Shown piece after piece: positions 1-64,000 of a stretch of DNA of 64,000 nucleotides (position 1 is the first letter of the stretch; each line of letters starts with the position of its first letter). The notes below the pieces were generated by a model that saw only the letters and a program-made list of their open reading frames with translations, made no database searches and was not told the origin of the DNA. The stretch comes from an uncultured Nesterenkonia sp. (lineage in GTDB: Bacteria; Actinomycetota; Actinomycetes; Actinomycetales; Micrococcaceae), in NCBI GenBank assembly GCA_947494195.1, contig CANLUC010000006.1, positions 1 to 64,000 on the forward strand. Direction: 5' to 3'. A program made the translations under genes and the position numbers.

Positions 1-157
1 CCGGTCGCACGAAGATCGAGTAGCCCGTCATATCAACACCCATCTACTCAGTGTTGCAATCACCGCAAGAACCCAAGCATCGGCTTACGGGCGCCAAAAT
101 GACGCTCCTCGGGGGCTACCTAGAGCCGAAGACCTCCTTGTGTCGATCCTCCCTGCC

Positions 158-1372
158 TCACGTCTGGTTTCGAGACGTGCAGGGTAACGCGAGCATGGTG
201 ATAACCGCAGCCACCAGGATCAGTGCCCCGTATCCGTAAGCGATGTGATCAGGCGCGACGAACGTCGCGAAGTGACCGGCGAGGAGCCCTGGTACGGCAG
301 CGCCACTGTAGGAGATGAGGTAGAGGGTGGAGAGCAGACCAGCCCGCTCCTCGGGCCCGACCTTGCCCAAGATTGCACGCATGCCTCCGGCGTTTGCGGC
401 GCCCTGGGCGATGCCGGCGACGCCGCTGACAGCGAGGAACCACCAGATTTCGTTGACATGCAGGGCCACAAGGATCGCGCCGGTCGCCACAACGAAGAGG
501 GTCATCCCAGCCCGCACCGCCACGACAGCCCGGACGCCTCCCGTGAGAAGGCCACCGGCTGGGCTGAGAACCACGATCGAAGAGAAGACCAGTGCGACCA
601 CCAACGCGTTGGTGGTGCCCAGTTCGTCTGCGGCGAGGACTGGGGAGAAGGCCTGGTAGAAGCCGCTGAGCGCCCAAGTGGCGACCAAGGTGGTTCCCAC
701 CGCGAACAGGAGTCGCCCCTGCCCTCGGGGGATGAAGACCCGAGGCCGTAGCGACGCCAGAGCACCGGACTTGCGTTGGACCGTCTCGGGACACCTGGTG
801 AGCAGGGCAGCAAGGACGACGAGGAGAACAATCACCAGCGTGTAGATCAACGTGCGCGGGGCTGGCGCGTACTGCACCAGGGTTCCTGAGAGCAGTGCGC
901 CGAGTGGGATCGCGAACGGGGGAGTGTTGCTGGTGATCACCGGTCCGATCCACCCCGGCAGAGTCAGAGCCAGGTCAAGGACATAGGAGCCCAATGCGCT
1001 GGAGGCGACGCCGCAGGCGATGCCCTGCAGCATTCTCCCCGCCACGATCTCTGCGAGGCTGTGCACGTTGAGCATGACAGCGCAGCCCACGGCCGCGCAT
1101 AAGACCGCAGCGATCGCGACCGGCCGTCTCCCGAAGTGGTTCGACAACCGAGCCATGGTCAGCAGAGCTACGGCCGTGGTGGCCAGATACAGGACCGTCG
1201 CCACGGCAAGCCCAGCTGCGGTGACCCCGTCCTCGGCCCGGTAGGTGTTGTACAGCGGCACAGGTGTTCCCGAGGCGAAGAACACGGCAATGAAGCTGAG
1301 GACCACGACGACCAGTGCCCACCGGGTGGGGAGGCTGCCGGAGGTGCCAGGGACTGGACCGCTGGTGGTCAC
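158..1372 (-). CDS. MFS efflux transporter
   Basis: This is a 404-residue integral membrane protein with about 12 hydrophobic segments and the MFS loop 2-3 motif NHFGRRPV near residue 80. That fits a drug or metabolite exporter of the major facilitator superfamily in the cytoplasmic membrane; the substrate cannot be read from the sequence. The start is GTG at 1372, whose bases overlap the stop of the upstream SDR gene (GTGA), so the two are translationally coupled. It is the last gene of a minus-strand run flavodoxin-SDR-SDR-MFS. Such SDR/MFS pairs are often controlled by redox or xenobiotic regulators. The family call is secure; the role is inferred. Confidence 0.85.
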   Translation of the reverse strand: MTTSGPVPGTSGSLPTRWALVVVVLSFIAVFFASGTPVPLYNTYRAEDGVTAAGLAVATVLYLATTAVALLTMARLSNHFGRRPVAIAAVLCAAVGCAVMLNVHSLAEIVAGRMLQGIACGVASSALGSYVLDLALTLPGWIGPVITSNTPPFAIPLGALLSGTLVQYAPAPRTLIYTLVIVLLVVLAALLTRCPETVQRKSGALASLRPRVFIPRGQGRLLFAVGTTLVATWALSGFYQAFSPVLAADELGTTNALVVALVFSSIVVLSPAGGLLTGGVRAVVAVRAGMTLFVVATGAILVALHVNEIWWFLAVSGVAGIAQGAANAGGMRAILGKVGPEERAGLLSTLYLISYSGAAVPGLLAGHFATFVAPDHIAYGYGALILVAAVITMLALPCTSRNQT

Positions 1373-2190
1373 AGGGTGGCGTCGGTGCTGCGCGTGAGGT
1401 GCTCGAACTGTTCGACGTCGCCGGTGGCGGCCCGGGTCGCGGCATGGAAACCCCCCAACGCGTCAGTTCCCAGCAGAAGCAGGCCGGGTGGTTCAGGATC
1501 CTCGACGGCGCGCACAATGGCAGCTGCCGCCTTGGCAGGGTCCCCGCGCTGAGGTCCCAGCGCCTTGTCACCGGTACGGCCGAGGACCTTGTCGTAGGCC
1601 TCGAGCTGGGTGTCAGCGTGATCAGCCGAGCGGCCACGGAATTCGGTGCGCATTGAACCGGGCTCGATGACCATCACGCGGAGCCCGAGAGGTTCGACTT
1701 CCTGCCGCAGCGACCCGGAGAGTCCTTCGATCGCTGCTTTCGCGGCGGCGTAATACCCGCCCCCAGGGATAGGGACCCGAGCCCCCACGGAGGAGACGTT
1801 GATGATCGTGCCGGTGCCCCGGTCGCGCATACCCGGCAGGGCTGCTTTGATGAGGTCCACGGGGCCGAAGAAGTTCGTCGCGAACAGGCGCGCCACGGCA
1901 TCGTTTTCGCCTTCTTCCACGGCACCGGTGTAGCCGTAGCCGGCGTTGTTCACGATCACGTCGATGCCACCGAACCGTTCCTGGGCTGCTGTGACGGCGG
2001 CATCGATGGAGGCGCGCTCGGTGACATCCAGGATGGTGGTCAGCGCAGTATCGGGGTACGCGTTGACCAGGTCGTCAACGCTGTCGGTGTTCCGCGCTGT
2101 CGCGACGAGGTTATGCCCGGCATTCAGGACGTGTTCGGCCAGGGCCCGACCGAGGCCGCTGGAGGCGCCGGTGATCAGCCAGGTGCTCAT
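1369..2190 (-). CDS. SDR family oxidoreductase (tandem copy 2)
   Basis: This 273-residue classical short-chain dehydrogenase/reductase has the nucleotide-binding motif TGASSGLG at residues 7-14, NNAG near residue 88, a catalytic Ser in NVSS and YYAAAK as the YxxxK motif. It is a cytosolic NAD(P)(H)-dependent oxidoreductase of unknown substrate. The first 14 residues (MSTWLITGASSGLG) are identical to those of the next SDR upstream, so the two are a tandem duplication. Its ATG overlaps the stop of that gene (ATGA), and its own stop overlaps the MFS gene, giving tight coupling. Confidence 0.88.
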   Translation of the reverse strand: MSTWLITGASSGLGRALAEHVLNAGHNLVATARNTDSVDDLVNAYPDTALTTILDVTERASIDAAVTAAQERFGGIDVIVNNAGYGYTGAVEEGENDAVARLFATNFFGPVDLIKAALPGMRDRGTGTIINVSSVGARVPIPGGGYYAAAKAAIEGLSGSLRQEVEPLGLRVMVIEPGSMRTEFRGRSADHADTQLEAYDKVLGRTGDKALGPQRGDPAKAAAAIVRAVEDPEPPGLLLLGTDALGGFHAATRAATGDVEQFEHLTRSTDATL

Positions 2191-3032
2191 GCGTGCTCCT
2201 CAGAGGTAGGGAAGTCGGTGGTGACACTCAGCGGCGCCCACTCAGTGATCTCGTCGAGTCGTCCCTGCAGCTCCTCAGAGACGATGGAGACAGCGTCGGA
2301 GCCCAGCAGCAACCGGAACGGCGCGTCCTTTCTCTGGACGGTATCGACGATGGTCTGGGCTGCCCGGGCAGGATCACCGGGCTGAGTGCCGTTGGTGGTG
2401 TCGTTCTCCTTGCGCCGCTTTCCAGCAGTCTCGGCGTAGTCCTCGATCACTGTCTGGGACGGCTTGAGGGAGCGTCCGGAGAAGTCGGTGCGGAACGCGC
2501 CGGGTTCGATGACCATCACCCTGATGCCCAGTGGGGAGACCTCGCGGTTCAGGGCATCGGAGACGCCTTCCAGCGCCGCTTTGGTTGCGGTGTAGTAGCC
2601 CGAGGCTGGGTTCGAGCGGGGCGCTCCGATCGAGGAGACGTTGATGATGGTGCCGGCCCGGCGTTCACGCATCTGTGGCAGCACCTGCTTGATCAGGTCC
2701 ACGGGGCCGAAGAAGTTCGTGGCGAACAGTTCGTCGACCTCTCCGACGCTGGCTTCTTCCACGGCGGCCCGGTAGCCGTGGCCGGCGTTGTTGACCAACA
2801 CATCGATACCGCCGAACCGCTCTGTTCCCGCTTGTACTGCTGTCACGACCTGGTCGTGGTCGGAGATCTCCAGCGCCATCGCCAGCGCGGTGTGCGGGTA
2901 TGCGTCGACGAGCTCCTGCAGGTGTTCGGTGTTCCGGGCGGTGACCACGGCGTTATCACCCTGGTCCAGGACGGTGCGGGCTAATGCGGCGCCCAGGCCG
3001 CTTGAGGCTCCAGTGATCAACCATGTGCTCAT
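2187..3032 (-). CDS. SDR family oxidoreductase (tandem copy 1)
   Basis: This 281-residue classical SDR has TGASSGLG at its N-terminus, NNAGHGY, NVSSIGAP and the catalytic pair in YYTATK. It is a predicted cytosolic NAD(P)-dependent reductase or dehydrogenase. It resembles its downstream neighbour along the whole length, including shared stretches around LFATNFFGPVDLIK, so the pair arose by duplication and has since diverged. It lies 39 nt downstream of the exported flavodoxin and is probably co-transcribed with it. The substrate is unknown. Confidence 0.88.
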   Translation of the reverse strand: MSTWLITGASSGLGAALARTVLDQGDNAVVTARNTEHLQELVDAYPHTALAMALEISDHDQVVTAVQAGTERFGGIDVLVNNAGHGYRAAVEEASVGEVDELFATNFFGPVDLIKQVLPQMRERRAGTIINVSSIGAPRSNPASGYYTATKAALEGVSDALNREVSPLGIRVMVIEPGAFRTDFSGRSLKPSQTVIEDYAETAGKRRKENDTTNGTQPGDPARAAQTIVDTVQRKDAPFRLLLGSDAVSIVSEELQGRLDEITEWAPLSVTTDFPTSEEHA

Positions 3033-3071
3033 GGGTGGCTCCTTAGATCGCGGGTGTGTTGGTGGGTGTGT

Positions 3072-3785
3072 TCATCGTGACTCTGCTGAGGTCAGGCCGG
3101 TGGCGCGCAGCCACTGGTCGAGGTCTCCACCTGCGGCAGAGACTTCTTCGCCGCGGACAGCGAGGCCTTCACCGAGTTGCGCACCGGAGTTGAGGTCACG
3201 GTAGAACGAGGAGGTGGAACCCAGACCACTGACGGCATAAGTCACAAACGGCAGCACCCTCTTCCCGGAGAGTCCTGCGGCTTCGACGAAGGTCGCCATG
3301 ATCATCGGTGGCTGCACATTCCAGATCGGGCTGCCCAGCAGCACCGTGTCGTAGCCGCTGAGGTCTGGCACAGGGTTCGCGATGGCTGGTCGGGCGTCGT
3401 CGTCCTGTTCTTCGGTGTTGCGCTCAACAGTGGGGTCATAGCGCTCGGAGTAGGGTTGCGCGGCTTCGATCCGGTAGGTGTCGCAGTCGATGCGGTCACC
3501 GATCATCTCGGCCAGACGGTGGGTGTTTCCGGTCTCGAGGAACGTGCGGTCGCCGTACCAGTAGTTCTCTCCGGCGCGGGAGAAGTAGGCGAGCAGCACC
3601 CGGTGAGTGGTCTGCGGTGATGTCACGGTGCTCCCTGTGGAGGTTGAGGTTTCGGGCGGTTGTCCGCTGGTGCACCCTGTGAGACTTACCGCGGCGATGC
3701 CTGCGGCTGCGACGGAGGCGCCCCGCAGGAATGCGCCTCGACTGATTGGGCTGGCCTCATGTGACCGGCTCACAGTGATGGACAT
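3072..3785 (-). CDS. Exported flavodoxin-like lipoprotein
   Basis: This 237-residue protein has an N-terminal export signal (SRGAFLRG, then an Ala-rich hydrophobic core) ending in the lipobox LTGC with Cys38. A flavodoxin domain starts near residue 63 (LLAYFSRAGENYW), followed by GNTHRLAEMI and the strand LLGSPIWN. It should be an FMN-binding protein tethered to the outer face of the membrane. The signal resembles a Tat signal but has a single Arg (SR) where twin Arg is expected, so export by Sec is also possible. It is the first gene of the minus-strand run with two SDRs and an MFS pump, which suggests a redox or xenobiotic response. Confidence 0.82.
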   Translation of the reverse strand: MSITVSRSHEASPISRGAFLRGASVAAAGIAAVSLTGCTSGQPPETSTSTGSTVTSPQTTHRVLLAYFSRAGENYWYGDRTFLETGNTHRLAEMIGDRIDCDTYRIEAAQPYSERYDPTVERNTEEQDDDARPAIANPVPDLSGYDTVLLGSPIWNVQPPMIMATFVEAAGLSGKRVLPFVTYAVSGLGSTSSFYRDLNSGAQLGEGLAVRGEEVSAAGGDLDQWLRATGLTSAESR

Positions 3786-3796
3786 GGATCTCCCGA

Positions 3797-3844
3797 GTCA
3801 GGGTGGTACCGGGTCAGGGCGGTACGGGGTCAGGACGCTTGGTG
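3797..3844. repeat. Three degenerate 16-nt direct repeats upstream of the flavodoxin
   Basis: The element GTCAGGGTGGTACCGG at 3797 recurs at 3813 (two changes) and more weakly at 3829 (GTCAGGACGC...), with a constant period of 16 nt. It lies 12-59 nt upstream of the flavodoxin start, where a regulator site would be expected. No regulator is assigned. Confidence 0.4.
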
Positions 3845-3866
3845 GCGCGTTGGGAGGGTTGAGGAG

Positions 3867-3920
3867 AGGTCAGGGCAGGTGCGACGGCGCAAGAGTCGAC
3901 GCCCGCACCTGCCCTGACCT
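3867..3920 (-). terminator. Terminator-like hairpin downstream of the aldo/keto reductase
   Basis: A perfect 17-bp inverted repeat pairs AGGTCAGGGCAGGTGCG (3867-3883) with 3904-3920, around a 20-nt loop. It starts 24 nt beyond the stop of the minus-strand aldo/keto reductase. There is no clear T tract, so it is best described as a strong hairpin that probably ends or stabilises that transcript and separates it from the flavodoxin operon. Confidence 0.65.
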
Positions 3921-3943
3921 TGCTCCTCGACGAGCGGTGTTCT

Positions 3944-4789
3944 TTAGTCGGCGCGACGGGCGCTGAGGAAGCGGACCATGTCCGGGTCGGCATGATCGAA
4001 GAACTGGGACTCACCGGTGTGCAGGTGGGTGATGCTGTTCATCTGCTCCTCGGTGAGTTCGAAGTCGAACACGTCGATGTTCTGGGCCATCCGATCGGGG
4101 TTGACCGACTTCGGGATCGCGACGACGCCGCGCTGGATCAGCCAGCGCAGCACCACCTGAGCCACAGACTTGCCGTGGGCCTCACCGATCGCCGCGAGCG
4201 TCTCGTTGGTGAACAGGCCGTTCTTTCCCTCCGCAAAGGGACCCCAGGATTCGATCTGGACACCTTCGCCGCGCATGAGCTCCTGGTAGTCCGTGTTCTG
4301 CTTGAACGGGTGGGTCTCGATTTGATTGACCGCCGGGGCGATCTCGTTGTTGATCATCAGATCAAGCAGCCGGTCCGGGGCGAAGTTCGAGACACCGATC
4401 GCGCGGGCGCTGCCCTGCCGGTTGAGCTCCTGCATGGCCCGCCATTCGGCGTAGTAGTCACCGAAGGGCTGGTGAATCAGGTAGAGGTCGACGTAGTCCA
4501 GACCAAGCTTGTTCAGCGAGGACTCGAAAGCGCGGGTGGTGTTCTCCTCGCCAGGGTCCTGGACCCACAGCTTCGTGGTGATGAACAGCTCTTCGCGCGG
4601 GATCCCGCTGTTCTTGATCGCGGCACCCACGGCTTCTTCGTTGCCGTAGGCGGCAGCGGTGTCGATGAGCCGGTATCCGGCGGCCAGGGCGTCGGTGACG
4701 ACCTGTTCGGTCTGGTCGCTTTCGACCTGGTAGACGCCAAAGCCGAGGATCGGCATCTCGACGCCGTTGTTCAGGGTCACGTTGTGCAT
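3944..4789 (-). CDS. Aldo/keto reductase
   Basis: This 281-residue TIM-barrel NADPH-dependent reductase is of the 2,5-diketo-D-gluconate reductase type. The catalytic tetrad is visible: Asp in [11 protein letters not shown] (with Tyr four to five residues later), Lys in TTKLWV and His in YLIHQPFGD. The C-terminal [13 protein letters not shown] binds the NADPH phosphate. It probably detoxifies carbonyls in the cytosol. It is divergent from an MmyB-type regulator, and the 125-bp gap holds an inverted repeat, which suggests control by that regulator. Confidence 0.9.
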
Positions 4790-4845
4790 GGGTGGTTCCT
4801 TCCATTTGGGGTTTCACCCATTACAACTGGTGCTCACTCATCGTG

Positions 4846-4881
4846 GCAGTGACGGGTTATCCGTGTACTGGCAGTCACTGC
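4846..4881. promoter_or_regulatory. Inverted repeat between AKR and MmyB-type regulator
   Basis: GCAGTGAC (4846-4853) and GTCACTGC (4874-4881) form a perfect 8+8 inverted repeat with a 20-nt spacer, midway between the two divergent start codons. The position suits an operator for the neighbouring XRE/MmyB regulator. Assignment to that protein is inference. Confidence 0.5.
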
Positions 4882-4914
4882 TTCATGGACCGAGGTCGAC
4901 GTACGGTAGCTGAT

Positions 4915-5808
4915 ATGGACAACAAGACCGAGGTGAGCGAGTTTCTGCGCACCCGACGTGCCCGGATCTCTCCAGAACAAGCAGGGGTCATCGCCGGCGG
5001 GCGCCGCCGGGTGAGCGGACTGCGCCGCGAGGAGGTCGCCTTCCTAGCCGGGATGAGCAGCGACTACTACGCAAAGATGGAACGCGGCCACCTTGCTGGC
5101 GTCTCCACCGAAGTTCTGGCCGCACTGGCCCGGGCCTTGCAGCTCGATGAGGCGGAGACTGAGCATCTCTATGACCTCGCCCGCGGTGCGGCCCCGACTC
5201 CGGCCCGTCGGCGTTCCAGAGCGCCGGAGCCGGTGGTCCGGCCGAGTCTGCAGCGGTTTCTGGATACGATCACCGGCACTCCGACGTGGGTGCGGAACCG
5301 TCAGATGGACATCGTTGCGACCAACCCGTTGGGACGGGCGCTGCTCTCCCCGGTCTTTGAGGACAGGGCCAGTAGGGGCAACAATGCTCGGTTCACGTTT
5401 TTCAATCCTGCTGCGCGGATCTATTACCCCGATTGGGAGCAGGGAGCCAGCAGTATCGTCGCGACCTTGCGCTCTGATGCGGGCAGGAACCCTCACGATA
5501 AGGGCCTGACTGATCTGATTGGGGAGCTGGTGACCCGCTCGGATGACTTCAGGCTTCGGTGGGCAGCTCATGATGTGCGCTATCACCGCACCGGGGTGAA
5601 GCGGATCTATCACCCCGAGGTCGGTGACCTTGAGTTCAGCTATGAAGCGTTTGATCTGCCCGATAGTCCTGGGTGGAGCATGTATGCGTGCACTACCGCC
5701 GTGGGGTCGCCGTCAGAGGAACGCATCGCGCTGTTGAGCAGTCTCGCCGTCACCACGTCTGACTCGACAGACACATCAGCTCAGCGAAACAGCAACCTGG
5801 ATCGCTGA
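4915..5808 (+). CDS. XRE-family regulator with MmyB-like ligand domain
   Basis: This 297-residue protein has an N-terminal helix-turn-helix (SGLRREEVAFLAGMSSDYYAKMERG, residues 30-54) and a C-terminal MmyB-like sensor domain of about 180 residues. The sensor shows the family hallmarks WVRNRQMDIVATN near residue 125, a central NNARFTFFNP and the strand DLEFSYEAFDLPD. Such proteins usually repress or activate a divergent SDR or reductase gene. The chosen ATG begins MDNKTEVSEFLRTRR; an in-frame GTG 123 nt upstream would add an unconserved leader and run through the inverted repeat. The ligand is unknown. Confidence 0.88.
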   Translation: MDNKTEVSEFLRTRRARISPEQAGVIAGGRRRVSGLRREEVAFLAGMSSDYYAKMERGHLAGVSTEVLAALARALQLDEAETEHLYDLARGAAPTPARRRSRAPEPVVRPSLQRFLDTITGTPTWVRNRQMDIVATNPLGRALLSPVFEDRASRGNNARFTFFNPAARIYYPDWEQGASSIVATLRSDAGRNPHDKGLTDLIGELVTRSDDFRLRWAAHDVRYHRTGVKRIYHPEVGDLEFSYEAFDLPDSPGWSMYACTTAVGSPSEERIALLSSLAVTTSDSTDTSAQRNSNLDR

Positions 5809-5971
5809 TCGACATGGTGGGCTCTCGGTGCTGCGGGGCGGGACGCGGTGTTTCCACCTTGGTCACGCGCGCCAGGACGAAGCCAAATCGTTGATCTGAT
5901 CGCGTAGTCGGCGGGTGCCCGCTAGACCATCCTCTACCGGTCGTTGTGGCGCTTTCGACTGCTTTTGGGGT

Positions 5972-6607
5972 TTATGGAAAGAGCCATGCGCTCACAACGT
6001 CAGCAACGGCAACCCCCGCAAGCCCGAAGTACACGGCACCGGCGATGTAGTTCAGCGTTGCGCCTCCCTTTCCAGAGCTCGCGAAACGCGCGTTGAAGGT
6101 CCCGGCCAGCAATCCAATAGCACCGTACAAGACCACTTCCATCACGACGTTGACCGCGCCCAACATCGCTAACTGGGGCCCTGTGCTCCGGGCGTGCCCC
6201 ATGAACTGAGGGAGGACCGCCACGAAGAAGAGGATGATCTTCGGGTTCGTGAGACTGATCAACAGACCCCGCACGTAGGGCCGTGCCGTGACGCTGACGG
6301 CATGATCAGTGGTGGCCCGACGGGCACTACGAAGAGTTCCGATCGCTAACCAGATCAGGTAACCGGCGCCGAGTAGCTTCACCAGGTCGAAGAGCACGGG
6401 GTGCGCTTGGGCCAGTTGTCCTGTCCCGGCGACGGCACCCGCGGCATAGAGACTCATCCCGGTCCCGATACCGAGGATCGCCGTGACAGCAGCCCGTCGA
6501 CCTCGCTCGAGACCCACGGCCACCATGAAAGCCATATCGGACCCCGGAGGGATCAAGAACAGCAAGATCACGGCGATAAACGCCGGCAGGACTGCGACAT
6601 CAACCAC
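5972..6607 (-). CDS. LysE/RhtB family amino-acid exporter
   Basis: This protein of about 211 residues has six hydrophobic segments and the family signature PPGSDMAFMVAVGLERGRRAA near the N-terminus, then LLGAGYLIWLAIGTLR and the conserved NPKIILFFVAVLPQF. It is a predicted membrane exporter of amino acids or related small molecules. The start chosen is GTG at 6607, overlapping the 3' end of the quinone-reductase gene by 8 nt; an ATG at 6661 would add 18 poorly conserved residues. It appears to be the second gene of a two-gene operon. Confidence 0.82.
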   Translation of the reverse strand: MVDVAVLPAFIAVILLFLIPPGSDMAFMVAVGLERGRRAAVTAILGIGTGMSLYAAGAVAGTGQLAQAHPVLFDLVKLLGAGYLIWLAIGTLRSARRATTDHAVSVTARPYVRGLLISLTNPKIILFFVAVLPQFMGHARSTGPQLAMLGAVNVVMEVVLYGAIGLLAGTFNARFASSGKGGATLNYIAGAVYFGLAGVAVADVVSAWLFP

Positions 6608-7388
6608 CCCGCACCACCGAAGGGTCAGTGTTCTCGATGTGGATGGAGAGCCCGGTTTCACCTGGGGCGATGTCTGGGACCAGTTCCCATTCGTCGGTGT
6701 ACTGGCCGGTGAACTGGGGACGGTAAGGGATCGGTGTCTCGGTGGGAAGCTGATCCAACTTGTTCAGCAGGTTCTCCCGCACCTGGCCGTAGTCCTCGGT
6801 GAAGTCCGCGCTCGGTAGCGCCCATGGGGTCAGGACGCTCATCCCGGTGTAGGCGAACGTGCCGTGCAGGAGCTCGGTGATCTCACCGCTCTTGCCCCTG
6901 GGGCCGATCGAAGCCGGACGGTCGCCCAGTGTGGTGAGGACCAGCGCTCTTTTATCGGTGAAGGGGCCCTGTTCGTAGCGCAGCCGCTTTCCGGTGTCAG
7001 GGTCCTCACCGAAGGCGAATCCGCTGACGAACAGGCGGTCGAACCATCCTTTGAGGATGGCCGGCATTCCGTACCACCACAGCGGGAACTGAATGATGAT
7101 CGTCTCAGCTTGGAGAATCTTCTCGTGCTCCGTGCGGAGCTCTGCGGGCAGTGTGTCGACGAGGTAGGCCCGCCGGACATTGGCGGAGACCCGGAATCGC
7201 TGCCCGTCTGGGAGGTCAGCATCCGAGGACCGCACGACAGGGTCCCACCCCATGGCGTACAGGTCAGACTCCAGAACATCGTGGCCTTGCGCGCGAAGGT
7301 GAGCGATGCCGTCGCAGCGGAGCTGATGTGTCAGGGACTGAGGCTCTGGGTGAGCGCTCACCCAGAGAACTGTGTGTTTGTCGGTCAT
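6600..7388 (-). CDS. NAD(P)H:quinone oxidoreductase, flavodoxin-like fold
   Basis: This protein of about 262 residues belongs to the NQO1/MdaB/KefF-like family. SAHPEPQSLTHQL at the N-terminus is the flavin-phosphate region, and IIQFPLWWYGMPAILKGWFDRLF is the hallmark FAD/FMN-binding segment near residues 88-110. It carries out two-electron reduction of quinones or azo compounds in the cytosol. The ATG at 7388 (MTDKHTVLW) is preferred to an upstream start at 7568 that would overlap the divergent regulator. It is transcribed away from an HxlR regulator and is followed by a LysE exporter. Confidence 0.87.
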   Translation of the reverse strand: MTDKHTVLWVSAHPEPQSLTHQLRCDGIAHLRAQGHDVLESDLYAMGWDPVVRSSDADLPDGQRFRVSANVRRAYLVDTLPAELRTEHEKILQAETIIIQFPLWWYGMPAILKGWFDRLFVSGFAFGEDPDTGKRLRYEQGPFTDKRALVLTTLGDRPASIGPRGKSGEITELLHGTFAYTGMSVLTPWALPSADFTEDYGQVRENLLNKLDQLPTETPIPYRPQFTGQYTDEWELVPDIAPGETGLSIHIENTDPSVVRGG

Positions 7389-7409
7389 AGACCTATCGTC
7401 GCGTCTCAG

Positions 7410-7427
7410 GTGATACTTGGGTAGTAC
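7410..7427. promoter_or_regulatory. Imperfect palindrome in the HxlR divergon
   Basis: GTGATACTTGGGTAGTAC reads as GT-N2-TAC-N4-GTA-N2-AC, an 18-bp dyad between the two divergent starts (7388 and 7455). It resembles the GTAC-rich dyads bound by HxlR-family dimers. Autoregulation and control of the quinone reductase are inferred. Confidence 0.55.
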
Positions 7428-7454
7428 GGTCATTTTTGTCGCCAGGAGGTTCGG

Positions 7455-7787
7455 ATGCGTGTACCGGTGGAGCGTGCAATGCAGGTGTGTCCGGTCGAGG
7501 TGGCGGTCTCGGTGCTCGGTGGGGCGTGGAAACTGACGTTGGTGAAGTTCTTGCTGGAGGGGACTCACCGTTTCGGGGAGCTGGGTCGCCGGGTGCCGCT
7601 GGCGAACACGAAGACGTTGACTCGTCAGCTGCGTGAGTTAGAGCAAGACGGGATCGTCGCGCGCACAGTGTTCGAGCAGGTGCCTCCGAAGGTGGAGTAC
7701 TCACTCACCGAGTTGGGTGTGTCTTTAGCACCGCTGGTGGCGTCGATGAACGAGTGGGGCACAGTGTTCGGCGACTCAGCGCAGTGA
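7455..7787 (+). CDS. HxlR-family transcriptional regulator
   Basis: This 110-residue winged-helix protein is of the HxlR type. It has an N-terminal Cys in QVCPVEVAVSVLGGAWKL, the typical GGKW-like GGAWKL, a recognition helix in TLTRQLRELEQDGIV and the wing VPPKVEYSLTELG. Members often sense quinones, diamide or aldehydes through the N-terminal Cys. An AGGAGG ribosome-binding site lies about 6 nt before the ATG. It probably controls the divergent NQO-like reductase. Confidence 0.9.
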   Translation: MRVPVERAMQVCPVEVAVSVLGGAWKLTLVKFLLEGTHRFGELGRRVPLANTKTLTRQLRELEQDGIVARTVFEQVPPKVEYSLTELGVSLAPLVASMNEWGTVFGDSAQ

Positions 7788-8056
7788 CACCCAGTGAGGA
7801 TCGCCGGTGAGTGCGCTTCCACCGGCTGCGGTCTCGGATGATCGAGTGACATTCCCCCAGGGGTACCACAGGACCGCCACAGGATCGCTGCTTCCCGCCG
7901 ATCGGTGTGAGCGTTCGACCAGGTGGGAGATGGCGCTGGACCTGTGATCGAGAATCGCAGTGTGCTCAGTAGATCCAGGCTGGTCCCAGGTTCCTGTCGA
8001 AGGAGTGGAGACGCGCCTGTACCAAGGAGTGAAGAGCACCGTCATCGAGGTCACGG

Positions 8057-8410
8057 CTAAACCTCCGAACTGCTGTGGGTGCCAGGCGTCCGCGTCTCGG
8101 GCAAGACCGTCTCAGAAGATTCTGATCCGCCGGACGGGTGCCGTCGGATGCGGATCGGACCCCGGGCGGTCGCTGGGTCGACCACTTCTCCGCGCTGCGT
8201 GATGTCCACGGCGCTGGCGGCCTCCAGGCGCCGCGCCGCTGCCCGGGCTGCATCCATCTGATCCCGCCATTCTTCCCCGCCGACGGCGCGCGCGGCATCG
8301 GAAGGACAGATCGTCGCGGACTCGGCACGCTTCGCGAGCAGCTCGAGGATCACGCTCTCCATATCGCGCTCAGACACTGCGTGTGACTCGTCCATTGCTT
8401 CATTCTGCAC
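8057..8410 (-). CDS. DUF3253 domain protein
   Basis: This small soluble protein of about 117 residues matches the DUF3253 pattern: an N-terminal helix, then ATICPSDAARAVG, EEWRDQMDAARAAARRLE, and a C-terminal ITQRGEVVDPATARGPIRIRR. The fold is a predicted winged helix of unknown function, common in single copy in bacteria. The first possible start is GTG at 8410; ATG at 8395 is equally possible. The last 25 residues are low-complexity Ser/Thr-rich. It is convergent with the HxlR gene. The 269 bp between them shows no convincing gene. Confidence 0.75.
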   Translation of the reverse strand: MQNEAMDESHAVSERDMESVILELLAKRAESATICPSDAARAVGGEEWRDQMDAARAAARRLEAASAVDITQRGEVVDPATARGPIRIRRHPSGGSESSETVLPETRTPGTHSSSEV

Positions 8411-8447
8411 CCATCCGTGTCAGTGCCGGACCCTAGGCTCACTCCTG

Positions 8448-8476
8448 TTGCTATCGAAAGTATGTTCGAATACGAT
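8448..8476 (+). promoter_or_regulatory. Putative SOS promoter with LexA box in the spacer
   Basis: A -35-like TTGCTA (8448-8453) and a -10-like TACGAT (8471-8476) are separated by exactly 17 bp. The spacer holds TCGAAAGTATGTTCGA (8454-8469), a dyad that differs by one base from the actinobacterial LexA consensus CGAAC-N4-GTTCG. It lies 65 nt upstream of DUF6504-dnaE2. LexA binding here would block the RNA polymerase site and explain DNA-damage induction. Confidence 0.7.
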
Positions 8477-8540
8477 GAGGCTCCCGGGCTTCCCATCGGC
8501 TTCGTCATACCTCTTGGAGAGATGAAAGAGGAGCCTGTCC

Positions 8541-8891
8541 ATGTCCACTGTTATTCGTCCCGAAGCTGATCGAGCACCCCGCCGCGGAGCGGTGACGTTC
8601 ACCGAATCCATCGAGGTGGAATGCGATGAACAGTCGCTGCCCCATCGGGTCATCTGGCAAGAGCGGAGGCACCTCGTGGTGGAAACACCGATTCGCTGGT
8701 TCCAACGGCGCAGCTGGTGGCTCGAGGAGCCTCGGGCCGAACGTGGCCGTCCCGGCCTGGTGGCCCATGAGATGTGGCGTCTGCAGGTCGAGCCCGAAGC
8801 GGTCTCCCGCACCGAGGTCGCCGAAGTGCGCACCATCGATGTCAGCCGCCATCTTGCCTCCGGGCGCTGGCGTGTGGTGAGGGTCCATTGA
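8541..8891 (+). CDS. DUF6504 family protein, dnaE2-coupled
   Basis: This 116-residue soluble protein is rich in Trp and Arg (WFQRRSWWLEEP) and matches the DUF6504 family, usually found between imuB and dnaE2 in actinobacteria. The molecular role is unknown; genomic coupling suggests an accessory to the mutagenic polymerase. AGAGGAG lies 7-13 nt before the ATG. Its TGA overlaps the TTG start of dnaE2 by 4 nt. Unusually, no imuA or imuB gene precedes it. Confidence 0.8.
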   Translation: MSTVIRPEADRAPRRGAVTFTESIEVECDEQSLPHRVIWQERRHLVVETPIRWFQRRSWWLEEPRAERGRPGLVAHEMWRLQVEPEAVSRTEVAEVRTIDVSRHLASGRWRVVRVH

Positions 8892-11800
8892 CCTTCACCC
8901 ATCTGAACGTGGCCAGCTCCTTCAGCAGCCACTACGGCACCAACCGTCCCCAGGAATTGGTGGCTGCCGCCGCAGCCGACGGGATGCGGGCGCTGGCCAT
9001 CACCGACCGGGACGGGCTCTACGGCGCCGTCAAGCACATCGGTGCCTGCGTGGACCTCGGTGTCGCCCCGATCCTTGGTGTCAGCCTCGCCGTGGAGGAG
9101 CGCGGCCGGGCAGTGGTGCTCGCCAGCGGAGCCAGCGGAGGATATGCCGCCCTGTGCCAGCTGATCTCGCGCGCCCATGAGCGCCCCCAGGGTGAATCTG
9201 CCCGGGTGAGTCTGCAGGACCTGGCGGAGTTCGCCGCCCCTGCCGCAGGTGAGGTGCGGCGTCGTCTGTTTGTGCTGGCCGGGCCGGAGTGTGAGATCGG
9301 TGAGGCCGCGGCCTCCAGGGATTACCGGAGCACCCGGGCGTTGCTGCGGCAGTGGCGAGAGGTGCTGGGGGAGGCCCTGCGGGTGGAGGTGGTCTCACAT
9401 CTTGCGCCGCCCGGTGAGGCGCTCTCCACCGCTCATGCCGTGCGGATGCTCAGCGCCGCCCAGGTCAGTCGGGTCACCCCGGTGCTGACCAATGCCGTGC
9501 GACTGCTGAGCACCGATGAGGCCGCCACTGCCGATGTGCTCGACGCCGTGCGGGTGCTCTCGGACCTGCATCACACCGCTGCGCTGCAGCCCACCGATCA
9601 GGGCTGGTTGAAGCCCGCCGCGCAGATGGAAGCCCTGGCCGCCGAGATCTGCGCTGCCAGCACCACCTCCACTTCCGCCGAAGAGCTGCTGGAGAACACC
9701 GAAAGACTGGCACGCCAATGTGAGCTGGATCCGGTCACAGACATGGGCTGGGGTCAGCCCAAGGTGCCTGAGGCCACCGTCATCGGGATCGAAGGCGACC
9801 CCGATGAGGAGCTGCGCGCCCGCTGCGAAGCGGGTCTGGCGGAGATGCTCGCCGCCGAGGAGCAGGCATCAGCAGGTCAGGGGAGTGGGCTTGAGCCGGA
9901 GGGCGCAGCCCAGGGGAACACAGCCCAGGAGAATGTCGGCACGGCGCGGGCTCGGCTGGAGCATGAGCTCAGCATCATCGCCGACTTGGGCTTCGCCCCC
10001 TACTTCTTGACCGTGGCCGAGGTGGCCCGGCTGATCCGGGAGATGGGCGTCCGGGCCGCCGCCCGCGGCTCGGCGGTCTCCTCCCTGGTGGTCCACGCGC
10101 TGGGGATCAGCCCCATCGACCCGCTGCAGCACGGCCTGATCTTCGAGCGCTTCCTCTCCCGGAGGCGCTCCACCCTGCCCGATATCGACATCGATGTGGA
10201 ATCGGCCGAGCGGCATCGGATCTACCGTGCGGTGTTCAAACGCTTCGGCTCCCAGCGGGTGACCCTGATGAGCATGCAGAACGCCTACCGGATCCGCGGT
10301 GCGGTCCGGGATGCCGGGCTTGCGCTGGGGCTTCCTGAGGAGGAGATCGATCAGCTGGCGGAGATCATGTGGCGTTTCCCTGCCCGGGAGTTCCGCCGGG
10401 CCTTGGAGGAGAAGCCTGAGCTGCGCAGTCTGGCCGAGCGGATCGAGACCGAACGCACCTCGGGACGCCAGCAGCTGGACCTGCTGGTGGATCTCTCCGA
10501 GCGTCTGGATCGGTTGCCCCGGCACATCTCCACCCACCCCTGTGGTGTGATCCTGGGCAACAACAATCTGCTCAAGCTCACTCCGGTGGAACGCTCCGGG
10601 GTCAACGGGCTGCCGATGAGCCAGTTCGACAAGGACGATATGGACCCCATGGGGTTCATCAAGCTCGATGTCCTCGGGGTGCGCATGCAATCGGCGATCG
10701 CCTATGCGCTCACTGAGCTCCAGCGCACCACGGGGGAGGTCATCGACATGGTCAAGGGCGTGGACTATGCCGATCCCGCGACCTTCGCGATGATCCAGTC
10801 CACCCATACGCTGGGTTGTTTCCAGATCGAGAGCCCCGGCCAGCGTGAACTGATCGGCAAGCTGGTGCCCGAGACCCTCAATGACCTGGTGGTCGACATC
10901 TCGCTCTTCCGCCCCGGCCCCATGGGCTCGGGCATGGTCAAGCCCTACCTGGAACGTCGCCACGGTTATGAGGAGGTGGGCTACCCGCACCCCGACCTGG
11001 AACCGATCCTGGATGAGACCTACGGCGTGGTGGTCTTCCACGAACAGGTGCTGCGGATCTTCGACACGATGACCGAGTGTGGCCTCGACGTGGCCGATGA
11101 GCTGCGCCGCGCGATGAGCAAGGACAAGGCCGGGCCGGTGGAGATCTTCTTCCGCGAGGAGGCCGCCAAGCGTAATTATTCCGCCGCGGTGATCGACCGG
11201 GTCTGGGAGATCCTGCTCAGCTTCGGCAGCTTCGGATTCTGCAAGGCCCACGGTGCCGCCTTCGCCGTGCCCACCTATCAGTCGGCCTGGTTGAAGACCC
11301 ATCACCCCGCCCACTTCCTCTGCGGCCTGTTTGAACATGATCCTGGCATGTACCCGCTGCGGCTGCTGGTCTCCGAGGCGCGCCGGCTGGGGATCCCGCT
11401 GCTGCCGATGGATGTCAACCGCTCCACCAGCAGCTATCACGTGGAGGCCACCTCCGTGGCGGGGCTGCCGGTGTGGGGTATCCGGATGTCACTGATCGGG
11501 CTGAAGGGGATCTCCAAGGCTGAGCTGCGCCGCATCGAGGCGGAACAGCCCTTCTCTTCGCTGGCGGATCTGCGGGATCGCTCCCGGTTGAAGCGCTCCA
11601 CGCTGCGCGACCTGGTCAAGGTCGGCGCCCTGGATTGTCTGCTGCCCGAGGGGCGCAAGGGCCGGAAGGATCTCATCCAATGGGTGGAGTCCACCAACCT
11701 CGAATTCGGCAAGAAGCCGCCGGCCCGCCAGGTGCAGGGCCAGTTGTCCCTGCCCATCGAGGATGTGGAGGTCGCCAATATGCCCACCGGGGCGGGGGAG

Positions 11801-12235
11801 CTTCAGGCCCGCGAGATCGTCACCACTGAGCTGGATCTGACCTCGCTGGACACCAGTGGCCACGTGATGGAGATCCACCGCCCGGTGCTTGAGGCTGCCG
11901 GGGCGACCTTTGCCGAGCAGCTGCTCTCACTGCGCAATGGAGCCACCGTGCGGGTGGCGGGCATCCGCGTGGCCACGCAGACCCCGCCGATGGCCTCGGG
12001 CAAACGAGTCGTCTTCATCACCCTCGATGACGGCACCGGGTGTGTGGACCTGAGCTTCTTCGAAGAAGCCCAGTACAACACCGGGGAATGCCTCTTCGCG
12101 GCGAAGATGCTCATGGCCGAGGGCACCATCCGGCGCACCGGCCCCCGGGCGGTCACCGTGCAGGCGACGCGAGCCTGGGATCTGCGCGGAGAGACGGTGC
12201 CGGGGCAGCTTCGCGCTGCAGCAGGCTCTGCTTGA
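8888..12235 (+). CDS. dnaE2: Error-prone DNA polymerase DnaE2 (ImuC)
   Basis: This C-family polymerase of about 1115 residues performs translesion synthesis after DNA damage. An N-terminal PHP domain (THLNVASSFSSHYG; the first His is replaced as in many DnaE2) is followed by the polymerase palm with PDIDIDV at about 431-437. The fingers contain CKAHGAAFAVPTYQSAWLK, and an OB domain lies near the C-terminus (VFITLDDGTGCVDLSFF). A low-complexity Gln/Gly/Glu insertion lies near residues 325-355. The TTG start at 8888 overlaps the DUF6504 stop and follows GAGGG; an upstream ATG at 8774 would run through DUF6504 in another frame. The usual ImuB clamp-binding partner is not in the window. Confidence 0.95.
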   Translation: MTFTHLNVASSFSSHYGTNRPQELVAAAAADGMRALAITDRDGLYGAVKHIGACVDLGVAPILGVSLAVEERGRAVVLASGASGGYAALCQLISRAHERPQGESARVSLQDLAEFAAPAAGEVRRRLFVLAGPECEIGEAAASRDYRSTRALLRQWREVLGEALRVEVVSHLAPPGEALSTAHAVRMLSAAQVSRVTPVLTNAVRLLSTDEAATADVLDAVRVLSDLHHTAALQPTDQGWLKPAAQMEALAAEICAASTTSTSAEELLENTERLARQCELDPVTDMGWGQPKVPEATVIGIEGDPDEELRARCEAGLAEMLAAEEQASAGQGSGLEPEGAAQGNTAQENVGTARARLEHELSIIADLGFAPYFLTVAEVARLIREMGVRAAARGSAVSSLVVHALGISPIDPLQHGLIFERFLSRRRSTLPDIDIDVESAERHRIYRAVFKRFGSQRVTLMSMQNAYRIRGAVRDAGLALGLPEEEIDQLAEIMWRFPAREFRRALEEKPELRSLAERIETERTSGRQQLDLLVDLSERLDRLPRHISTHPCGVILGNNNLLKLTPVERSGVNGLPMSQFDKDDMDPMGFIKLDVLGVRMQSAIAYALTELQRTTGEVIDMVKGVDYADPATFAMIQSTHTLGCFQIESPGQRELIGKLVPETLNDLVVDISLFRPGPMGSGMVKPYLERRHGYEEVGYPHPDLEPILDETYGVVVFHEQVLRIFDTMTECGLDVADELRRAMSKDKAGPVEIFFREEAAKRNYSAAVIDRVWEILLSFGSFGFCKAHGAAFAVPTYQSAWLKTHHPAHFLCGLFEHDPGMYPLRLLVSEARRLGIPLLPMDVNRSTSSYHVEATSVAGLPVWGIRMSLIGLKGISKAELRRIEAEQPFSSLADLRDRSRLKRSTLRDLVKVGALDCLLPEGRKGRKDLIQWVESTNLEFGKKPPARQVQGQLSLPIEDVEVANMPTGAGELQAREIVTTELDLTSLDTSGHVMEIHRPVLEAAGATFAEQLLSLRNGATVRVAGIRVATQTPPMASGKRVVFITLDDGTGCVDLSFFEEAQYNTGECLFAAKMLMAEGTIRRTGPRAVTVQATRAWDLRGETVPGQLRAAAGSA

Positions 12236-12749
12236 TCTCCACTCCATAGCGGAAGCCGCCGAGCCCGCCATCGGTCCGGATGACCCGGTGGCAGGGCACG
12301 AACAGCGCGGCCGCATTCTTCGCACACGCTCCCGCCGCGGCTCGGATCGCCGTCGGATTGCCTGCCCGCTGCGCGTACTCGGCGTAGCTGAGCGGCTGAC
12401 CGGGGCGGACCTCTCGAAGAGCGGCCCACGCGTGTTCGCGGAAAGGTCCGGAGTGCTGATGCACCGGCACGCGGTCCACTGCGGTGAGGTCCCCGGAGTA
12501 ATAGGCCTCCACGGCCTGCTGTGCCTGGGTGAGCACCGGGTGCCCGCTGTCCTCTACCAGCTGACCGGTCTCAGCGGTGCCCTCGCGCAGCTGCGGGTGA
12601 ATCAGGCTGAGCAGCTCGTCGATCTCTGCGGTCCACCCAGAGGCCAGCACGTGGGTCTCATCCGCGATCACGCTGAAAGCACCGTCAGGCGTGTGCAGGG
12701 TGACGTGGTGCAAGGTGGTGTGAGGCAGGTGTGTGTCGACCGGTGTCAT
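12153..12749 (-). CDS. ogt: Methylated-DNA--protein-cysteine methyltransferase
   Basis: This 198-residue suicide repair protein transfers alkyl groups from O6-alkylguanine to its own cysteine. The active-site motif PCHRVI and the DNA-binding helix (SYAEYAQRAGNPTAIRAAAGACAKN) are both seen, followed by GGFRYGVEIKQSLLQRE. The N-terminal domain is of Ogt type. Its ATG overlaps the stop of the ada-alkA fusion by 4 nt, so the two form an alkylation-repair operon. Its 3' end overlaps the convergent dnaE2 3' end by 83 nt, with a roughly 20-residue tail beyond the conserved core. Confidence 0.93.
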   Translation of the reverse strand: MTPVDTHLPHTTLHHVTLHTPDGAFSVIADETHVLASGWTAEIDELLSLIHPQLREGTAETGQLVEDSGHPVLTQAQQAVEAYYSGDLTAVDRVPVHQHSGPFREHAWAALREVRPGQPLSYAEYAQRAGNPTAIRAAAGACAKNAAALFVPCHRVIRTDGGLGGFRYGVEIKQSLLQREAAPAPSLRADPRLASPAR

Positions 12750-14422
12750 GAGTTGGTGTCCTTTCGAGGCTGATCAGCGGTATGCTGCGCTGCGGCTTTC
12801 CAGAGGTACATCGCGGCATAGGAGCGCCACGGCGACCACCGTTGCGCGTGGGTCTGCAGCGCGCGGTGAGCGGCCGCCTTGTTCAGATCGGGGTCCAGGA
12901 GTCCAAGCTTCTTGGCCCCGGTGAGCAGGACGACGTCGCCGGTCATCCACACATCCGGATCGCCCAGCACTCGCAGCATCAGATAGGAGGCGGTCCAGTG
13001 CCCGATCCCGGACATAGTGGTGAGCTGGTCATGCAGTGCCCGGGTGTCTGCGCCCTGGTGCAGCTGCAGCTCTCCGCTGGCCAGTGCCTGGGCGGCGATC
13101 CGCACCGTGGAGATGGACCGGGCGGGGAGCCGCAGCGGACGCTCAGGGTCCAGCGCCGCATGAGGACCAGGTCCTCTGCGTGAGGGCGGTTCCGGCACCC
13201 CGGCAAGAATCTCCTCCGGGGTGGGGAACAACCGGGAGAGTCCGGTGAAGGAGGACGTGAGTGGGGTGCCCAGCACGTCGACCAGCCGAGTCAGCTGGGT
13301 GCGTGCCGCGACCACGGAGATCTGCTGACCCACGATCGCGCGGATCAGGTACTCCGGGCCGTCTGCGGTGCCCGGCATCCGCAGACCGGGCGACTCGGTC
13401 ACCCAGGGCGCCAGGGCGGGGTCAGCGGAGAGCGCCGCCACCACGGCCTGCGGGTCGGCGTCGAGGTCAAAGATCCGGCGAGCCACCGCGACGGCGGCCG
13501 GAATGTCCGCGAAGGAACTCAGCTCACAGTCCAGCTGCAGCTGCCACCGGCCAGCCTCGATCGCGGGATCGCCCACGTCCAGAGTGGTGGGTTCTTCAGT
13601 GACGGTGACTCTTGTGGCGGTGACTTCGATGGCGGCGGGTCCGTGGGTCAGCCGCAGCGTACGGGCGTAGACGAGCGTCTCGCCGTCGAGCTGGGTTGCT
13701 TCGACACCGGGGATCGCGCGCTGATCCAGGAAGCGGAACACCTCCACGGCGTTGAAGGGCTCGCGGACCGGCATAGCCAGTCGCACCGCGAGCTGTGGGC
13801 CGGCATCTGTCTCCTTGCGACCGACCAGACGTCTTGGCGAAGCTTGCGACCCTTTCTGGGCGCGCTGGCGGATCTCCCGCGGCGCGGTGCCGAAAAGCGT
13901 GGATGCCGTCTCGTTGAACTGCCGCACCGAGGAGAATCCCGACGCGAAGGCGACGTCGGTGATCGACATCTGGGTGCTGACCAGCAGGCTGCGTGCCAGA
14001 TGCATCCGGTGCGCCCGTGCCAGGGCGAGTGGACCCGCGCCCAGTTCCGCGGTGAGCGTGCGGTGCAGGTGACGGCTGCTGTAGCCCAGCCGAGCGCTGA
14101 GGGTCCGCACGCCGCCGTCGTTCATCGCGCCTTCTCGGATCAGCCGCATGGCACGCCCCGCGAGATCCTGCCGGATGTTCCACTCCGGGGCCCCCGGTGT
14201 GGCGTCGGGCAGGCAGCGTTTGCAGGCGCGGTAACCGTGCTCATGAGCGGCTGCAGAGGTGGAGAAGAAGGTCACATTCTCCGGCTTCGGGGTCTGCGCG
14301 GGGCAGGAGGGACGGCAATAGATCTTCGTGGAGGACACGGCGGTGTAGAACTGCCCGTCGAAGCGGCGATCGCGTGATTGCACGGCCCGGTAGCGCCGGT
14401 CGAAGTCCTCGTTCTGCTCCAT
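12746..14422 (-). CDS. Ada-type regulator fused to AlkA DNA-3-methyladenine glycosylase
   Basis: This 558-residue fusion starts with an Ada zinc/methyl-acceptor domain (residues 1-75: YCRPSC and ACKRC supply four Cys). Next come an AraC-type helix-turn-helix pair (about 95-190, DVAFASGFSSVRQFN), an AlkA N-terminal domain (about 210-310) and an HhH-GPD glycosylase (about 340-540: RAIVGQQISVVAARTQL, MSGIGHWTASY and the catalytic Asp in WMTGDVVL). The methyl-phosphotriester sensor activates transcription while the C-terminus excises alkylated bases. It is the first gene of the operon with ogt. The fusion is common in actinobacteria. Confidence 0.93.
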   Translation of the reverse strand: MEQNEDFDRRYRAVQSRDRRFDGQFYTAVSSTKIYCRPSCPAQTPKPENVTFFSTSAAAHEHGYRACKRCLPDATPGAPEWNIRQDLAGRAMRLIREGAMNDGGVRTLSARLGYSSRHLHRTLTAELGAGPLALARAHRMHLARSLLVSTQMSITDVAFASGFSSVRQFNETASTLFGTAPREIRQRAQKGSQASPRRLVGRKETDAGPQLAVRLAMPVREPFNAVEVFRFLDQRAIPGVEATQLDGETLVYARTLRLTHGPAAIEVTATRVTVTEEPTTLDVGDPAIEAGRWQLQLDCELSSFADIPAAVAVARRIFDLDADPQAVVAALSADPALAPWVTESPGLRMPGTADGPEYLIRAIVGQQISVVAARTQLTRLVDVLGTPLTSSFTGLSRLFPTPEEILAGVPEPPSRRGPGPHAALDPERPLRLPARSISTVRIAAQALASGELQLHQGADTRALHDQLTTMSGIGHWTASYLMLRVLGDPDVWMTGDVVLLTGAKKLGLLDPDLNKAAAHRALQTHAQRWSPWRSYAAMYLWKAAAQHTADQPRKDTNS

Positions 14423-14536
14423 ATGCTCTATTTCACAGTTCGCGCCGATGGAAAGCTAGCGGGAATCGGACCTGGCCGTGGGTGGTTATGCGCAGAGCGC
14501 CCGGCACGGAGCGTGCGCGGGCACAGATGGACGACA

Positions 14537-14562
14537 GACTCGATTCCGCGAGGTATCGAGTC
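14537..14562. promoter_or_regulatory. Inverted repeat upstream of an atypical SDR
   Basis: GACTCGAT (14537-14544) and ATCGAGTC (14555-14562) form a perfect 8-bp dyad with a 10-nt spacer. It ends 23 nt before the SDR start in the region divergent from ada-alkA. It could be an operator or a 5' leader hairpin; no regulator is assigned. Confidence 0.4.
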
Positions 14563-14585
14563 GGTGACTTCACGGAAGGACGCAT

Positions 14586-15251
14586 ATGACGACCGTTGCA
14601 CTTATTGGAGCAGGACGCGGCCTCGGAGCCGCAGTGGCACGTCGATTCGGCCGGGAAGGTTTCAACCTCGCGCTGATCTCTCGCAGTCAGGAGCGCGTGG
14701 ACGCTTTTGCCGAAGAGTTGAACGCTGAGGGCTTCACCGCCAAAGGGTTCGAGGCCAATGTGCGGGACACCCGCAGCCTGACCGAGGCTCTGGACAAGGC
14801 CGTGCAGGAACTGGGGCCCATCGAGGTCATGACCTACAGCCCGCTGCCGCAGAAGGAGTTCCTGCGCCCGCTGCTGGAGACCACGGCCCAGGATCTCGAG
14901 GGCGCGGTGGAGTTCTCCATCTACGGCCCCGTGGCAGCAACGCATCAGGTGCTGCAGGGCATGCGCGCCCTGGGTCGCGGCACGGTGCTGTTCATCAACG
15001 GCGGCAGCGGTGCGCGCCCCAGTGCGAAGGTGGCGGGAACCTCCATCTCCTTCGCCGGCGAGAGCGCCTTCGCGCAGATGCTGCACGATGAGCTCGCGGA
15101 GGAGAACATCCACGTCGGCCAGCTGATCATCCCCGGACAGATCGCCGAGGGCAGCGAGAACAAGGACCCCAAGGTTCTCGCCGAGAAGCTCTGGGACATG
15201 CATACGGACCGCAACGAGTTCCGCGTGTTCGCCGAGCCAATGGACCAGTAG
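14586..15251 (+). CDS. SDR-fold protein lacking the usual catalytic residues
   Basis: This 221-residue Rossmann protein has the dinucleotide motif GAGRGLGAAVARRFG (residues 8-22), so it probably binds NAD(P)(H). At the usual active site the sequence reads SFAGESAFAQMLH, with no YxxxK, and the NNAG motif is replaced by TYSPLPQ. It is thus either a non-classical reductase or a binding/regulatory protein. GGAAGGA precedes the ATG, and a strong terminator follows the gene. The substrate is unknown. Confidence 0.75.
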   Translation: MTTVALIGAGRGLGAAVARRFGREGFNLALISRSQERVDAFAEELNAEGFTAKGFEANVRDTRSLTEALDKAVQELGPIEVMTYSPLPQKEFLRPLLETTAQDLEGAVEFSIYGPVAATHQVLQGMRALGRGTVLFINGGSGARPSAKVAGTSISFAGESAFAQMLHDELAEENIHVGQLIIPGQIAEGSENKDPKVLAEKLWDMHTDRNEFRVFAEPMDQ

Positions 15252-15296
15252 TCCTAGCCGCTCGAGCAACAGCTCGACGAGCTTCATCGCAGCACC

Positions 15297-15332
15297 ACAG
15301 CGGGCCCCGGTCTTTCGACCGGGGCCCGCTGT
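15297..15332 (+). terminator. Intrinsic terminator after the SDR gene
   Basis: A 15-bp perfect stem (15297-15311 paired with 15318-15332, core GCGGGCCCCGG) closes the 6-nt loop CTTTCG and is followed by CGTTTCT. It lies 46 nt after the SDR stop. Confidence 0.85.
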
Positions 15333-15342
15333 CGTTTCTCTG

Positions 15343-15370
15343 CAGGGCTGTCAGTAGTCAGACAGCCCTG
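15343..15370. terminator. Second hairpin before the FNT gene
   Basis: CAGGGCTGTC (15343-15352) pairs with GACAGCCCTG (15361-15370) around an 8-nt loop, directly after the first terminator. No T tract follows on the plus strand. It may be a backup terminator or a leader structure for the FNT gene. Confidence 0.45.
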
Positions 15371-15425
15371 AACACTAGACTCACTGCTATCAGGCGCTGG
15401 AACCTACGGACCCCGGAGACATCAC

Positions 15426-16262
15426 ATGAGCGAGGAACGGCGCAGGGAGTTGGGCGACAACGACACTCCCGTCGAAGAGGAGCTGCAGGAGTCCTTCGAC
15501 AACACGGTGCACGAGGGTGCTGAACGGTTGCAGCGGACCTTTCGGGCGATGCTCATCACCGGGCTCTTCGGAGGCATGGAGATTGGTCTCGGTGTGATGG
15601 CCTACCTGGCTGTGCTGCATGAGACCGACAACCACCTGCTGGCCGGCCTTGCCTTCGGCATCGGACTGATCGCGATCCTGCTGGCCCACAGCGAGCTGTT
15701 CACCGAGGACTTCCTCATGCCGATCGCCGCGGTGGTCTCGCGCGAAGGCAGCATCCTCCAGCTGTGCAAGCTCTGGGGCGGCACGCTCGTGGCGAACCTG
15801 GTCGGCGGCTGGGTCTTCATGTGGCTGGTGATGCAGGCCTTCCCGGAATGGGAATCCACGGTGAGGGAATCTGCCGCCCATTTCCTCGATGCGCCGTTCT
15901 CTCTGCAGACCATGTGTCTGGCGATCCTGGGGGGAATGATCATCACGCTGCTCACTCGCATGCAGCAGGGCACCGATTCGGACCCGGCGCGGATCATCGC
16001 GGCAGTGGGCGCGGGCTTCCTGCTTGCCGGTCTCCAGCTCTTCCACTCGATCCTGGATTCGCTGCTGATCTTCGGTGCGATGCAGACTGGCGCGGACATT
16101 CCGTTCCTGGACTGGCTCACGTGGTTCGCCTTCACGCTGCTGTTCAACATCCTCGGCGGCGTCGGCCTGGTGACGGTGTTTCGTCTGGTGCGCACCAAGG
16201 AGCTGGTGCAACGACGACGGCGCGCCTCCCCGGAGGATCCCGACGCCGCCCGCGGGGAGTAG
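15426..16262 (+). CDS. Formate/nitrite transporter (FNT) family protein
   Basis: This 278-residue membrane protein has six predicted membrane spans and the FNT pattern: GLFGGMEIGLGVMAYL, LLAHSELFTEDF in the helix-breaking Omega loop and LFHSILDSLLIF with the central pore His. It is a pentameric channel for formate, nitrite or related monovalent anions. The N-terminal 35 residues are acidic and cytosolic, and the C-terminus is Arg-rich. It is a single gene between a double hairpin and a structured repeat whose T tract could end its transcript. Confidence 0.85.
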   Translation: MSEERRRELGDNDTPVEEELQESFDNTVHEGAERLQRTFRAMLITGLFGGMEIGLGVMAYLAVLHETDNHLLAGLAFGIGLIAILLAHSELFTEDFLMPIAAVVSREGSILQLCKLWGGTLVANLVGGWVFMWLVMQAFPEWESTVRESAAHFLDAPFSLQTMCLAILGGMIITLLTRMQQGTDSDPARIIAAVGAGFLLAGLQLFHSILDSLLIFGAMQTGADIPFLDWLTWFAFTLLFNILGGVGLVTVFRLVRTKELVQRRRRASPEDPDAARGE

Positions 16263-16312
16263 GGGAGGGGTGCGCTCTTGGCACCCGTTCACTCTCACCC
16301 CGCGCCCCCACG

Positions 16313-16391
16313 CCGCGTTTATCGTAGAGCTCTAGCTAATCGTCGAGCTATAGCGCTACGACTTCTCATCACCTTTACGATTTTTCGCCGG
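16313..16391 (+). repeat. 79-nt structured repeat, copy 1
   Basis: This is the first of two same-orientation, same-length copies (the other at 17082-17160). A left arm (16322-16337) pairs with a middle arm (16346-16361) over 16 bp with two mismatches. Alternatively the left arm pairs with 16373-16381 (8 of 9), which precedes a T5 tract. It begins 51 nt after the FNT stop and could terminate that gene. Confidence 0.75.
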
Positions 16392-16427
16392 TGCCACCGG
16401 CCGATCATCCGGTGATGTGCGCAGAGC

Positions 16428-16976
16428 CTAGCTCTCTTCGCGCTGCTCCTTGATGCGCTGGTTGCGTCCAGCGATGTAAGGCTCGATGTCATCCACGCTC
16501 ACCAGGTGCAACTCAGTCGGATCTATGTTGCGAGCCTCAAGTGCGATCCCGTATCCAGGACGGCTCACCGCAGCCCACCAGCGGGATTCGTGCTCCCACA
16601 CGTCGAACTCGAGAACCGCGTCGTCGACGGCGATAGCTCGCTGCACAGATGTCTGAGCTTCAAATTCCAGGAGTCGCAGTGGACGGTCCGCCGCGTCAGT
16701 TGGTGGGCCGCTGCTGTTCGCCCACAACTCACGCGCTGTTTCTCGGCCACCACAGGAACTTACGACGACATTGATGAAGGGTTGACCGTCGTCGGGGACG
16801 CCGTGCGTCAATGCCCGATTCCCTGCTCCGAACGACCACTCGCCAAGAGTTCGCGCCCCTGACCAGTCTGAGGGTGCGAAGGAGGGGCGCTGAGCAGACG
16901 ACTCCCGGACTTGATCGTCGAACCCTCGCACGACGGCCCAGAACTCAGCTGCGGAGTACGCCCGACTGACATGCAT
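16428..16976 (-). CDS. Hypothetical protein bracketed by structured repeats
   Basis: This soluble protein of about 182 residues is not assigned to a family. It is acidic, Trp-rich at the C-terminus (WEHESRWWAAVSRPGYGIALEAR), and ends in a charged helix. No signal peptide or membrane segment is visible. The start chosen is the ATG giving MHVSRAYSAAEFW; longer in-frame starts would read through the upstream repeat. The gene lies between two direct copies of a 79-nt hairpin repeat and has less biased codon use than its neighbours, so it may be an acquired cassette. Coding status is likely but not certain. Confidence 0.55.
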   Translation of the reverse strand: MHVSRAYSAAEFWAVVRGFDDQVRESSAQRPSFAPSDWSGARTLGEWSFGAGNRALTHGVPDDGQPFINVVVSSCGGRETARELWANSSGPPTDAADRPLRLLEFEAQTSVQRAIAVDDAVLEFDVWEHESRWWAAVSRPGYGIALEARNIDPTELHLVSVDDIEPYIAGRNQRIKEQREES

Positions 16977-17290
16977 GGGGCCCAGTATGACACCGGGTGT
17001 GTTTTTTGGATCAACCACGTGGGGCGCGGGTCGGCAACGACACTGCGCCATCTGACCTCCGCGTAGCTCTTGCCTCCGCCACCGCGTTTGTCGTAGAGCT
17101 CTAGCAATTCGTCGAGCTATAGCGCTACGACTTCGCACCAGCTCTACGATTTTTTCCCGGGGCGGCATCCGGCTGCGGCCTCCCCGCCCAGGTCCAGCCA
17201 CGGGGTAGCGTCCCGCGAGAAGACTTCGCTGGTAGTACCCCCTCGGCCAAGGCGATTGCCGCGGGCACTCGCATCTGCAAAGCTCAGAGC
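16977..17290. other. 314-nt intergenic region between divergent genes
   Basis: This gap between the minus-strand hypothetical gene and the SRAP gene holds repeat copy 2 (17082-17160). Outside it, only GC-rich sequence without a supported gene was seen. It must contain both divergent promoters, but no clear -35/-10 pair was recognised. Confidence 0.5.
17082..17160 (+). repeat. 79-nt structured repeat, copy 2
   Basis: This copy matches copy 1 without gaps. Its left arm TCGTAGAGCT (17091-17100) can pair perfectly with AGCTCTACGA (17140-17149), followed by T6, as an intrinsic terminator. The alternative is the longer left-middle hairpin ending in CTACGA at 17130. The two folds exclude each other. 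No plus-strand gene ends here, so it is not simply a terminator for a neighbour. Confidence 0.75.
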
Positions 17291-18118
17291 ATGTGTGGAC
17301 GCTATGTCATGGCCAAAGACACCGGCGACCTGGCTGATGACCTCAATCGCGCGAGGCTGGGGCCGGTTCAGCCACCGGCGTTCGAGCTGGCCCCAAACTG
17401 GAACATCGCCCCCACCTCCACCGTCCCGATCCTGGTGGAACGCTACGACGACGCCGGGCAGCTGCTGCGAGAGCTCCACCCGGCTCGCTGGGGGCTCTTG
17501 CCGGCGTGGGCCAAGGACATGACCTTCAGCTCCCGCACCTTCAACGCGCGCTCCGAGACCGTGGCCTCCAAGCCTAGCTTCCGCTCGGCAGCGAAGTCCC
17601 GGCGCTGCGCCGTCCCTGCCGAGGCCTATTACGAATGGAAGGCAGGGGGCGCGAAGAAGCGCCCCCACGCCATTCGCGAGGCCGACGGATCTCCGCTGGT
17701 CTTTGCGGGTCTCTACGAGTGGTGGAAGGACAAGGACGCGGAGGCCCGGGGAGAGTCAGACCCTTGGATCCTGTCCTGCTCCGTCCTCACCGGCCCCTCA
17801 CCTGAGACCGCGGGTGACCCGGCCGTCGTTAGCGCATCTGCCGGGGAACACGCCGCTGGCAGCCGAGCCGACGTGCTCGGGGACCTCGCTGAACTGCACG
17901 ACCGGATCCCGCTGGCCATGACCCCTGAATTTGCCGCCCAGTGGATCCAGCCGGGGGACAAGAGCCCCGAGGAACTTGAGGTTCTCCTCGAACAGCTGCG
18001 CACCGAGATCCTCGACGTCGCCAGCGGCTGGGAGGTCTATGAGGTGGACCCCGGCGTCGGCAACGTCCGCAACAATGGGCCCACGCTGCTGGAACCGGTG
18101 CCCACGCTCTGGGGATGA
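17291..18118 (+). CDS. SRAP-domain protein (SOS response-associated, YedK/HMCES-like)
   Basis: This 275-residue protein forms a covalent DNA-protein crosslink at abasic sites in single-stranded DNA, shielding them from cleavage. The start MCGRYVM places the catalytic Cys at position 2, exposed after Met removal. FNARSETVAS supplies the conserved Asn and Arg, PAEAYYEWK the conserved Glu, and LHDRIPLAM the conserved His. The length is slightly above the usual 220-250 residues. It stands alone, but its role matches the nearby dnaE2/ada/ogt repair genes. No LexA box was seen in front of it. Confidence 0.92.
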   Translation: MCGRYVMAKDTGDLADDLNRARLGPVQPPAFELAPNWNIAPTSTVPILVERYDDAGQLLRELHPARWGLLPAWAKDMTFSSRTFNARSETVASKPSFRSAAKSRRCAVPAEAYYEWKAGGAKKRPHAIREADGSPLVFAGLYEWWKDKDAEARGESDPWILSCSVLTGPSPETAGDPAVVSASAGEHAAGSRADVLGDLAELHDRIPLAMTPEFAAQWIQPGDKSPEELEVLLEQLRTEILDVASGWEVYEVDPGVGNVRNNGPTLLEPVPTLWG

Positions 18119-18187
18119 CGCCGGGGAATGAACCCGCCCCGACGGGCCTTGGGATCAGCAGATCGACCCGCAACCCAGGAGCTGAAC

Positions 18188-18988
18188 ATGATCTCATTGG
18201 ACCTCAGCGGCAGGACCGCCTTCGTCAGTGGTTCCACGCAGGGAATCGGCCTGGCCATCGCCAAGCGTCTGGCCGAGGCCGGAGCTCGGGTGGCGATCAA
18301 CGGGCGCGGTGCCGAGCGGGTGAACGCCGCCCTCCAGGAACTCACCGCCGCCGAGATCGGTGCAGAGAACCTCGTGGCCGCACCGGGAGATGTCACGACG
18401 GACGAGGGGCTCACCGCAGCGTTGGAGGCCACCGGGCAGATCGACATCCTGGTGAACAATCTCGGCATCTTCGGGGCCGAGCCGGCCCTGGAGATCTCCG
18501 ACGCTGAATGGCAGCGCTTCTGGGAGGTCAACGTCCTCTCCGCCGTCCGCCTCATCCGCGCCACCCTGCCGCAGATGACCGCCCGCGGCTGGGGACGCGT
18601 CCTTAACATCGCCAGCGACTCCGCCGTGGTGATTCCCGCAGAGATGATCCACTACGGCGCGACCAAGTCGGCGCTGCTGGCGGTCTCCCGAGGGTTCGCG
18701 AAGGAAGCGGCCGGTTCGGGTGTGACGGTCAATGCAGTCATGGCCGGACCGACGCTCACCGAGGGGGTCGAGGATTTCGTCTATCAGCTCGTGGACGCGG
18801 ATACGCCCTGGCATCAGGCTGAGCGCGAGTTCATGGCGGAGCATCGGCCCCAGTCGCTGCTGCACCGGCTGATCGAGCCCGAAGAGATCGCCAACATGGT
18901 GGTCTACCTCGCCTCGCCGCTCGCCGCGGCCACCACCGGCGGTGCCCTGCGCGTTGATGGTGGCTACGTCGATTCGATCCTGCCGTGA
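18188..18988 (+). CDS. SDR family oxidoreductase
   Basis: This 266-residue classical SDR has SGSTQGIG (residues 12-19) for nucleotide binding, NNLGIFG in place of NNAG, NIASDSAVV with the catalytic Ser region, and the catalytic pair in HYGATK. The C-terminus GGALRVDGGYVDSI is typical of FabG-like enzymes. AGGAG lies 7 nt before the chosen ATG. It is coupled by a 4-nt GTGA overlap to the NTF2-like gene downstream. The substrate is unknown. Confidence 0.9.
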   Translation: MISLDLSGRTAFVSGSTQGIGLAIAKRLAEAGARVAINGRGAERVNAALQELTAAEIGAENLVAAPGDVTTDEGLTAALEATGQIDILVNNLGIFGAEPALEISDAEWQRFWEVNVLSAVRLIRATLPQMTARGWGRVLNIASDSAVVIPAEMIHYGATKSALLAVSRGFAKEAAGSGVTVNAVMAGPTLTEGVEDFVYQLVDADTPWHQAEREFMAEHRPQSLLHRLIEPEEIANMVVYLASPLAAATTGGALRVDGGYVDSILP

Positions 18989-19530
18989 GCCCGGACCCCT
19001 TCTCTGTGTCTAACAGTCCGTCGAAAAGTCCACCGAGCAGTCCGGCAGGCGTGGCCCATGGCTTCGCCGATGCGTGGAACGCGGCCGACGCGGAGGCGCT
19101 GGCTGCCCTGTTCGTCGAGGACGCCGACTTCGTGAATGTGGTTGGGCTGTGGTGGAACAAGCGGGAACGCATCCGCGCCGCGCACGACTATGGCTTTCGA
19201 CGGATCTTCGCCGGCTCGCAGATGCGCCTGGAGAAGGTGCGGGTCCGCGAGCTGGGGGAGGGCCTCGCCGTCGTCCATGCGCTCTGGACGCTCACTGGCC
19301 AGTCATCCGTCCCGAGCGGCGGCGCAGAGAATCCTCCCGGAGACCGGCAGGGGGTCATCAGCTTCACGGTGCAGAAGCAGCAGACCACAGATGACGACGA
19401 CGACGGCACCTGGCTGGCCGTCAGCGCGCAGAACACCGACCGCATTCCTGGCGCAGAGACCCTTGCCGCCGAGGGTGATGCCTTGCGTCCGACGGCCTAC
19501 CAGGACCTGGGCGGCCCGCCTCACGGTTGA
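18985..19530 (+). CDS. NTF2-like (SgcJ/DUF4440-type) protein
   Basis: This 181-residue protein has an NTF2-like fold, seen from AHGFADAWNAADAEALAALFVEDADFVNVVG (residues 25-55) through WTLTGQ to the C-terminal strand. Such proteins are small-molecule-binding or isomerase-like cups. The first 20 residues are a Ser/Pro-rich leader, and a DDDDDG loop interrupts the last strands. GTG start overlaps the SDR stop (GTGA), so they are co-translated, and it may act on the same substrate. The function is not known. Confidence 0.75.
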   Translation: MSPDPFSVSNSPSKSPPSSPAGVAHGFADAWNAADAEALAALFVEDADFVNVVGLWWNKRERIRAAHDYGFRRIFAGSQMRLEKVRVRELGEGLAVVHALWTLTGQSSVPSGGAENPPGDRQGVISFTVQKQQTTDDDDDGTWLAVSAQNTDRIPGAETLAAEGDALRPTAYQDLGGPPHG

Positions 19531-19548
19531 GCAGACCCGGCTTGCCGA

Positions 19549-20253
19549 TCAGCGTTCGTCCCCAGAGTACGGGTCCGCAGGCTGGTCCCCGCGCAGATAG
19601 AACGCACCGAGTGACCCGGCGAGAGTAGCGAAGACGCCCACCGAGTACACCGCGAGCACCAGCTGCACTCCCTTGGAGAAGGGGTCCTCGGGGGTGATGC
19701 CCGTGCCGGTCACAGTGGCCATCGCGGATTCGTAGAGCGCAGTCCCGTAGCTGGAATGAGATTCGAAGGCATAGAGCAGCTGGCTCGCGGCGAGAATGAC
19801 CACCACGGTCACAGCCGCCAGCCATCCGATCCTGCTGGAGAGCAGCCGCCCTGCCGAGCGGGAACCGCGCACGCCCGCCGAGAGGATGCCACCGACCCTG
19901 GCCAGCCGGGCCACGCGCAGCAGTCGCACGGCCTGCAGTGCGCGGACGAACCGCAGGAACGGCACCAGAAGGAAGATCACCTGCCACCAGTTGCGCCGCC
20001 AGAAGGTTGCCTGGAACCCCGCGATGTAGGCGCGCAGAAGAAACTCCGCGACGAAGACGGCCCAGAAGCCCCAGCCTGCAATGGTGAGGATTCGACTCCA
20101 CCCGGGTTCGGTCACCAAAAGCTGTCCCAGGAACACGAAGAGGAAGAGGACCCCGAGCAGACCCATGGGCCGGTCCAGCTTGGCGGCGAGGGCTTCCGCC
20201 GCCTCAACTCTCTCCGCCCCTTCGCTGGAAGTGGGCTGCGGTGCTCTGCTCAC
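19549..20253 (-). CDS. Six-TM ion channel with non-canonical selectivity filter
   Basis: This 234-residue protein has the layout of a voltage-gated-like channel: S1 (about 35-50), S2 (60-82), S3 (95-110), an S4 with Arg roughly every third residue (RFVRALQAVRLLRVARLARVG), S5 (145-165), pore loop and S6 (197-222). The filter position reads T180-V-T-G-T-G-I rather than TVGYGD, so K+ selectivity is not assured. GTG at 20253 is preceded by GGAGGT 9 nt away; longer in-frame starts lack a ribosome site. Family annotation would be potassium channel or ion transporter. The ion is unknown. Confidence 0.8.
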   Translation of the reverse strand: MSRAPQPTSSEGAERVEAAEALAAKLDRPMGLLGVLFLFVFLGQLLVTEPGWSRILTIAGWGFWAVFVAEFLLRAYIAGFQATFWRRNWWQVIFLLVPFLRFVRALQAVRLLRVARLARVGGILSAGVRGSRSAGRLLSSRIGWLAAVTVVVILAASQLLYAFESHSSYGTALYESAMATVTGTGITPEDPFSKGVQLVLAVYSVGVFATLAGSLGAFYLRGDQPADPYSGDER

Positions 20254-20378
20254 GGTGTGGTGACCTCCGGGCCGATGAGGATGGGTGCTCTGCCACTCTA
20301 CGATCATGGGACCGAGCTGAAGCACCGACGCCGGGCAGATTGTTGACCGAGGCAACGTCCAACATGTGGAATGGTGCG

Positions 20379-20681
20379 ATGGAGTTAATCGCGATCGTGC
20401 TATGGGTTCTTGCAGCGGTGCTGCTCACTGCCTCCTTCGACATGCTGCGGCTGGTGAACCCAGACTCGCGATTGCCGTTCTTCTTCGGCAAACCGCCGAT
20501 CAATCCACCCCAGGTGTACGTATTGCGGTTCCTGGCGCTCCTCTGTTTCCTCGGGACCGGCTGGATGTTCGGCGATCTCTATGGAACGGCGGCAGGAGCT
20601 ATCGCCATCCTGCTGGGAGCTCTCCCCGGGTGCATCCGCAACCTCTTGCACAACCGGAGGGTGGCGGCGGCCGAAGCATAG
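20379..20681 (+). CDS. Small membrane protein, unknown function
   Basis: This protein of about 100 residues has three hydrophobic segments (residues 2-20, 45-60 and 63-80) and a basic C-terminal tail (RNLLHNRRVAAAEA). The best start is MELIAIVLWV at 20379; another ATG at 20364 is in frame. It is not recognised as a named family. It is divergent from the ion channel and convergent with the XRE gene. Confidence 0.6.
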   Translation: MELIAIVLWVLAAVLLTASFDMLRLVNPDSRLPFFFGKPPINPPQVYVLRFLALLCFLGTGWMFGDLYGTAAGAIAILLGALPGCIRNLLHNRRVAAAEA

Positions 20682-20704
20682 ACCTGCTCCGGACAACGAC
20701 AGAG

Positions 20705-21007
20705 CTAGGAGACTCGTCGCGCTCGCGCGTCGTGACCAACGTCCCGGGAGGCGTCGTCGTGCGCGGACCCGCTCATCTCCGCCCACACGGCATCCAGCGA
20801 GAGATCCAGCACCTGGGCGATGGCGGCGATGGTTGGAAAGGCTGGCGTCGCGACTCGGCCTGACTCGATCTTCCGCAGCGTCTCCGGAGACACGCGCGCC
20901 TCCAGCGCAGTCGCGAGCACTGAACGCTCGCCACGGGCTCGGCGCAGCAGGGCACCGAGCCGTTCTCCGCGTTCCACTTCTGCAGGGCTGAGCGGCAGTC
21001 TGACCAT
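20705..21007 (-). CDS. XRE-family HTH regulator
   Basis: This 100-residue one-domain helix-turn-helix protein has LGALLRRARGERSVLATALEARVSPETLRKIESGRV (residues 17-52) as the Cro/CI-type DNA-binding unit. The rest of the domain packs against LDLSLDAVWAEM. The last 20 residues are polar and probably flexible. It is divergent from a second methionine aminopeptidase gene, with a perfect 7-bp inverted repeat between them. It likely represses itself and that gene. Confidence 0.85.
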   Translation of the reverse strand: MVRLPLSPAEVERGERLGALLRRARGERSVLATALEARVSPETLRKIESGRVATPAFPTIAAIAQVLDLSLDAVWAEMSGSAHDDASRDVGHDARARRVS

Positions 21008-21020
21008 GGCACCGATTCTA

Positions 21021-21044
21021 ATACCGGGATAATATGGCCGGTAT
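21021..21044. promoter_or_regulatory. ATACCGG-N10-CCGGTAT operator
   Basis: A perfect 7+7 inverted repeat (21021-21027 and 21038-21044) lies between the XRE start (21007) and the aminopeptidase start (21073). The AT-rich centre GATAATATGG could hold a -10 element. It is the natural site for the adjacent XRE protein. Confidence 0.65.
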
Positions 21045-21072
21045 AGTTATTGGCTCATCAAGAGAGGCCCGC

Positions 21073-21858
21073 ATGATCGAAATCCTGAATGCCACAGCCC
21101 TGGGTCGGGCGCAGAACACCGGCACATTGGTCGCTGACATCCTGCAAAGCATGAAGCACCGTGCCACAGTGGGGACCAACCTGCTTGAGATTGATCAGTG
21201 GACCAAAGAGATGATCCTCGAAGCACGGGCCACCTCCTGCTACGTGGGCTACGAACCCTCCTTCGGTCGCGGCCCGTTCGGCCACTACATCTGCACCTCG
21301 GTGAACGACGCCGTGCTCCACGGACGTCCCCATGACTACACCCTTGCCGACGGCGACCTGCTCACCCTCGATCTCGCGGTCTCGCTGAACGGGGTCGTGG
21401 CAGATTCGGCGATCAGCTTCCTGGTGGGGGAGTCCGCGCAGCCGGAAAGTCTCGCGATGATCGATACGACCGAGCGCGCCCTCGCGGCGGGGATCGCCGC
21501 TGCCGTTCCGGGAGCCAGGATCGGGGACCTCTCGCACGCGATCGGCACCGTGCTCAGCGATGCGGGCTACCCGATCAACACTCAGTTTGGCGGCCACGGC
21601 CTCGGTTCCACGATGCACCAGGATCCGCACATCGTGAACACCGGACGTCCCGGCCGCGGCTACAAGCTCCAGCCCGGGCTGCTGCTCGCACTGGAGCCCT
21701 GGGTCATGGCCGACACCGACGAACTCGTCACGGCGGAGGACGGCTGGACGCTCAAGAGCGCGACGCGATGCCGGACCGCGCACAGCGAGCACACCATCGC
21801 CATCACCGAGGAGGGTGCGGAGATCCTCACCCGGCCGACGCGCTCCCGGGGCGATTGA
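21073..21858 (+). CDS. map: Type I methionine aminopeptidase (second copy)
   Basis: This 261-residue enzyme removes N-terminal Met from new proteins in the cytosol. The metal ligands are seen: Asp in LLTLDLAVSLNGVVADSA (two Asp), His in HGLGSTMHQDP, Glu in LLALEPWVM and Glu in IAITEEGAEIL. The substrate His is in VLHGRP. It lacks the N-terminal extension of the copy at 35.5-36.4 kb and differs widely from it. The ATG at 21073 follows GAGAGG; an ATG at 21034 lies inside the operator. The divergent XRE gene suggests conditional expression. Confidence 0.9.
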   Translation: MIEILNATALGRAQNTGTLVADILQSMKHRATVGTNLLEIDQWTKEMILEARATSCYVGYEPSFGRGPFGHYICTSVNDAVLHGRPHDYTLADGDLLTLDLAVSLNGVVADSAISFLVGESAQPESLAMIDTTERALAAGIAAAVPGARIGDLSHAIGTVLSDAGYPINTQFGGHGLGSTMHQDPHIVNTGRPGRGYKLQPGLLLALEPWVMADTDELVTAEDGWTLKSATRCRTAHSEHTIAITEEGAEILTRPTRSRGD

Positions 21859-21882
21859 GCAGATCGAGTACGCGAGCGAGGA

Positions 21883-22509
21883 TCACTCCAGCCTCCTGGC
21901 AAGGATGACGAGGTCTTCCAGGGTGGCTTCCTGGCCGTCGGGGCCCACCGCGGAGCGCTCCCGCAGTTCGCCGACCTCGATCTCCCAGGCCACCCGCGGG
22001 TACAACGCCTCTAGGTCACCCTCCAGGGTGGGCATCTCGTCGGGGCCGTGGTTGTGCTGGGACCACGGAGGCGCGCTCGCATGGGAGACCACCAGCAGGT
22101 ACCCGCCAATCGACACGCGCTCGGCGGCTGCGGTGAGAATCTCAAGTCGGTCCAGCGCGACGGGAGACTGCAGGAAGGAGGCCGTTATCAGGTCGAACGG
22201 GCCGGCAGGCATCGCCTCCGGCAGCGTCCCGGAGAAGAACTCGGCGCTTCCCTCCTTGAAGTCCTCAGCATCGGCGTGGGTCTGCGCTCGCGCCACGGCG
22301 GTCTCGGAGATGTCGACGCCGAGAGCCTCCCAGCCGCGGCGGGCCAGCCAGAGCACATCGCCGCCCTCCCCACAACCGAGATCCAGCGCGCGACCTGCGG
22401 GCAGATCCGTCACCAACGAGCTCATCGTCGGATTGACGCGACCAGACCATACCCGGTCCGAATCGGCATAGCGGTTCTCCCAGAAATCCTTCGGGCTTGC
22501 CTCAGTCAC
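21883..22509 (-). CDS. Class I SAM-dependent methyltransferase
   Basis: This protein of about 208 residues has motif I ALDLGCGEGGDVLWLARRGW, the acidic loop GVDIS and motif PFDLITASFLQSP. The N-terminus DFWENRYADSDRVWSGRVNP is typical of the TehB/thiopurine-like methyltransferase group. The substrate is unknown. The GTG at 22509 follows GAGAGGGG and overlaps the stop of ctaG by 8 nt, so it is coupled to the DUF2243-ctaG operon. Confidence 0.85.
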   Translation of the reverse strand: MTEASPKDFWENRYADSDRVWSGRVNPTMSSLVTDLPAGRALDLGCGEGGDVLWLARRGWEALGVDISETAVARAQTHADAEDFKEGSAEFFSGTLPEAMPAGPFDLITASFLQSPVALDRLEILTAAAERVSIGGYLLVVSHASAPPWSQHNHGPDEMPTLEGDLEALYPRVAWEIEVGELRERSAVGPDGQEATLEDLVILARRLE

Positions 22510-23374
22510 GTTCGGCCCCTCTCGTCTCATGCTGATGGAACGGGCTGACCTGCGGGACTCGCGACGTTCGCGGGCGTGTGGCCGCATACCAACCAGCGAA
22601 CAGCAAAACTATCAGCGTGATGTCCACAACGTCCCCGCCGTAATACATCAGCTGCGCTCCGGCCCGCCCGTCGGCTGGCTCGACCCCTTGTGGGGGATGT
22701 GCGTAGAGCCATTTCGCAAGGACTGAATGAGCGGCGATGAAAAGCACCAGCACCGCCGAGCGCACCCGCATCGAAGCGCGATGCGGGTCAGGGTCGGGCC
22801 CGATCACCGAAGCCGTGAAGAGGTAGCCCGCCGCGAAGAGATGCAGGTGGACCAGGGCGTAGACCGCCGCGGAGGCGTGCATCAGTTGGAATAGCTCGGT
22901 GGTGTAGAGCAGCCAGAGCCCACCGGCATTCAGCGTCGCAGCAACCATCGGATGGGTGAGTCCTCTGACCCCGGCACTGCGCAGAATCCGGCTCACCCTC
23001 CTGGCCGCGACGGTAGGTAGGGCACGCATCGTCAGCGTGATCGGCGCTCCCAGCACCATCAGCAGCGGAGCGATCATCCCCAGCAGGAGGTGTCCGAGCA
23101 TATGCGCGGTGAAGCTGGTGTGCGCCGCCTGGGCGACCGGCCCCAGGACCCCCGCGACCGCGCACCCGATTCCGGCATACCAGAGCAGGGTGCGCCGCAG
23201 CGGCCAGAGGCTGCGTCCCCGGGCAGCCCAGAGGCCCAGGGCATAGCCCAGCGCGCCGACACCGAGCAGCAGCACGACGACGACGTCGAGCGCGATCCAC
23301 TCCATGCCCGTCATGGCGGGCCCTACACTGGGGCCGGCGTCGTGCGGGCCCATCGGGTGATGCGCGGCGTCCAC
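22502..23374 (-). CDS. CtaG-type cytochrome c oxidase assembly protein
   Basis: This polytopic membrane protein of about 290 residues is of the caa3_CtaG family. It has seven hydrophobic segments and conserved His residues in SFTAHMLGHLLLGMIAPLL, YALVHLHLFAAGYLF and FIAAHSVLAKW, and ends in DVVDITLIVLLFAGWY. It is thought to help copper insertion or assembly of cytochrome oxidase. The N-terminus is uncertain; GTG at 23374 lies just after the DUF2243 stop, and ATG at 23353 is also possible. It forms an operon with DUF2243 and a methyltransferase. Confidence 0.85.
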   Translation of the reverse strand: MDAAHHPMGPHDAGPSVGPAMTGMEWIALDVVVVLLLGVGALGYALGLWAARGRSLWPLRRTLLWYAGIGCAVAGVLGPVAQAAHTSFTAHMLGHLLLGMIAPLLMVLGAPITLTMRALPTVAARRVSRILRSAGVRGLTHPMVAATLNAGGLWLLYTTELFQLMHASAAVYALVHLHLFAAGYLFTASVIGPDPDPHRASMRVRSAVLVLFIAAHSVLAKWLYAHPPQGVEPADGRAGAQLMYYGGDVVDITLIVLLFAGWYAATRPRTSRVPQVSPFHQHETRGAERD

Positions 23375-23385
23375 GTCCAGGACGC

Positions 23386-23850
23386 TCAGACCGCGACGTC
23401 GTGAGAACGGGCGCGGCGCAGCATGAACAGTCCGACGAACAGAAGCACCAGGCCGCTGCCGATCCATATCGCGTCGTAAAGCAGCAGGTCCACGCCGTAG
23501 CGGATCTGGTGGATGCCCAGCACCTTGTGGCTGACTACGCCGTCCAGAAGCTGGAAGAACCCCACTCCTGTGATGACGGCCCCGCCCCAGCGCCTCCAGG
23601 GCACCGCGGTGCGCCGACGCAGGTCTGCCAGCAGGAAGAGGCCCCAGATGGTGATGAACCAGCCGAAGGCGTGGAAGAACCCGTCGGCAGTCAGGGCCAC
23701 TTCAGTGGTGGACAGGTCGTAGAAGTGGTGCCACTGCAGAGCCAGATGGAAGATGAACAGATCGATCATCGAGGCTGCGATCCCTGAGCCGAACAGCACA
23801 CCGGAGAGAACCACGCGCCGGTCGAGCTGGGCCCTCGAATGTCTGCTCAC
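23386..23850 (-). CDS. DUF2243 membrane protein
   Basis: This 154-residue protein has four membrane helices with the DUF2243 hallmarks GIAASMIDLFIFHLALQWHHFYD, GFFHAFGW and LLDGVVSHKVLGIHQIR. The many conserved His residues at the membrane surface suggest metal or heme handling. It typically sits beside caa3_CtaG genes, as here, and begins the operon. The exact function is unknown. Confidence 0.85.
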   Translation of the reverse strand: MSRHSRAQLDRRVVLSGVLFGSGIAASMIDLFIFHLALQWHHFYDLSTTEVALTADGFFHAFGWFITIWGLFLLADLRRRTAVPWRRWGGAVITGVGFFQLLDGVVSHKVLGIHQIRYGVDLLLYDAIWIGSGLVLLFVGLFMLRRARSHDVAV

Positions 23851-23909
23851 AAGGCCAGCCTAGTGATGCGGCAACGCTCCTGGTTCGGAGCGCCACTGGT
23901 GGCGGCGCG

Positions 23910-24194
23910 TCACGCGTGGGTGTAGGTCAGGCAATCTGCGTTGTCGGCTCCCGGACCGACTCGGACTTCAGGTGCACTGCACATCAGGTGCTCGTTGTGG
24001 AGGCATTCCGTGCGCTGGCAGGCCCCGACCCCGGCCAGCACCTTCGGAAGGCCACCGTCGACGCCGATGTCGATGAACGTGGCGCAGGTTGCATGGTCTT
24101 CCTGCCCGCCGACCGTGATGGCCGCGGCGTTGCAATGAGAATGATCGTTGAAGGAGCAGCTTGCAACGCTGCATTCCGAAACTTGCGTGCTCAT
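23910..24194 (-). CDS. DUF1540 Cys-rich protein, two tandem motifs
   Basis: This 94-residue protein contains two DUF1540-like units. The first has Cys in ECSVASCSFNDHSHCNA then HATCATF; the second has ACQRTECLHNEHLMCSA then ADCLTY. Each gives four Cys in a spacing suited to one small metal site. It is probably a metallothionein-like or metal-sensing protein in the cytosol. GGAGGA precedes the ATG at 24194; the longer form from 24239 lacks such a site. It stands alone between DUF2243 and the histidine kinase. Confidence 0.85.
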   Translation of the reverse strand: MSTQVSECSVASCSFNDHSHCNAAAITVGGQEDHATCATFIDIGVDGGLPKVLAGVGACQRTECLHNEHLMCSAPEVRVGPGADNADCLTYTHA

Positions 24195-24340
24195 GACAAG
24201 GATCCTCCTTGGTGTGGCCGCCCGGTTGGGCTGCTCCATGTCACCACCGTAGACCTGAAAGGGGTGATCAAAAAGGGCCAGCGGTGTGACCTAATTGGGC
24301 TCCGCCACGCAGCTCCCGCGAGGTCGACCGGGGCCAAAAG

Positions 24341-25900
24341 TCACCGGGACGGCGCTGGTTCACTCAGCGGCAGCCGCACCGTGAGCACAGTCCGGCCGGG
24401 GACGCTGTCGATGTCCACGTGACCCGCATGTGCCTGCACGATCGCTTCGACGATGGACATGCCCAGTCCGGTGCTCCCGGCGGTGCGGGATCTCGAGCTG
24501 TCACCGCGCACGAACCTGTCAAAGAGTCGGTCCTGGAGCAGAGGCGGAATCCCCGGACCGTCGTCTTCGACCTGAATCAGCGCTGAACCACCCTGTGTGC
24601 CCAGTCGAACGGTCACCACGGTTCCCGTCGGAGTGTGGGTTCGCGCATTGTTCAGCAGATTCGCCATCACCTGGTGCAGCCGATGAGCGTCCCCGTCTAC
24701 GAGAATCTCCGCCGCGTCCTCATCAAGCTCCATCAACCAGCGATGGTCCGGGCCGGTGACCTGGGCGTCTGCACAGGCGTCGACGACGACGCCGGCCAGC
24801 GCCACCACCTCCTGCCGAAGCGGTGCCCCGGAGTCCAGACGGGCCAGCAGCAGCAGGTCTTCAACCATGACGGCCATCCGCGCGGCCTCCGACCCGATGC
24901 GCTCCAATGAACGGTCCACGTTCTCCGGCAGCGGCTCCTGCACCCGTGAGGCCAGCTCGGCGTAGCCGCTCACCGAGGCCAGTGGAGTGCGCAGCTCATG
25001 GCTCGCGTCGGCGACGAACCGTCTCAGCCGTTCCTCGCTCTCCTGGCGGACGTGCAGGGAGTCCTCCACATGGTCGAGCATCGTGTTGAAAGCCGCCCCG
25101 ACCTGGCCGGTCTCAGTATGTGCCCGGGTGTCTGCAGGTGGCAGCCGCTCGTTCAGCCGCACCGTACCGGAGGACAGGGGCGTCTGCGCCACCCGGGTGG
25201 CGGCCCGAGCGAGGCGATCCAGGGGGCGCAGTCCGAGCCGGATCAGCACCAGCGCGCCCAGCAGCGCCAGGACGATGGTCACCAGGGCGACCAACGAGAA
25301 GATCAGCACCTGATCACGGACGGTCTGGTGCACCCCGGAGAGTGACTGGCCCGCGATCACCGTGGCGAACGCATCGTCGCTGCGCACCTGCTCGGCGGCT
25401 ACGCGGTAGTCGCCCTGCTCACCGAGGTCCACTTCCTCGGGATCTTCCTCGGTGCCCTCGGCCGCTTTCAGGACAGAGATCTGATCCTCCGTCAGCTCGA
25501 CCACGGCGCCGCCGCTCTCCTCGACCACCTGAGCCACCGGCGGCTCACCATCTAGCAGCACCAGGGTGACGGATCCGCGCTGTGGGCCGGGACCGACGTC
25601 GCCCGGAGCGAATCCCTGATCACCCGGCTCCTGACTCTCAGGCGGAGTCCCGTCCTCTTCACGGCCGGGACCGCCGAAGTCACCCCGAGACTGCGCTTCC
25701 ATGAGATTCTGCGCGGAGATGTCCAACGAGATCCGCAGCTGGTCATCGAGGCGCTCCAGCAGAAACTGCCGCTGCATGCTCACACTGACGCTGCCGATGA
25801 TCACCACTGCGGTGATCAACAGGGCCACGATGCTGGCGGCCAGCTGGCGACGCAGCGGCCACTGGCTCACCCGGGCCAGCCCGCGCAGTCGCTCACGCAT
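24341..25900 (-). CDS. Sensor histidine kinase of the DUF4956/VTC operon
   Basis: This 519-residue membrane kinase has TM1 (about 20-40), an acidic extracytoplasmic domain of about 150 residues rich in Gly/Glu/Asp, TM2 (about 195-215) and HAMP. The H-box FVADASHELRTPLASVSGY carries the phospho-His, followed by N-, G1- and G2-boxes (NLLNNARTH, VEDDGPGIP, GSTGLGMSI). Signal: unknown, sensed outside the cell. Its start overlaps the response regulator by 8 nt and it is the last gene of a five-gene operon. The acidic sensor could bind cations or basic ligands (inference). Confidence 0.93.
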   Translation of the reverse strand: MRERLRGLARVSQWPLRRQLAASIVALLITAVVIIGSVSVSMQRQFLLERLDDQLRISLDISAQNLMEAQSRGDFGGPGREEDGTPPESQEPGDQGFAPGDVGPGPQRGSVTLVLLDGEPPVAQVVEESGGAVVELTEDQISVLKAAEGTEEDPEEVDLGEQGDYRVAAEQVRSDDAFATVIAGQSLSGVHQTVRDQVLIFSLVALVTIVLALLGALVLIRLGLRPLDRLARAATRVAQTPLSSGTVRLNERLPPADTRAHTETGQVGAAFNTMLDHVEDSLHVRQESEERLRRFVADASHELRTPLASVSGYAELASRVQEPLPENVDRSLERIGSEAARMAVMVEDLLLLARLDSGAPLRQEVVALAGVVVDACADAQVTGPDHRWLMELDEDAAEILVDGDAHRLHQVMANLLNNARTHTPTGTVVTVRLGTQGGSALIQVEDDGPGIPPLLQDRLFDRFVRGDSSRSRTAGSTGLGMSIVEAIVQAHAGHVDIDSVPGRTVLTVRLPLSEPAPSR

Positions 25901-26621
25901 CGGCGGCCCTGATGGAATACCCGACCCCGCGGAACGTGTGGATCATCGGCGGGCCCAACCGGTCGATCTTTTTGCGGAGGTAGGAGATGTAGAGCTCGAC
26001 CACGCTGGCCCTGCCCCCGAAGTCGTACTCCCAGACCCGGTCGAGAATCTGTGCCTTGCTCAGCACGGTCCTGGGGTTCTCCATCAGGTAGCGCAGCAGC
26101 GCGAACTCGGTGGCGGTGAGCTCGATCCGCGTCCCCTCGCGAGTGACCTCGTAAGTCTCCTCGTGGAGCAGCAGGTCACCGACCACGAGCACCGGGTCCC
26201 CAGGGCCCGTGGTCAGCACGTGGCGGCGGATCATTCCACGGAGCCGCAGCATGACTTCTTCGAGGCTGAAGGGCTTGGTGACGTAGTCGTCCCCGCCGGC
26301 GCTGAGCCCCGCGATCCGGTCCGAGACGTCATCCTTCGCAGTGAGGAACAGCACCGGGACCTGGTTGCCCTGGGCTCGCAGTCGGGTGACCATCTCGATG
26401 CCATCGATTCCAGGCATCATCACGTCAAGGACGACGACGTCGGGGCGCACCTCGCGCACGGCCTTCAGCCCTTCCTGGCCGTCAGCAGCGATATACGGTT
26501 CCCAGCCCTCGGATTTCGCCGCCATGGCGAGAAGCTCGCTGAGCATCGGTTCGTCATCGACGACCAGCACCCGGATGGGCGTCCCATCCGGGTGCGTGAC
26601 GTTGTGCAGGTCCATATCCAT
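25893..26621 (-). CDS. OmpR-family response regulator
   Basis: This 242-residue protein has a receiver domain (VVDDEP acid pocket, phospho-acceptor Asp in VVVLDVMMPG, Lys in LTAKDD) and a C-terminal winged helix (TATEFALLRYLMENPRTVLSKAQILDRVW ... VVELYISYLRKKID). It is the partner of the overlapping histidine kinase. It begins 3 nt after the lipoprotein stop, so it belongs to the same operon. The GCTATG repeats in front of the operon, spaced by 11 bp steps, are its likely binding site. Confidence 0.95.
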   Translation of the reverse strand: MDMDLHNVTHPDGTPIRVLVVDDEPMLSELLAMAAKSEGWEPYIAADGQEGLKAVREVRPDVVVLDVMMPGIDGIEMVTRLRAQGNQVPVLFLTAKDDVSDRIAGLSAGGDDYVTKPFSLEEVMLRLRGMIRRHVLTTGPGDPVLVVGDLLLHEETYEVTREGTRIELTATEFALLRYLMENPRTVLSKAQILDRVWEYDFGGRASVVELYISYLRKKIDRLGPPMIHTFRGVGYSIRAADA

Positions 26622-26624
26622 AAT

Positions 26625-28544
26625 CTACTGCTCGAACTCGGTCTCACCGGGCGCGATGCCCTCGGGTGCGCCCGGCATGCCGCCACCCTGACCGGTTCCC
26701 ATGCCTCCGGCAGGTGCTTGACCCGCGACCGCCTCGATCGCTGACTCGGCGGTCTCCACGCTGTAAGTCTCCCCGGCGGTGACGGTGTCATCGCTGTAGA
26801 AGATGTACCCGTACTCCTTGGTCGGGGTGACACTGCCCAGCTCCGTTCCGGACGCGTCGAGCACGGTGGCGGACTCCTCGGCAGCGCCAGTCGCGGAGGC
26901 GGCAACCCAGCCCTGGTCGCCGGAGGCCGGGGTCTGTTCCATGCTGCCTGCCGAGGACCCCACCACGGTGCCCCCGTCGATGCTGAACTCTCCATTGGCG
27001 TCGAAGGCACCATTGCCGCCCCATGTGGTGCCGAAGACACGGGTGGCGCCGCCGGTGACCTGCAGTGTGCCGTTGGAATCGATGCCATCACCCTCGGCGT
27101 CGACCGTCAGGGTGCCCCCACTGATGATGAGCTCGGAGCCGTCGTCGCCCATCTCACCGCCCATGCCTGCCCCTCCGCCGGGCTGAACCTGCTCAGTGGT
27201 CTCCGTCGTGTCCGTGGTCTCCGCCGATTCGGCGTCGTCTGCGGCTTCTGATTCAGCGTTGAAGGAGGCGTTGAGCCCGTCATCGCTGGCGGTGACGTCG
27301 ATGTTCCCGTCTTCGATGAACAGATAGCTGGCCTCGAGGCCCTCATAGGACTCGGTCACAGTCACGGTGGCTCCATCGATGGTCAACGTGTGCTCGGCGT
27401 GGGCCCCGTCATCGCCCGTGGCCGCGGTGATCATGCCGGAGCTCAGCTGGATGGAGCCATCGGAGTGCAATGCGTCATCAGCGGAATCGGTAGCGGTCTC
27501 GCCGCCGTCGACCACCAGAAGCACTCCGGCCTTCAGGCCCTTGGAGGAAAGGTCCTCCACCGGGGCCACGGAGGCACCGCCCCCGGAGACGATGTCCAGG
27601 GTGCCACCGCTGATCAGCAGGTCCGAGGCCGCATCGATCCCGTCCTGCTCTGCGGTCAGGTTCAGCGTGCCGTCAATGATGAGCACGTATCCGCGGTCGG
27701 CGTCGTCCTCGTTGTTAGATCGAAGCGCGTCTCCGCCGGCGTCCACAGTGAGCGTGCCGCCGGCGACGACGAGCGCGTCCTTTCCGCGAAGACCATGACC
27801 CGCGGCGGTGACCGTGATCTCTCCGGAGCTGACCACCAGGTCCTTCTTCGTGGCGATGCCGTCCCCGCCCCGGCCGGTGACCTCGAGCGCCCCGCTGCCG
27901 GTGATCTGCAGATCGGTGTCGGCGAAGATCGCGGCGTCTTCCTCGGCATCCTCGGCATAGGACTCGGCGTCGGCCACCGTGTTCGTGGAACCCTCGGCGA
28001 GTTCGATGTTCACTCCATCGGCGCTGGTGAGCAGGATGGCCGGGCCGGCGTCGTTGGTGATGGTGGCTTCATCGAGGATCAGGGTCACCTGGTCCTCCTC
28101 GTCTGCTGTTACGGCGACCTGGCCCTCCAGGCTGCCGGAGATCCGGTAAGTTCCGGCTTCGGTGATGGTGACGGTGCTGTTTTGAACGGTCACCGACTCG
28201 CTCTCGGTCGAGGCGGTGTCACCGTCGAGGGTGATGCTCTGGACTTCGGTCTCAGCAGCGGCGCCGTCATCGGCGGTCCAGTAGTCGTGATTCTCGGTCA
28301 TGGCAGCCTCGGTGTCTGGGCCAGAACCGGCGGAATTCTCGGAGGTCGGATCATCAGAGGCTTCGGTGGAGCTGCCCTCAGTGGACGAGGCCGGGGTCGT
28401 CTCCTGCTGTGAGGTCGAGGAGGCGGCTTCGGCGTTCTCGGTGGTGGGCAGGGCGCAGCCGACCAGAAGGGAGAGCGTGCTGGCCGTCGCAGCGGTGGCG
28501 AGGAAGATGCGAGTGCGCGGGGTGCGTGAGGCGGTGGTGTTCAT
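26625..28544 (-). CDS. Cthe_2159-like carbohydrate-binding beta-helix lipoprotein
   Basis: This protein of about 639 residues has a signal ending at the lipobox LLVGC (Cys30), an acidic Ser/Thr-rich linker, then many repeats such as SGGTLTVDAEGDGIDSNGTL that resemble the Cthe_2159 right-handed beta-helix family (calcium and polygalacturonate binding in the type member). An acidic, low-complexity insertion (ESEAADDAESAETTDTTET) lies around residue 445. The C-terminus is Gly/Pro/Met-rich. It should sit on the outer membrane face. The ATG at 28544 overlaps the VTC gene stop, and AAGGA precedes it. The ligand here is unknown. Confidence 0.82.
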   Translation of the reverse strand: MNTTASRTPRTRIFLATAATASTLSLLVGCALPTTENAEAASSTSQQETTPASSTEGSSTEASDDPTSENSAGSGPDTEAAMTENHDYWTADDGAAAETEVQSITLDGDTASTESESVTVQNSTVTITEAGTYRISGSLEGQVAVTADEEDQVTLILDEATITNDAGPAILLTSADGVNIELAEGSTNTVADAESYAEDAEEDAAIFADTDLQITGSGALEVTGRGGDGIATKKDLVVSSGEITVTAAGHGLRGKDALVVAGGTLTVDAGGDALRSNNEDDADRGYVLIIDGTLNLTAEQDGIDAASDLLISGGTLDIVSGGGASVAPVEDLSSKGLKAGVLLVVDGGETATDSADDALHSDGSIQLSSGMITAATGDDGAHAEHTLTIDGATVTVTESYEGLEASYLFIEDGNIDVTASDDGLNASFNAESEAADDAESAETTDTTETTEQVQPGGGAGMGGEMGDDGSELIISGGTLTVDAEGDGIDSNGTLQVTGGATRVFGTTWGGNGAFDANGEFSIDGGTVVGSSAGSMEQTPASGDQGWVAASATGAAEESATVLDASGTELGSVTPTKEYGYIFYSDDTVTAGETYSVETAESAIEAVAGQAPAGGMGTGQGGGMPGAPEGIAPGETEFEQ

Positions 28545-29344
28545 CGGATTCCTTCGAGTTGTGTGGAGCGCAGCGTCTGGTGGAGCACGCGGCTCCATTT
28601 ATTGGCGGGCAGGTCCGGGCGCAGAGCCGCGAGCCCGGTGGAGTACTTGGAGATGGAGACCGGGCGGATCCCGTGGGACCACAGGAGCCGGTCGAAGGAG
28701 CTGGCCCGACTGGCCGATTTGGTCTCGATGATCGCCAGATCAGGGCGGTCCAGCGCGGTGGTGCAGTCGTTGCGGGGAGGCAGCGCCCAACGCAGCTCGG
28801 TGTCGATGGTCAATCGGGAGACGGCGCCTGCCGGGCCTTCGCGGAGCACCAGGGTGATGCGGTCGTAACCGGTGCTGAGACTGGGGGCCAACGACCAGGC
28901 GAGGTCGCCGGAAAGGCCCACGCTGGACAGGACTTCGCCTGCGTAAGTGCGAGCCTCAGGGTTCAGGCTGCTCATCGCGTGGAGATCGTGCGGGATGCGC
29001 TCCTTGACTGTGGTGCCGCGGGAGCCTTTGGTCTTGGCTTCAAGGAACGCGATGCCCGAATCGACATAGGCGCGGGTGCGCAGCTTGAATCGTCGGCGCC
29101 GACCGCGGGCAGCCCGGTGGTAGGCGACCAGGTCGGGGGTGTCGAAGTAGACAGATTCATAGCTGAAGCTGCGCCGTGCATCGATCTGCAGGATCTGCGT
29201 GCGCGGGTCCAGCCAGGTGTCCAGTAGTTCTGGGACTTCGCGGGGGACCAGGTACTTGCGGTCGACCCGGGTCTGCAGCTCGGCCTGCGCATTGATCGCT
29301 TGCAGCGTGATGGGGGCGAGGTCGCCGGTCCAGGAGAGTGTCAT
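28541..29344 (-). CDS. VTC-domain polyphosphate polymerase-like protein
   Basis: This 267-residue soluble protein matches the VTC domain of eukaryotic Vtc4: RVDRKYLV near residue 26, basic strands FKLRTRAYVDSG, FLEAKTKGS, and a C-terminal LAIIETKSAS followed by SISKYSTGLA. In Vtc4 this tunnel fold makes polyphosphate from ATP at the membrane. Bacterial members are mostly uncharacterised, so the activity is inferred. It overlaps both neighbours by 4 nt, with DUF4956 before and the lipoprotein after, which points to a membrane complex. Confidence 0.88.
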   Translation of the reverse strand: MTLSWTGDLAPITLQAINAQAELQTRVDRKYLVPREVPELLDTWLDPRTQILQIDARRSFSYESVYFDTPDLVAYHRAARGRRRRFKLRTRAYVDSGIAFLEAKTKGSRGTTVKERIPHDLHAMSSLNPEARTYAGEVLSSVGLSGDLAWSLAPSLSTGYDRITLVLREGPAGAVSRLTIDTELRWALPPRNDCTTALDRPDLAIIETKSASRASSFDRLLWSHGIRPVSISKYSTGLAALRPDLPANKWSRVLHQTLRSTQLEGIR

Positions 29345-29991
29345 CGCTGGGCGCTCGCGTCCTGGCGCAGACTGTTGCGGACCGCCGTCTGGTACTGGGC
29401 GTAGTTGCTCTGCTCATCGGACTGCGGAGCGTAGACGCGGCTGCTGCTGTCTGGACGGTGCCAGCGGACATCCACGGTGGTGGTGTCATTGACCACGTCC
29501 AGTTCGGTCACCTCCATCACCTTCACCGTGCCGCCGAGCAGCTGCTCCACATGGGCCCGCAGGGACGACTCATCGATGAAGGCCCTGTCGAGGCGCAGCG
29601 ATTGCTGCCGGGCACGGGAGAGCAGCATGGGGGAGTCCACGATCGCGAGCATGGTCAGGATCAGTGCGATCAGGCTGATGCTCAGCAGCGGCTGCAGGGT
29701 GTCGAACCCGGCGATCAGCCCGATGGCCAGCGAGGCGAAGTAGTAAGCCACCTCGTGCTGGGAGATCTCGGAGGAGCGCAGTCGGATGATGGAGAGCACC
29801 CCGAAGAGACCAAGGCCCACCCCCATTCCGATCTCGGCGCTGGCCAGCACTTTGGTGACCGCGAGGACGCCGATGTTGACCACCACAAAGGCCGTGACCA
29901 GGTCGCGACGGCGGTGACGGCGGAAGTAGAGGGCATAGGCAAGGACGACGACGGCGACAAGGTCGACCGCTATCAACATCAGACTGGTCAT
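29341..29991 (-). CDS. DUF4956 membrane protein
   Basis: This 216-residue protein has four or so membrane helices in its first 120 residues, including the conserved GVGLGLFGVLSIIRLRSSEISQHEVAYYFASLAIGLIAG, then a soluble C-terminal domain of about 90 residues (ACT/ferredoxin-like beta strands, VMEVTELDVVNDTTTVDVRW). DUF4956 proteins are often paired with VTC-type polymerases and CotH or beta-helix surface proteins. It is the first gene of the operon and could anchor the VTC subunit or carry polymer across the membrane (inference). Confidence 0.88.
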   Translation of the reverse strand: MTSLMLIAVDLVAVVVLAYALYFRRHRRRDLVTAFVVVNIGVLAVTKVLASAEIGMGVGLGLFGVLSIIRLRSSEISQHEVAYYFASLAIGLIAGFDTLQPLLSISLIALILTMLAIVDSPMLLSRARQQSLRLDRAFIDESSLRAHVEQLLGGTVKVMEVTELDVVNDTTTVDVRWHRPDSSSRVYAPQSDEQSNYAQYQTAVRNSLRQDASAQR

Positions 29992-30042
29992 GGGGAGCTC
30001 CTGGGGTCGGGGATTCGTGACTCCCTCAGAAGACCGCGGCTT

Positions 30043-30081
30043 GCTATGACTCAGCTATGGATGGCGCAGGGTCAGGCTATG
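30043..30081. promoter_or_regulatory. In-phase GCTATG repeats upstream of the DUF4956 operon
   Basis: GCTATG occurs at 30043, 30054 and 30076, that is at offsets 0, 11 and 33, all on one face of the helix. The first and third copies extend to GCTATGAC. The block is 52-90 nt upstream of the DUF4956 start. OmpR-family regulators bind direct repeats with this 10-11 bp step, so this is the likely site of the operon's own regulator. Confidence 0.55.
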
Positions 30082-30245
30082 ACTTGCAGAGCAGGCGTCC
30101 AGGATGTATCCAGCTGCAAATATGTTCTTGCTCGGGAAAGGCTGTTGCAGTCAGACATATATGGGGTTCAATGATCGGGCTCACATTCAGCGTCGTCGGC
30201 CGCCCCATCCGATGACCGCAACGCACTACCCACGAAGGACGTGAC

Positions 30246-31292
30246 ATGACTCAGGCTGACCTGACTTATCGAACACTGGGCCGAAGCGGCGCCATCGTCT
30301 CTACCCAGGCGCTGGGCACGATGACCTTCGGCGCGGAGGCCGACGAAGCGACTTCACATGCGCTGATCGACACATACGTCGCGGCCGGTGGCAACTTCAT
30401 CGACACAGCCGACGTCTACAGCGCAGGCACCAGTGAGGAGATCATCGGCCGGTGGCTCGGCTCTCACCCCACCGAGGCACGGCAGATCGTCCTCGCCACG
30501 AAGGGACGGTTCCCGATGGGCCAAGGCCCCAACGATCTGGGGACCTCGCGTCGGCACCTGCGTGAGGCACTCGACGCGTCGCTGCGCCGACTCGGAGTGG
30601 ACCACATCGACCTCTACCAACTGCATGCCTGGGACGCGATCAGCCCACTGGATGAGACGCTGCGTTTCCTCGATGATGCGGTGACGGCCGGAAAGATCGG
30701 ATACTACGGCTTCTCCAACTTCACCGGATGGCAGCTCACCAAGGCTGTCCATCTCGCGGAGCGGCACGGCTGGTCACTGCCGGTGACCCTGCAGCCGCAG
30801 TACAACCTCCTCGTCCGTGGAATCGAACACGAGATCGTCCCCGCAGCCCTGGACGCCGGACTCGGTCTGCTGCCGTGGTCCCCCCTGGGAGGTGGGTGGC
30901 TGAGCGGGAAGTACCGCCGAGATGAGGCACCGACCGGTTCGACGCGGTTGGGGGAGAACCCGAAGCGCGGCATGGAAGCCTGGGAGAAGCGCAACTCTGA
31001 CGAACGCACCTGGCGCGTCATCGACGCGGTCTCCGCCGTCGCCGAGGAGCACGGGGCGTCCTATTCGCAGGTGTCTCTGGCGTGGCTCAAGGCCCAGCCA
31101 GCGGTCACCTCTGTGATCCTCGGAGCCCGCACGATCGAGCAGCTTCAGGACAATCTGGGGGCGGATTCACTCGACCTGAACGCCGAGCAGCTGGACCGGC
31201 TGACTGCTGCGAGCGAGCCTGTGACGGAGGACTACCCCTACGGTGCCGCCGGTGTTCAGCAGCGCCACCGCAAGATGAGTGGCGGACGCTAG
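30246..31292 (+). CDS. Aldo/keto reductase (AKR_11/12-like)
   Basis: This 348-residue TIM-barrel oxidoreductase has the active-site Asp and Tyr in FIDTADVYSAGTSEEIIG, Lys in VLATKGRF and His in YQLHAWD, and the NADP-binding tail SVILGARTIEQLQDNLGA. It is of the YajO/tyrosine-auxotrophy-complementing or YdhF type, with unknown substrate. Its own promoter should lie in the 254-bp gap shared with the DUF4956 operon. ACGAAGGACGTGAC before the ATG provides the ribosome site. Confidence 0.92.
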   Translation: MTQADLTYRTLGRSGAIVSTQALGTMTFGAEADEATSHALIDTYVAAGGNFIDTADVYSAGTSEEIIGRWLGSHPTEARQIVLATKGRFPMGQGPNDLGTSRRHLREALDASLRRLGVDHIDLYQLHAWDAISPLDETLRFLDDAVTAGKIGYYGFSNFTGWQLTKAVHLAERHGWSLPVTLQPQYNLLVRGIEHEIVPAALDAGLGLLPWSPLGGGWLSGKYRRDEAPTGSTRLGENPKRGMEAWEKRNSDERTWRVIDAVSAVAEEHGASYSQVSLAWLKAQPAVTSVILGARTIEQLQDNLGADSLDLNAEQLDRLTAASEPVTEDYPYGAAGVQQRHRKMSGGR

Positions 31293-31339
31293 AGGGGCGC
31301 ACCCGTGGGATCGGAACTCAGGCGAAAGGCCAGCGAACC

Positions 31340-31855
31340 TTGACGAAGACCGTTGAAGACATTGAGGCAGAAGCTACGGAAGTTGCTGCCGAGATAGGCT
31401 CGATCCTCGCTGAGCAGGGCTTGACCGTTGCGGTGGCCGAATCGCTCACCGGCGGCAAGCTCGCCAACCAGTTCGCAGCCACGGAGGGCTCCGGCGAGTG
31501 GTTTGCCGGGGGAGTGGTGGCCTATCAGTCTGGGGCTAAACACCAAGTGCTCAACGTGCCAGAAGGGCCGGTGATCTCGGAAGAGGCGGTCGTCAGCATG
31601 GTCGACGGGGTGACGACGCTGTTCAAGTCAGACACGGGCCTGGCGGCGAGTGGTGCCGGAGGCCCAGAGGGCCAAGAGGGACAGCCGGCCGGGACCACCT
31701 GGCTTGCTGCGGGAATCTTGGGCACCATGAAAACTGAACTGCATCATTTTTCCGGTGAACCCCTGGAGATCCTGGCTCAGACCGAGCTGCGATGCCTCCA
31801 ACTGCTGCGATCCGTCCTGACAAGTCAAGAACTCTCGTCGAGCGAAGGGCGCTGA
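31340..31855 (+). CDS. CinA C-terminal-like (PncC) amidohydrolase
   Basis: This protein of about 171 residues matches the stand-alone CinA C-terminal domain. It has AVAESLTGGKLANQFAATEGSGEWFAGGVVAYQSGAK (catalytic Ser and Lys region) and TGLAASGAGGPEGQEGQPAGTTWLA. It deamidates nicotinamide mononucleotide for pyridine-nucleotide recycling. The chosen TTG at 31340 follows GAAAGG and gives about 13 residues before the conserved core; upstream in-frame ATGs overlap the aldo/keto reductase. A nested hairpin follows. Confidence 0.85.
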   Translation: MTKTVEDIEAEATEVAAEIGSILAEQGLTVAVAESLTGGKLANQFAATEGSGEWFAGGVVAYQSGAKHQVLNVPEGPVISEEAVVSMVDGVTTLFKSDTGLAASGAGGPEGQEGQPAGTTWLAAGILGTMKTELHHFSGEPLEILAQTELRCLQLLRSVLTSQELSSSEGR

Positions 31856-31932
31856 ACCCGTAACGGATCCCGAGACTGCCTCCGGAACCCGAGCTCTGCC
31901 AGGGATTCTAGAGACACCTACCCACGTAGACG

Positions 31933-31987
31933 AAAGCGGCGAAGATCTGTGAATGCCCGCTGGGCAGACATGAATCTTCGCCGCTTT
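31933..31987. terminator. Bidirectional terminator with nested hairpin
   Basis: AAAGCGGCGAAGAT (31933-31946) pairs perfectly with 31974-31987, ending in TTT on the plus strand and carrying AAA/TTT on both sides. The 27-nt loop contains a smaller TGCCC-GCT-GGGCA hairpin (31954-31966). It lies between the convergent cinA and NlpC/P60 genes and could serve both. Confidence 0.75.
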
Positions 31988-32057
31988 CCTCTGCCGCGCA
32001 ATCAGCGGTGCACGAGTTCGGAATCGGGGGTGGCTGGGCCGACGACGGGAGGAGGCG

Positions 32058-33047
32058 TCAGTTGGCGCTCAGGTACATGGTGTTGGACCAGTACGGTGAG
32101 TTCAGCGAATACTGCACTGTTCCGACCCGGGGATTATTGGCGCCGATCAGCTGACCGTTGCCGACGTAGATGGCAGCGTGGCTGCCCCCGTTCTGGATGA
32201 CGATGTCGCCCGGTGAAGGCGAGGAGACCTGGCGCATGGAGCTCATCATCGCGTACGTGCTGCGGGGCACGTCCACGCCGGCCTGCGAGTAGGCCCAGTT
32301 GATGAAGCCGGAGCAGTCCCAGCCGCTGGGGCTGCTGCCGCCGAAGGAGTAGGGGTTGCCGAGGCCTGCATAGGCCGCGCCGACGATCGAGCCGTTGCCG
32401 TCGCTGGAGGCAGGTGCTTCGCTCTGTGCTGGCTCGGAGGAGGCGACCTGGGTGTTGCCCTGACTCTGCTGCTGCGCCTGCCCGCCAGTGTCAGCCCGCT
32501 GGGAGTCCTGCGCGGGGGCCGGCTCCGGTTCTGGCTCTGGTGCCGGCTCAGGCTCTGGTTCCGGTGCCGGGGCTGGCTCTGGTGCTGGCGCTGGAGCGGG
32601 CTCTGGTTCAGCTGCGGGCGCGGGGGCTTCCACTTGTTCCGGCGCTGGCGCTGGGGCCGGCTCAGGTTCGGGGGCTGGGGCCGGCTCAGGTTCGGGAGCC
32701 GGGGCGGGGGCTGGCTCTGGTTCGGGGGCCGGTGTGGACTCCACGACTGGTCGGTCGAAAGTGAGCTCGACCTCCCGGGAGGCGGTCACTGCTACGGGAG
32801 AGGTCTCGCTGGCACGCTCCACGCTCAGCCCGGAGGCCGATACGTCAAGGGTGGTCACCTCGGGCGACTCGATGTCGGTGCTGGCGCTGGCGGCGGCACC
32901 AGAAGTGATCACCAGACCAGAGGCGGCGAAAGTAGCTGCAGCGCCGCGGCCAAAGGTGCCGGCGTGGAAGGCTACTGCGTTCGCCAGGAAAGGCTTGGTT
33001 GAGCGGCGCCGGTCCCGGCGCTGTGCGGAAGTCATGTTCTCAGTCAT
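32058..33047 (-). CDS. NlpC/P60 peptidoglycan hydrolase with Pro/Ala/Glu linker
   Basis: This 329-residue exported protein has a basic N-terminus and a long hydrophobic signal (residues 30-58), a beta-rich segment, an (AP)(EP)-repeat linker at 106-180, and an NlpC/P60 domain from about 218. Catalytic Cys245 is in GWDCSGF and His290 in [10 protein letters not shown]. It cleaves stem-peptide bonds in the cell wall. The linker probably spans or threads the wall, as in actinobacterial RipA/Rpf-like proteins. A direct repeat about 205 nt upstream resembles an MtrA site. Confidence 0.92.
32508..32732 (-). repeat. Coding repeat: Ala-Pro/Glu-Pro linker
   Basis: About 75 codons specify alternating AP, EP and PEP units (residues 106-180 of the NlpC/P60 protein), in DNA as recurring GGCTCTGG/GGCTCAGG-type units. 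Such tracts expand and contract by slippage, so the copy number may differ among strains. Confidence 0.85.
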
Positions 33048-33419
33048 CGGTAGGAAACCTCTCCCAATTGTTGCGGGACCGCATCGGTGGAGTGCGAGCC
33101 GGTAAGCTCGAGCGCTCCAGATCTTGATCGATTGCGATACTCCGCACCCTGCCTAGCGGTAGTTTTTGCGAACGGCTCCGGTCAGCGGCAGAGGAGTCTG
33201 ACCCGAGGTGCTTGCGACATCGGACTGCAGTCGCGAGCACAAGTTCGACGGTATAACAGACTGATAACAAATGTCACGTTCAGGTCACGGTGATCTATGC
33301 CATCTGCCTCGAACCCTGCCTTCTGCACCCGCTGCGGGCCCGTGGCGGGCGCCGATGCCCGCCCCGGAGTGTGAGACTCGAGGTCTTGGACTGGGTTCCG
33401 GCGGGGGTCTTGGGTTCGC
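33048..33419. other. 372-nt gene-free region upstream of NlpC/P60
   Basis: This region carries no ORF with convincing protein features. It contains the MtrA-like repeat (33253-33269), an AT-richer stretch with a possible minus-strand promoter (GTGACA, 16 nt, TATACC, about 33250-33277) and a long 5' leader of over 150 nt for the NlpC/P60 gene. A c-di-AMP riboswitch, common before such genes, was sought but its conserved core was not found. Confidence 0.5.
33253..33269. promoter_or_regulatory. MtrA-like direct repeat ATAACA-N5-ATAACA
   Basis: Two identical ATAACA hexamers with 11-nt period overlap the presumed promoter of the NlpC/P60 gene. MtrA, the actinobacterial cell-wall regulator, binds paired GTAAC-type hexamers with this spacing and controls rpf and NlpC/P60 genes. 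The first base of each hexamer departs from that consensus. Confidence 0.45.
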
Positions 33420-33881
33420 TCACAGGGCGGGTGTTCCATCTGGAAACACTCGTGGATCAGACGGCGGCTGCTTGCGGTCATCGTTCACGTAGTACAGCGT
33501 CCCGACCACGACACCGATCACGAGCCGGGGATATGGAACGCGCATCCTGCGCAATGCCGCTTCAGAGGCCGTGTCGACCCACCAGCCGAAGCGCCACAGA
33601 CCGTAGGTGAAGGCAGCTCCGCCGACCGCGCACCCGGCGCGCGCCGCGGGGCTCAGTGTGACGGTCTCCACCGTTTTCTGCCCGGAGGCGCGTTTCAGCG
33701 TCGCGGAGCCAACGCCTGGCACCGCGATGATGGCGGCCACTGTGGCGGCAGAGCCCCAGGTCATCGTGCGCCTCAGCCATGCCGGGTATTTCGAACCTGG
33801 GACGAGGGCCAGCGCTCCTCCGGTGAGGGCCTGAGACCAGGGGCTGTCCATGAATCTGGAGGCGGGGTACTTGGACGACAT
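33420..33881 (-). CDS. Conserved-looking membrane protein, unknown function
   Basis: This 153-residue protein has hydrophobic segments near residues 40-58 and 82-98, with a third near 118-130, and a polar C-terminus NDDRKQPPSDPRVFPDG. No enzyme motif is visible and no family is recognised. Codon-position GC bias fits a real gene. It is transcribed alone on the minus strand upstream of the DoxX gene's promoter-proximal side, with 71 nt to the next gene. Confidence 0.55.
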   Translation of the reverse strand: MSSKYPASRFMDSPWSQALTGGALALVPGSKYPAWLRRTMTWGSAATVAAIIAVPGVGSATLKRASGQKTVETVTLSPAARAGCAVGGAAFTYGLWRFGWWVDTASEAALRRMRVPYPRLVIGVVVGTLYYVNDDRKQPPSDPRVFPDGTPAL

Positions 33882-33952
33882 GTCTGCAGCCTAGGGCGGC
33901 CCAATCCTCAGGTCATCAGCCCTAGGTTGTAACTCGTCCATCCGGGTGGGAG

Positions 33953-34342
33953 TCAGGAGGGCTGGCGCGTGGACCACACCGCGAGCGCGATCAGCGCCGG
34001 CTGGAAGAACAGCCGCACCAATCGCTTGCGGTCCGTATCCAACCCGAACCCATCACGCTGGTGCACATACTGGGCGATGTTGCCGGGGAAGACCGCGGCG
34101 AAGAAGAGGCCCGCCGCATCGCCCACCAGCGGACGGTACTGCTGGGGAGAGAACAGCAGCGCGGTTCCCAGCCCGATCTCGGCCACCCCTGAGGCGAGGA
34201 CGGTGGTATCCGGATCCAGCGGCAGCGACTTCGGAACCTGCGCGCGGAACTCCTCGCGGGCCCAGGCCAGGTGGGAGACACCGGCGAAGGTCAGAGCGGA
34301 TCCGAGGAAGATTCGGCCGGTGGTGCGCGCAAGGGAAGCCAT
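33953..34342 (-). CDS. DoxX-like membrane protein
   Basis: This 129-residue protein has four membrane helices and the DoxX-like pattern RIFLGSALTFAGVSHLAWAREEF, ASGVAEIGLGTALLF, and FPGNIAQYVHQRDGFGLDTDRKRLVRLFFQPALIALAVW. Family members take part in thiol or quinone redox reactions at the membrane, but many are uncharacterised. It is a single gene near the tRNA. Confidence 0.8.
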   Translation of the reverse strand: MASLARTTGRIFLGSALTFAGVSHLAWAREEFRAQVPKSLPLDPDTTVLASGVAEIGLGTALLFSPQQYRPLVGDAAGLFFAAVFPGNIAQYVHQRDGFGLDTDRKRLVRLFFQPALIALAVWSTRQPS

Positions 34343-34409
34343 AGCTCAACAGTAGCGCTGGAAGCAGCCTCCAACGATGGAGGAGGAGGTTTTCACTCTA
34401 GAAGCGAAA

Positions 34410-34485
34410 TGGTGGGCCCTGCCGGGATCGAACCGACGACAACCGCGGTGTAAACGCGGTGCTCTACCAGCTGAGCTAAAGGCCC
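34410..34485 (-). tRNA. tRNA-Val (anticodon TAC)
   Basis: The minus strand folds into a full cloverleaf of 76 nt including an encoded CCA. The acceptor stem is GGGCCTT/AGGGCCC with one G-U pair. The D arm contains AGCTCAGCTGGTAGAGC, the anticodon stem is CCGCG/CGCGG with loop TTTACAC, and the T arm contains GGTTCGATCCC. Anticodon TAC reads GTA and, by wobble, other Val codons. Confidence 0.97.
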
Positions 34486-34552
34486 GGGTGCAGATCCCGC
34501 CCGCAGGGCGCGATCTGCCGCAGCAAGAAGTGTAGCAACCCTCGTGTGAAGC

Positions 34553-35416
34553 TCAGGACCGTCCGCGGGCCTGGTTCAGCTGGGTCTGCTCCGCGGCGTA
34601 CAGCGCCGCCCCGACGATCCCGGCGTTGTTCTGCAGTCCGGCGACCTCCACCTTCGCGCGCAGGTCCGTGACATGCGGCAGGAAGTCCTCGCTGCGCTTG
34701 GAGATCCCGCCGCCGATGATGAACAGCTCGGGGGACTGCAGCCGCTCCACGTGTTTCAGGAATCGGTTCAGGAGCTTGCCGTACTCGTCCCAGGGCATGT
34801 CCGCGCGTTCGCGCGCAGCGGCGGATGCCTTCTTCTCCGCCACCTCGCCCTCGAACTCCAGGTGACCCATCTCGCTGTTGGGGACCAGCACGCCGTCGTG
34901 CACCAGAGCAGAACCGATTCCTGTGCCCAGCGTGATCGTCATGACCGTGCCCTCCAGTCCCTTGCCTGCTCCATACCGGGCCTCAGCAAGACCCGCGCCG
35001 TCGGCGTCGTTCAGGGTGTGGATTTGGCCGGGCAGATGCTTCAGCAGCGCGGCGGCGTCGGTGTTGATCCAGGACTCGTCGATGTTTGCCGCGGAGAGCA
35101 CGATGTTCTTGTCCACGATCGCCGGGAACAGCACGCCGATCGAGAGCTCGGACTCCGCGGGGGCCTTCTCCCGACCAAGCAGCTCCTCGAGGATCTGGCC
35201 GATGACCTCGGCCACCGCCTCCGGGGTCGCCGGCTTCGGGGTGGGGATGCGGAAGCGCGCACCGGTCAGCGTGCCCTTGTGCAGGTTGACGATCCCGCCT
35301 TTGATGCCGGTGCCGCCCACGTCGATGCCGATGGCCCGCTTGGGCAGATCCGAGACGGTCTCGCTGGCAGGGGCGACGGCCTGGGCAGCCAGCGGCTGCT
35401 CGTGAGAAGAGCTCAT
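34553..35416 (-). CDS. ppgK: Polyphosphate glucokinase
   Basis: This 287-residue ROK-fold kinase phosphorylates glucose using polyphosphate (and usually ATP). IGIDVGGTGIKGGIVN is the phosphate-1 motif, HTLNDADGAGLAEARYG holds the catalytic Asp, and MTITLGTGIGSALV plus NSEMGHLEFEG follow. SKRSEDFLPHV is also typical of actinobacterial PpgK. The N-terminal 25 residues are a polar extension. It is interesting beside the VTC-like gene elsewhere in the window, since both concern polyphosphate. Confidence 0.95.
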   Translation of the reverse strand: MSSSHEQPLAAQAVAPASETVSDLPKRAIGIDVGGTGIKGGIVNLHKGTLTGARFRIPTPKPATPEAVAEVIGQILEELLGREKAPAESELSIGVLFPAIVDKNIVLSAANIDESWINTDAAALLKHLPGQIHTLNDADGAGLAEARYGAGKGLEGTVMTITLGTGIGSALVHDGVLVPNSEMGHLEFEGEVAEKKASAAARERADMPWDEYGKLLNRFLKHVERLQSPELFIIGGGISKRSEDFLPHVTDLRAKVEVAGLQNNAGIVGAALYAAEQTQLNQARGRS

Positions 35417-35457
35417 AGTGGTGCAGTATCTCCGTGCTGTGGGGGAGGGGACCGGTC

Positions 35458-36369
35458 TCAGTCGCCCGAAGGCAGCGTGAGGATCTCGGCGCCGTCATCG
35501 GTGACGACCAGAGTGTGCTCGAACTGCGCGGTGCGCTTCCGGTCGCGGGTCACGGCCGTCCAGCCGTCCTCCCACATGTCCCAGTGGCGCGTGCCCAGGG
35601 TGAGCATCGGTTCGATGGTGAACACCATTCCCGGTTCCATCAGGCGCGCGTGGTCCGGTGCCGCATCGAAGTGCGGGATCACCAGTCCGGTGTGGAACGC
35701 CTTGCCCACTCCATGGCCGATGAACTCGCGTACCACACCATAGCCGAAACGCTTCGCGTAGGACTCGATGGCGCGACCGATCACGTTGATGGGGCGCCCG
35801 GGTTTCACCGCGCGGATCGCGCGCATCATCGCCTCCTCGGTCCGCTCCACCAGCAGGCGGGACTCCTCATCGACCTCACCGACGAAGAACGTGCGGTTGT
35901 GATCCCCGTGGACACCGTCGATGTAGGCGGTGATGTCCAGGTTCACGATGTCGCCCTCGGCGAGCATGGTGGTGTCCGGGATCCCGTGGCAGATGACCTC
36001 GTTGACCGAGGTGCAGATCGCCTTCGGGAACCCGCGGTAGGACAGGCAGGACGGGTACGCACCGCGATCGGTCAGGTACTGGTGCGCGTAGGCGTCGAGC
36101 TCCTCGGTGGTGACCCCGGGGCGGATCAGCTTCGAGGTGGCGACCATCGCGTCCGCGGCGAGCTGGGCGGCGCGGCGGATGCGTTCCACCGTGGCGGCGT
36201 CATAGACGTCCTCACCGGTGTACTCCGGCGGCGCCTCCAGGCCCACGTAGTTGGGCCGCTCGATATGAGCCGGGACCGCCCGCTCGGGGGAAACGGCACC
36301 CTTGGTCAGGGTGCCCACCGGGGCATGGGAGGACAGGGGAGTGGACTGCTGGGTAGCCATGCGCGCCAT
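35458..36369 (-). CDS. map: Type I methionine aminopeptidase (main copy)
   Basis: This 303-residue enzyme has an N-terminal extension of about 45 residues with the Pro-rich segment IERPNYVGLEAPPEYTG typical of actinobacterial MapB. Metal ligands lie in NLDITAYIDGVHGDHNRTFF (two Asp), HGVGKAFHTG (His), FTIEPML (Glu) and QFEHTLVVTDDGAEIL (Glu). It is probably the housekeeping copy; a shorter, divergent copy with its own XRE regulator lies at 21.1-21.9 kb. It lies 41 nt upstream of ppgK. Confidence 0.95.
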   Translation of the reverse strand: MARMATQQSTPLSSHAPVGTLTKGAVSPERAVPAHIERPNYVGLEAPPEYTGEDVYDAATVERIRRAAQLAADAMVATSKLIRPGVTTEELDAYAHQYLTDRGAYPSCLSYRGFPKAICTSVNEVICHGIPDTTMLAEGDIVNLDITAYIDGVHGDHNRTFFVGEVDEESRLLVERTEEAMMRAIRAVKPGRPINVIGRAIESYAKRFGYGVVREFIGHGVGKAFHTGLVIPHFDAAPDHARLMEPGMVFTIEPMLTLGTRHWDMWEDGWTAVTRDRKRTAQFEHTLVVTDDGAEILTLPSGD

Positions 36370-36377
36370 CCTATCGG

Positions 36378-37622
36378 TCAGCCGGCGTCGTGCTGCGGCG
36401 TGGACTCAGCCGCAGCACGACGTGGGCGCAGCTGCAGCACCAGGGCCAGCACGGCGATGACCACCACCACGCTGATCGCCACCGGCAGGGAGGAGCCCTG
36501 GGTCATCACGCCGATCGCCGGGGACAGGCTCAGCATCACAGCGCGCATGGCCCAGCTGATCCAGGTCACCCCGCTGTGATCCGGAAGTCCCGGGACCCGA
36601 TCGGCGCGGGCGAAGGCCAGTGGCACCGTCACCGCGCAGCCCAATCCCGCCACGGCCAGGCTGATCAGAGTCAGTCCGATCCCCGGCGCCCAGGCCGCAC
36701 CGAGCAGCCCAAGGATCACCGCGCTCAGGCTGACGATCAGCGAGGCGCGCTCGCCGAGCCCGTCGATGACCCGGTCGCCGAGCATCCGCCCGATGAACTG
36801 AGCGCCGAGCAGCACACTGAGTCCGACGCCGGCCGAGGCGGGGTCCATCCCCCGTTCCGTGGAGAGCAGCACGGCCGACCAGTTGTTGCCGATGTCCTCC
36901 ACGGAGATCCCGGCCAGCGCGATCAGCGCGAGGGGGAGCAGGATTTTGGCGGTGGACCAGCCCGAGGGTCGCGCCGGGGTTTGGGCAGAGTCGTCTGCCA
37001 CCACCGGTTCGGGCGTGAACGCCCGGGCGGCGAGAGTCATGGCAAGGATGCAGAAGATCGCCCAGATCGCCATGTGCACCAGCAGCGGCACGCCCAGCAC
37101 CGCGGCCAGTGTTCCCACGCCGCCGCCGATCGCTGCGCCGATGCTCCATCCGGCGTGCATGGAGTTCAGCAGGGACCTGCGGTACGCCGCTTGGACGCGC
37201 AGGCCCTGTGAATTCTGCGCCACGTCCACGCTCGCATCGCCGAAGCCCGTCAGCAGCAGGCCCAGTACCACCACCCAGGGACTGCCCAGGGCGACCCCGG
37301 CCGCAGCCAGGGTCAGCGAAGCCCCCATCCAGAGGCTGCCGAAGCTGGCGGTCCTGGCCACGCCGATCCTCCGCGCGATCACTCCCGGGAAGTGCAACGC
37401 CAGGGCCCCACCCAGCCCGAGACCGACCACCACCAGACCGAAGACCGCGGGGCTCAGCCCAAGCGTGTCCTTGACCTCGGCGTAGCGGGCGAGCAGCGAG
37501 GCGGGCAGGGCCCCGTTGGTGGCGAAGGCGGCCATGGTCGCCAGCCGACTGCGCCGCAGGGAGGGCGCGCTGCGTCGTCGTGAGGTGGCCGATGTGGTGT
37601 CGGATGGGGAGCTTGCGTGCAT
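36378..37622 (-). CDS. MFS transporter
   Basis: This 414-residue protein has 12 hydrophobic segments. After a polar Ser/Arg-rich N-terminus, ATNGALPASLLARYAEVKDTLGLSPAVFGLVVVGLGLGG matches the YbjJ/FucP-like MFS branch often found near core genes in Micrococcaceae. No catalytic or substrate motif beyond the fold is visible. The stop is 8 nt from the map start region, so the two may be co-transcribed. Confidence 0.85.
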   Translation of the reverse strand: MHASSPSDTTSATSRRRSAPSLRRSRLATMAAFATNGALPASLLARYAEVKDTLGLSPAVFGLVVVGLGLGGALALHFPGVIARRIGVARTASFGSLWMGASLTLAAAGVALGSPWVVVLGLLLTGFGDASVDVAQNSQGLRVQAAYRRSLLNSMHAGWSIGAAIGGGVGTLAAVLGVPLLVHMAIWAIFCILAMTLAARAFTPEPVVADDSAQTPARPSGWSTAKILLPLALIALAGISVEDIGNNWSAVLLSTERGMDPASAGVGLSVLLGAQFIGRMLGDRVIDGLGERASLIVSLSAVILGLLGAAWAPGIGLTLISLAVAGLGCAVTVPLAFARADRVPGLPDHSGVTWISWAMRAVMLSLSPAIGVMTQGSSLPVAISVVVVIAVLALVLQLRPRRAAAESTPQHDAG

Positions 37623-37682
37623 GAGCAGAAGTCTGGCACGTCGCCTCGGTGGTGCAGCTCACCCGGGGCGTATCCTGGGCAC

Positions 37683-37892
37683 ATGAGTACCGAATATTGG
37701 TTCAACGTGCGCACCGGAGCGATCGAAGAGGGCGCGCAGTCCTCCTGGAAACACCTGCTGGGTCCCTACACCAGCCGCGATGAAGCCGCCGAGGCGCTCA
37801 AGCGGGTGGAGGCCAACAACGAGGCCTGGGACGAGGAGACCTCCGAGCACTGGGACGACGACGGCGGCCACGATCGCACACCGAAGAGCTGA
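37683..37892 (+). CDS. Small SPOR-like acidic protein
   Basis: This 69-residue protein begins EYWFNVRTGAIEEGAQSSWKHLLGPYTSRDEAAEALKRVEANNEAWDEE. It resembles short actinobacterial proteins annotated as SPOR-domain-containing. The acidic tail is likely disordered. The role is unknown. It is divergent from the MFS gene and convergent with panB. Confidence 0.75.
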   Translation: MSTEYWFNVRTGAIEEGAQSSWKHLLGPYTSRDEAAEALKRVEANNEAWDEETSEHWDDDGGHDRTPKS

Positions 37893-37968
37893 GTCCGCGC
37901 TGGATCAGGACGGCGGACCAGTAGTGAGTCGGCACTGAACCACCGGCAGTTCTCGCTGAGCCGCCGGT

Positions 37969-38787
37969 TCAATTGGTGAAGCTGTGCTCCTCGGCTGGGA
38001 AGTGTCGCTCGCTGACGTCCTTGCGGTACTGCCCCGCGGCGCGGGAGACGACCTCGCGGAGATTTGCGTACTGCTTGACGAACTTCGGCACCCGGCCGGT
38101 GCCCAGACCCAGCATGTCCTGCCAGACCAGCACCTGGCCCGTGGTGCCGTTGCCGGCACCGATCCCGATCGTGGGCACGCCCAGCTTGCCGTCCACCTCG
38201 GCGGCCAGGTCCGCTGGGACCATCTCCATGAGCACGCAGAACGCGCCCGCGGCTTCCAGCGCCAGCGCGTCGGCCCTAAGCGCTTCGGCGGCCTCTCCAC
38301 GGCCCTGCACCCGGTAGCCGCCCAGGGCGTGCTCGGACTGGGGGGTGAAGCCGATATGCGCCATCACCGGGATGCCCGCTGCGACCAGCGCGCGGACATG
38401 CTCAGCCATCGCCGCGCCGCCCTCGATCTTCACCGCCTGCGCTCCGCCCTCCTTCATGAACCGCACACCCGTGGCCACGGCCTGGGCGGGGGAGGACTCG
38501 TAGCTGCCGAACGGCAGGTCGGCGACGACCAGCGCGCGGTTCGCGCCATTGACCACTGACCTGGTGAAGACCAGCATCTCCTCGACGGTGATCGGCAGGG
38601 TGGAGGAGTGCCCCATCATCACGTTCGACGCCGAGTCACCCACCAGCAGCAGCTCGATCCCGGACTCGTCGAAGATCGAGGCGATCTGGGCGTCATAGGC
38701 GGTCAACATGGAGAATTTCTGGCCGGCATCCTTGAACTGCTGAAGATGCACGGTGCGTACCCGTTTGGGGCTGATCTGCTCGGACAT
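37969..38787 (-). CDS. panB: 3-methyl-2-oxobutanoate hydroxymethyltransferase
   Basis: This 272-residue TIM-barrel enzyme makes ketopantoate from 2-oxoisovalerate and methylene-THF in pantothenate and CoA synthesis. MLTAYDAQIASIFDESGIELLLVGDSASNVMMGHSSTLP contains the metal-binding Asp; the catalytic Glu is in MEMVPADLAAEV; VPTIGIGAGNGTTGQVLVWQDMLGL is the C-terminal signature. It is a single gene divergent from glnA2 with a 103-bp gap. Confidence 0.96.
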   Translation of the reverse strand: MSEQISPKRVRTVHLQQFKDAGQKFSMLTAYDAQIASIFDESGIELLLVGDSASNVMMGHSSTLPITVEEMLVFTRSVVNGANRALVVADLPFGSYESSPAQAVATGVRFMKEGGAQAVKIEGGAAMAEHVRALVAAGIPVMAHIGFTPQSEHALGGYRVQGRGEAAEALRADALALEAAGAFCVLMEMVPADLAAEVDGKLGVPTIGIGAGNGTTGQVLVWQDMLGLGTGRVPKFVKQYANLREVVSRAAGQYRKDVSERHFPAEEHSFTN

Positions 38788-38890
38788 GGGATCAGGCTAC
38801 CGAACTCTGCGCGGACTCACCCGTGGGAGCGGGAGGAGTTGGGTAGAGTGGTCCCGGCGACACCCACGGCATTTCAGGAGGCTGCACCGC

Positions 38891-40231
38891 ATGGATCGAC
38901 AGCAGGAATTCGTACTGCGCACCATCGAGGAGCGCGACGTCCGCTTCGTGCGCCTCTGGTTCACCGATGTCGTGGGCTCCCTGAAGTCCGTGGCCCTGGC
39001 TCCGGCCGAGGTTGAAGGGGTCTTCAGCGAAGGCCTGGGCTTCGACGGCTCCTCGATCGAGGGGCTCTCCCGCGTCTTCGAATCCGACATGCTGCTCAAG
39101 CCGGACCCCTCCTCCTTCCAGATCCTTCCCTGGCGCGGTGAGGAAGAGCCCACCTCGCGGATGTTCTGCGACATCCTCACCCCGGACCAGGAACCCGCCG
39201 CCGGGGATCCGCGCAACGTGCTGCGCCGCCAGCTCGACGTCGCAGGGGAGATGGGCTTCACCTGCTACACCCACCCGGAGATCGAGTTTTACGTGCTCGA
39301 GTCCGAGGAGACCGACGCCGACGGCAGTCCCATCCCCGTGGACCGCGCCGGATACTTCGACCACGTCACGGGCAGCGTCAGCCAGGACTTCCGCCGCCAC
39401 ACGGTCAACATGCTCGAGGCCGTGGGCATCTCCGTGGAGTTCAGCCACCACGAGGCAGGCCCCGGTCAGAACGAGATCGACCTGCGCTACGCCGACGCGC
39501 TGACCACTGCGGACAACATCATGACCTTCCGCACCGTGATCAAAGAGGTCGCGATCACCCAGGGCAAGTACGCCAGCTTCATGCCCAAACCCTTCACCGA
39601 ACACCCGGGCTCGGGCATGCACACCCACTTCGGGCTCTTCGAAGGCGACACCAACGCGTTCTTCGCGCCGAACACCGAGTACAACCTCTCCACGACCGCA
39701 CGGCAGTTCATCGCCGGCATCCTGCGCCACGCGCCGGAGTTCACCGCGATCACCAGCCAGTTCGTGAACTCCTATAAGCGTCTCTGGGGCGGCGGCGAGG
39801 CTCCCTCCCACGTCTCCTGGGGCCACAACAACCGCTCCGCACTGGTCCGGGTCCCGCTGTACAAGCCCACCAAGGGCGGCTCGGCCCGCGTCGAGTTCCG
39901 CGGCATCGACTCCGGCGCGAACCCGTACCTGGGCTACGCCGCCGTCCTCGGCGCCGGGCTCAAGGGCATCCGCGAGGGCTACGAGCTGATGGACCCGGTG
40001 GGTGAGGACGTGTGGTCGCTGACCACCTCTGAGCGCAAGGCGCTGGGCATCAAGCCGCTTCCGGGCACCCTGCATGAGGCGCTGCGCCAGATGGAAGACT
40101 CGGAGCTGATGGCCGAGATCCTGGGCGAGCAGGTCTTCGAGAACTTCCTGCGCAATAAGCAGCAGGAATGGGACGACTACCGCGTCAACGTCTCCCCGTT
40201 CGAGATCAAGCGGTATCTCGGCCTGATCTGA
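38891..40231 (+). CDS. glnA2: Glutamine synthetase type I, GlnA2 class
   Basis: This 446-residue enzyme belongs to the GS family: FDGSSIEGLSRVFESDM, FYVLE metal Glu, GPGQNEIDLRYADALTTADN, KPFTEHPGSGMHTHF and NRSALVRVPLYK. It is the short actinobacterial GlnA2 type found next to glnE. At the site where GlnA1 enzymes carry the adenylylated Tyr, this protein has Trp375 (GEDVWSLTTSE), so it is not a GlnE target. AGGAGG precedes the ATG; longer in-frame starts cross panB's start. Confidence 0.95.
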   Translation: MDRQQEFVLRTIEERDVRFVRLWFTDVVGSLKSVALAPAEVEGVFSEGLGFDGSSIEGLSRVFESDMLLKPDPSSFQILPWRGEEEPTSRMFCDILTPDQEPAAGDPRNVLRRQLDVAGEMGFTCYTHPEIEFYVLESEETDADGSPIPVDRAGYFDHVTGSVSQDFRRHTVNMLEAVGISVEFSHHEAGPGQNEIDLRYADALTTADNIMTFRTVIKEVAITQGKYASFMPKPFTEHPGSGMHTHFGLFEGDTNAFFAPNTEYNLSTTARQFIAGILRHAPEFTAITSQFVNSYKRLWGGGEAPSHVSWGHNNRSALVRVPLYKPTKGGSARVEFRGIDSGANPYLGYAAVLGAGLKGIREGYELMDPVGEDVWSLTTSERKALGIKPLPGTLHEALRQMEDSELMAEILGEQVFENFLRNKQQEWDDYRVNVSPFEIKRYLGLI

Positions 40232-40233
40232 TC

Positions 40234-43200
40234 GTGGCCGCCTCCACGCTCACCCACCGGGACCTGATCGCCGCGGGCTTCCAGGAGCTCGAGCGGGCCT
40301 CAGGATTCCTGGCCGACGAGCATCTCAGCGGCCTGGACGCAGCGGTGCTGCTGCGCACCCTGCACTACGCGCCGAACCCCGATCAGGCGCTGCTGCTGCT
40401 GATCCGTCTGGTCGAGCGCGCCGGGAACGTCTGTGACCTCTTCACCGATGACACCGACGGGGTCTACCTGCGCGCGGTCCCGCTGATCCGGCTGCTCGGG
40501 GCTTCCGAGGCGCTGGGCGAGTTTCTGGTCCGCCGTCCGGAGAACTGCGATCTGCTCTTCGAGATCGCCGACACCCTGCAGGCGGACCGGGACGAGCATC
40601 AGCACCACCACACCCCCGACGACGCCGCGGCCATCGCCCATCCGGAGGTCACCGAACCCGGGGTGCTGCGCGCCCGGCTGCTGGAATCCGTCCATGCGGA
40701 CCCCGATGCGGAGACCCCCGCCGCCGAGCTGACCGAGGAGTTCACCGCCAAAGAGGCAGGCGTCGCGCTGCGGCGGGCTTACCGGCGGGAGCTCACCGCG
40801 CTGGCACTGGCCGATCTCAGTGCGGCTGATCCCGCCGCCTACCAGCCGCTGGTCTCACGCCAGCTCGCCGACCTCGCCGCCGCGGCTATCGACGCCGCAC
40901 TGGCAGTCAGCCGCGCGGAGCTCACTGCGCGCAACGGACGCACCGCCGCCATGGTGGAGCTCGCGGTCATCGGCATGGGCAAATGCGGGGCCCGGGAGCT
41001 GAACTACATCTCGGATGTGGACGTGATCTTCGTGCACCGCGCCGCCGAGGACATCGATTCCGCCGCCGCACGCAACACCGCCGTGGCCATGGCCTCGGGC
41101 ATCTCCAAGGTCATCAACGGCGCGGGCCCCGAACCCGGTCTGTGGGAGGTGGACGCGAATCTGCGTCCGGAGGGCCGCGAGGGAGACCTTTCCCGCACCC
41201 TGGAGTCCCATCTGGAGTACTACAAGCGCTGGGCCCACGGCTGGGAGTTCCAGGCTCTGCTCAAGGCCCGACCGATCGCGGGCAGCCGCAGCCTGGGTCA
41301 GGACTACATCGAGGCGATCTGGCCGCAGGTCTGGACCTCCTCCGCCCAGGAGAACTTCGTGGAGAACGTCCAGCGGATGCGCCGGCGGGTCTTCGACAAC
41401 ATCCCCGCCGATGAAGTGGACCGGGAGATCAAGCTCGGCCGTGGCGGGCTGCGTGACATCGAGTTCACCGTGCAGCTGCTGCAGCTGGTCCATGGCCGGG
41501 TGGATGAGTCCCTGCGGGTGCGGGACTCGCTGACCGCCATCGAGATGCTCGAGGCGGGGGAGTATGTGGCGCGGTCCGATCGCGATGCGATGTCTCGCTG
41601 CTACCGGATGCTGCGCCTCTACGAGCACCGGATCCAGATGAGCCATATGCGTCGGACTCATCTGATGCCCGTGAAGCCCGATGAGATCCGCGCGCTGGCC
41701 CATGCCGTGCGGCCGCCGAACCGGCGTCGTCGTCCTGCAGGGGATGAGGTGCTGAACCAGTGGCGCGACATCGCCCGGGAGGTCGCCAGCTTCCACGAGC
41801 GGATCTTCTACCGCCCGCTGCTCTCCACCACGGCCGTGCTCTCCGACGATGAGGTGCGGCTCACCGCCAAGGCCGCCCAGGACCGGCTCTCCGCACTGGG
41901 TTACCACGATCCCGCCGGCGCCATGCGGCACATCTCCGCTCTGACCTCCGGGCTGACCCGCCGCGCGAAGCTGCAGCGCCGGATCCTGCCGATGATGCTG
42001 GGCTGGTTCGGCGAAGGCGTGGACCCCGACGGCGGACTGCTCGCCTTCCGGCGGCTCAGCGAGTCACTGGGGCAGAGCCCCTGGTACCTGACCATGCTGC
42101 GGGATTCCTCCGTGGCTGCCGAGCGGCTCTCGCTGATCCTGGCCGGGTCCAAGTTCATCTCCGACATGCTGGAGCACTCGCCGGAGTCCACCAAGTGGCT
42201 CGGGGACAACGCGGCGCTGGCTCCGCGCAGCTTCGAGACCCTCTGGCGCGAGGTCAGCAACAAGATCACCCGACACAAGGGCGACCTGGAGACCGGGATG
42301 CGACTGACCCGGCTGGTACGCAAGCGTGAGACCCTGCGCGTAGCCATCGCTGACGCGGTGGGGCTCCTCGACGTCTCCGCTGTGGGCATCGCACTCTCCG
42401 ATGTGGACCGCGCGGCCACGCTCGGAGCGCTGCGAGTGGCCGAGCGCGAGATCTGGGACGCCGAGGGTCGGCACGCGGATCTCGCCGTCATCGCGATGGG
42501 ACGCCAGGGTGGTCGCGAGATCGGGTACAGCTCAGATATGGACGCGCTCTTCGTGCACACGGTGGCCGAGGACGGGAATGCCTCGCGGGCCGATGTGCAG
42601 GCGCAGAAGCTCGCGGCGCGGGTCAGCGCGCTGCTGTCGAAGCCGCTCAAGCCCGCGATCCGCGGCGAGTTCCCGCTCAAACTTGACGCTGACCTGCGCC
42701 CGGAGGGCAAGAACGGCCCGCTCTCCCGTTCCCTGGACTCCTACGGCGAGTACTACCGGCGCTGGATGGACGTCTGGGAGCGGCAGGCGCTGCTGCGTGC
42801 CCGGCCGATCGCTGGAGACGACCACCTCCTTGACGAGTTCATGGAGATGGCCGATGCGGTGCGCTACGGCCCGGCGCCGAGCGCCTCACAGATCCGCGAG
42901 ATCCGTCGGATCAAGGCACGGGTCGAGTCCGAGCGGCTGCCCCGCGGGGCTGATCCTTCCCGCCACGTGAAGCTGGGCCGCGGTGGACTCAGCGATGTGG
43001 AGTGGCTGGTGCAGCTGCTTCAGCTCGAACATGCCCACAACAAGCCGAGGCTGCGCACCACCTCCACGCTGACCGCACTAGACGTGCTGGTGGACGAGGA
43101 GCTGCTCAGCCCCGCTGAGGCCAAGCAGCTCACCGAGGCGTGGACCCTGTGCACCCGGGTGCGCTCGGCGAGCACAGTCTGGAGCGGCAAGACCTCAGAT

Positions 43201-43350
43201 GTGCTGCCCTCGGCCCGGCGCGACCTGGACGCCGTCGCCCGCTGGTGCGGATTCGAGGCCGGTGGCAGCGCCGAGTTCGAGGAGCACTATCTGCGCACCA
43301 CTCGGCGCTGCCGTCAGGTCTACGAGCGGCTGTTCTACGACGAAGCCTGA
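40234..43350 (+). CDS. glnE: Bifunctional glutamine synthetase adenylyltransferase/removase
   Basis: This protein of about 1038 residues has two nucleotidyltransferase halves that add and remove AMP on GlnA1. The N-terminal (removase) site is [22 protein letters not shown] near residue 246, and the C-terminal (transferase) site is [22 protein letters not shown] near residue 753. Each is followed by a helical GlnE domain ([38 protein letters not shown]). GTG at 40234 lies 2 nt after the glnA2 stop, so the two are coupled. Its true substrate, GlnA1, is 10 kb downstream on the other strand. Confidence 0.96.
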   Translation: [1038 protein letters not shown]

Positions 43351-43399
43351 GATCCGCTGCGACGAGACTTGGAGGCCGTGGGGTCGACTCTGATCTAGA

Positions 43400-44080
43400 T
43401 CAGGAGGCGAGCTTGGCGATCAGTGCCTCGGCAGTCTCTGCGGAGGACTGGGGGTTCTGCCCGGTGATCAGCAGACCATCTTCGACCACGTAGGAGCTCC
43501 AGTCATCGCCCTTGGAGTACTCGCCACCGAGCTTGGTCAGCTCGTCTTCGACCAGGAACGGGACGACGTCGACCAGGTCGACCCCGGCTTCCTCCGTATT
43601 GGTGAAGCCCGTGACCCGCCTGCCCTTGACCAGTGGCGCGCCCTCCTCATCGGTGGTGTGGCGCAGCACGCCTGGAGCGTGGCAGACCAGCGCGACCGGC
43701 TTGTCGGCGCTCAGTGTGGCCTCGATCAGCTGGATCGATGCGGGGTCCTCGGCGAGGTCCCACAGCGGGCCATGTCCACCGGGGTAGAACACCGTGTCGT
43801 AATCGGCCTCGCTGACCGTCTCCAGGCGAATGGTGGCTGCCAGTGCGGCACCGGCCTCGGCGTCGTCCTCAAAGCGGCGGGTGTCATCGGTCTGGAAGTC
43901 GGGCACATTGCTTGCGGGATCCAACGGCGGCTGGCCACCCTTGGGGGAGGCAAGGGTGATCTCATAGCCGGCATCCTTGAACCGGTAGTACGGGGCAGCC
44001 AGCTCTTCGAGCCAGAATCCGGTCTTCTTGCCGGTGTCGCCGAGCTCGTCATGTGAGGTGAGTACGATCAGGACCTTCAT
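43400..44080 (-). CDS. DJ-1/PfpI family protein (Hsp31-like)
   Basis: This 226-residue protein has the class I glutamine amidotransferase-like fold. The Cys nucleophile is in ALVCHAPGVL, with Glu in the N-terminal half and FYPGGHGPLWDLAEDP as the conserved loop. Members act as glyoxalases, deglycases or chaperones. GGAGAACC precedes the ATG. It follows the LLM oxidoreductase by 50 nt and is probably in the same operon. Confidence 0.9.
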   Translation of the reverse strand: MKVLIVLTSHDELGDTGKKTGFWLEELAAPYYRFKDAGYEITLASPKGGQPPLDPASNVPDFQTDDTRRFEDDAEAGAALAATIRLETVSEADYDTVFYPGGHGPLWDLAEDPASIQLIEATLSADKPVALVCHAPGVLRHTTDEEGAPLVKGRRVTGFTNTEEAGVDLVDVVPFLVEDELTKLGGEYSKGDDWSSYVVEDGLLITGQNPQSSAETAEALIAKLAS

Positions 44081-44130
44081 ATGGTTCTCCTTGAAGTATG
44101 GGTTCTTGGGTTGAACTCCGGCGAGCAGGC

Positions 44131-45174
44131 TCACGCCACCTGAGAGGCATCCTGCGTGGAGTTCCTCTGGGATCCGGCCGCGCCGGGTGCGAGCAGCTCG
44201 AGGGTGCGGTGCTGGACGGACTCCTCCGGCGCCAGGTTCACCAGCATCAGCTCATCGGCCTGCACCTCCTGGGCGAAGGCGTCCAGCCAGGAGACCACGT
44301 CTGTCTGCGTCCCGACGGCGGCGCGCGAGAGCATGCTGAGCACCTGACGGCCAGCGGGGTGGTCCCTGAGCATGTGGACGTCGTCGTCGGTGATCTGCCG
44401 GTTGCGGCCCAGGTGGTTCTTGATCCACGCGTTCTCCGCCTGGGTCTTCTGCTCCTGAGCGACCTCGGCGTCGTCGTGCGCGATCACATTCGCGGCCGCG
44501 ATGAAGTGCGGCTTCGCGTTCGGCCCGGCGAGGGAGTTGGCGGCATCGAAGTGGGTTCGGTAGGTGTAGGCAGCCTCGTTGAGCATCTGCGGTGCGAAGT
44601 GGGAGGCGAACGCGTAGGGCAGTCCCAGTTTGGCGGCCAGCTGTGCGCCGAAGAGCGAGGAGCCCAGGATGTAGAGCGGCACGTCGGTCCGGGAGCCCGG
44701 GTACGCGTTGACTCCGGGGATGCGGCTGTACCCGGAGAGGTATCCGCTGAGCTCCATCACATCGGACTGGAAGCGGTCGGCCTCGGTGCCGTCCCGGCGC
44801 AGCGCGCGCATCGTGGCCCCGTCGGTTCCGGGCGCCCGGCCCAGCCCCAGATCGATCCGTCCCGGATACAGCGTCTCCAGGGTGCCGAACTGTTCGGCGA
44901 TCATCAGCGGCGCGTGGTTGGGAAGCATGATGCCTCCGGAGCCCACGCGGACGTTCTCCGTCTGCGACGCCACATGCTGGATCAGCAGCGCGGTGGCGCT
45001 GGAGGCGATATTGGGCATGTTGTGGTGCTCCGCGAACCAGATGCGCGAATATCCCCGCTGATCTGCCGTCTGCGCCAGGCGCACACTGCGAGCGATGCCA
45101 TCGGCAACTGTCTCGGGTGGGCGGACGAAGGCGAGATCCAGCAGGGACAGCGGAGTAGATGCGGTTGTTGACAT
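44131..45174 (-). CDS. LLM class flavin-dependent oxidoreductase
   Basis: This 347-residue bacterial luciferase-like TIM barrel has [44 protein letters not shown] and [18 protein letters not shown], features of the LuxA-like/MsnO group. It is a probable FMN-dependent monooxygenase or reductase with unknown substrate. The ATG at 45174 follows AAGGG; an upstream in-frame ATG at 45261 has no ribosome site and overlaps the divergent VOC promoter. It leads an operon with the DJ-1 gene. Confidence 0.9.
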
Positions 45175-45277
45175 ATCCCTTGCAACACCAGGAGGGCTCG
45201 ATCTCATTCCGGCGGCGGGGATTCGCCCCCGCAGGGCAGCCCCCGGTGCGCCGAGGGACATGGGTTACCGTGGGTCC

Positions 45278-45706
45278 ATGGCACTCATCACCAGCAATGG
45301 CTTAGCCCATGTCCGACTGACCGTGACCGACATCGACAGGTCCAAAGCGTTCTACGACCAGGTCTTCGGCTGGCCGGCCGCCGTGGACATGTCCGAACAC
45401 GCCGAGGACCCGGAGGTGCGAACATCTCAGGAGCAGTTCTACGGCGGTGTGGTCTACCAGACCCCGCAGGGCACCCTGTTCGGGCTCCGTCCCGTGGGGG
45501 AGCAGGCTTTCGACGCCGACACCACCGGCCTGGACCACGTGAGCTTCTCCGTAGAGTCCCGCGAGGCCCTGCAGCAGGCAGCGGAGGCGCTCTCCGCAGC
45601 CGGGATCGAGCACGGTGAGATCAACGATCTCCACGACACCGGGCTCGCCATCCTCTCCTTCCAGGACCCCGACAACATCAATCTGGAGCTCACCGCGCCG
45701 CTGTAG
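45278..45706 (+). CDS. VOC/glyoxalase-fold protein
   Basis: This 142-residue protein is a VOC-superfamily (glyoxalase I/bleomycin-resistance) domain with two beta-alpha-beta-beta-beta modules: LAHVRLTVTDIDRSKAFYDQVFG (first) and LDHVSFSVESREALQQAAEAL (second), ending in FQDPDNINLEL. The His/Glu residues suit a metal centre. Real substrate unknown. It is divergent from the LLM oxidoreductase and convergent with the GH1 gene. Confidence 0.88.
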   Translation: MALITSNGLAHVRLTVTDIDRSKAFYDQVFGWPAAVDMSEHAEDPEVRTSQEQFYGGVVYQTPQGTLFGLRPVGEQAFDADTTGLDHVSFSVESREALQQAAEALSAAGIEHGEINDLHDTGLAILSFQDPDNINLELTAPL

Positions 45707-45716
45707 TCGATGCGCA

Positions 45717-47150
45717 TCACGCGCCCGGCACCGGAGGCAGCGTGCGGGTCTTGATGAACTCGGAGTACCACCGCGCGCTGTCCTTCGGAAGCCGTTCCAG
45801 AGTCCCGTAGTCCACGCGGACGATTCCGAACCGTTTGGAGTAGCCGTAGCCCCATTCGTAGTTGTCCAGCAGGGACCACACCTGGTAGCCACGCAGATCC
45901 ACCCCGCGGGCCATGGCGCGGTGCGCGGCGGTGAGGTGCCGCCGAATATAGTCCGTGCGCTCCGTGTCGTGGACGGCACCGTCCTCCACGACGTCTTCGA
46001 ATGCCGCCCCATTCTCGGTCACCATCAGCGGAAGCCCCGGGAACTCTTGGCTGAGCGAGACCAGCAGCTCCTCCAGGGCCTCCGGCGCGATGTTCCACCC
46101 CATGGCGGTATAGGGACCGGGCTGCTGGATGAACTCCACATCATCGGCGCCGGGCCAGGCTGATCCGCCCATGTCCTTGTGGCCGTCGTTGCTCTGTCTG
46201 GCGGTGCTGCCGTCCCATTGCCGCACGGTGGTGGTCGAGTAGTAGTTGACACCCAGCATGTCCAGGGGCTGGGAGATCTCCTTGAGGTCGCCGCTGTAGA
46301 CGAAGGACCAGTCGGTCAGTTCAGCCGTGTCTTCGAGCAGATCTGCCGGATACTCGCCGCGAAGCATCGGGTGGGTGAACGCACGATTGGCCAGGGCGTC
46401 GATCTTCCTGACCGCGTCATGCGAGTCCGCATCTGCGGCGCGGATGGAATGGAAGTTCAGCGTCACCGAGAACTCCGGGTCATTGGTCGCCACGCTTCGC
46501 AGCCGCTGGATCGCCAGGCCGTGGGCCAGGTTCAGATGATGCACCGACTGCAGCGCAGAGACCGGGTCGGTCCTGCCCGGGGCGTGCGCGCCGGAGCCGT
46601 AGCCCAGGTAGGCCGAGCACCATGGTTCGTTCAGCGTGGTCCACATGCTCACCCGGTCACCGAGGGCCGCCCCCACCAGTTCCGCGTAGTCCGCGAACTT
46701 CTCGGCCGTCTCACGCCGCGGCCATCCGCCGAGGTTCTCCAGAGCCTGAGGGAGGTCCCAGTGATAGAGGGTGGCGATCGGTCGAATGCCGCGTTGCAGC
46801 AGCCCATCGACCAGTCTGTCGTAGAAGCCGAGTCCTTCAGACAGTGCTGGTCCGGTGCCCAGCGGTTGAATCCTGGGCCAGGCGATCGAGAAGCGGTAGG
46901 CCTCGAGACCCAGCTCCGCCATGAGGTCGAGGTCCTCTTCGACGCGGTGATAGTGGTCGACGGCGACGTCGCCGGTGTCCCCGTTGAGCACCTTGCCCGG
47001 GGTCTTGCTGAACGTGTCCCAGATCGAGGGGCCTCGCCCGCCCACGTCGAAGGCGCCCTCCACCTGGTAGGAGGCGGTGGCTGAGCCCAGGAGAAACTCC
47101 TGCGGGAAGACGAGCCCAGAGTCCCTGAAGTCTGCTGAATATTCGGTCAT
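45717..47150 (-). CDS. GH1 family beta-glucosidase
   Basis: This 477-residue cytosolic glycoside hydrolase is a (beta/alpha)8 barrel. [29 protein letters not shown] is the N-terminal signature, the acid/base Glu is in [11 protein letters not shown], and the nucleophile Glu is in [11 protein letters not shown]. It cleaves beta-glucosides or beta-galactosides, retaining configuration. It is the last gene of the operon and overlaps GH31 by 4 nt, so it hydrolyses the same imported oligosaccharide, for example after xylose removal. Confidence 0.95.
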
Positions 47151-49315
47151 GGGTGAACCTCCACGGTGATCTCAGGTGCGATATGCGGGGGCTGCTCTGT
47201 CTCCGCTGCTTGAACTGGGAATATGGCGCCCTCGCGGGCGTAGAGCGGCAGCGAGTCGAAGCCGTGCCGCTGTCTCAGCCAGCGGCCGCCCTCGACGGTC
47301 TCGCCGGTGAGCAGGTGGGTCCAGTCCCCCTGCGGAAGGTAGAACTCCACGGTTCCGTCCTCCTGCATCACGGGGGCCACCAGCAGATCCGGGCCCAGCA
47401 TGTACTGACGGTCCAGGTAGGCCACCGCAGGATCCTCCGGGAACGACAGTTGCATGGGTCTGAGGATAGGCGTCCCGGTGCTCGCGGCCGCGCGACCCGC
47501 CTGGACCAGGTAGGGGGTCAGGGTGCGCTTCAGCTCGGCGAATTTCCGTGTGACAGAGACGGCGCTCTCGGGGTCTTCCTCGGCGGTGCCGTCTGCCTGA
47601 TCGAAGAGCCACGGCACGCGGTAGCTCTCCGAGCCGTGCAGCCGACTGTGGCTGGAGAGCAGCCCGAAGGCCACCCAGCGCTTGAAGACCGCGGGGGCGG
47701 CTGTGCCTTCGAACCCGCCGATGTCGTGGCTCCAGTAGCTGAAGCCGCTCATGGCCAGGGAGAGACCGCCACGCAGCGTTTCCGCCATGGATTCGAAGGT
47801 CGAGGTGGAATCGCCGCCCCAGTGGACGGGCATGGACTGACCTCCCGCGGTCGCGGAGCGGGCGAAGACCACCGCTTCACCGCGACCGTGCGTCTCTTCC
47901 AGGACCTCAAAGACCGCAGTGTTGAAGAGGTGGGTGTAGTAGTTGTGCATCCGTTCCGGGGAGGAGCCGTCGAAGTAGTCGACTTCCACGGGGATCCTTT
48001 CACCGAAGTCGGTCTTGAAACAGTCGACCCCCTGGTGGACCAGCCGGCGCAGCTGGGATTTGTACCATTCGACGGCGCCAGGGTTCGTGAAGTCCACCAG
48101 CCCCATGCCAGGCTGCCACAGGTCCCATTGCCACACGCCGCCGTCGGGGCGCTTGACCAGGTAGCCGTTCTCCATGGCCTCGATGAAGAGGGGCGAGCGC
48201 TGGGCGATATAGGGGTTGATCCACAGCGAGACCTTCAGTCCACGGTCGTGGAGGCGCTTGAGCATCGCCTTGGGTTCGGGGAAGACCCGGGGATCCCATT
48301 GGAAGTCGCACCAGTTGAACTCCCGCATCCAGAAGCAGTCGAAGTGGAATACGCTCAGCGGGATGTTTCGAGCCTCCATCCCGTCGATGAACTGGTTGAC
48401 CGTGTCCTCGTCGTAGTCGGTGGTGAAGCTCGTGGAGAGCCACAGTCCGTAGGACCACTCCGGTACCTCCGGGGGGCGACCGGTCAGGGCCGTGTAGCGT
48501 TCGAGCACTCCGGCGGGTGCACCGCCATTGATCACGAAGTATTCGACCCGTTCGCCGGGCACCGAGAGCTGCACGCGTTCCACCGCCTCGGAGCCGACCT
48601 CGAACGAGACATGACCGGGGTGATTCACGAAGACGCCGTACCCGCGGTTCGTCAGATAGAACGGCACGTTCTTATAAGACTGCTCACTGGACGTGCCGCC
48701 GTCGGCGTTCCAGATGTCGACGGTCTGACCATTGCGCACCACCGGCCCGAATCGTTCGCCGAGGCCGTAGACGAGCTCCCCGACTCCGAGGCTCAGCTGC
48801 TCATGGACATAGGTGTCGGAGGTGAATCGGGTGCTGCGCTCGCGTCCGTTGCCCACCGGACCCCGGTCCACTTGGGCGTCCTGGTCAAGCCGCACGTAGC
48901 CCAGCGCCTTGTCCTTGCTGGAGGTGAGGACCCTGCCAGTAGCGGTGTCGACGAAGCGCAGGTCCCACGGGGCTCCCAGTGAGACCTCAGCGGTGATGTC
49001 GCCGCTGACCAGGCGAGCCACGCCGTCGTCGACGCTGGCCTGGCCATGACCGGACTCAGCACCTGGCAGGTCGAAGGAGAGCTCTTTCCTGCGGCCCTGG
49101 TGGTGTTCCACCGTCACCCCGATGATGCCCGGCAGGGGTGAGGCCAGGGTCACGGTGAGCACCGGGCGATTCAGCGTGTCGCCGCGTCCCTCAATGACCT
49201 TGGTGGGCACCGTGATCTTGATCGTGTCTGCCTCGGTCCAGGCGTCGTAGGCTTCGCGGCCGTAGAGGGCATCGACTCCTGGGCGAACTTGCCAGAATCC
49301 ATCTGTGAACTTCAT
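47147..49315 (-). CDS. GH31 alpha-xylosidase (YicI-like)
   Basis: This 722-residue enzyme matches YicI-type alpha-xylosidases: N-terminal beta-sandwich ([19 protein letters not shown]), then the barrel with [20 protein letters not shown]. The nucleophile Asp is in KTDFGERIP and the acid/base Asp in [14 protein letters not shown]. It releases alpha-xylosyl groups from isoprimeverose or xyloglucan fragments in the cytosol. The start directly abuts the stop of the upstream permease gene (TAAATG). Together with GH1 it suggests xyloglucan oligosaccharide use. Confidence 0.93.
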
Positions 49316-50212
49316 TTACTTGACTGCTCCTGCCGTGATTCCTCGGGTGAGGGTGCGCTGGAAGATGAGAAAGAAGATGAGTGTGGGGATCATGCCCAGC
49401 AGCGCCGAGGCGCTGGTCGTGGTGACGTCCATGAGTCGATCGCCCTGCAGGGCGGTGATCGCCACCGGAACCGTCTGGTTGGCGTTGCTGATCAGGAAGG
49501 TCAACGGGATCAGGAACTCGTTCCAGGTCCAGATGAAGAAGAAGACCATCAGCACGCCGAGAGTCGGCCAGCTGATCGGCACGACCACCGACCACAGAGT
49601 CCGCCATCGTCCCGATCCATCGATGGCGGCTGCCTCGAGGATCTCTTTGGGGAACGTGCCGAAGACTGAGGACAGCAGGTAGGTGCCGAATGCGCTCTGG
49701 ATCACGACGAAGGTGATGATCACCGACCACACGTTGTCGTACAGACCGACGGAGCGGAAGATCGTGTACAGCGGGTACAGCAGCACCTCCTGCGGCAGCA
49801 TGTTGGCCAGCAGGAAGAGCAGTATCAGTGAGACCCGGCCCTTGACCCGTCCGATTCCGATCGCATAGGCGTTGAGCACGGAGATCACCACGGCGAGCAC
49901 CGCGACCACTCCGGCGATGAAGAAGCTGTTCCAGACCTTCTCCGGGAAGTTCACCCGCTCCCAGAAAGTGGTGATCCCGTCCAGATAGATCGAGGTCGGC
50001 AGCGACAGCGGACTGCCGGTGGCGTAGTCAGTCGGTGACTTGAATGAATTGATCAGGATGACGATAAACGGAAAGACCACTGCCAGCGCGAACGCCACGA
50101 TGGCGGCGAGCACGATCCAGTCTCCCAGGGACCGGCGGCTGGTCTTCTTGAACTTGGGAGCGAGGCGGGGTGCCGCTGAGCTGGCCTGTGGAGTTTCGAT
50201 GGTGGTCTGCAT
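49316..50212 (-). CDS. Carbohydrate ABC transporter permease (MalG-like)
   Basis: This 298-residue membrane protein has six spans and the EAA loop EAAAIDGSGRWRTLWSVVVPISWP, which docks to the ATPase. The N-terminal 30 residues are polar. Its ATG overlaps the stop of the other permease gene by 1 nt (TGATG). No ATPase gene is present, so the transporter probably uses a shared MsiK/UgpC-type ATPase encoded elsewhere. Confidence 0.94.
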   Translation of the reverse strand: MQTTIETPQASSAAPRLAPKFKKTSRRSLGDWIVLAAIVAFALAVVFPFIVILINSFKSPTDYATGSPLSLPTSIYLDGITTFWERVNFPEKVWNSFFIAGVVAVLAVVISVLNAYAIGIGRVKGRVSLILLFLLANMLPQEVLLYPLYTIFRSVGLYDNVWSVIITFVVIQSAFGTYLLSSVFGTFPKEILEAAAIDGSGRWRTLWSVVVPISWPTLGVLMVFFFIWTWNEFLIPLTFLISNANQTVPVAITALQGDRLMDVTTTSASALLGMIPTLIFFLIFQRTLTRGITAGAVK

Positions 50213-51168
50213 CAGTGCCCCTGATCTGCTCGCTCGGAGCGGGTTTGTGCCACGACGAACAGGATTGAGACCGCGAGGATGACGACGGTGAGCGCCGTGG
50301 CGATGGTCGCTCCGTATCCGACCTGCTGGCTCTGGAAGAACTGGCTATACGTGTAGTAGCTGGGAACGATCGTCGCGTTGTTGGGGCCTCCGCCGGTGAG
50401 TGCGTAGACCGGGGCGAACACCTTCAGGGCCGCGATCGTGCAGGTCAGAGCGACGACGAAGGTCTCCGGACGAATCTGCGGGAGCGTGATGGCGTGAAAG
50501 CGTCGGAACCACCCCGCGCCGTCAACCTCAGCTGCCTCGTAGAGCTCAGGGTCCACCCGCTCCAGTGCAGCCATGAAGATCACCACGGGATAGCCGATCT
50601 GAACCCAGACCAGCACCGCCATGATGCTGATCAGCGCCGTGTTCGGGTCTCCGAGCCAGTTGCGCTCCAGCGACCCGAGGCCGACCATCCCCAGCAGCTC
50701 GTTCAGCGCTCCGTTCTCGGAGCGGAGGATCCAGCCGATGACAATGGCGGCCACGACGGCAGGGATGATCTGCGGCAGGTAATAGGTGGCGCGCAGGAAG
50801 CTGGCGAGCTTCGAGCCGAATCTGCGACCAATCACATCGAAGAGCGCGGCGGCGAGCACCAGTCCGACAAGTGTCGGGACGAGAACCATGGCGATGATCA
50901 TGGCGATGCTGTTTCGGAAGGACAGCCAGAACGTCGCGTCCCCGAGAAGCCGGGTCCAGTTCTCCAGACCGATCCATTGCGGGGACACCACGCCGCGGTA
51001 GTCGGTGAAGCTGAGGTAGATGTTCCATCCCAGCGGCACCAGGATCACGATCGCGAGCAGCGCGAAACCGGGCAGCAGGTACCACCAGTAGCTTCGACCA
51101 CCGACGACACCGCTCCGGCGCGGAAGCGGCCTGGTCTCTTCAGAAGCTTCTCTTTCAAGGGTTGTCAT
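50212..51168 (-). CDS. Sugar ABC transporter permease (MalF-like)
   Basis: This 318-residue permease has six or so membrane spans and the EAA motif EAAEVDGAGWFRRFHAITLPQIRPE. It forms the heterodimeric channel with the downstream permease. GGGAGGAG precedes the ATG. It is separated from the binding-protein gene by 78 nt containing a strong hairpin, which should lower its expression relative to the binding protein. Confidence 0.94.
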   Translation of the reverse strand: MTTLEREASEETRPLPRRSGVVGGRSYWWYLLPGFALLAIVILVPLGWNIYLSFTDYRGVVSPQWIGLENWTRLLGDATFWLSFRNSIAMIIAMVLVPTLVGLVLAAALFDVIGRRFGSKLASFLRATYYLPQIIPAVVAAIVIGWILRSENGALNELLGMVGLGSLERNWLGDPNTALISIMAVLVWVQIGYPVVIFMAALERVDPELYEAAEVDGAGWFRRFHAITLPQIRPETFVVALTCTIAALKVFAPVYALTGGGPNNATIVPSYYTYSQFFQSQQVGYGATIATALTVVILAVSILFVVAQTRSERADQGH

Positions 51169-51183
51169 AGGACTCCTCCCAGT

Positions 51184-51229
51184 GACCCGCTGTCGTGTCT
51201 TCCGTCGGGCGGAGCCACGACAGCGGGTC
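51184..51229 (-). terminator. Attenuating hairpin between binding protein and permease genes
   Basis: GACCCGCTGTCGTG (51184-51197) pairs perfectly with 51216-51229 around an 18-nt loop that can itself fold. It lies 17 nt after the binding-protein stop and just ahead of the permease ribosome site. Without a T tract it is likelier to stabilise the upstream mRNA or cause partial termination than to end transcription. Confidence 0.65.
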
Positions 51230-51246
51230 CTCGTTGTGACAGGGGA

Positions 51247-52527
51247 TCAGTCCTGCGGAATGCCGGACTCGTAGTCGTCGGCGATCTGGGCGTTCATGGC
51301 ATCGGGATCAAGCCCGCCATTGACCAGGCCCTGCAGCCCGGCGTTGAGATCGTCGTAGAAGGTGGGGGTCGGCCAGTCCGGGTAGAACGCGAGGCCGTCA
51401 CGGTCCAGGAGGGTGTTGAAGTTCTCGACCAGCGCGAGAGACTCTTCATCGGTGATGTCGGAGGCATCTGCGGCCACCGGGACGCCTCCGCTGTTGCCCA
51501 TCAGGGCCTGGATCTCGGGGCGCAGCGTGATGTCGATGAACTCGTAGGCGAGGTCCTTGTTCTGCGATGCCTCGGGCACGACCCAGAGGTTGCCGGAGGA
51601 GCCCGGGGACATCCCGTCGCCGGGAAAGAGCGCGGTCTCCCAGTCCTGGTCGACCTCTTCCAGGAAGCGGCCGTACCACCAGCTTCCTGAGAAGAACATC
51701 GGATACGTGCCATTGATGAAGCCCGTGCCCGCGTCCTCGGCGGTCAGACCGGTGGAGTCATCAGAGATGTAGCCCTCGTCGAGCCATTCGTCGAGGGTCT
51801 CGGTCGCGTAGGTCAGCTCTGGGCCCTGGAAGTCCACGGGGTTCTCGTAGATCTGGAAGTCGTTGACCCACTGTTGGTCCGCCTGGGTCAGCGCGAGCTG
51901 GTACCAGAGCTGACCCAGCGGATACTCGCTGGCCGCCTGCGCCAGGGGAGTGACGCCCTCGTCCACGAAGGCCTGCATCACGGACTCGAGCTCTTCCATG
52001 GTCTCTGGCACTTCGAGGCCGTACTCGTCGAGCATCTCGGTGTTGTAGTACATCATTGTGAACTCGCCGTAAGTGGGGATTCCGTACCATGAGCCGGACC
52101 CCATGACCCCCTCCTCGTCATAGCGTGAGGTGGTCTGCAGCGAGTCTGCGAGCTTGGAGTCCCATCCGTATTCCTCGACGGCGTCGTCGAGGGGGTCCAG
52201 GAGTCCCTGGCTTGCCAGAAGTCCAGCGGTGGCATTGCCCTTGTTGTATTCCAGGATGTCGGGAGCCTCATCGGAGTTGATGACCTGGCTCGCCGTCTGA
52301 CGGATCTGTTCAAAGCTCCGCTCTTCGAACTCCACAGGTACGCCGGTCTCTTCCTCGAAGATCTCGATGGCGCGGTCCCAGGCGATGCCCATCGCGGAGG
52401 TCTCGTTCTCGTAGTGCCAGAGCTTCAGGGACTCGCCGGCCCGGTCCTCGCCCTGCGAGCAGCCTGAGAGCATCGCGATGCTCATTGCCGTGATGCCGAG
52501 TACACCGGCTGAACGTCGAAGTGTCAT
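51247..52527 (-). CDS. Sugar-binding lipoprotein of ABC transporter
   Basis: This 426-residue extracytoplasmic binding protein (family 1) has a signal peptide ending at LSGC (lipid-anchored Cys23) and the periplasmic-binding-protein fold: LKLWHYENETSAMGIAWDRAIEIFEEETGVPVEFEE, then ITLRPEIQALMGNSGGVPV near the C-terminus. It should capture the oligosaccharide for the two permeases. The ATG at 52527 follows GGAAGG; the alternative start at 52545 is in that leader. A LacI-type palindrome lies 53 nt upstream. Confidence 0.93.
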   Translation of the reverse strand: MTLRRSAGVLGITAMSIAMLSGCSQGEDRAGESLKLWHYENETSAMGIAWDRAIEIFEEETGVPVEFEERSFEQIRQTASQVINSDEAPDILEYNKGNATAGLLASQGLLDPLDDAVEEYGWDSKLADSLQTTSRYDEEGVMGSGSWYGIPTYGEFTMMYYNTEMLDEYGLEVPETMEELESVMQAFVDEGVTPLAQAASEYPLGQLWYQLALTQADQQWVNDFQIYENPVDFQGPELTYATETLDEWLDEGYISDDSTGLTAEDAGTGFINGTYPMFFSGSWWYGRFLEEVDQDWETALFPGDGMSPGSSGNLWVVPEASQNKDLAYEFIDITLRPEIQALMGNSGGVPVAADASDITDEESLALVENFNTLLDRDGLAFYPDWPTPTFYDDLNAGLQGLVNGGLDPDAMNAQIADDYESGIPQD

Positions 52528-52579
52528 TTCTGTTTTACCTTCCACAGTGTTGTGTTTTCTAGGCCTTGATCATGCTTTG

Positions 52580-52593
52580 TCGAAGCGTTTCGA
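52580..52593. promoter_or_regulatory. LacI-type operator for the sugar operon
   Basis: TCGAAGCGTTTCGA is a 14-bp dyad with one off-centre mismatch, 53 nt upstream of the binding-protein start. It shares 13 of 14 bases with the perfect palindrome in front of the lacI-like gene, so the same repressor should bind both. Confidence 0.8.
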
Positions 52594-52631
52594 TAATGGT
52601 GGAGAAAAGCTACGGGGGAGTGTCTCGGGAG

Positions 52632-53636
52632 CTATCTCTTATGCAGTGATCCGCGATCGATGAACTCGGGTCGGAGCAGGACCGGTTCGGCGGGGGGAAG
52701 TCCATTGATCACCCGCATGGTCGTCTCCACGGCCACGGTGCACATCTCTTCGATCGGCAGCGAGATGCCGCTGAGCGGAATCTCCAGGGAGGCCGGGTCG
52801 TAGCTTGCTGCTGCGGCGAAGAGCGAGATCTGCTCCGGCACCCTGAGGTCGAGTTCACGCACGCGGCGTTCGACCTCCTCCACCACGGGTTCGTTGCAGT
52901 GAAAGATCACGGCACTGAGGTCGGGGACCTGGCTCAGAAGAGCGTCCAGTGCCTTCCTGCCAGAGCCGCGCTCGAGGCCCGCCCACTGGGTGATGATCCG
53001 CAAGTCGCGCTTCTTCGCCTCCTCCTGTAGGGCGGAGTCGAAGCGCTCGATGAAGCCGGAGTGGCGGTTGACGTAGCCGTAGGGGTGCCCGACCAGGCCG
53101 ACCGTGTCATGGCCGAGCCCGGCCAGCCGCTCGATGCAATCGCGGGCTGCCGCGGCGAAGTCCAGGTCAACGTAGGCGTAGTCTTTCATCTCCTCGGGAA
53201 TGCCGATGAAAGAGCCGGGAAGCTTCAGCTGGCGCAGCAGGGCCAGTCTCTCGTCACCGGTGGTGACGCCCATGCTCACGACGCCATCGACGATCGAGGA
53301 CGCTGCCACCCGTTTGATGCCTTTGACCTCGTCGTCGGTGGCGAGCATGACGACGTCGTAGTCGTGCTTTCTGGCGGCTCGGATGACTTCGGTGACGAAG
53401 CGCATGTGGGTGGGGAGGTGTCCATCTTCGTGCAGCGGAGCGCTCAACGCGATCAGATGAGTCTTGTCGCCCGCCAGCACCTTGGCCCCGAAATGGGGGT
53501 TATAGTCCAGTTCCGTGATGATGTCCATGATGCGCTGCCGGGTCTTCTCGGCGATCGAGCGCTTGCCGCTCAGCGCGTAGGACACCGTGCTGATCGAGAC
53601 GCCGGCCGCGTCGGCGACATCTTTAATCGTGGTCAT
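52632..53636 (-). CDS. LacI-family repressor of the xyloside/glucoside operon
   Basis: This 334-residue protein has an N-terminal LacI helix-turn-helix (TIKDVADAAGVSISTVSYALSGKRSIAEKTRQRI) and a periplasmic-binding-like sugar-sensor core (residues 60-334), with PEQISLFAAAASYDPASLEIPLSGIS near the end. GGAGGGAGGT precedes the ATG at 53636; the longer form from 53696 would overlap its own promoter. It should repress the downstream sugar operon and itself and be released by an imported sugar. Confidence 0.95.
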   Translation of the reverse strand: MTTIKDVADAAGVSISTVSYALSGKRSIAEKTRQRIMDIITELDYNPHFGAKVLAGDKTHLIALSAPLHEDGHLPTHMRFVTEVIRAARKHDYDVVMLATDDEVKGIKRVAASSIVDGVVSMGVTTGDERLALLRQLKLPGSFIGIPEEMKDYAYVDLDFAAAARDCIERLAGLGHDTVGLVGHPYGYVNRHSGFIERFDSALQEEAKKRDLRIITQWAGLERGSGRKALDALLSQVPDLSAVIFHCNEPVVEEVERRVRELDLRVPEQISLFAAAASYDPASLEIPLSGISLPIEEMCTVAVETTMRVINGLPPAEPVLLRPEFIDRGSLHKR

Positions 53637-53666
53637 ATAACCTCCCTCCAAGTGTGCGTGATGTAG

Positions 53667-53696
53667 ATCATATTCGAAGCGCTTCGAGTCTGGCAA
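53667..53696 (-). promoter_or_regulatory. Promoter of the lacI-like gene with operator in the spacer
   Basis: On the minus strand TTGCCA (53696-53691) and TATGAT (53672-53667) are separated by 18 nt. The spacer contains the perfect palindrome TCGAAGCGCTTCGA (53674-53687). Repressor binding there would block RNA polymerase, giving autoregulation. Confidence 0.8.
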
Positions 53697-53717
53697 TAGT
53701 TTTTTGAGATCAGACAG

Positions 53718-53754
53718 AAGAAGCCCCGCACCAGGAGCTGGTGCGGGGCTTCTT
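53718..53754 (-). terminator. Terminator of glnA1
   Basis: A perfect 16-bp stem (53718-53733 with 53739-53754, core GCCCCGCACCA) has a 5-nt loop and on the minus strand reads into a TTCTT end. It begins 21 nt after the glnA1 stop and separates it from the lacI-like gene. Confidence 0.85.
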
Positions 53755-53774
53755 GAGCTGGTTTCAGCGAGGAA

Positions 53775-55199
53775 TCAGACCGAGTAGTACAGCTCGAACT
53801 CGTAGGGGTTCAGCCGCAGGTTCAGCGGTGCGATCTCTTCTTCACGCTTGTATTCGATCCAAGCCTTGATCAGGTCCTCGGTGAACACGCCGCCTTCGAG
53901 CAGGAACTCGAAGTCGCCCTCGAGGGCGTCGAGTGCCTCTTCCAGCGAGCCCGGGGCCTTCTGGATGTCGGCGAGCTCTTCGGCGGGCAGCTCGTAGAGA
54001 TCCTTGTCCACCGGGTCAGCAGGCTCGATCCGGTTGCGGATGCCGTCCAGGCCAGCCATCAGCTGGGCTGCGAACGCCAGATAGGGGTTCGAGGATGGAT
54101 CCGGTGCGCGGAACTCGAGGCGCTTGGCCTTCGGGTTCGAGCCGGTGATCGGGATGCGGATCGCCGCGGAGCGGTTGCCCTGCGAGTAAACCATGTTGAC
54201 CGGGGCCTCGTAACCCTTGACCAGGCGCTTGTAAGAGTTCACGGTCGGGTTGGTGAAGGCCAGCACTGCCGAGGCGTGCTTGAGCAGGCCGCCGATGTAC
54301 CAGCGAGCGGTGTCGGAGAGGTTGGCGTAGCCCTTCTCATCGAAGAACAGCGGCTCGCCGTCAGTCCAGAGCGACTGGTGGCAGTGCATGCCGGAGCCGT
54401 TCTCGCCGAAGACCGGCTTCGGCATGAAGGTGGCGGATTTGCCGAACTGATCCGCGGTGTTCTTCACGATGTACTTGAACTTCATCAGGTCATCCGCGGC
54501 GTGGGTCAGCGTGTTGAACCGGTAGTTGATCTCCTGCTGGCCGGGGCCGGCGACCTCGTGGTGGGAGCGCTCGACCTCAAGGCCGACGGCGTCCAGCGCC
54601 ACGCAGATCGCGTCACGCAGGTCGGCGCTCTTGTCCTGCGGGCTCACGGGGAAGTAGCCGCCCTTGTGACCCATCTTGTGACCCAGGTTTCCGCCGGGGA
54701 TCTCCTCTGAGGACTGCCAGGAGGCCTCATCGGAATCCAGGGAGTAGAAGGAGGCGTCCGGGCTGGACTGCCACTTCACATCGTCAAAGAGGAAGAACTC
54801 GGCCTCGGGGGCGAAGAATGCGGTGTCGGCGATGCCGGAGGCCTCGAGGTACTCCTCGGCCTTCTGCGCCACGCCGCGGGGGTCGCGGGCGTAGGGCTCA
54901 CCGGTGCGCGGGTTCACGATCGAGAAGGTCATCACCAGCGTCTTCTCGGCGCGGTACTCATCGACGAAGGCGGTGGCCACATCGGGGATGAGCTGCATGT
55001 CGGATTCGGCGATGCCCTGGAATCCACGGATGGAGGAGCCGTCGAAGAGCTGCCCGTTCTCGAAGAAGTCGAGGTCAACAGTCTTGGCCGGGACATTGAA
55101 GTGGTGCTGAAGACCGGGAAGGTCGGTGAATCGAACATCGACGAATGCGATGTCCTCTTTCTCGATGAACTTCAGAACTTCATCAGGGCTTGTGAACAT
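53775..55199 (-). CDS. glnA1: Glutamine synthetase type I, GlnA1
   Basis: This 474-residue main glutamine synthetase condenses glutamate and ammonia with ATP. It has [69 protein letters not shown] and NRSAAIRIP. The adenylylation Tyr402 is in VDKDLYELP, the target of GlnE. GAGGAG precedes the ATG. A four-half-site GlnR-like box lies 80-117 nt upstream. In many relatives it sits directly beside glnE; here about 10 kb intervenes. Confidence 0.97.
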
Positions 55200-55278
55200 A
55201 CGTCCGTGCTCCTCGTCAGGTGTCTGGGCTTGCGCGCGTAACAGTGGTGAACGCTCTGCTCTACGCTATGGGCCAGGC

Positions 55279-55316
55279 ATTTCCCGGCCATCACGCAAAT
55301 GTTTCGGTCATGTAAC
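55279..55316 (-). promoter_or_regulatory. GlnR-type box upstream of glnA1
   Basis: Read on the minus strand, half-sites are GTTAC, GAAAC, GTGAT and GAAAT, each separated by exactly 6 nt. This fits the actinobacterial GlnR pattern GTnAC-N6-GAAAC-N6-GTnAC-N6-GAAAC; the first pair is perfect, and the second pair has one mismatch per half-site. It implies nitrogen-limitation control of glnA1. Confidence 0.75.
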
Positions 55317-55437
55317 TTAAGTTGCTCATGGAGCCGGTGACTAGGGCGCCTGGTCGGAGGAATAGACTGACCGGGGCCGTCGTCGGGCGGCGACATGCTC
55401 TACATCACCTTCTCATATCCCGTGCACAAGGAGACCT

Positions 55438-55869
55438 GTGGCGAAGAACGACGGCGCGCGCCCACCTGGAGCCGGCGCAGACCCCGGCGAGCCGCGCTGG
55501 GCGGGCGAACAGCTGGGCCTGCCAGAGACCGGACCGGGCAGTATGGCCCCCTGGAGCCGTCGGATCATCGCCCTGTTCATCGACTGGGGACTCGCCCTGC
55601 TGATCTCGCTGACCTGGTTCGACGGCAATGAGCTGGTGACCCTGATCGTCTTCGCCGCCACCGAGATCCTCTTCATCGGCCTGTTGGGCGTGACCGTGGG
55701 CAAGCGGCTCATGCGCATCCAGGTGGTGCGCGGGAACAGCATCCCGGGGCCGCTTTGGTCCACGGTCCGCACGCTGCTGCTGATGCTGATCCTTCCCGCC
55801 ATTATCATCGGCTCGGACAGCCGCGGCGCTCATGATCGGGCAGCTGGCACCGTCCAGCTGCGGATGTGA
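55438..55869 (+). CDS. RDD family membrane protein
   Basis: This 143-residue protein has a polar Pro/Gly-rich N-terminus (about 35 residues), then three helices with the RDD signature: SRRIIALFIDWGLALLI, and LLGVTVGKRLMRIQVVRG and DSRGAHDRAAGTVQL. The function is unknown, and it often neighbours glnA1. GTG at 55438 follows AAGGAG. It is divergent from glnA1 and coupled by a GTGA overlap to the EamA gene. Confidence 0.87.
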   Translation: MAKNDGARPPGAGADPGEPRWAGEQLGLPETGPGSMAPWSRRIIALFIDWGLALLISLTWFDGNELVTLIVFAATEILFIGLLGVTVGKRLMRIQVVRGNSIPGPLWSTVRTLLLMLILPAIIIGSDSRGAHDRAAGTVQLRM

Positions 55870-56744
55870 GCGCGACCCCTCCACCCCGGGTGAGTCGCCT
55901 CGCCGACCGCCCGGGACGCGGGCTGGCCGTGATCAGCGCCAGCGCGGTGAGTACTCAGTTCGGGGCCGCCGTCGGTTCGCTGGCCTTCTCCGGGCTTACC
56001 CCGGTCGGCGTCGTCGCCGTGCGCCAGGTGGTCGCCTCCACAGTCCTGCTGGCACTGACGAGTCCCAGGTTCTGGCGCTTCACGCGCAGCCAATGGGCTC
56101 CGGTGCTGCTGCTCGCGCTGTTCTTCGCCGGCATGAACACGGCACTGTACGCCGCGCTGGAGCGTGTGGGTCTCGGCACTGCCGTCACCATCGAGTTCCT
56201 GGGCCCGCTGGCGGTCGCGGTGCTGGCCTCTCGGCGCCTCCGCGACGGGGTCTGTGCCGTGATGGCGCTCACCGGGGTGGTTCTGCTGACTCGGCCCGGG
56301 CCCACCAGCGACCTGCTCGGGCTGGGCTTTGCCGTGCTCGCGGCCGGGTGCTGGGCCGGATACATCCTGACCAACCGTGTCGTGGGACAGCGCCTCGACG
56401 GGGTCCAGGGTGTGGCGATGGGCACCGCGATCTCCGCCCTGGGCCTGGTGCCGATCGCCGCCGTCGTCGTCTGGCACCTGCAGCCTCCGCTCGAGGCCTT
56501 CCTGTTCGCGGCGGTGGCCGGGGTCCTGGCGTCGGTGGTGCCCTACTCGCTGGATCTGATCGTGCTGCGGCACATCAGCCCGGTGATCTTCGGCCTCGGC
56601 ATGTCCCTGCACCCGCTCTTCGCGGCGCTGATCGGCGCGGTGTTCCTGCACCAGCTGCTGCCACCGGTGGCCTGGGTGGGAATCCTGCTCGTGGTGCTCA
56701 GCAATGCGCTGACCCTGGGCGGGGGAGCGCGCCGTCGCCGTTGA
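55866..56744 (+). CDS. EamA/RhtA-like exporter (DMT superfamily)
   Basis: This 292-residue membrane protein has ten hydrophobic segments in two EamA halves. VGVVAVRQVVASTVLL, GMNTALYAALERVGLGTAVTIEFLGPLAVAVLASRR and the second-half PVIFGLGMSLHPLFAALIGAVFLHQLL are typical of RhtA-like threonine/homoserine exporters. Substrate unproven. The GTG start overlaps the RDD stop. Its TGA lies inside the left arm of a 23-nt inverted repeat that may terminate transcription. Confidence 0.88.
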   Translation: MSATPPPRVSRLADRPGRGLAVISASAVSTQFGAAVGSLAFSGLTPVGVVAVRQVVASTVLLALTSPRFWRFTRSQWAPVLLLALFFAGMNTALYAALERVGLGTAVTIEFLGPLAVAVLASRRLRDGVCAVMALTGVVLLTRPGPTSDLLGLGFAVLAAGCWAGYILTNRVVGQRLDGVQGVAMGTAISALGLVPIAAVVVWHLQPPLEAFLFAAVAGVLASVVPYSLDLIVLRHISPVIFGLGMSLHPLFAALIGAVFLHQLLPPVAWVGILLVVLSNALTLGGGARRRR

Positions 56745-56812
56745 GCGGCGGATTCTCCGAGTAGTTGAGTGGGTTCGAGGCCTTAGATGCTCGGAAAATC
56801 CGCCGCTCAACG
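56739..56812. repeat. Long inverted repeat after the EamA gene
   Basis: Arms 56739-56761 and 56790-56812 (core TTGAGCGGCGGATT) match at 22 of 23 positions around a 28-nt loop. The left arm includes the EamA stop codon. It could be a terminator, but the length and the near-perfect arms suggest a family of mobile intergenic palindromes. Confidence 0.7.
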
Positions 56813-56854
56813 CAGGGGGGACGTGAAGCCTGCACCCTGTCAGCCGCGCTTTCC

Positions 56855-56901
56855 AGGCTGTAACCTTGAATGAACTTGTTGAAGGCTGTAGCCTACTTCC
56901 A
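56855..56901 (+). promoter_or_regulatory. Presumed leaderless promoter with direct repeats for satD
   Basis: AGGCTGTAACC (56855) and AGGCTGTAGCC (56883) are 28 nt apart. A -35-like TTGAAT (56866-56871) and a -10-like TAGCCT (56889-56894) have 17-nt spacing. The -10 ends 6 nt before the ATG, so transcription would start at the start codon; no ribosome site is present. The repeat overlaps the -10 element and could be an operator. Confidence 0.55.
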
Positions 56902-57548
56902 TGTTCGTCCTTACCGCCGATCAGCATCGCAGCACCGAATCCGGGGAACGGGTCGATGAGCTGCTGGACGAACTCGCCGGCTGGAGCGAGCTGTGGCGCG
57001 AGGCTATCGTCCTGCCGCTGGAGCGCACGGTGGGCGACGAGGTGCAGATCCTGCTGAGCAGCGCCGATGCCGCCGTGGACCTGGCTCTGCGGCTGTGCCG
57101 CACCGAACAGTGGGCCGTGGGGATCGGGGCCGGCCCGGTGGATCAGCCGCTGGGTTCCAGCGCGCGGGCCAGCTCCGGCAGTGCCTTCATCCATGCACGC
57201 TACGCCGTGGAACGATCGCGCGGCCGCACCGAACCTGTGCCTCTGGTGGTCCAGGGGGAGGACCCCGACGCCGCCGCGGCCGCCACCGCCGTGCTGCAGC
57301 TGCTCGGCGGAGTCCTGCGTCGTCGCGCCGCGACCGGATGGGAGGTCGCCGACCTCACAGCGGCAGGCAGCACCCGCGCGGAAATCGCCGCGGCACTGGG
57401 CATCACCGTCTCAGCCGTCAGCCAGCGCGCGCGTTCTGCCATGCTCGAGGAGGAACGACGCGCCCGCCCGGTGGCCCACGCCCTGGTGACCGCCGCCGCG
57501 GGGGAGCCCGGCTGGAGCGTCACACCCCTGCCGGAGAAGGAGGACTGA
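56901..57548 (+). CDS. SatD-family protein with C-terminal HTH
   Basis: This 215-residue protein matches SatD: an N-terminal domain (VLTADQHRSTESGERVDELL; PLERTVGDEVQILL; WAVGIGAGPVDQPLGSSARASSGSAFIHARYAVE) and a C-terminal helix-turn-helix (GWEVADLTAAGSTRAEIAAALGITVSAVSQRARSA, residues 155-190). The fold suggests a nucleotidyl cyclase-like core with DNA binding. It may regulate its own pair. The next gene, a small membrane protein, follows 4 nt later. The exact function is unknown. Confidence 0.82.
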   Translation: MFVLTADQHRSTESGERVDELLDELAGWSELWREAIVLPLERTVGDEVQILLSSADAAVDLALRLCRTEQWAVGIGAGPVDQPLGSSARASSGSAFIHARYAVERSRGRTEPVPLVVQGEDPDAAAAATAVLQLLGGVLRRRAATGWEVADLTAAGSTRAEIAAALGITVSAVSQRARSAMLEEERRARPVAHALVTAAAGEPGWSVTPLPEKED

Positions 57549-57552
57549 GGCC

Positions 57553-57927
57553 ATGACCTGGCTCTGGATCACCGCCGTGGTGCTGCTCGCCCTGGGAGTC
57601 TCAGCCCTGCTCGGCGCCGCACTGGTCGGCCTGCTGCTGCGCCGCGTGGAGCCCGAGGGCTACGGCCCCGGCATCCTGCGCGGCGGAACCTGGATCGGCA
57701 TCCTGGAACGCCTCGCCATCACCGGTGCAGTCTTCGCCGGCTACCCGGAGGCCATCGCCGTGGTGCTGGCGATCAAGGGACTTGGCCGCTATCCCGAGCT
57801 GCGTGCCTGGAAGGCGGAGCACCGCGCCAAGGCCACCGAACGATTCATCATCGGCACCCTGGCGAGCTACATCTGGGCCGGAGCCGTGGGCCTCATCGGG
57901 GTGGCCGTGGTCGCCGCGATCAGCTGA
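57553..57927 (+). CDS. Membrane partner of SatD
   Basis: This 124-residue protein has three hydrophobic segments (residues 5-28, 48-75, 100-122) and a conserved-looking middle: ILRGGTWIGILERLAITG and IKGLGRYPELRAWKAEHRAKATERFIIGTLAS. It is usually found directly after satD. Biochemical function unknown. GAGGCC precedes the ATG, 4 nt after the satD stop. Confidence 0.75.
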   Translation: MTWLWITAVVLLALGVSALLGAALVGLLLRRVEPEGYGPGILRGGTWIGILERLAITGAVFAGYPEAIAVVLAIKGLGRYPELRAWKAEHRAKATERFIIGTLASYIWAGAVGLIGVAVVAAIS

Positions 57928-57934
57928 GGCACGC

Positions 57935-59269
57935 TCAGCTGACCATGACCTCCGCAACCTGGTGCTCGGAGAGTCGAGACTCGATGCTGCGGGCCAGCGC
58001 GAGCGCCGCCGCGGGCGCGAGGTGCAGATTCAGCGCCGGCTCGAAGAGCTCGGCCTCCAGCAGGACGGTGCCGAACTCCGCGGAATCCACCAGGTCGACC
58101 CGGCCATAGAGCGGAATGGGCGTCTCGGTCCGCCGTCCCGCGGCCGCCAGCACGCGCTCTCCGAAGTCCACCTCGGCCGCACTGGCCTCCACCAGCTGCG
58201 GGTCCTCCTGATAGCTGCCTCCCCGCAGTCCGCCGCCGCGAGCCAGCAGCGCCCCCTTGGCGATCGAGTGCGTATGCCGCCCGTCGATGAAGTACAGTGC
58301 CTTCTCCCGGCCCTGGCTGAGCTCAGGGATCTCGGGCTGGATCATGACCGTCAGACCCCGGGCCAGGATCCGCTCCCCCAGGGCCAGCGCCGCGGCGGAG
58401 TCCGCGCGCAGCAGCCCAGTGTCGAAGGACCCGGCGGAGATGGTCGGCTTGATCACGACCCATCCCTCCGCGTGGGCGGCCAGGCCGTGGCGGAGTGCGG
58501 CGTCGTCGTCGGCCCAGTGGGTGGGCACAGCGGCGATCCCCTCGGCCTCGAGCTCACGCAGGTAGACCTTGTCCAGGTTCCAGCGGATCAGCGCGGGAGA
58601 GTTGAGCACCCGAACCTGCTCCTCCGCGCGGTCCAGCCAGCGCAGGAACTCCTCGGCGCGCGAGGAGTAGTTCCACGGGGTGCGGATCACCAGCAGGTCA
58701 TACTCCGGGCGGGGAGTCCACTCGTGCCAGACGACCGGCTCGGCCACGATCCCGAGGAGCTGCAGCTGCGCGATCAGCGGCGCAGTGTCCCGGTCGGGAG
58801 CTTCCGAGTAGTCATCGGTGACCACGATCCCGACCCGCCGCCGTTCCAGTGTCGGGACCAGCGCATGCTCGGGCAGCCAGCGGAAGCGTTCGACGACGAC
58901 GATCTCCTGCTCGTCCCAGCGCTCCTCGCTGAGCTCGCCGGTGCCGCGCCAGAAACGCTCATGAGCCTCGCGCCAGGCCTGTACAGAGTCGAATCCCTCA
59001 CCTTCGCCGCGGGCGATCTCCTGGGTGATCTCACCCAGCGGCACCAGCGTCACCTCCTGCACCTCGACGACGCCGAGGCTCTCGTCCCCGTGGCTGACCA
59101 GGCGCTGGAGCCCCGGGACGGGCAGCGGCTCGGATTCGGTCAGGTAGGAACGGTGCAGGCTCGTGGTCATGGTCTTGACCCCGGCGATGACGGCGGTGGT
59201 CAGCATGGTGCGGAGCTCACCGTCGCCGAGCTCCATGGCGGGGAGGGCGTGGATCTCGTCAGGGGTCAT
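57935..59269 (-). CDS. ASCH domain fused to ATP-grasp ligase
   Basis: This 444-residue protein combines two domains usually encoded separately. Residues about 1-140 look like an ASCH domain (LTTAVIAGVKTMTTSLH, GVVEVQEVTLVPLGEIT, WREAHERFW), a PUA-like fold that binds RNA or nucleotides. Residues about 145-444 resemble DcsG-like ATP-grasp enzymes (VGIVVTDDYSE, VIRTPWNYSSRAEEFL, NSPALIRWNLDKVYL, ALYFIDGRHTHSIAKG, with metal-binding Glu in LLEAELFEPALNLHL). The reaction is unknown. Its start overlaps the CoA-transferase stop by 4 nt. Confidence 0.75.
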   Translation of the reverse strand: MTPDEIHALPAMELGDGELRTMLTTAVIAGVKTMTTSLHRSYLTESEPLPVPGLQRLVSHGDESLGVVEVQEVTLVPLGEITQEIARGEGEGFDSVQAWREAHERFWRGTGELSEERWDEQEIVVVERFRWLPEHALVPTLERRRVGIVVTDDYSEAPDRDTAPLIAQLQLLGIVAEPVVWHEWTPRPEYDLLVIRTPWNYSSRAEEFLRWLDRAEEQVRVLNSPALIRWNLDKVYLRELEAEGIAAVPTHWADDDAALRHGLAAHAEGWVVIKPTISAGSFDTGLLRADSAAALALGERILARGLTVMIQPEIPELSQGREKALYFIDGRHTHSIAKGALLARGGGLRGGSYQEDPQLVEASAAEVDFGERVLAAAGRRTETPIPLYGRVDLVDSAEFGTVLLEAELFEPALNLHLAPAAALALARSIESRLSEHQVAEVMVS

Positions 59270-60789
59270 GGCTTCATGCTGCCGGTGCTCTGGTAGTTGC
59301 CGTGCCAGCTCAGCGCCTCGCTGAGCAGATGCGGGGTGTGCCGGCCGCGCGGGTTCTGCGCCAGGGCGCGGTCGAAGTAGTCCTGGAGCAGGTCCTGATA
59401 ATCGGGGTGCGCGCAGTTGGCGATGATGGTGCGGGCTCGGGCAGCGGGGGAGAGGCCGCGGAGATCCGCGAGGCCCTGCTCGGTGACCAGGATCTGGGTG
59501 TCGTGCTCAGTGTGGTCGATGTGGCTGGCGAAGGGCACGATCGAGGAGATCGCCCCGCCCTTGGCCACCGACCCTGAGACGAAGAAGTTCAGGTAGGCGT
59601 TGCGGGCGAAGTCTCCGGAGCCGCCGATGCCGTTGATGATGGAGCTGCCCATGACGTGGGTGGAGTTGACGTTGCCGTAGATGTCCGCCTCCACCATGCC
59701 GTTGATCGAGATGACGCCGAGACGTCGGATGGCCTCTGGGTGGTTCGAGACCTCCTGGGTGCGCAACAGGATCCGGCCCTTGTACTCCTCGGCGCGCGCG
59801 TTGAACTGCTCCGCCCGCTCTGCGGAGAGCGAGAAGGAGGTGGCGGAGACGGCGGTGAGCTTGCCGGTGTCGATCAGATCCAGCATGCCGTCCTGGATGA
59901 CCTCGGTGTAGGCCAGCAGGTCCTCGAACTCGCTGTGCGCCAGCTCGGCCATCACTGCGTTGGCCACGTTGCCGATCCCTGACTGCAGCGGCAGCAGATT
60001 CTTGGGCAGCCGACCATGGTTGATCTCATGACGCAGGAAGTCCACCACATGCGAGGCCATCGCTTTGGAAGCCTCGTCGGCGGGTTTGAAGGGCAGGTTC
60101 CGGTCCGGGGCGTCGGTGTGCACCACCGCGACGACCTTCTCCGGGTCCACCCGCAGGTACGGATCACCGATGCGCTGCAGCGGATCGGTCAGCTGGATGG
60201 GGCGCCGCTCCGGGGGCAGCTTGGTGCCGTAGTAGATGTCATGGAATCCCTCATAGGCGCGCGGATGCCAGTCGTTGACCTCGAGGATGACCTTGTCGGC
60301 CAGCTGCAGCCAGGTCTTGTTGTTGCCCACGGAGCTGCCGGGGACCAGGAGCCCGTTGGGCAGGATCGCGGCGACCTCGATCACGGCGACGTTGAGCTTG
60401 CCGTAGAAGCCGAACCAGGCCTGCTGAGCAGAGTGGCTCAGGTGGGTGTCCACGTATTCGGTCTCGCCGGTGTTGATGGCCTCGCGCAGGCTCGGATCGG
60501 ACTGGAAGGGCAGCCGCTTGCGGATGGCTCCCGCCGCGGCGAGCACGCCGTCCAGTTCAGGAGCCGTGGAGGCGCCGGTCCACAGGTCAATTCCGAAGTC
60601 CTCGCCGCGGTCGTGGGCGTCCTTGACCCGTTCGGCCAATGCGGCCGGCACGGCCTTGGGGTACCCGGCGCCGGTGAACCCGCTCATGCCGACCCGGTCG
60701 CCGTCGTGGATGTGGGTGGCGGCCTCGGCGGCCGTGGTGACCTTGGTGGCCAGCGTGGGGCAGGTGATGCGACTTTGAACGGCACTCAT
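59266..60789 (-). CDS. Acetyl-CoA hydrolase/succinyl-CoA:acetate CoA-transferase
   Basis: This 507-residue enzyme is of the Ach1/Cat1/AarC family of class I CoA-transferases, moving CoA between acetate and succinyl-CoA or related acids. Catalytic Glu is in LAYTEVIQDGMLDLID, and INGIGGSGDFARNAYLNFFVS and VTEQGLADLRGLSP are conserved. It leads a two-gene operon with the ASCH-ATP-grasp fusion. ATG at 60789 has no overlapping upstream gene. Confidence 0.95.
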   Translation of the reverse strand: MSAVQSRITCPTLATKVTTAAEAATHIHDGDRVGMSGFTGAGYPKAVPAALAERVKDAHDRGEDFGIDLWTGASTAPELDGVLAAAGAIRKRLPFQSDPSLREAINTGETEYVDTHLSHSAQQAWFGFYGKLNVAVIEVAAILPNGLLVPGSSVGNNKTWLQLADKVILEVNDWHPRAYEGFHDIYYGTKLPPERRPIQLTDPLQRIGDPYLRVDPEKVVAVVHTDAPDRNLPFKPADEASKAMASHVVDFLRHEINHGRLPKNLLPLQSGIGNVANAVMAELAHSEFEDLLAYTEVIQDGMLDLIDTGKLTAVSATSFSLSAERAEQFNARAEEYKGRILLRTQEVSNHPEAIRRLGVISINGMVEADIYGNVNSTHVMGSSIINGIGGSGDFARNAYLNFFVSGSVAKGGAISSIVPFASHIDHTEHDTQILVTEQGLADLRGLSPAARARTIIANCAHPDYQDLLQDYFDRALAQNPRGRHTPHLLSEALSWHGNYQSTGSMKP

Positions 60790-60921
60790 TTTCCCAGCCT
60801 AGGCGACCGGTGGCCCTGCTGTGATTCCGCGTCTCCGGGCTACGCTACGTGTCATGGCACCGCATGGAGCTCCTCCGGCGAGGTGCTGAGACCTCATGTG
60901 AGTCCGCGTGGAAGGAACATC

Positions 60922-61479
60922 ATGGATACCTTCGAGCCCTATCCGGTCCGCGAGACCTACCGGTTGATCGAGCCGGGGCCCACGGTGCTGATCTCCACCT
61001 CCGATGGCGCCCGCGACAATCTCATGACCAATGCGTTCAACATGCCGGTCCGTCATGACGGGATCCTGGCGGTGGTCGTGGGCACCTGGGACGCCAGTTT
61101 CGCCACGCTGCAGAAGAGCCGTCAATGTGTGATCGGGATTCCCGGCGCTGAGCTCATGCGCACCACTGTGGAGGTGGGCAACTGTTCCGGGGAGGATGTG
61201 GACAAGTGGGAACACTTCGGACTGACTCGTGTGCCCGGTGTCAGTGTGGCGGCACCGCTGATCGGGGAATGCGTGGCGAATATCGAATGCAAGGTCGAGG
61301 ACGATTCCCTGGTGGAGGACTACTCGCTGTGGCTGCTGCGCGCCACGGCCGCCTGGATCAGACCCGGCGCTGATCTGACCAGCGAGTTCCACCACCGCGG
61401 CAATGGCACCTTCTCCACCAATGGCGAGCTCCACGATCTTCGCGACCAGATGACCAAGTGGAAGTACTTCACGAACTGA
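60922..61479 (+). CDS. Flavin reductase-like protein
   Basis: This 185-residue FMN-binding split-barrel protein has VLISTSDGARDNLMTNAFNMPVRHDGILAVVVG, with the flavin-binding Ser/Thr-Asn region, and CVIGIPGAELMRTTVEVGN, HFGLTRVPGVSVAAPLIGECVANIECKV. It transfers electrons from NAD(P)H to FMN or a similar role. GGAAGGA precedes the ATG. It is single, divergent from the CoA-transferase and convergent with the MBL gene. Confidence 0.9.
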   Translation: MDTFEPYPVRETYRLIEPGPTVLISTSDGARDNLMTNAFNMPVRHDGILAVVVGTWDASFATLQKSRQCVIGIPGAELMRTTVEVGNCSGEDVDKWEHFGLTRVPGVSVAAPLIGECVANIECKVEDDSLVEDYSLWLLRATAAWIRPGADLTSEFHHRGNGTFSTNGELHDLRDQMTKWKYFTN

Positions 61480-61533
61480 TCCCTCGGGTCCACTTGCCCA
61501 CCGGGTTCGCGGTGCCGACCGGGCTTTCTGGGA

Positions 61534-62277
61534 TCAGTGCGCGCCGACCTTCCGCGCGGCCTCCACCGCCGCCTCGGCGCCCTCATGCCAGGCCGCCCCG
61601 TGTCCGGGCAGCACATGCTGGGCCTCCGTGAGCGCGATGGCCTGCAGGGAGTCCATCGCCTCAGCGGTGTTCTTCGTCGCTGCGCCGGCCACGATCTGCG
61701 GCCCCGTTTCGGCGGTGTAGGGGTCGAGGGTGACCAGGGCGTCACCGGTGAACACCGCGCGGCGATCCGGCAGGTGCAGGATGCAGTGCCCATCGGTGTG
61801 CCCCGGGGTGTGCACCGGCACCGGGTTTCCTGGGAGCTCGAGCATCACACCATCGGGCATGAGCTGAATCCCGTGCACCCCCTTGACGTTGAGGGCTCCA
61901 GAGACTGCCATCTTCCCCAGCAGCGGCAGCGAGCGTGGATGCTTCAAGGGGTAGAGGAGCCGGTTGCGTTCGGTGGCGTAGCGATACGGGTGGGCGGCGA
62001 GCCACGCGTCCTGGTGGTGGACGATCACCGGAACCCCGAGGCTCTGCTGGGCGCGCAGCGCGAAGCCCATATGGTCGAAGTGCGCGTGGGTCAGCACCAG
62101 CGCCTGGACCTCGTGAGGCATGCGAGCCCGAGCCTTGAGGATCTCCATGACACCCTCCCACATCCGCGGAAGCCCGGCGTCGACCAGGGTGATGCCCTTC
62201 TGATCCTCGATGACGTAGCAGTTCACATTTGCCTCGGAGACACGGTGGATGCCGGGCGCGACCTCGAGTGTGATCAT
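61534..62277 (-). CDS. MBL-fold metallo-hydrolase
   Basis: This protein of about 247 residues has the metallo-beta-lactamase fold with THAHFDHMG (HxHxDH), His in HTPGHTDGHC, Asp in FTGDALV and C-terminal PGHGAAWH: all zinc ligands are present. It is probably a hydrolase of thioesters or lactones (glyoxalase II-like). A GGAG lies 9 nt before the ATG at 62277; ATG at 62292 is also possible. It follows the RsbW-like gene by 43 nt. Confidence 0.9.
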   Translation of the reverse strand: MITLEVAPGIHRVSEANVNCYVIEDQKGITLVDAGLPRMWEGVMEILKARARMPHEVQALVLTHAHFDHMGFALRAQQSLGVPVIVHHQDAWLAAHPYRYATERNRLLYPLKHPRSLPLLGKMAVSGALNVKGVHGIQLMPDGVMLELPGNPVPVHTPGHTDGHCILHLPDRRAVFTGDALVTLDPYTAETGPQIVAGAATKNTAEAMDSLQAIALTEAQHVLPGHGAAWHEGAEAAVEAARKVGAH

Positions 62278-62320
62278 GTGGGCAGACTCCATTCGGTGGG
62301 ACTCAAGGATGAGGATCGGG

Positions 62321-62749
62321 TCAGCTGCGGCGCCGCCTGAGCAGCTTCCAGGTGTTGCCATCATGCACGTCGTAGGTGAGCTGGTCCAGAGCCATCGTCG
62401 CGATCGCGAGGCCGCGGCCAGATTCAGCAAGCTCCTCGGGGAGTTTCGCCTCGGCCACGCTGACGTCGGCGGGCGCGGCGTCATCCACGAACCTCGCCGT
62501 GAGGTTCTCGGCCTCCACCGTGAGGTCCACCGAGACGGAGACCCCGGAGAGCTGACCTGTGGGGGAGGCGCAGGCGTGGGTGACGATATTGGTGGCGACC
62601 TCGCTGACCGCCAGCGAGAAGAAGGTGCGATCCTCCGCGGAGACATTTCCCGCCTTCTCGTAGAGGGCCGTCAGGGCGTCGAGAACCTCTTCGACGAAGG
62701 GCAGCTCGGCAGTCCCACTGAGCGATCTGCGAAACGTGGTCTCATTCAT
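62321..62749 (-). CDS. RsbW/SpoIIAB-like anti-sigma kinase
   Basis: This 142-residue GHKL ATPase has the N-box SLAVSEVATNIVTHA (residues 46-60) and the G-box ESGRGLAIATMALDQLTYD near residue 108. Such proteins phosphorylate a STAS partner and bind a sigma factor or other target. It overlaps the STAS gene by 8 nt, so the two form a partner-switching pair. No sigma factor gene is in the window. Confidence 0.9.
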   Translation of the reverse strand: MNETTFRRSLSGTAELPFVEEVLDALTALYEKAGNVSAEDRTFFSLAVSEVATNIVTHACASPTGQLSGVSVSVDLTVEAENLTARFVDDAAPADVSVAEAKLPEELAESGRGLAIATMALDQLTYDVHDGNTWKLLRRRRS

Positions 62750-63074
62750 TCCCGAATGCCGCTTCCGCGGTGGGGTAATCCTTCAACACCCGGTCCAGGC
62801 TGGTCAGCTTGAGCACGCTCTTGACCGGGTCGGTGGCGGAGGCCAGACGGAGGTCGCCTTCTGCCACCCGCGCCGCTTTGAGCCCGCCGATCAGCGCTCC
62901 AAGCCCGGAGGAGTCGATGAACTCGGTCTCCGCGAGGTCGACGACGATCCGCGGCTGCCCGGACTCGATCAGCTTCTGGACCTCCTGCTTGAGCCGCGGA
63001 GCGCCTGAGGCGGTGAGGCGCCCCACCGGCCGCACTGCCGCGTAACCCTCGTGAGTGGTGACTGTCAGCTTCAT
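62742..63074 (-). CDS. STAS-domain anti-anti-sigma factor
   Basis: This 110-residue STAS protein has the phospho-acceptor motif EFIDSSGLGALI, typical of RsbV/SpoIIAA. The N-terminus MKLTVTTHEGYAAVRPVGRLTASGAPRL is also typical. It is the likely partner and substrate of the RsbW-like kinase downstream. Its ATG overlaps the stop of the glycosyltransferase gene, linking partner switching to polysaccharide synthesis. Confidence 0.92.
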   Translation of the reverse strand: MKLTVTTHEGYAAVRPVGRLTASGAPRLKQEVQKLIESGQPRIVVDLAETEFIDSSGLGALIGGLKAARVAEGDLRLASATDPVKSVLKLTSLDRVLKDYPTAEAAFGNE

Positions 63075-64000
63075 GTGACTCCCTTCGGCTCTTCGGCGTA
63101 TGCCGCTGGGCCCTTGTAGAAAATTGCCTGGACGATGATGCTCAGCGCGGCGAGGTCGTAGCCGACCCAGACGGTGTTGACCAAGGTGCCGGTGCCATCT
63201 CCGGCGCCCACCAGCACCCGGATGATGCCGATGACGAAGGCGATGACCAGCAGCACGATGGCGGTCAGCTGAGGCCACACCTCGCGCAGCGGCAGGCCCT
63301 CTCCGCTGCGACCGTCCTTGCGGGTGACGACGAAGCTCAGCGGCTTCTTGAACACCACGTTGGCGAAGGAGCTGGTGCAGGCCTTGATCCAGACGGGGAA
63401 GAGCGCCAGTGAGTATTGCTGGCCTCGCCAGGTACGGATGCCGCGGGCGACCACCAGAAAGAGCAGCTGGTTCATCAGGAAGTACGGGATGAATCGAGCG
63501 AAGAAGTCCACGCTCCACGCGGTGACGGGCAGGACCCCGAGCGTGAGGTAGATGATCGGTGCGGCGAGGTAGACCAGTGCGGCGAAGCCGGAGAGGTAGC
63601 TCCACATGGTGCCGAAGTACATCAGCCGCTGACCGCCTGAGAGGCCCTTCTTGGCCAGCGGGTTGTCCCGCAGGAAGACCTGCATCGTCCCTTGGGCCCA
63701 GCGCAGACGCTGCTTGAGCATGGTCTGCAGGTCCTCGGGGGCAAGCCCGCGAGCAAGCACCTCGTGGTGGTAGACGCTCCGCCATCCCATCCCGTGCAGC
63801 TGCATCGCGGTGGCCATATCTTCGGTCACCGAGATGGTGGCCAGCGGCTGGATGGGCTGGGCCTCGTCAGGACGGTCCACGCGCAGCGCGTCCAGCAGGG
63901 CGGCCACGGATTTCACCGCACCCAGGGGTGAGAGCTCGCGGGCAGCCAGCGCATCGAGAGCGACATCGTTGACCACCAAGGTGCCCAGCTCGGCGTCGCG
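63071..64000 (-). CDS. GT2 family glycosyltransferase, cellulose synthase-like (partial)
   Basis: The N-terminal part lies beyond the window. The visible 309 residues contain SVTEDMATAMQLHGMGWRS (TED acid/base motif), QRLRWAQGTMQV (QxxRW polymer-binding motif), then at least six membrane helices. It is a processive membrane synthase, probably of a beta-linked exopolysaccharide. It ends in a 4-nt overlap with the STAS gene. The donor sugar cannot be read here. Confidence 0.88.
   Translation of the reverse strand, partial: RDAELGTLVVNDVALDALAARELSPLGAVKSVAALLDALRVDRPDEAQPIQPLATISVTEDMATAMQLHGMGWRSVYHHEVLARGLAPEDLQTMLKQRLRWAQGTMQVFLRDNPLAKKGLSGGQRLMYFGTMWSYLSGFAALVYLAAPIIYLTLGVLPVTAWSVDFFARFIPYFLMNQLLFLVVARGIRTWRGQQYSLALFPVWIKACTSSFANVVFKKPLSFVVTRKDGRSGEGLPLREVWPQLTAIVLLVIAFVIGIIRVLVGAGDGTGTLVNTVWVGYDLAALSIIVQAIFYKGPAAYAEEPKGVT

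Follow-up and report, generated by a model that had tools for sequence, protein, structure and literature searches.

In the yeast VTC complex, Vtc4 is the polymerase and Vtc1 the membrane channel, and R264, R266 and E426 (PMC9911596) and K458 (PMC4641920) are given as catalytic tunnel residues of Vtc4. In Gram-positive bacteria, a set of DUF4956, polyphosphate polymerase and CotH genes is reported to accompany the pel operons of streptococci, clostridia and bifidobacteria (PMC7112168). Deletion of the DUF4956-like or the CotH gene is reported to alter Pel level and aggregation, and a passage of the same source states that the three-gene arrangement is not found outside the Pel locus (PMC12345266). 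Combining the two reports, we infer that SIR_1592 of this set is the DUF4956 protein. Similarly, the "tubulin" genes described next to VTC in Clostridium perfringens (PMC2879425), which are of DUF4956 size, probably encode DUF4956. On the regulatory side, PhoP is described as binding repeats of 7 bp (TCACAGC in the solved complex) that must be separated by 4 bp and can be stacked further (PMC4832192), and acid activation of PhoPR has been reported in mycobacteria (PMC10715180).

Here we analyze a five-gene operon from an uncultured Nesterenkonia sp., contained in a 64,000-nucleotide stretch of DNA (the window). The DUF4956, polyphosphate polymerase and CotH set is known already, and the window operon is its Cthe_2159 variant with a PhoP-like two-component pair. 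The initial annotation of the window called the gene set poorly described in bacteria. This is fair, except that the CotH-containing set has already been published from Pel loci (PMC7112168, PMC12345266). A literature search for DUF4956 combined with VTC found nothing, and the literature on DUF4956 itself is sparse.

Results

The five genes that the initial annotation had placed at 24341-29991 were confirmed by coordinates and sequence, all on the minus strand and with the junctions it had described, and all five are named by Pfam (Table 1).

Table 1. Features of the window operon, listed from the upstream end
Feature	Position	Strand	Evidence	Junction with next gene
Predicted PhoP-box-like operator, three CATAGC copies	30043-30082	-	5' of DUF4956; TCATAGC 30076-30082, CCATAGC 30054-30060, TCATAGC 30043-30049; spacings 22 and 11 bp	
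DUF4956 membrane protein, 216 aa	29341-29991	-	PF16316, 195 bits, E 8e-58	4-nt overlap, 29341-29344
VTC/TTM protein, 267 aa, predicted polyphosphate polymerase	28541-29344	-	PF09359, 98 bits, E 7e-28	4-nt overlap (ATGA), 28541-28544
Cthe_2159 beta-helix protein, 639 aa, predicted lipoprotein	26625-28544	-	PF14262, 288 bits, E 6e-86	3-nt gap, 26622-26624
OmpR-family response regulator	25893-26621	-	Closest solved relative is M. tuberculosis PhoP	8-nt overlap, 25893-25900
HisKA/HATPase histidine kinase, HAMP domain, variable extracytoplasmic linker	24341-25900	-	Pfam	
Terminator-like hairpin 3' of the kinase gene	24276-24291	-	Weak: 3 such sites vs. 1.8 expected	

We compared 112 VTC loci, made up of the window, 2 other loci from the genus, 16 from the family, 13 from a phylum sample and 80 named loci; the last are the best 80 of at least 572 confirmed relatives of the window VTC protein, and the sample is hence biased. 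Six further loci, from three families, have their five genes in this order and on a single strand (L032, L039, L060, L079, L092 and L120). The initial annotation had set the neighbors in related genomes as a test, and the outcome favors its reading: they include the lipoprotein in 74 of the 112 loci and, more rarely, orthologs of the regulator–kinase pair, linked to VTC, in 15 (window included in both counts).

In the phylum sample of 119 genomes, DUF4956 occurs in 13 and VTC in exactly those 13, a coincidence with a chance probability of ∼1e-17 if genomes are taken as independent, which related genomes are not. All 14 DUF4956–VTC pairs in these genomes are adjacent and on one strand, with DUF4956 first in seven and VTC first in seven. 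VTC also adjoins DUF4956 in 16/16 other family loci, and DUF4956 adjoins VTC in both other genus loci. Of 14 control genomes, three have a match to either family, and all three (Bacteroides ihuae, Corynebacterium glutamicum and Methanosarcina acetivorans) match both. Of the 112 loci, 111 have DUF4956 at most 6.5 kb from VTC, the exception being L046, which has no DUF4956 in its 20.7 kb around VTC. Such adjacency with free gene order is the pattern expected of a physical complex and suggests that DUF4956 and VTC form one. The unbroken pairing in the phylum sample, together with the recurrence of the five-gene order, places the operon beyond chance, and the five-gene run is a real, conserved module. 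Its distribution is patchy, with VTC in 3 of 30 genus genomes and DUF4956 in 15 of 61 family genomes (own genome included in both counts). Among the named organisms in the matches listed, Nesterenkonia halotolerans and N. lutea have the VTC and DUF4956 proteins closest to those of the window.

In the structure model of the DUF4956 protein (pLDDT 86.7), five long helices make up the N-terminal part and are followed by a ferredoxin-like domain at the C terminus. Basic residues are located in the first loop between helices and where helix 3 ends, and R70 and R72 are invariant (57/57). The positive-inside rule predicts that the basic loops and the C-terminal domain face the cytosol. A whole-fold search of the PDB gave no relative at E 0.001 among the families listed.

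The VTC protein has a profile match to the Vtc4 structure 3g3q (E 1.6e-20) and contains the TTM beta-tunnel fold, and the best structural matches of its model are Vtc4, not hydrolases. For residue mapping, the Vtc4 positions named above were supplemented with K200, K281, K294, R361 and R373, which we take to be further catalytic tunnel residues. The initial annotation had looked to lost tunnel residues as evidence against polymerase activity; in the alignment with Vtc4, every mapped residue is kept (R89, R91, E207, K233, K30, K104, K114, R162 and R177), and all are invariant in 57 sequences. We consider it improbable that VTC is instead a TTM phosphohydrolase or triphosphate sensor and DUF4956 an MgtC-like membrane regulator, with no polymer made. 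D28 is acidic and coincides with one acidic-patch position of TTM hydrolases, and the SIR DUF4956-like protein is termed MgtC-like by the authors of PMC12345266, but R26 and K209 are basic as in Vtc4, the structural matches favor Vtc4, and DUF4956 aligns with MgtC only weakly (hhalign probability 3.6%, P 0.012 across 40 columns). Judged from sequence and model, the VTC protein is a likely synthase of polyphosphate or of a closely related phosphate polymer.

The genome offers a setting for such a product. The PPK1 model (PF02503), which matches 7 of 14 control genomes, has no match in the own genome, which has two PPK2 matches and a polyphosphate glucokinase gene 4.6 kb from the operon. Taken together, these data suggest that polyphosphate is plausibly used by the host and that VTC may be one source of it.

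The third protein passes the PF14262 cut-off (288 bits vs. 25.8), matches the Cthe_2159 structure 4peu (E 6e-33) and carries a lipobox (LVGC), from which onward its 612 residues include 115 D+E vs. 12 K+R. Acidity and a lipobox are widespread among the strong Cthe_2159 hits, 60 of 74 having a lipobox-like start and 74 of 74 being net acidic over the last 450 residues. Within 6.5 kb of VTC, 73 loci have Cthe_2159 only, 21 CotH only, 1 both and 17 neither, such that Cthe_2159 or the CotH kinase is present in 95 of the 112. On a quickly built VTC tree, in which many forks are unresolved, these labels change at least seven times, so the two seem to replace each other as the third gene. Nine of the 17 loci with neither gene form a separate clade on this tree. 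Three loci of that clade (L021, L022 and L027) encode a small protein that is anchored in the membrane and has a tail of poly-aspartate, next to a different two-component pair.

The main rival of the polyphosphate reading is surface-glycan modification, in which DUF4956–VTC with CotH or Cthe_2159 would phosphorylate or regulate an exopolysaccharide or glycolipid, no free polyphosphate being exported. It draws its main support from three glycan contexts: the Pel association with its deletion phenotypes described above; a gene for NAGPA (phosphodiester-glycosidase) ≤6.5 kb from VTC in 35 of 112 loci, each of which also has a GT2-GtrA glycosyltransferase gene; and a locus (L135) whose order of CotH, a 754-aa protein, a HEAT protein and a chitin-synthase-like GT2 is that of the C. 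perfringens locus (PMC2879425). In the window, however, the genes scanned around the operon include no glycan synthase, the own genome has no NAGPA match, and the mapped Vtc4-type residues are all kept. We regard the glycan alternative as less likely than the polyphosphate reading, though deserving of serious attention. There are also no pel genes among the flanking window genes scanned, and beside the CotH-type loci no pel-named family appeared in the 20 of 104 listed large neighbors that were scanned. The DUF4956–VTC–CotH/Cthe_2159 sets described here thus occur without pel among the neighbors scanned, in contrast to the statement in PMC12345266.

Among solved structures, the response regulator is closest to M. 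tuberculosis PhoP (249 bits, E 4e-73), followed by PrrA (185 bits) and MtrA (161 bits), and it has four of the six base-contacting residues of PhoP (V213, E215, Y217 and Y220). The two-copy repeat pattern occurs once in the window with zero mismatches, vs. 0.05 expected at ≤1 mismatch, and the operator is kept in G072 (L039); since the repeat core was chosen after viewing these two, they do not count as independent support. A generalized repeat with an 11-bp period scored ≥13/14 in 60 of 148 module upstream regions vs. 10 of 986 other regions. Other periods gave only 0–3 of the 148, and scrambled cores (up to 40 scrambles) averaged 3.7 of the 148 and reached at most 34. Counted by locus, a PhoP-box-like repeat is upstream in 48 of 109 (named 42/77, genus 2/2, family 3/16, phylum 0/13 and window 1/1).

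As a mark of regulator-linked loci, the repeat failed, scores of ≥13 being found in 12 of 43 linked vs. 51 of 119 unlinked regions (random, 7/560). As it is equally common without a linked pair, a PhoP-like regulator would act there in trans. An earlier, looser count had likewise given no separation by counts alone (12 in 355 kb of paired loci, with a Markov expectation of 1.9, and 39 in 1836 kb of others). In a search for a genome-wide regulon, a looser pattern had 5 exact matches in the own genome vs. 2 for a reversed control, and only the site preceding DUF4956 was convincingly placed. The eight Microbacterium loci with a linked pair all score only 10–12, which speaks against PhoP-type control of those eight. 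A CTTAG variant proposed for the Microbacterium linked-pair loci was found in 3 of 148 regions, too few to retain.

Kinase orthologs are encoded in three genus genomes without VTC. In two of these (L125 and L126) the pair adjoins Tat genes and a dioxygenase gene (identified by Pfam in L125 and by resemblance in L126), with a similar repeat upstream that is weaker in L126. The regulator–kinase pair thus appears modular. The initial annotation had proposed that the product is sensed through an acidic sensor domain of the kinase. This part of its interpretation is not supported, as the Gly/Pro/Asp/Glu linker varies in length and sequence among 18 orthologs and the kinase also occurs in genomes lacking VTC; the acidic loop was accordingly discarded as a conserved sensor. 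The VTC-less orthologs, the linkage at just 15 of 112 VTC loci and the independence of the repeat from linkage would all fit a passenger pair, one that serves as a general envelope system of PhoPR type and lies here by happenstance. The identical five-gene order in six other loci of three families and the PhoP-box-like repeat 5' of the operon argue against this, and we judge it a slim prospect.

Discussion

We favor, with somewhat less than even confidence, a reading in which the operon encodes a PhoP-controlled polyphosphate-type synthase with DUF4956 as its predicted membrane partner, the product being displayed on the cell surface. The catalytic activity, the export and the binding by PhoP are all predicted. 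L046 and the eight Microbacterium promoters slightly lowered this confidence. The five genes would be transcribed as one unit. In the cytosol, the Vtc4-like tunnel enzyme would use ATP to make polyphosphate or a closely related phosphate polymer. DUF4956 would take the role of the membrane portion of yeast VTC and form the membrane exit, with R70/R72 and the basic RRHRRR loop placed at its cytosolic entrance, passing the polymer through the membrane toward the lipoprotein-bearing surface. There, the Cthe_2159 lipoprotein could retain the product through bridging cations such as Ca2+. The PhoP-like regulator would control the operon, from within it here and in trans where the repeat lacks a linked pair.

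A broader and more tentative proposal is that of a bacterial VTC complex, in which DUF4956 would be the missing membrane subunit of a PPK1-independent polyphosphate synthase-translocase, the exported polymer would serve as phosphate donor for CotH or be pinned to the wall by Cthe_2159, and a PhoP-type regulator would govern the system in much of the Actinomycetes. ATP is scarce outside the cell, and polyphosphate would be an alternative phosphate donor for the CotH kinase. If true, bacteria would possess a second route to phosphate polymers beside the classic kinases, namely a polyphosphate synthase that is coupled to the membrane as in yeast VTC but through another membrane subunit. DUF4956, to which no function has so far been assigned, would gain a concrete and testable role. 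The proposal would also explain why a secreted CotH kinase or a calcium-binding beta-helix protein accompanies a cytosolic polymerase, and would mean that environmental actinobacteria control a phosphate polymer at their surface through a PhoP-type regulator.

Compared with M. tuberculosis PhoPR, the window shares the 7-bp direct repeats with a 4-bp spacer, upstream of the operon. However, the window pair is encoded inside a polymer operon, N212 and S216 of PhoP are replaced by S and L, and CATAG is commoner here than CACAG, unlike in the mycobacterial PhoP repeat. With Cthe_2159 of Clostridium thermocellum (4peu, 4phb), whose family is characterized by binding of calcium and acidic sugars, the window lipoprotein shares the PF14262 domain and a sequence match, but it is a strongly acidic protein packed with VTC and a regulator pair. 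The Gram-positive pel accessory set (PMC7112168; SIR_1592-1594, PMC12345266) likewise has adjacent DUF4956 and VTC genes followed by one for an extracytoplasmic protein; in the window, Cthe_2159 replaces CotH and the operon has its own PhoP-like two-component pair. Finally, the window VTC protein shares the TTM tunnel fold and the mapped catalytic residues with the yeast VTC complex, whereas the SPX and DUF202/Vtc1 domains of yeast VTC are absent from the window VTC and DUF4956 proteins, in which Pfam finds only VTC and only DUF4956, respectively, and the membrane partner is DUF4956.

Gene Neighborhoods of the Operon and Related Loci

In the window, the operon lies 4.6 kb from a predicted polyphosphate-glucose phosphotransferase gene and is directly followed by a DUF1540 gene. 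A relative of the DUF1540 protein adjoins a DUF4956–VTC locus with a two-component pair.

In genus members L125 and L126, whose genomes lack VTC, the orthologous regulator pair is adjoined by Tat genes and a dioxygenase gene (called by Pfam in L125, by resemblance only in L126), with an 11-bp-phased repeat of the kind found in the window upstream of the dioxygenase gene in both. Elsewhere, in L021, L022, L027 and L029, small membrane-anchored proteins adjoin a different two-component pair that is itself next to DUF4956–VTC; all but the one in L029 bear a poly-aspartate tail.

Among 112 loci, the sole exception to the DUF4956–VTC association was L046, in which VTC and Cthe_2159 genes are present and DUF4956 was not found within the 20.7-kb locus. 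Two Actinomyces loci carry DUF4956–VTC pairs doubled in tandem. The 193-aa metagenome protein P0124 carries DUF4956 and HisKA domains and comes from a contig of 786 bases that is perhaps a chimeric assembly.

Coordinates of features in the window and compared loci
Locus	Positions	Strand	Feature
Window	34553-35416	-	Polyphosphate-glucose phosphotransferase (NCBIfam NF045942, 293.9 bits; cut-off 250)
Window	23910-24239	-	DUF1540 protein
L023	12884-13297		DUF1540 relative
L125	12490-13650		Tat/dioxygenase neighborhood of the regulator pair
L126	12211-13340		Tat/dioxygenase neighborhood of the regulator pair
L021	13322-13813		Small membrane-anchored protein
L022	6069-6464		Small membrane-anchored protein
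L027	6200-6589		Small membrane-anchored protein
L029	13301-13723		Small membrane-anchored protein
L046	9782-12504		VTC, Cthe_2159
L117	6752-10846		Tandem pairs
L110	9239-12848		Tandem pairs
L091	7374-8282		NAGPA/GT2-GtrA neighborhood
L071	8251-9375		NAGPA/GT2-GtrA neighborhood
L135	2605-9033		DUF4956–VTC–CotH and following genes

Glycan-Related Neighbors

Genes for NAGPA phosphodiester glycosidase and GT2-GtrA proteins lie close to DUF4956–VTC, mostly upstream on the same strand, in named loci such as L091 and L071; the named set comprises the 80 best of at least 572 confirmed relatives of the window VTC. In L135, the genes after DUF4956–VTC–CotH encode, in turn, a 754-aa protein, a HEAT protein and a GT2 resembling chitin synthase; PMC2879425 gives this gene order for a locus of C. 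perfringens as well.
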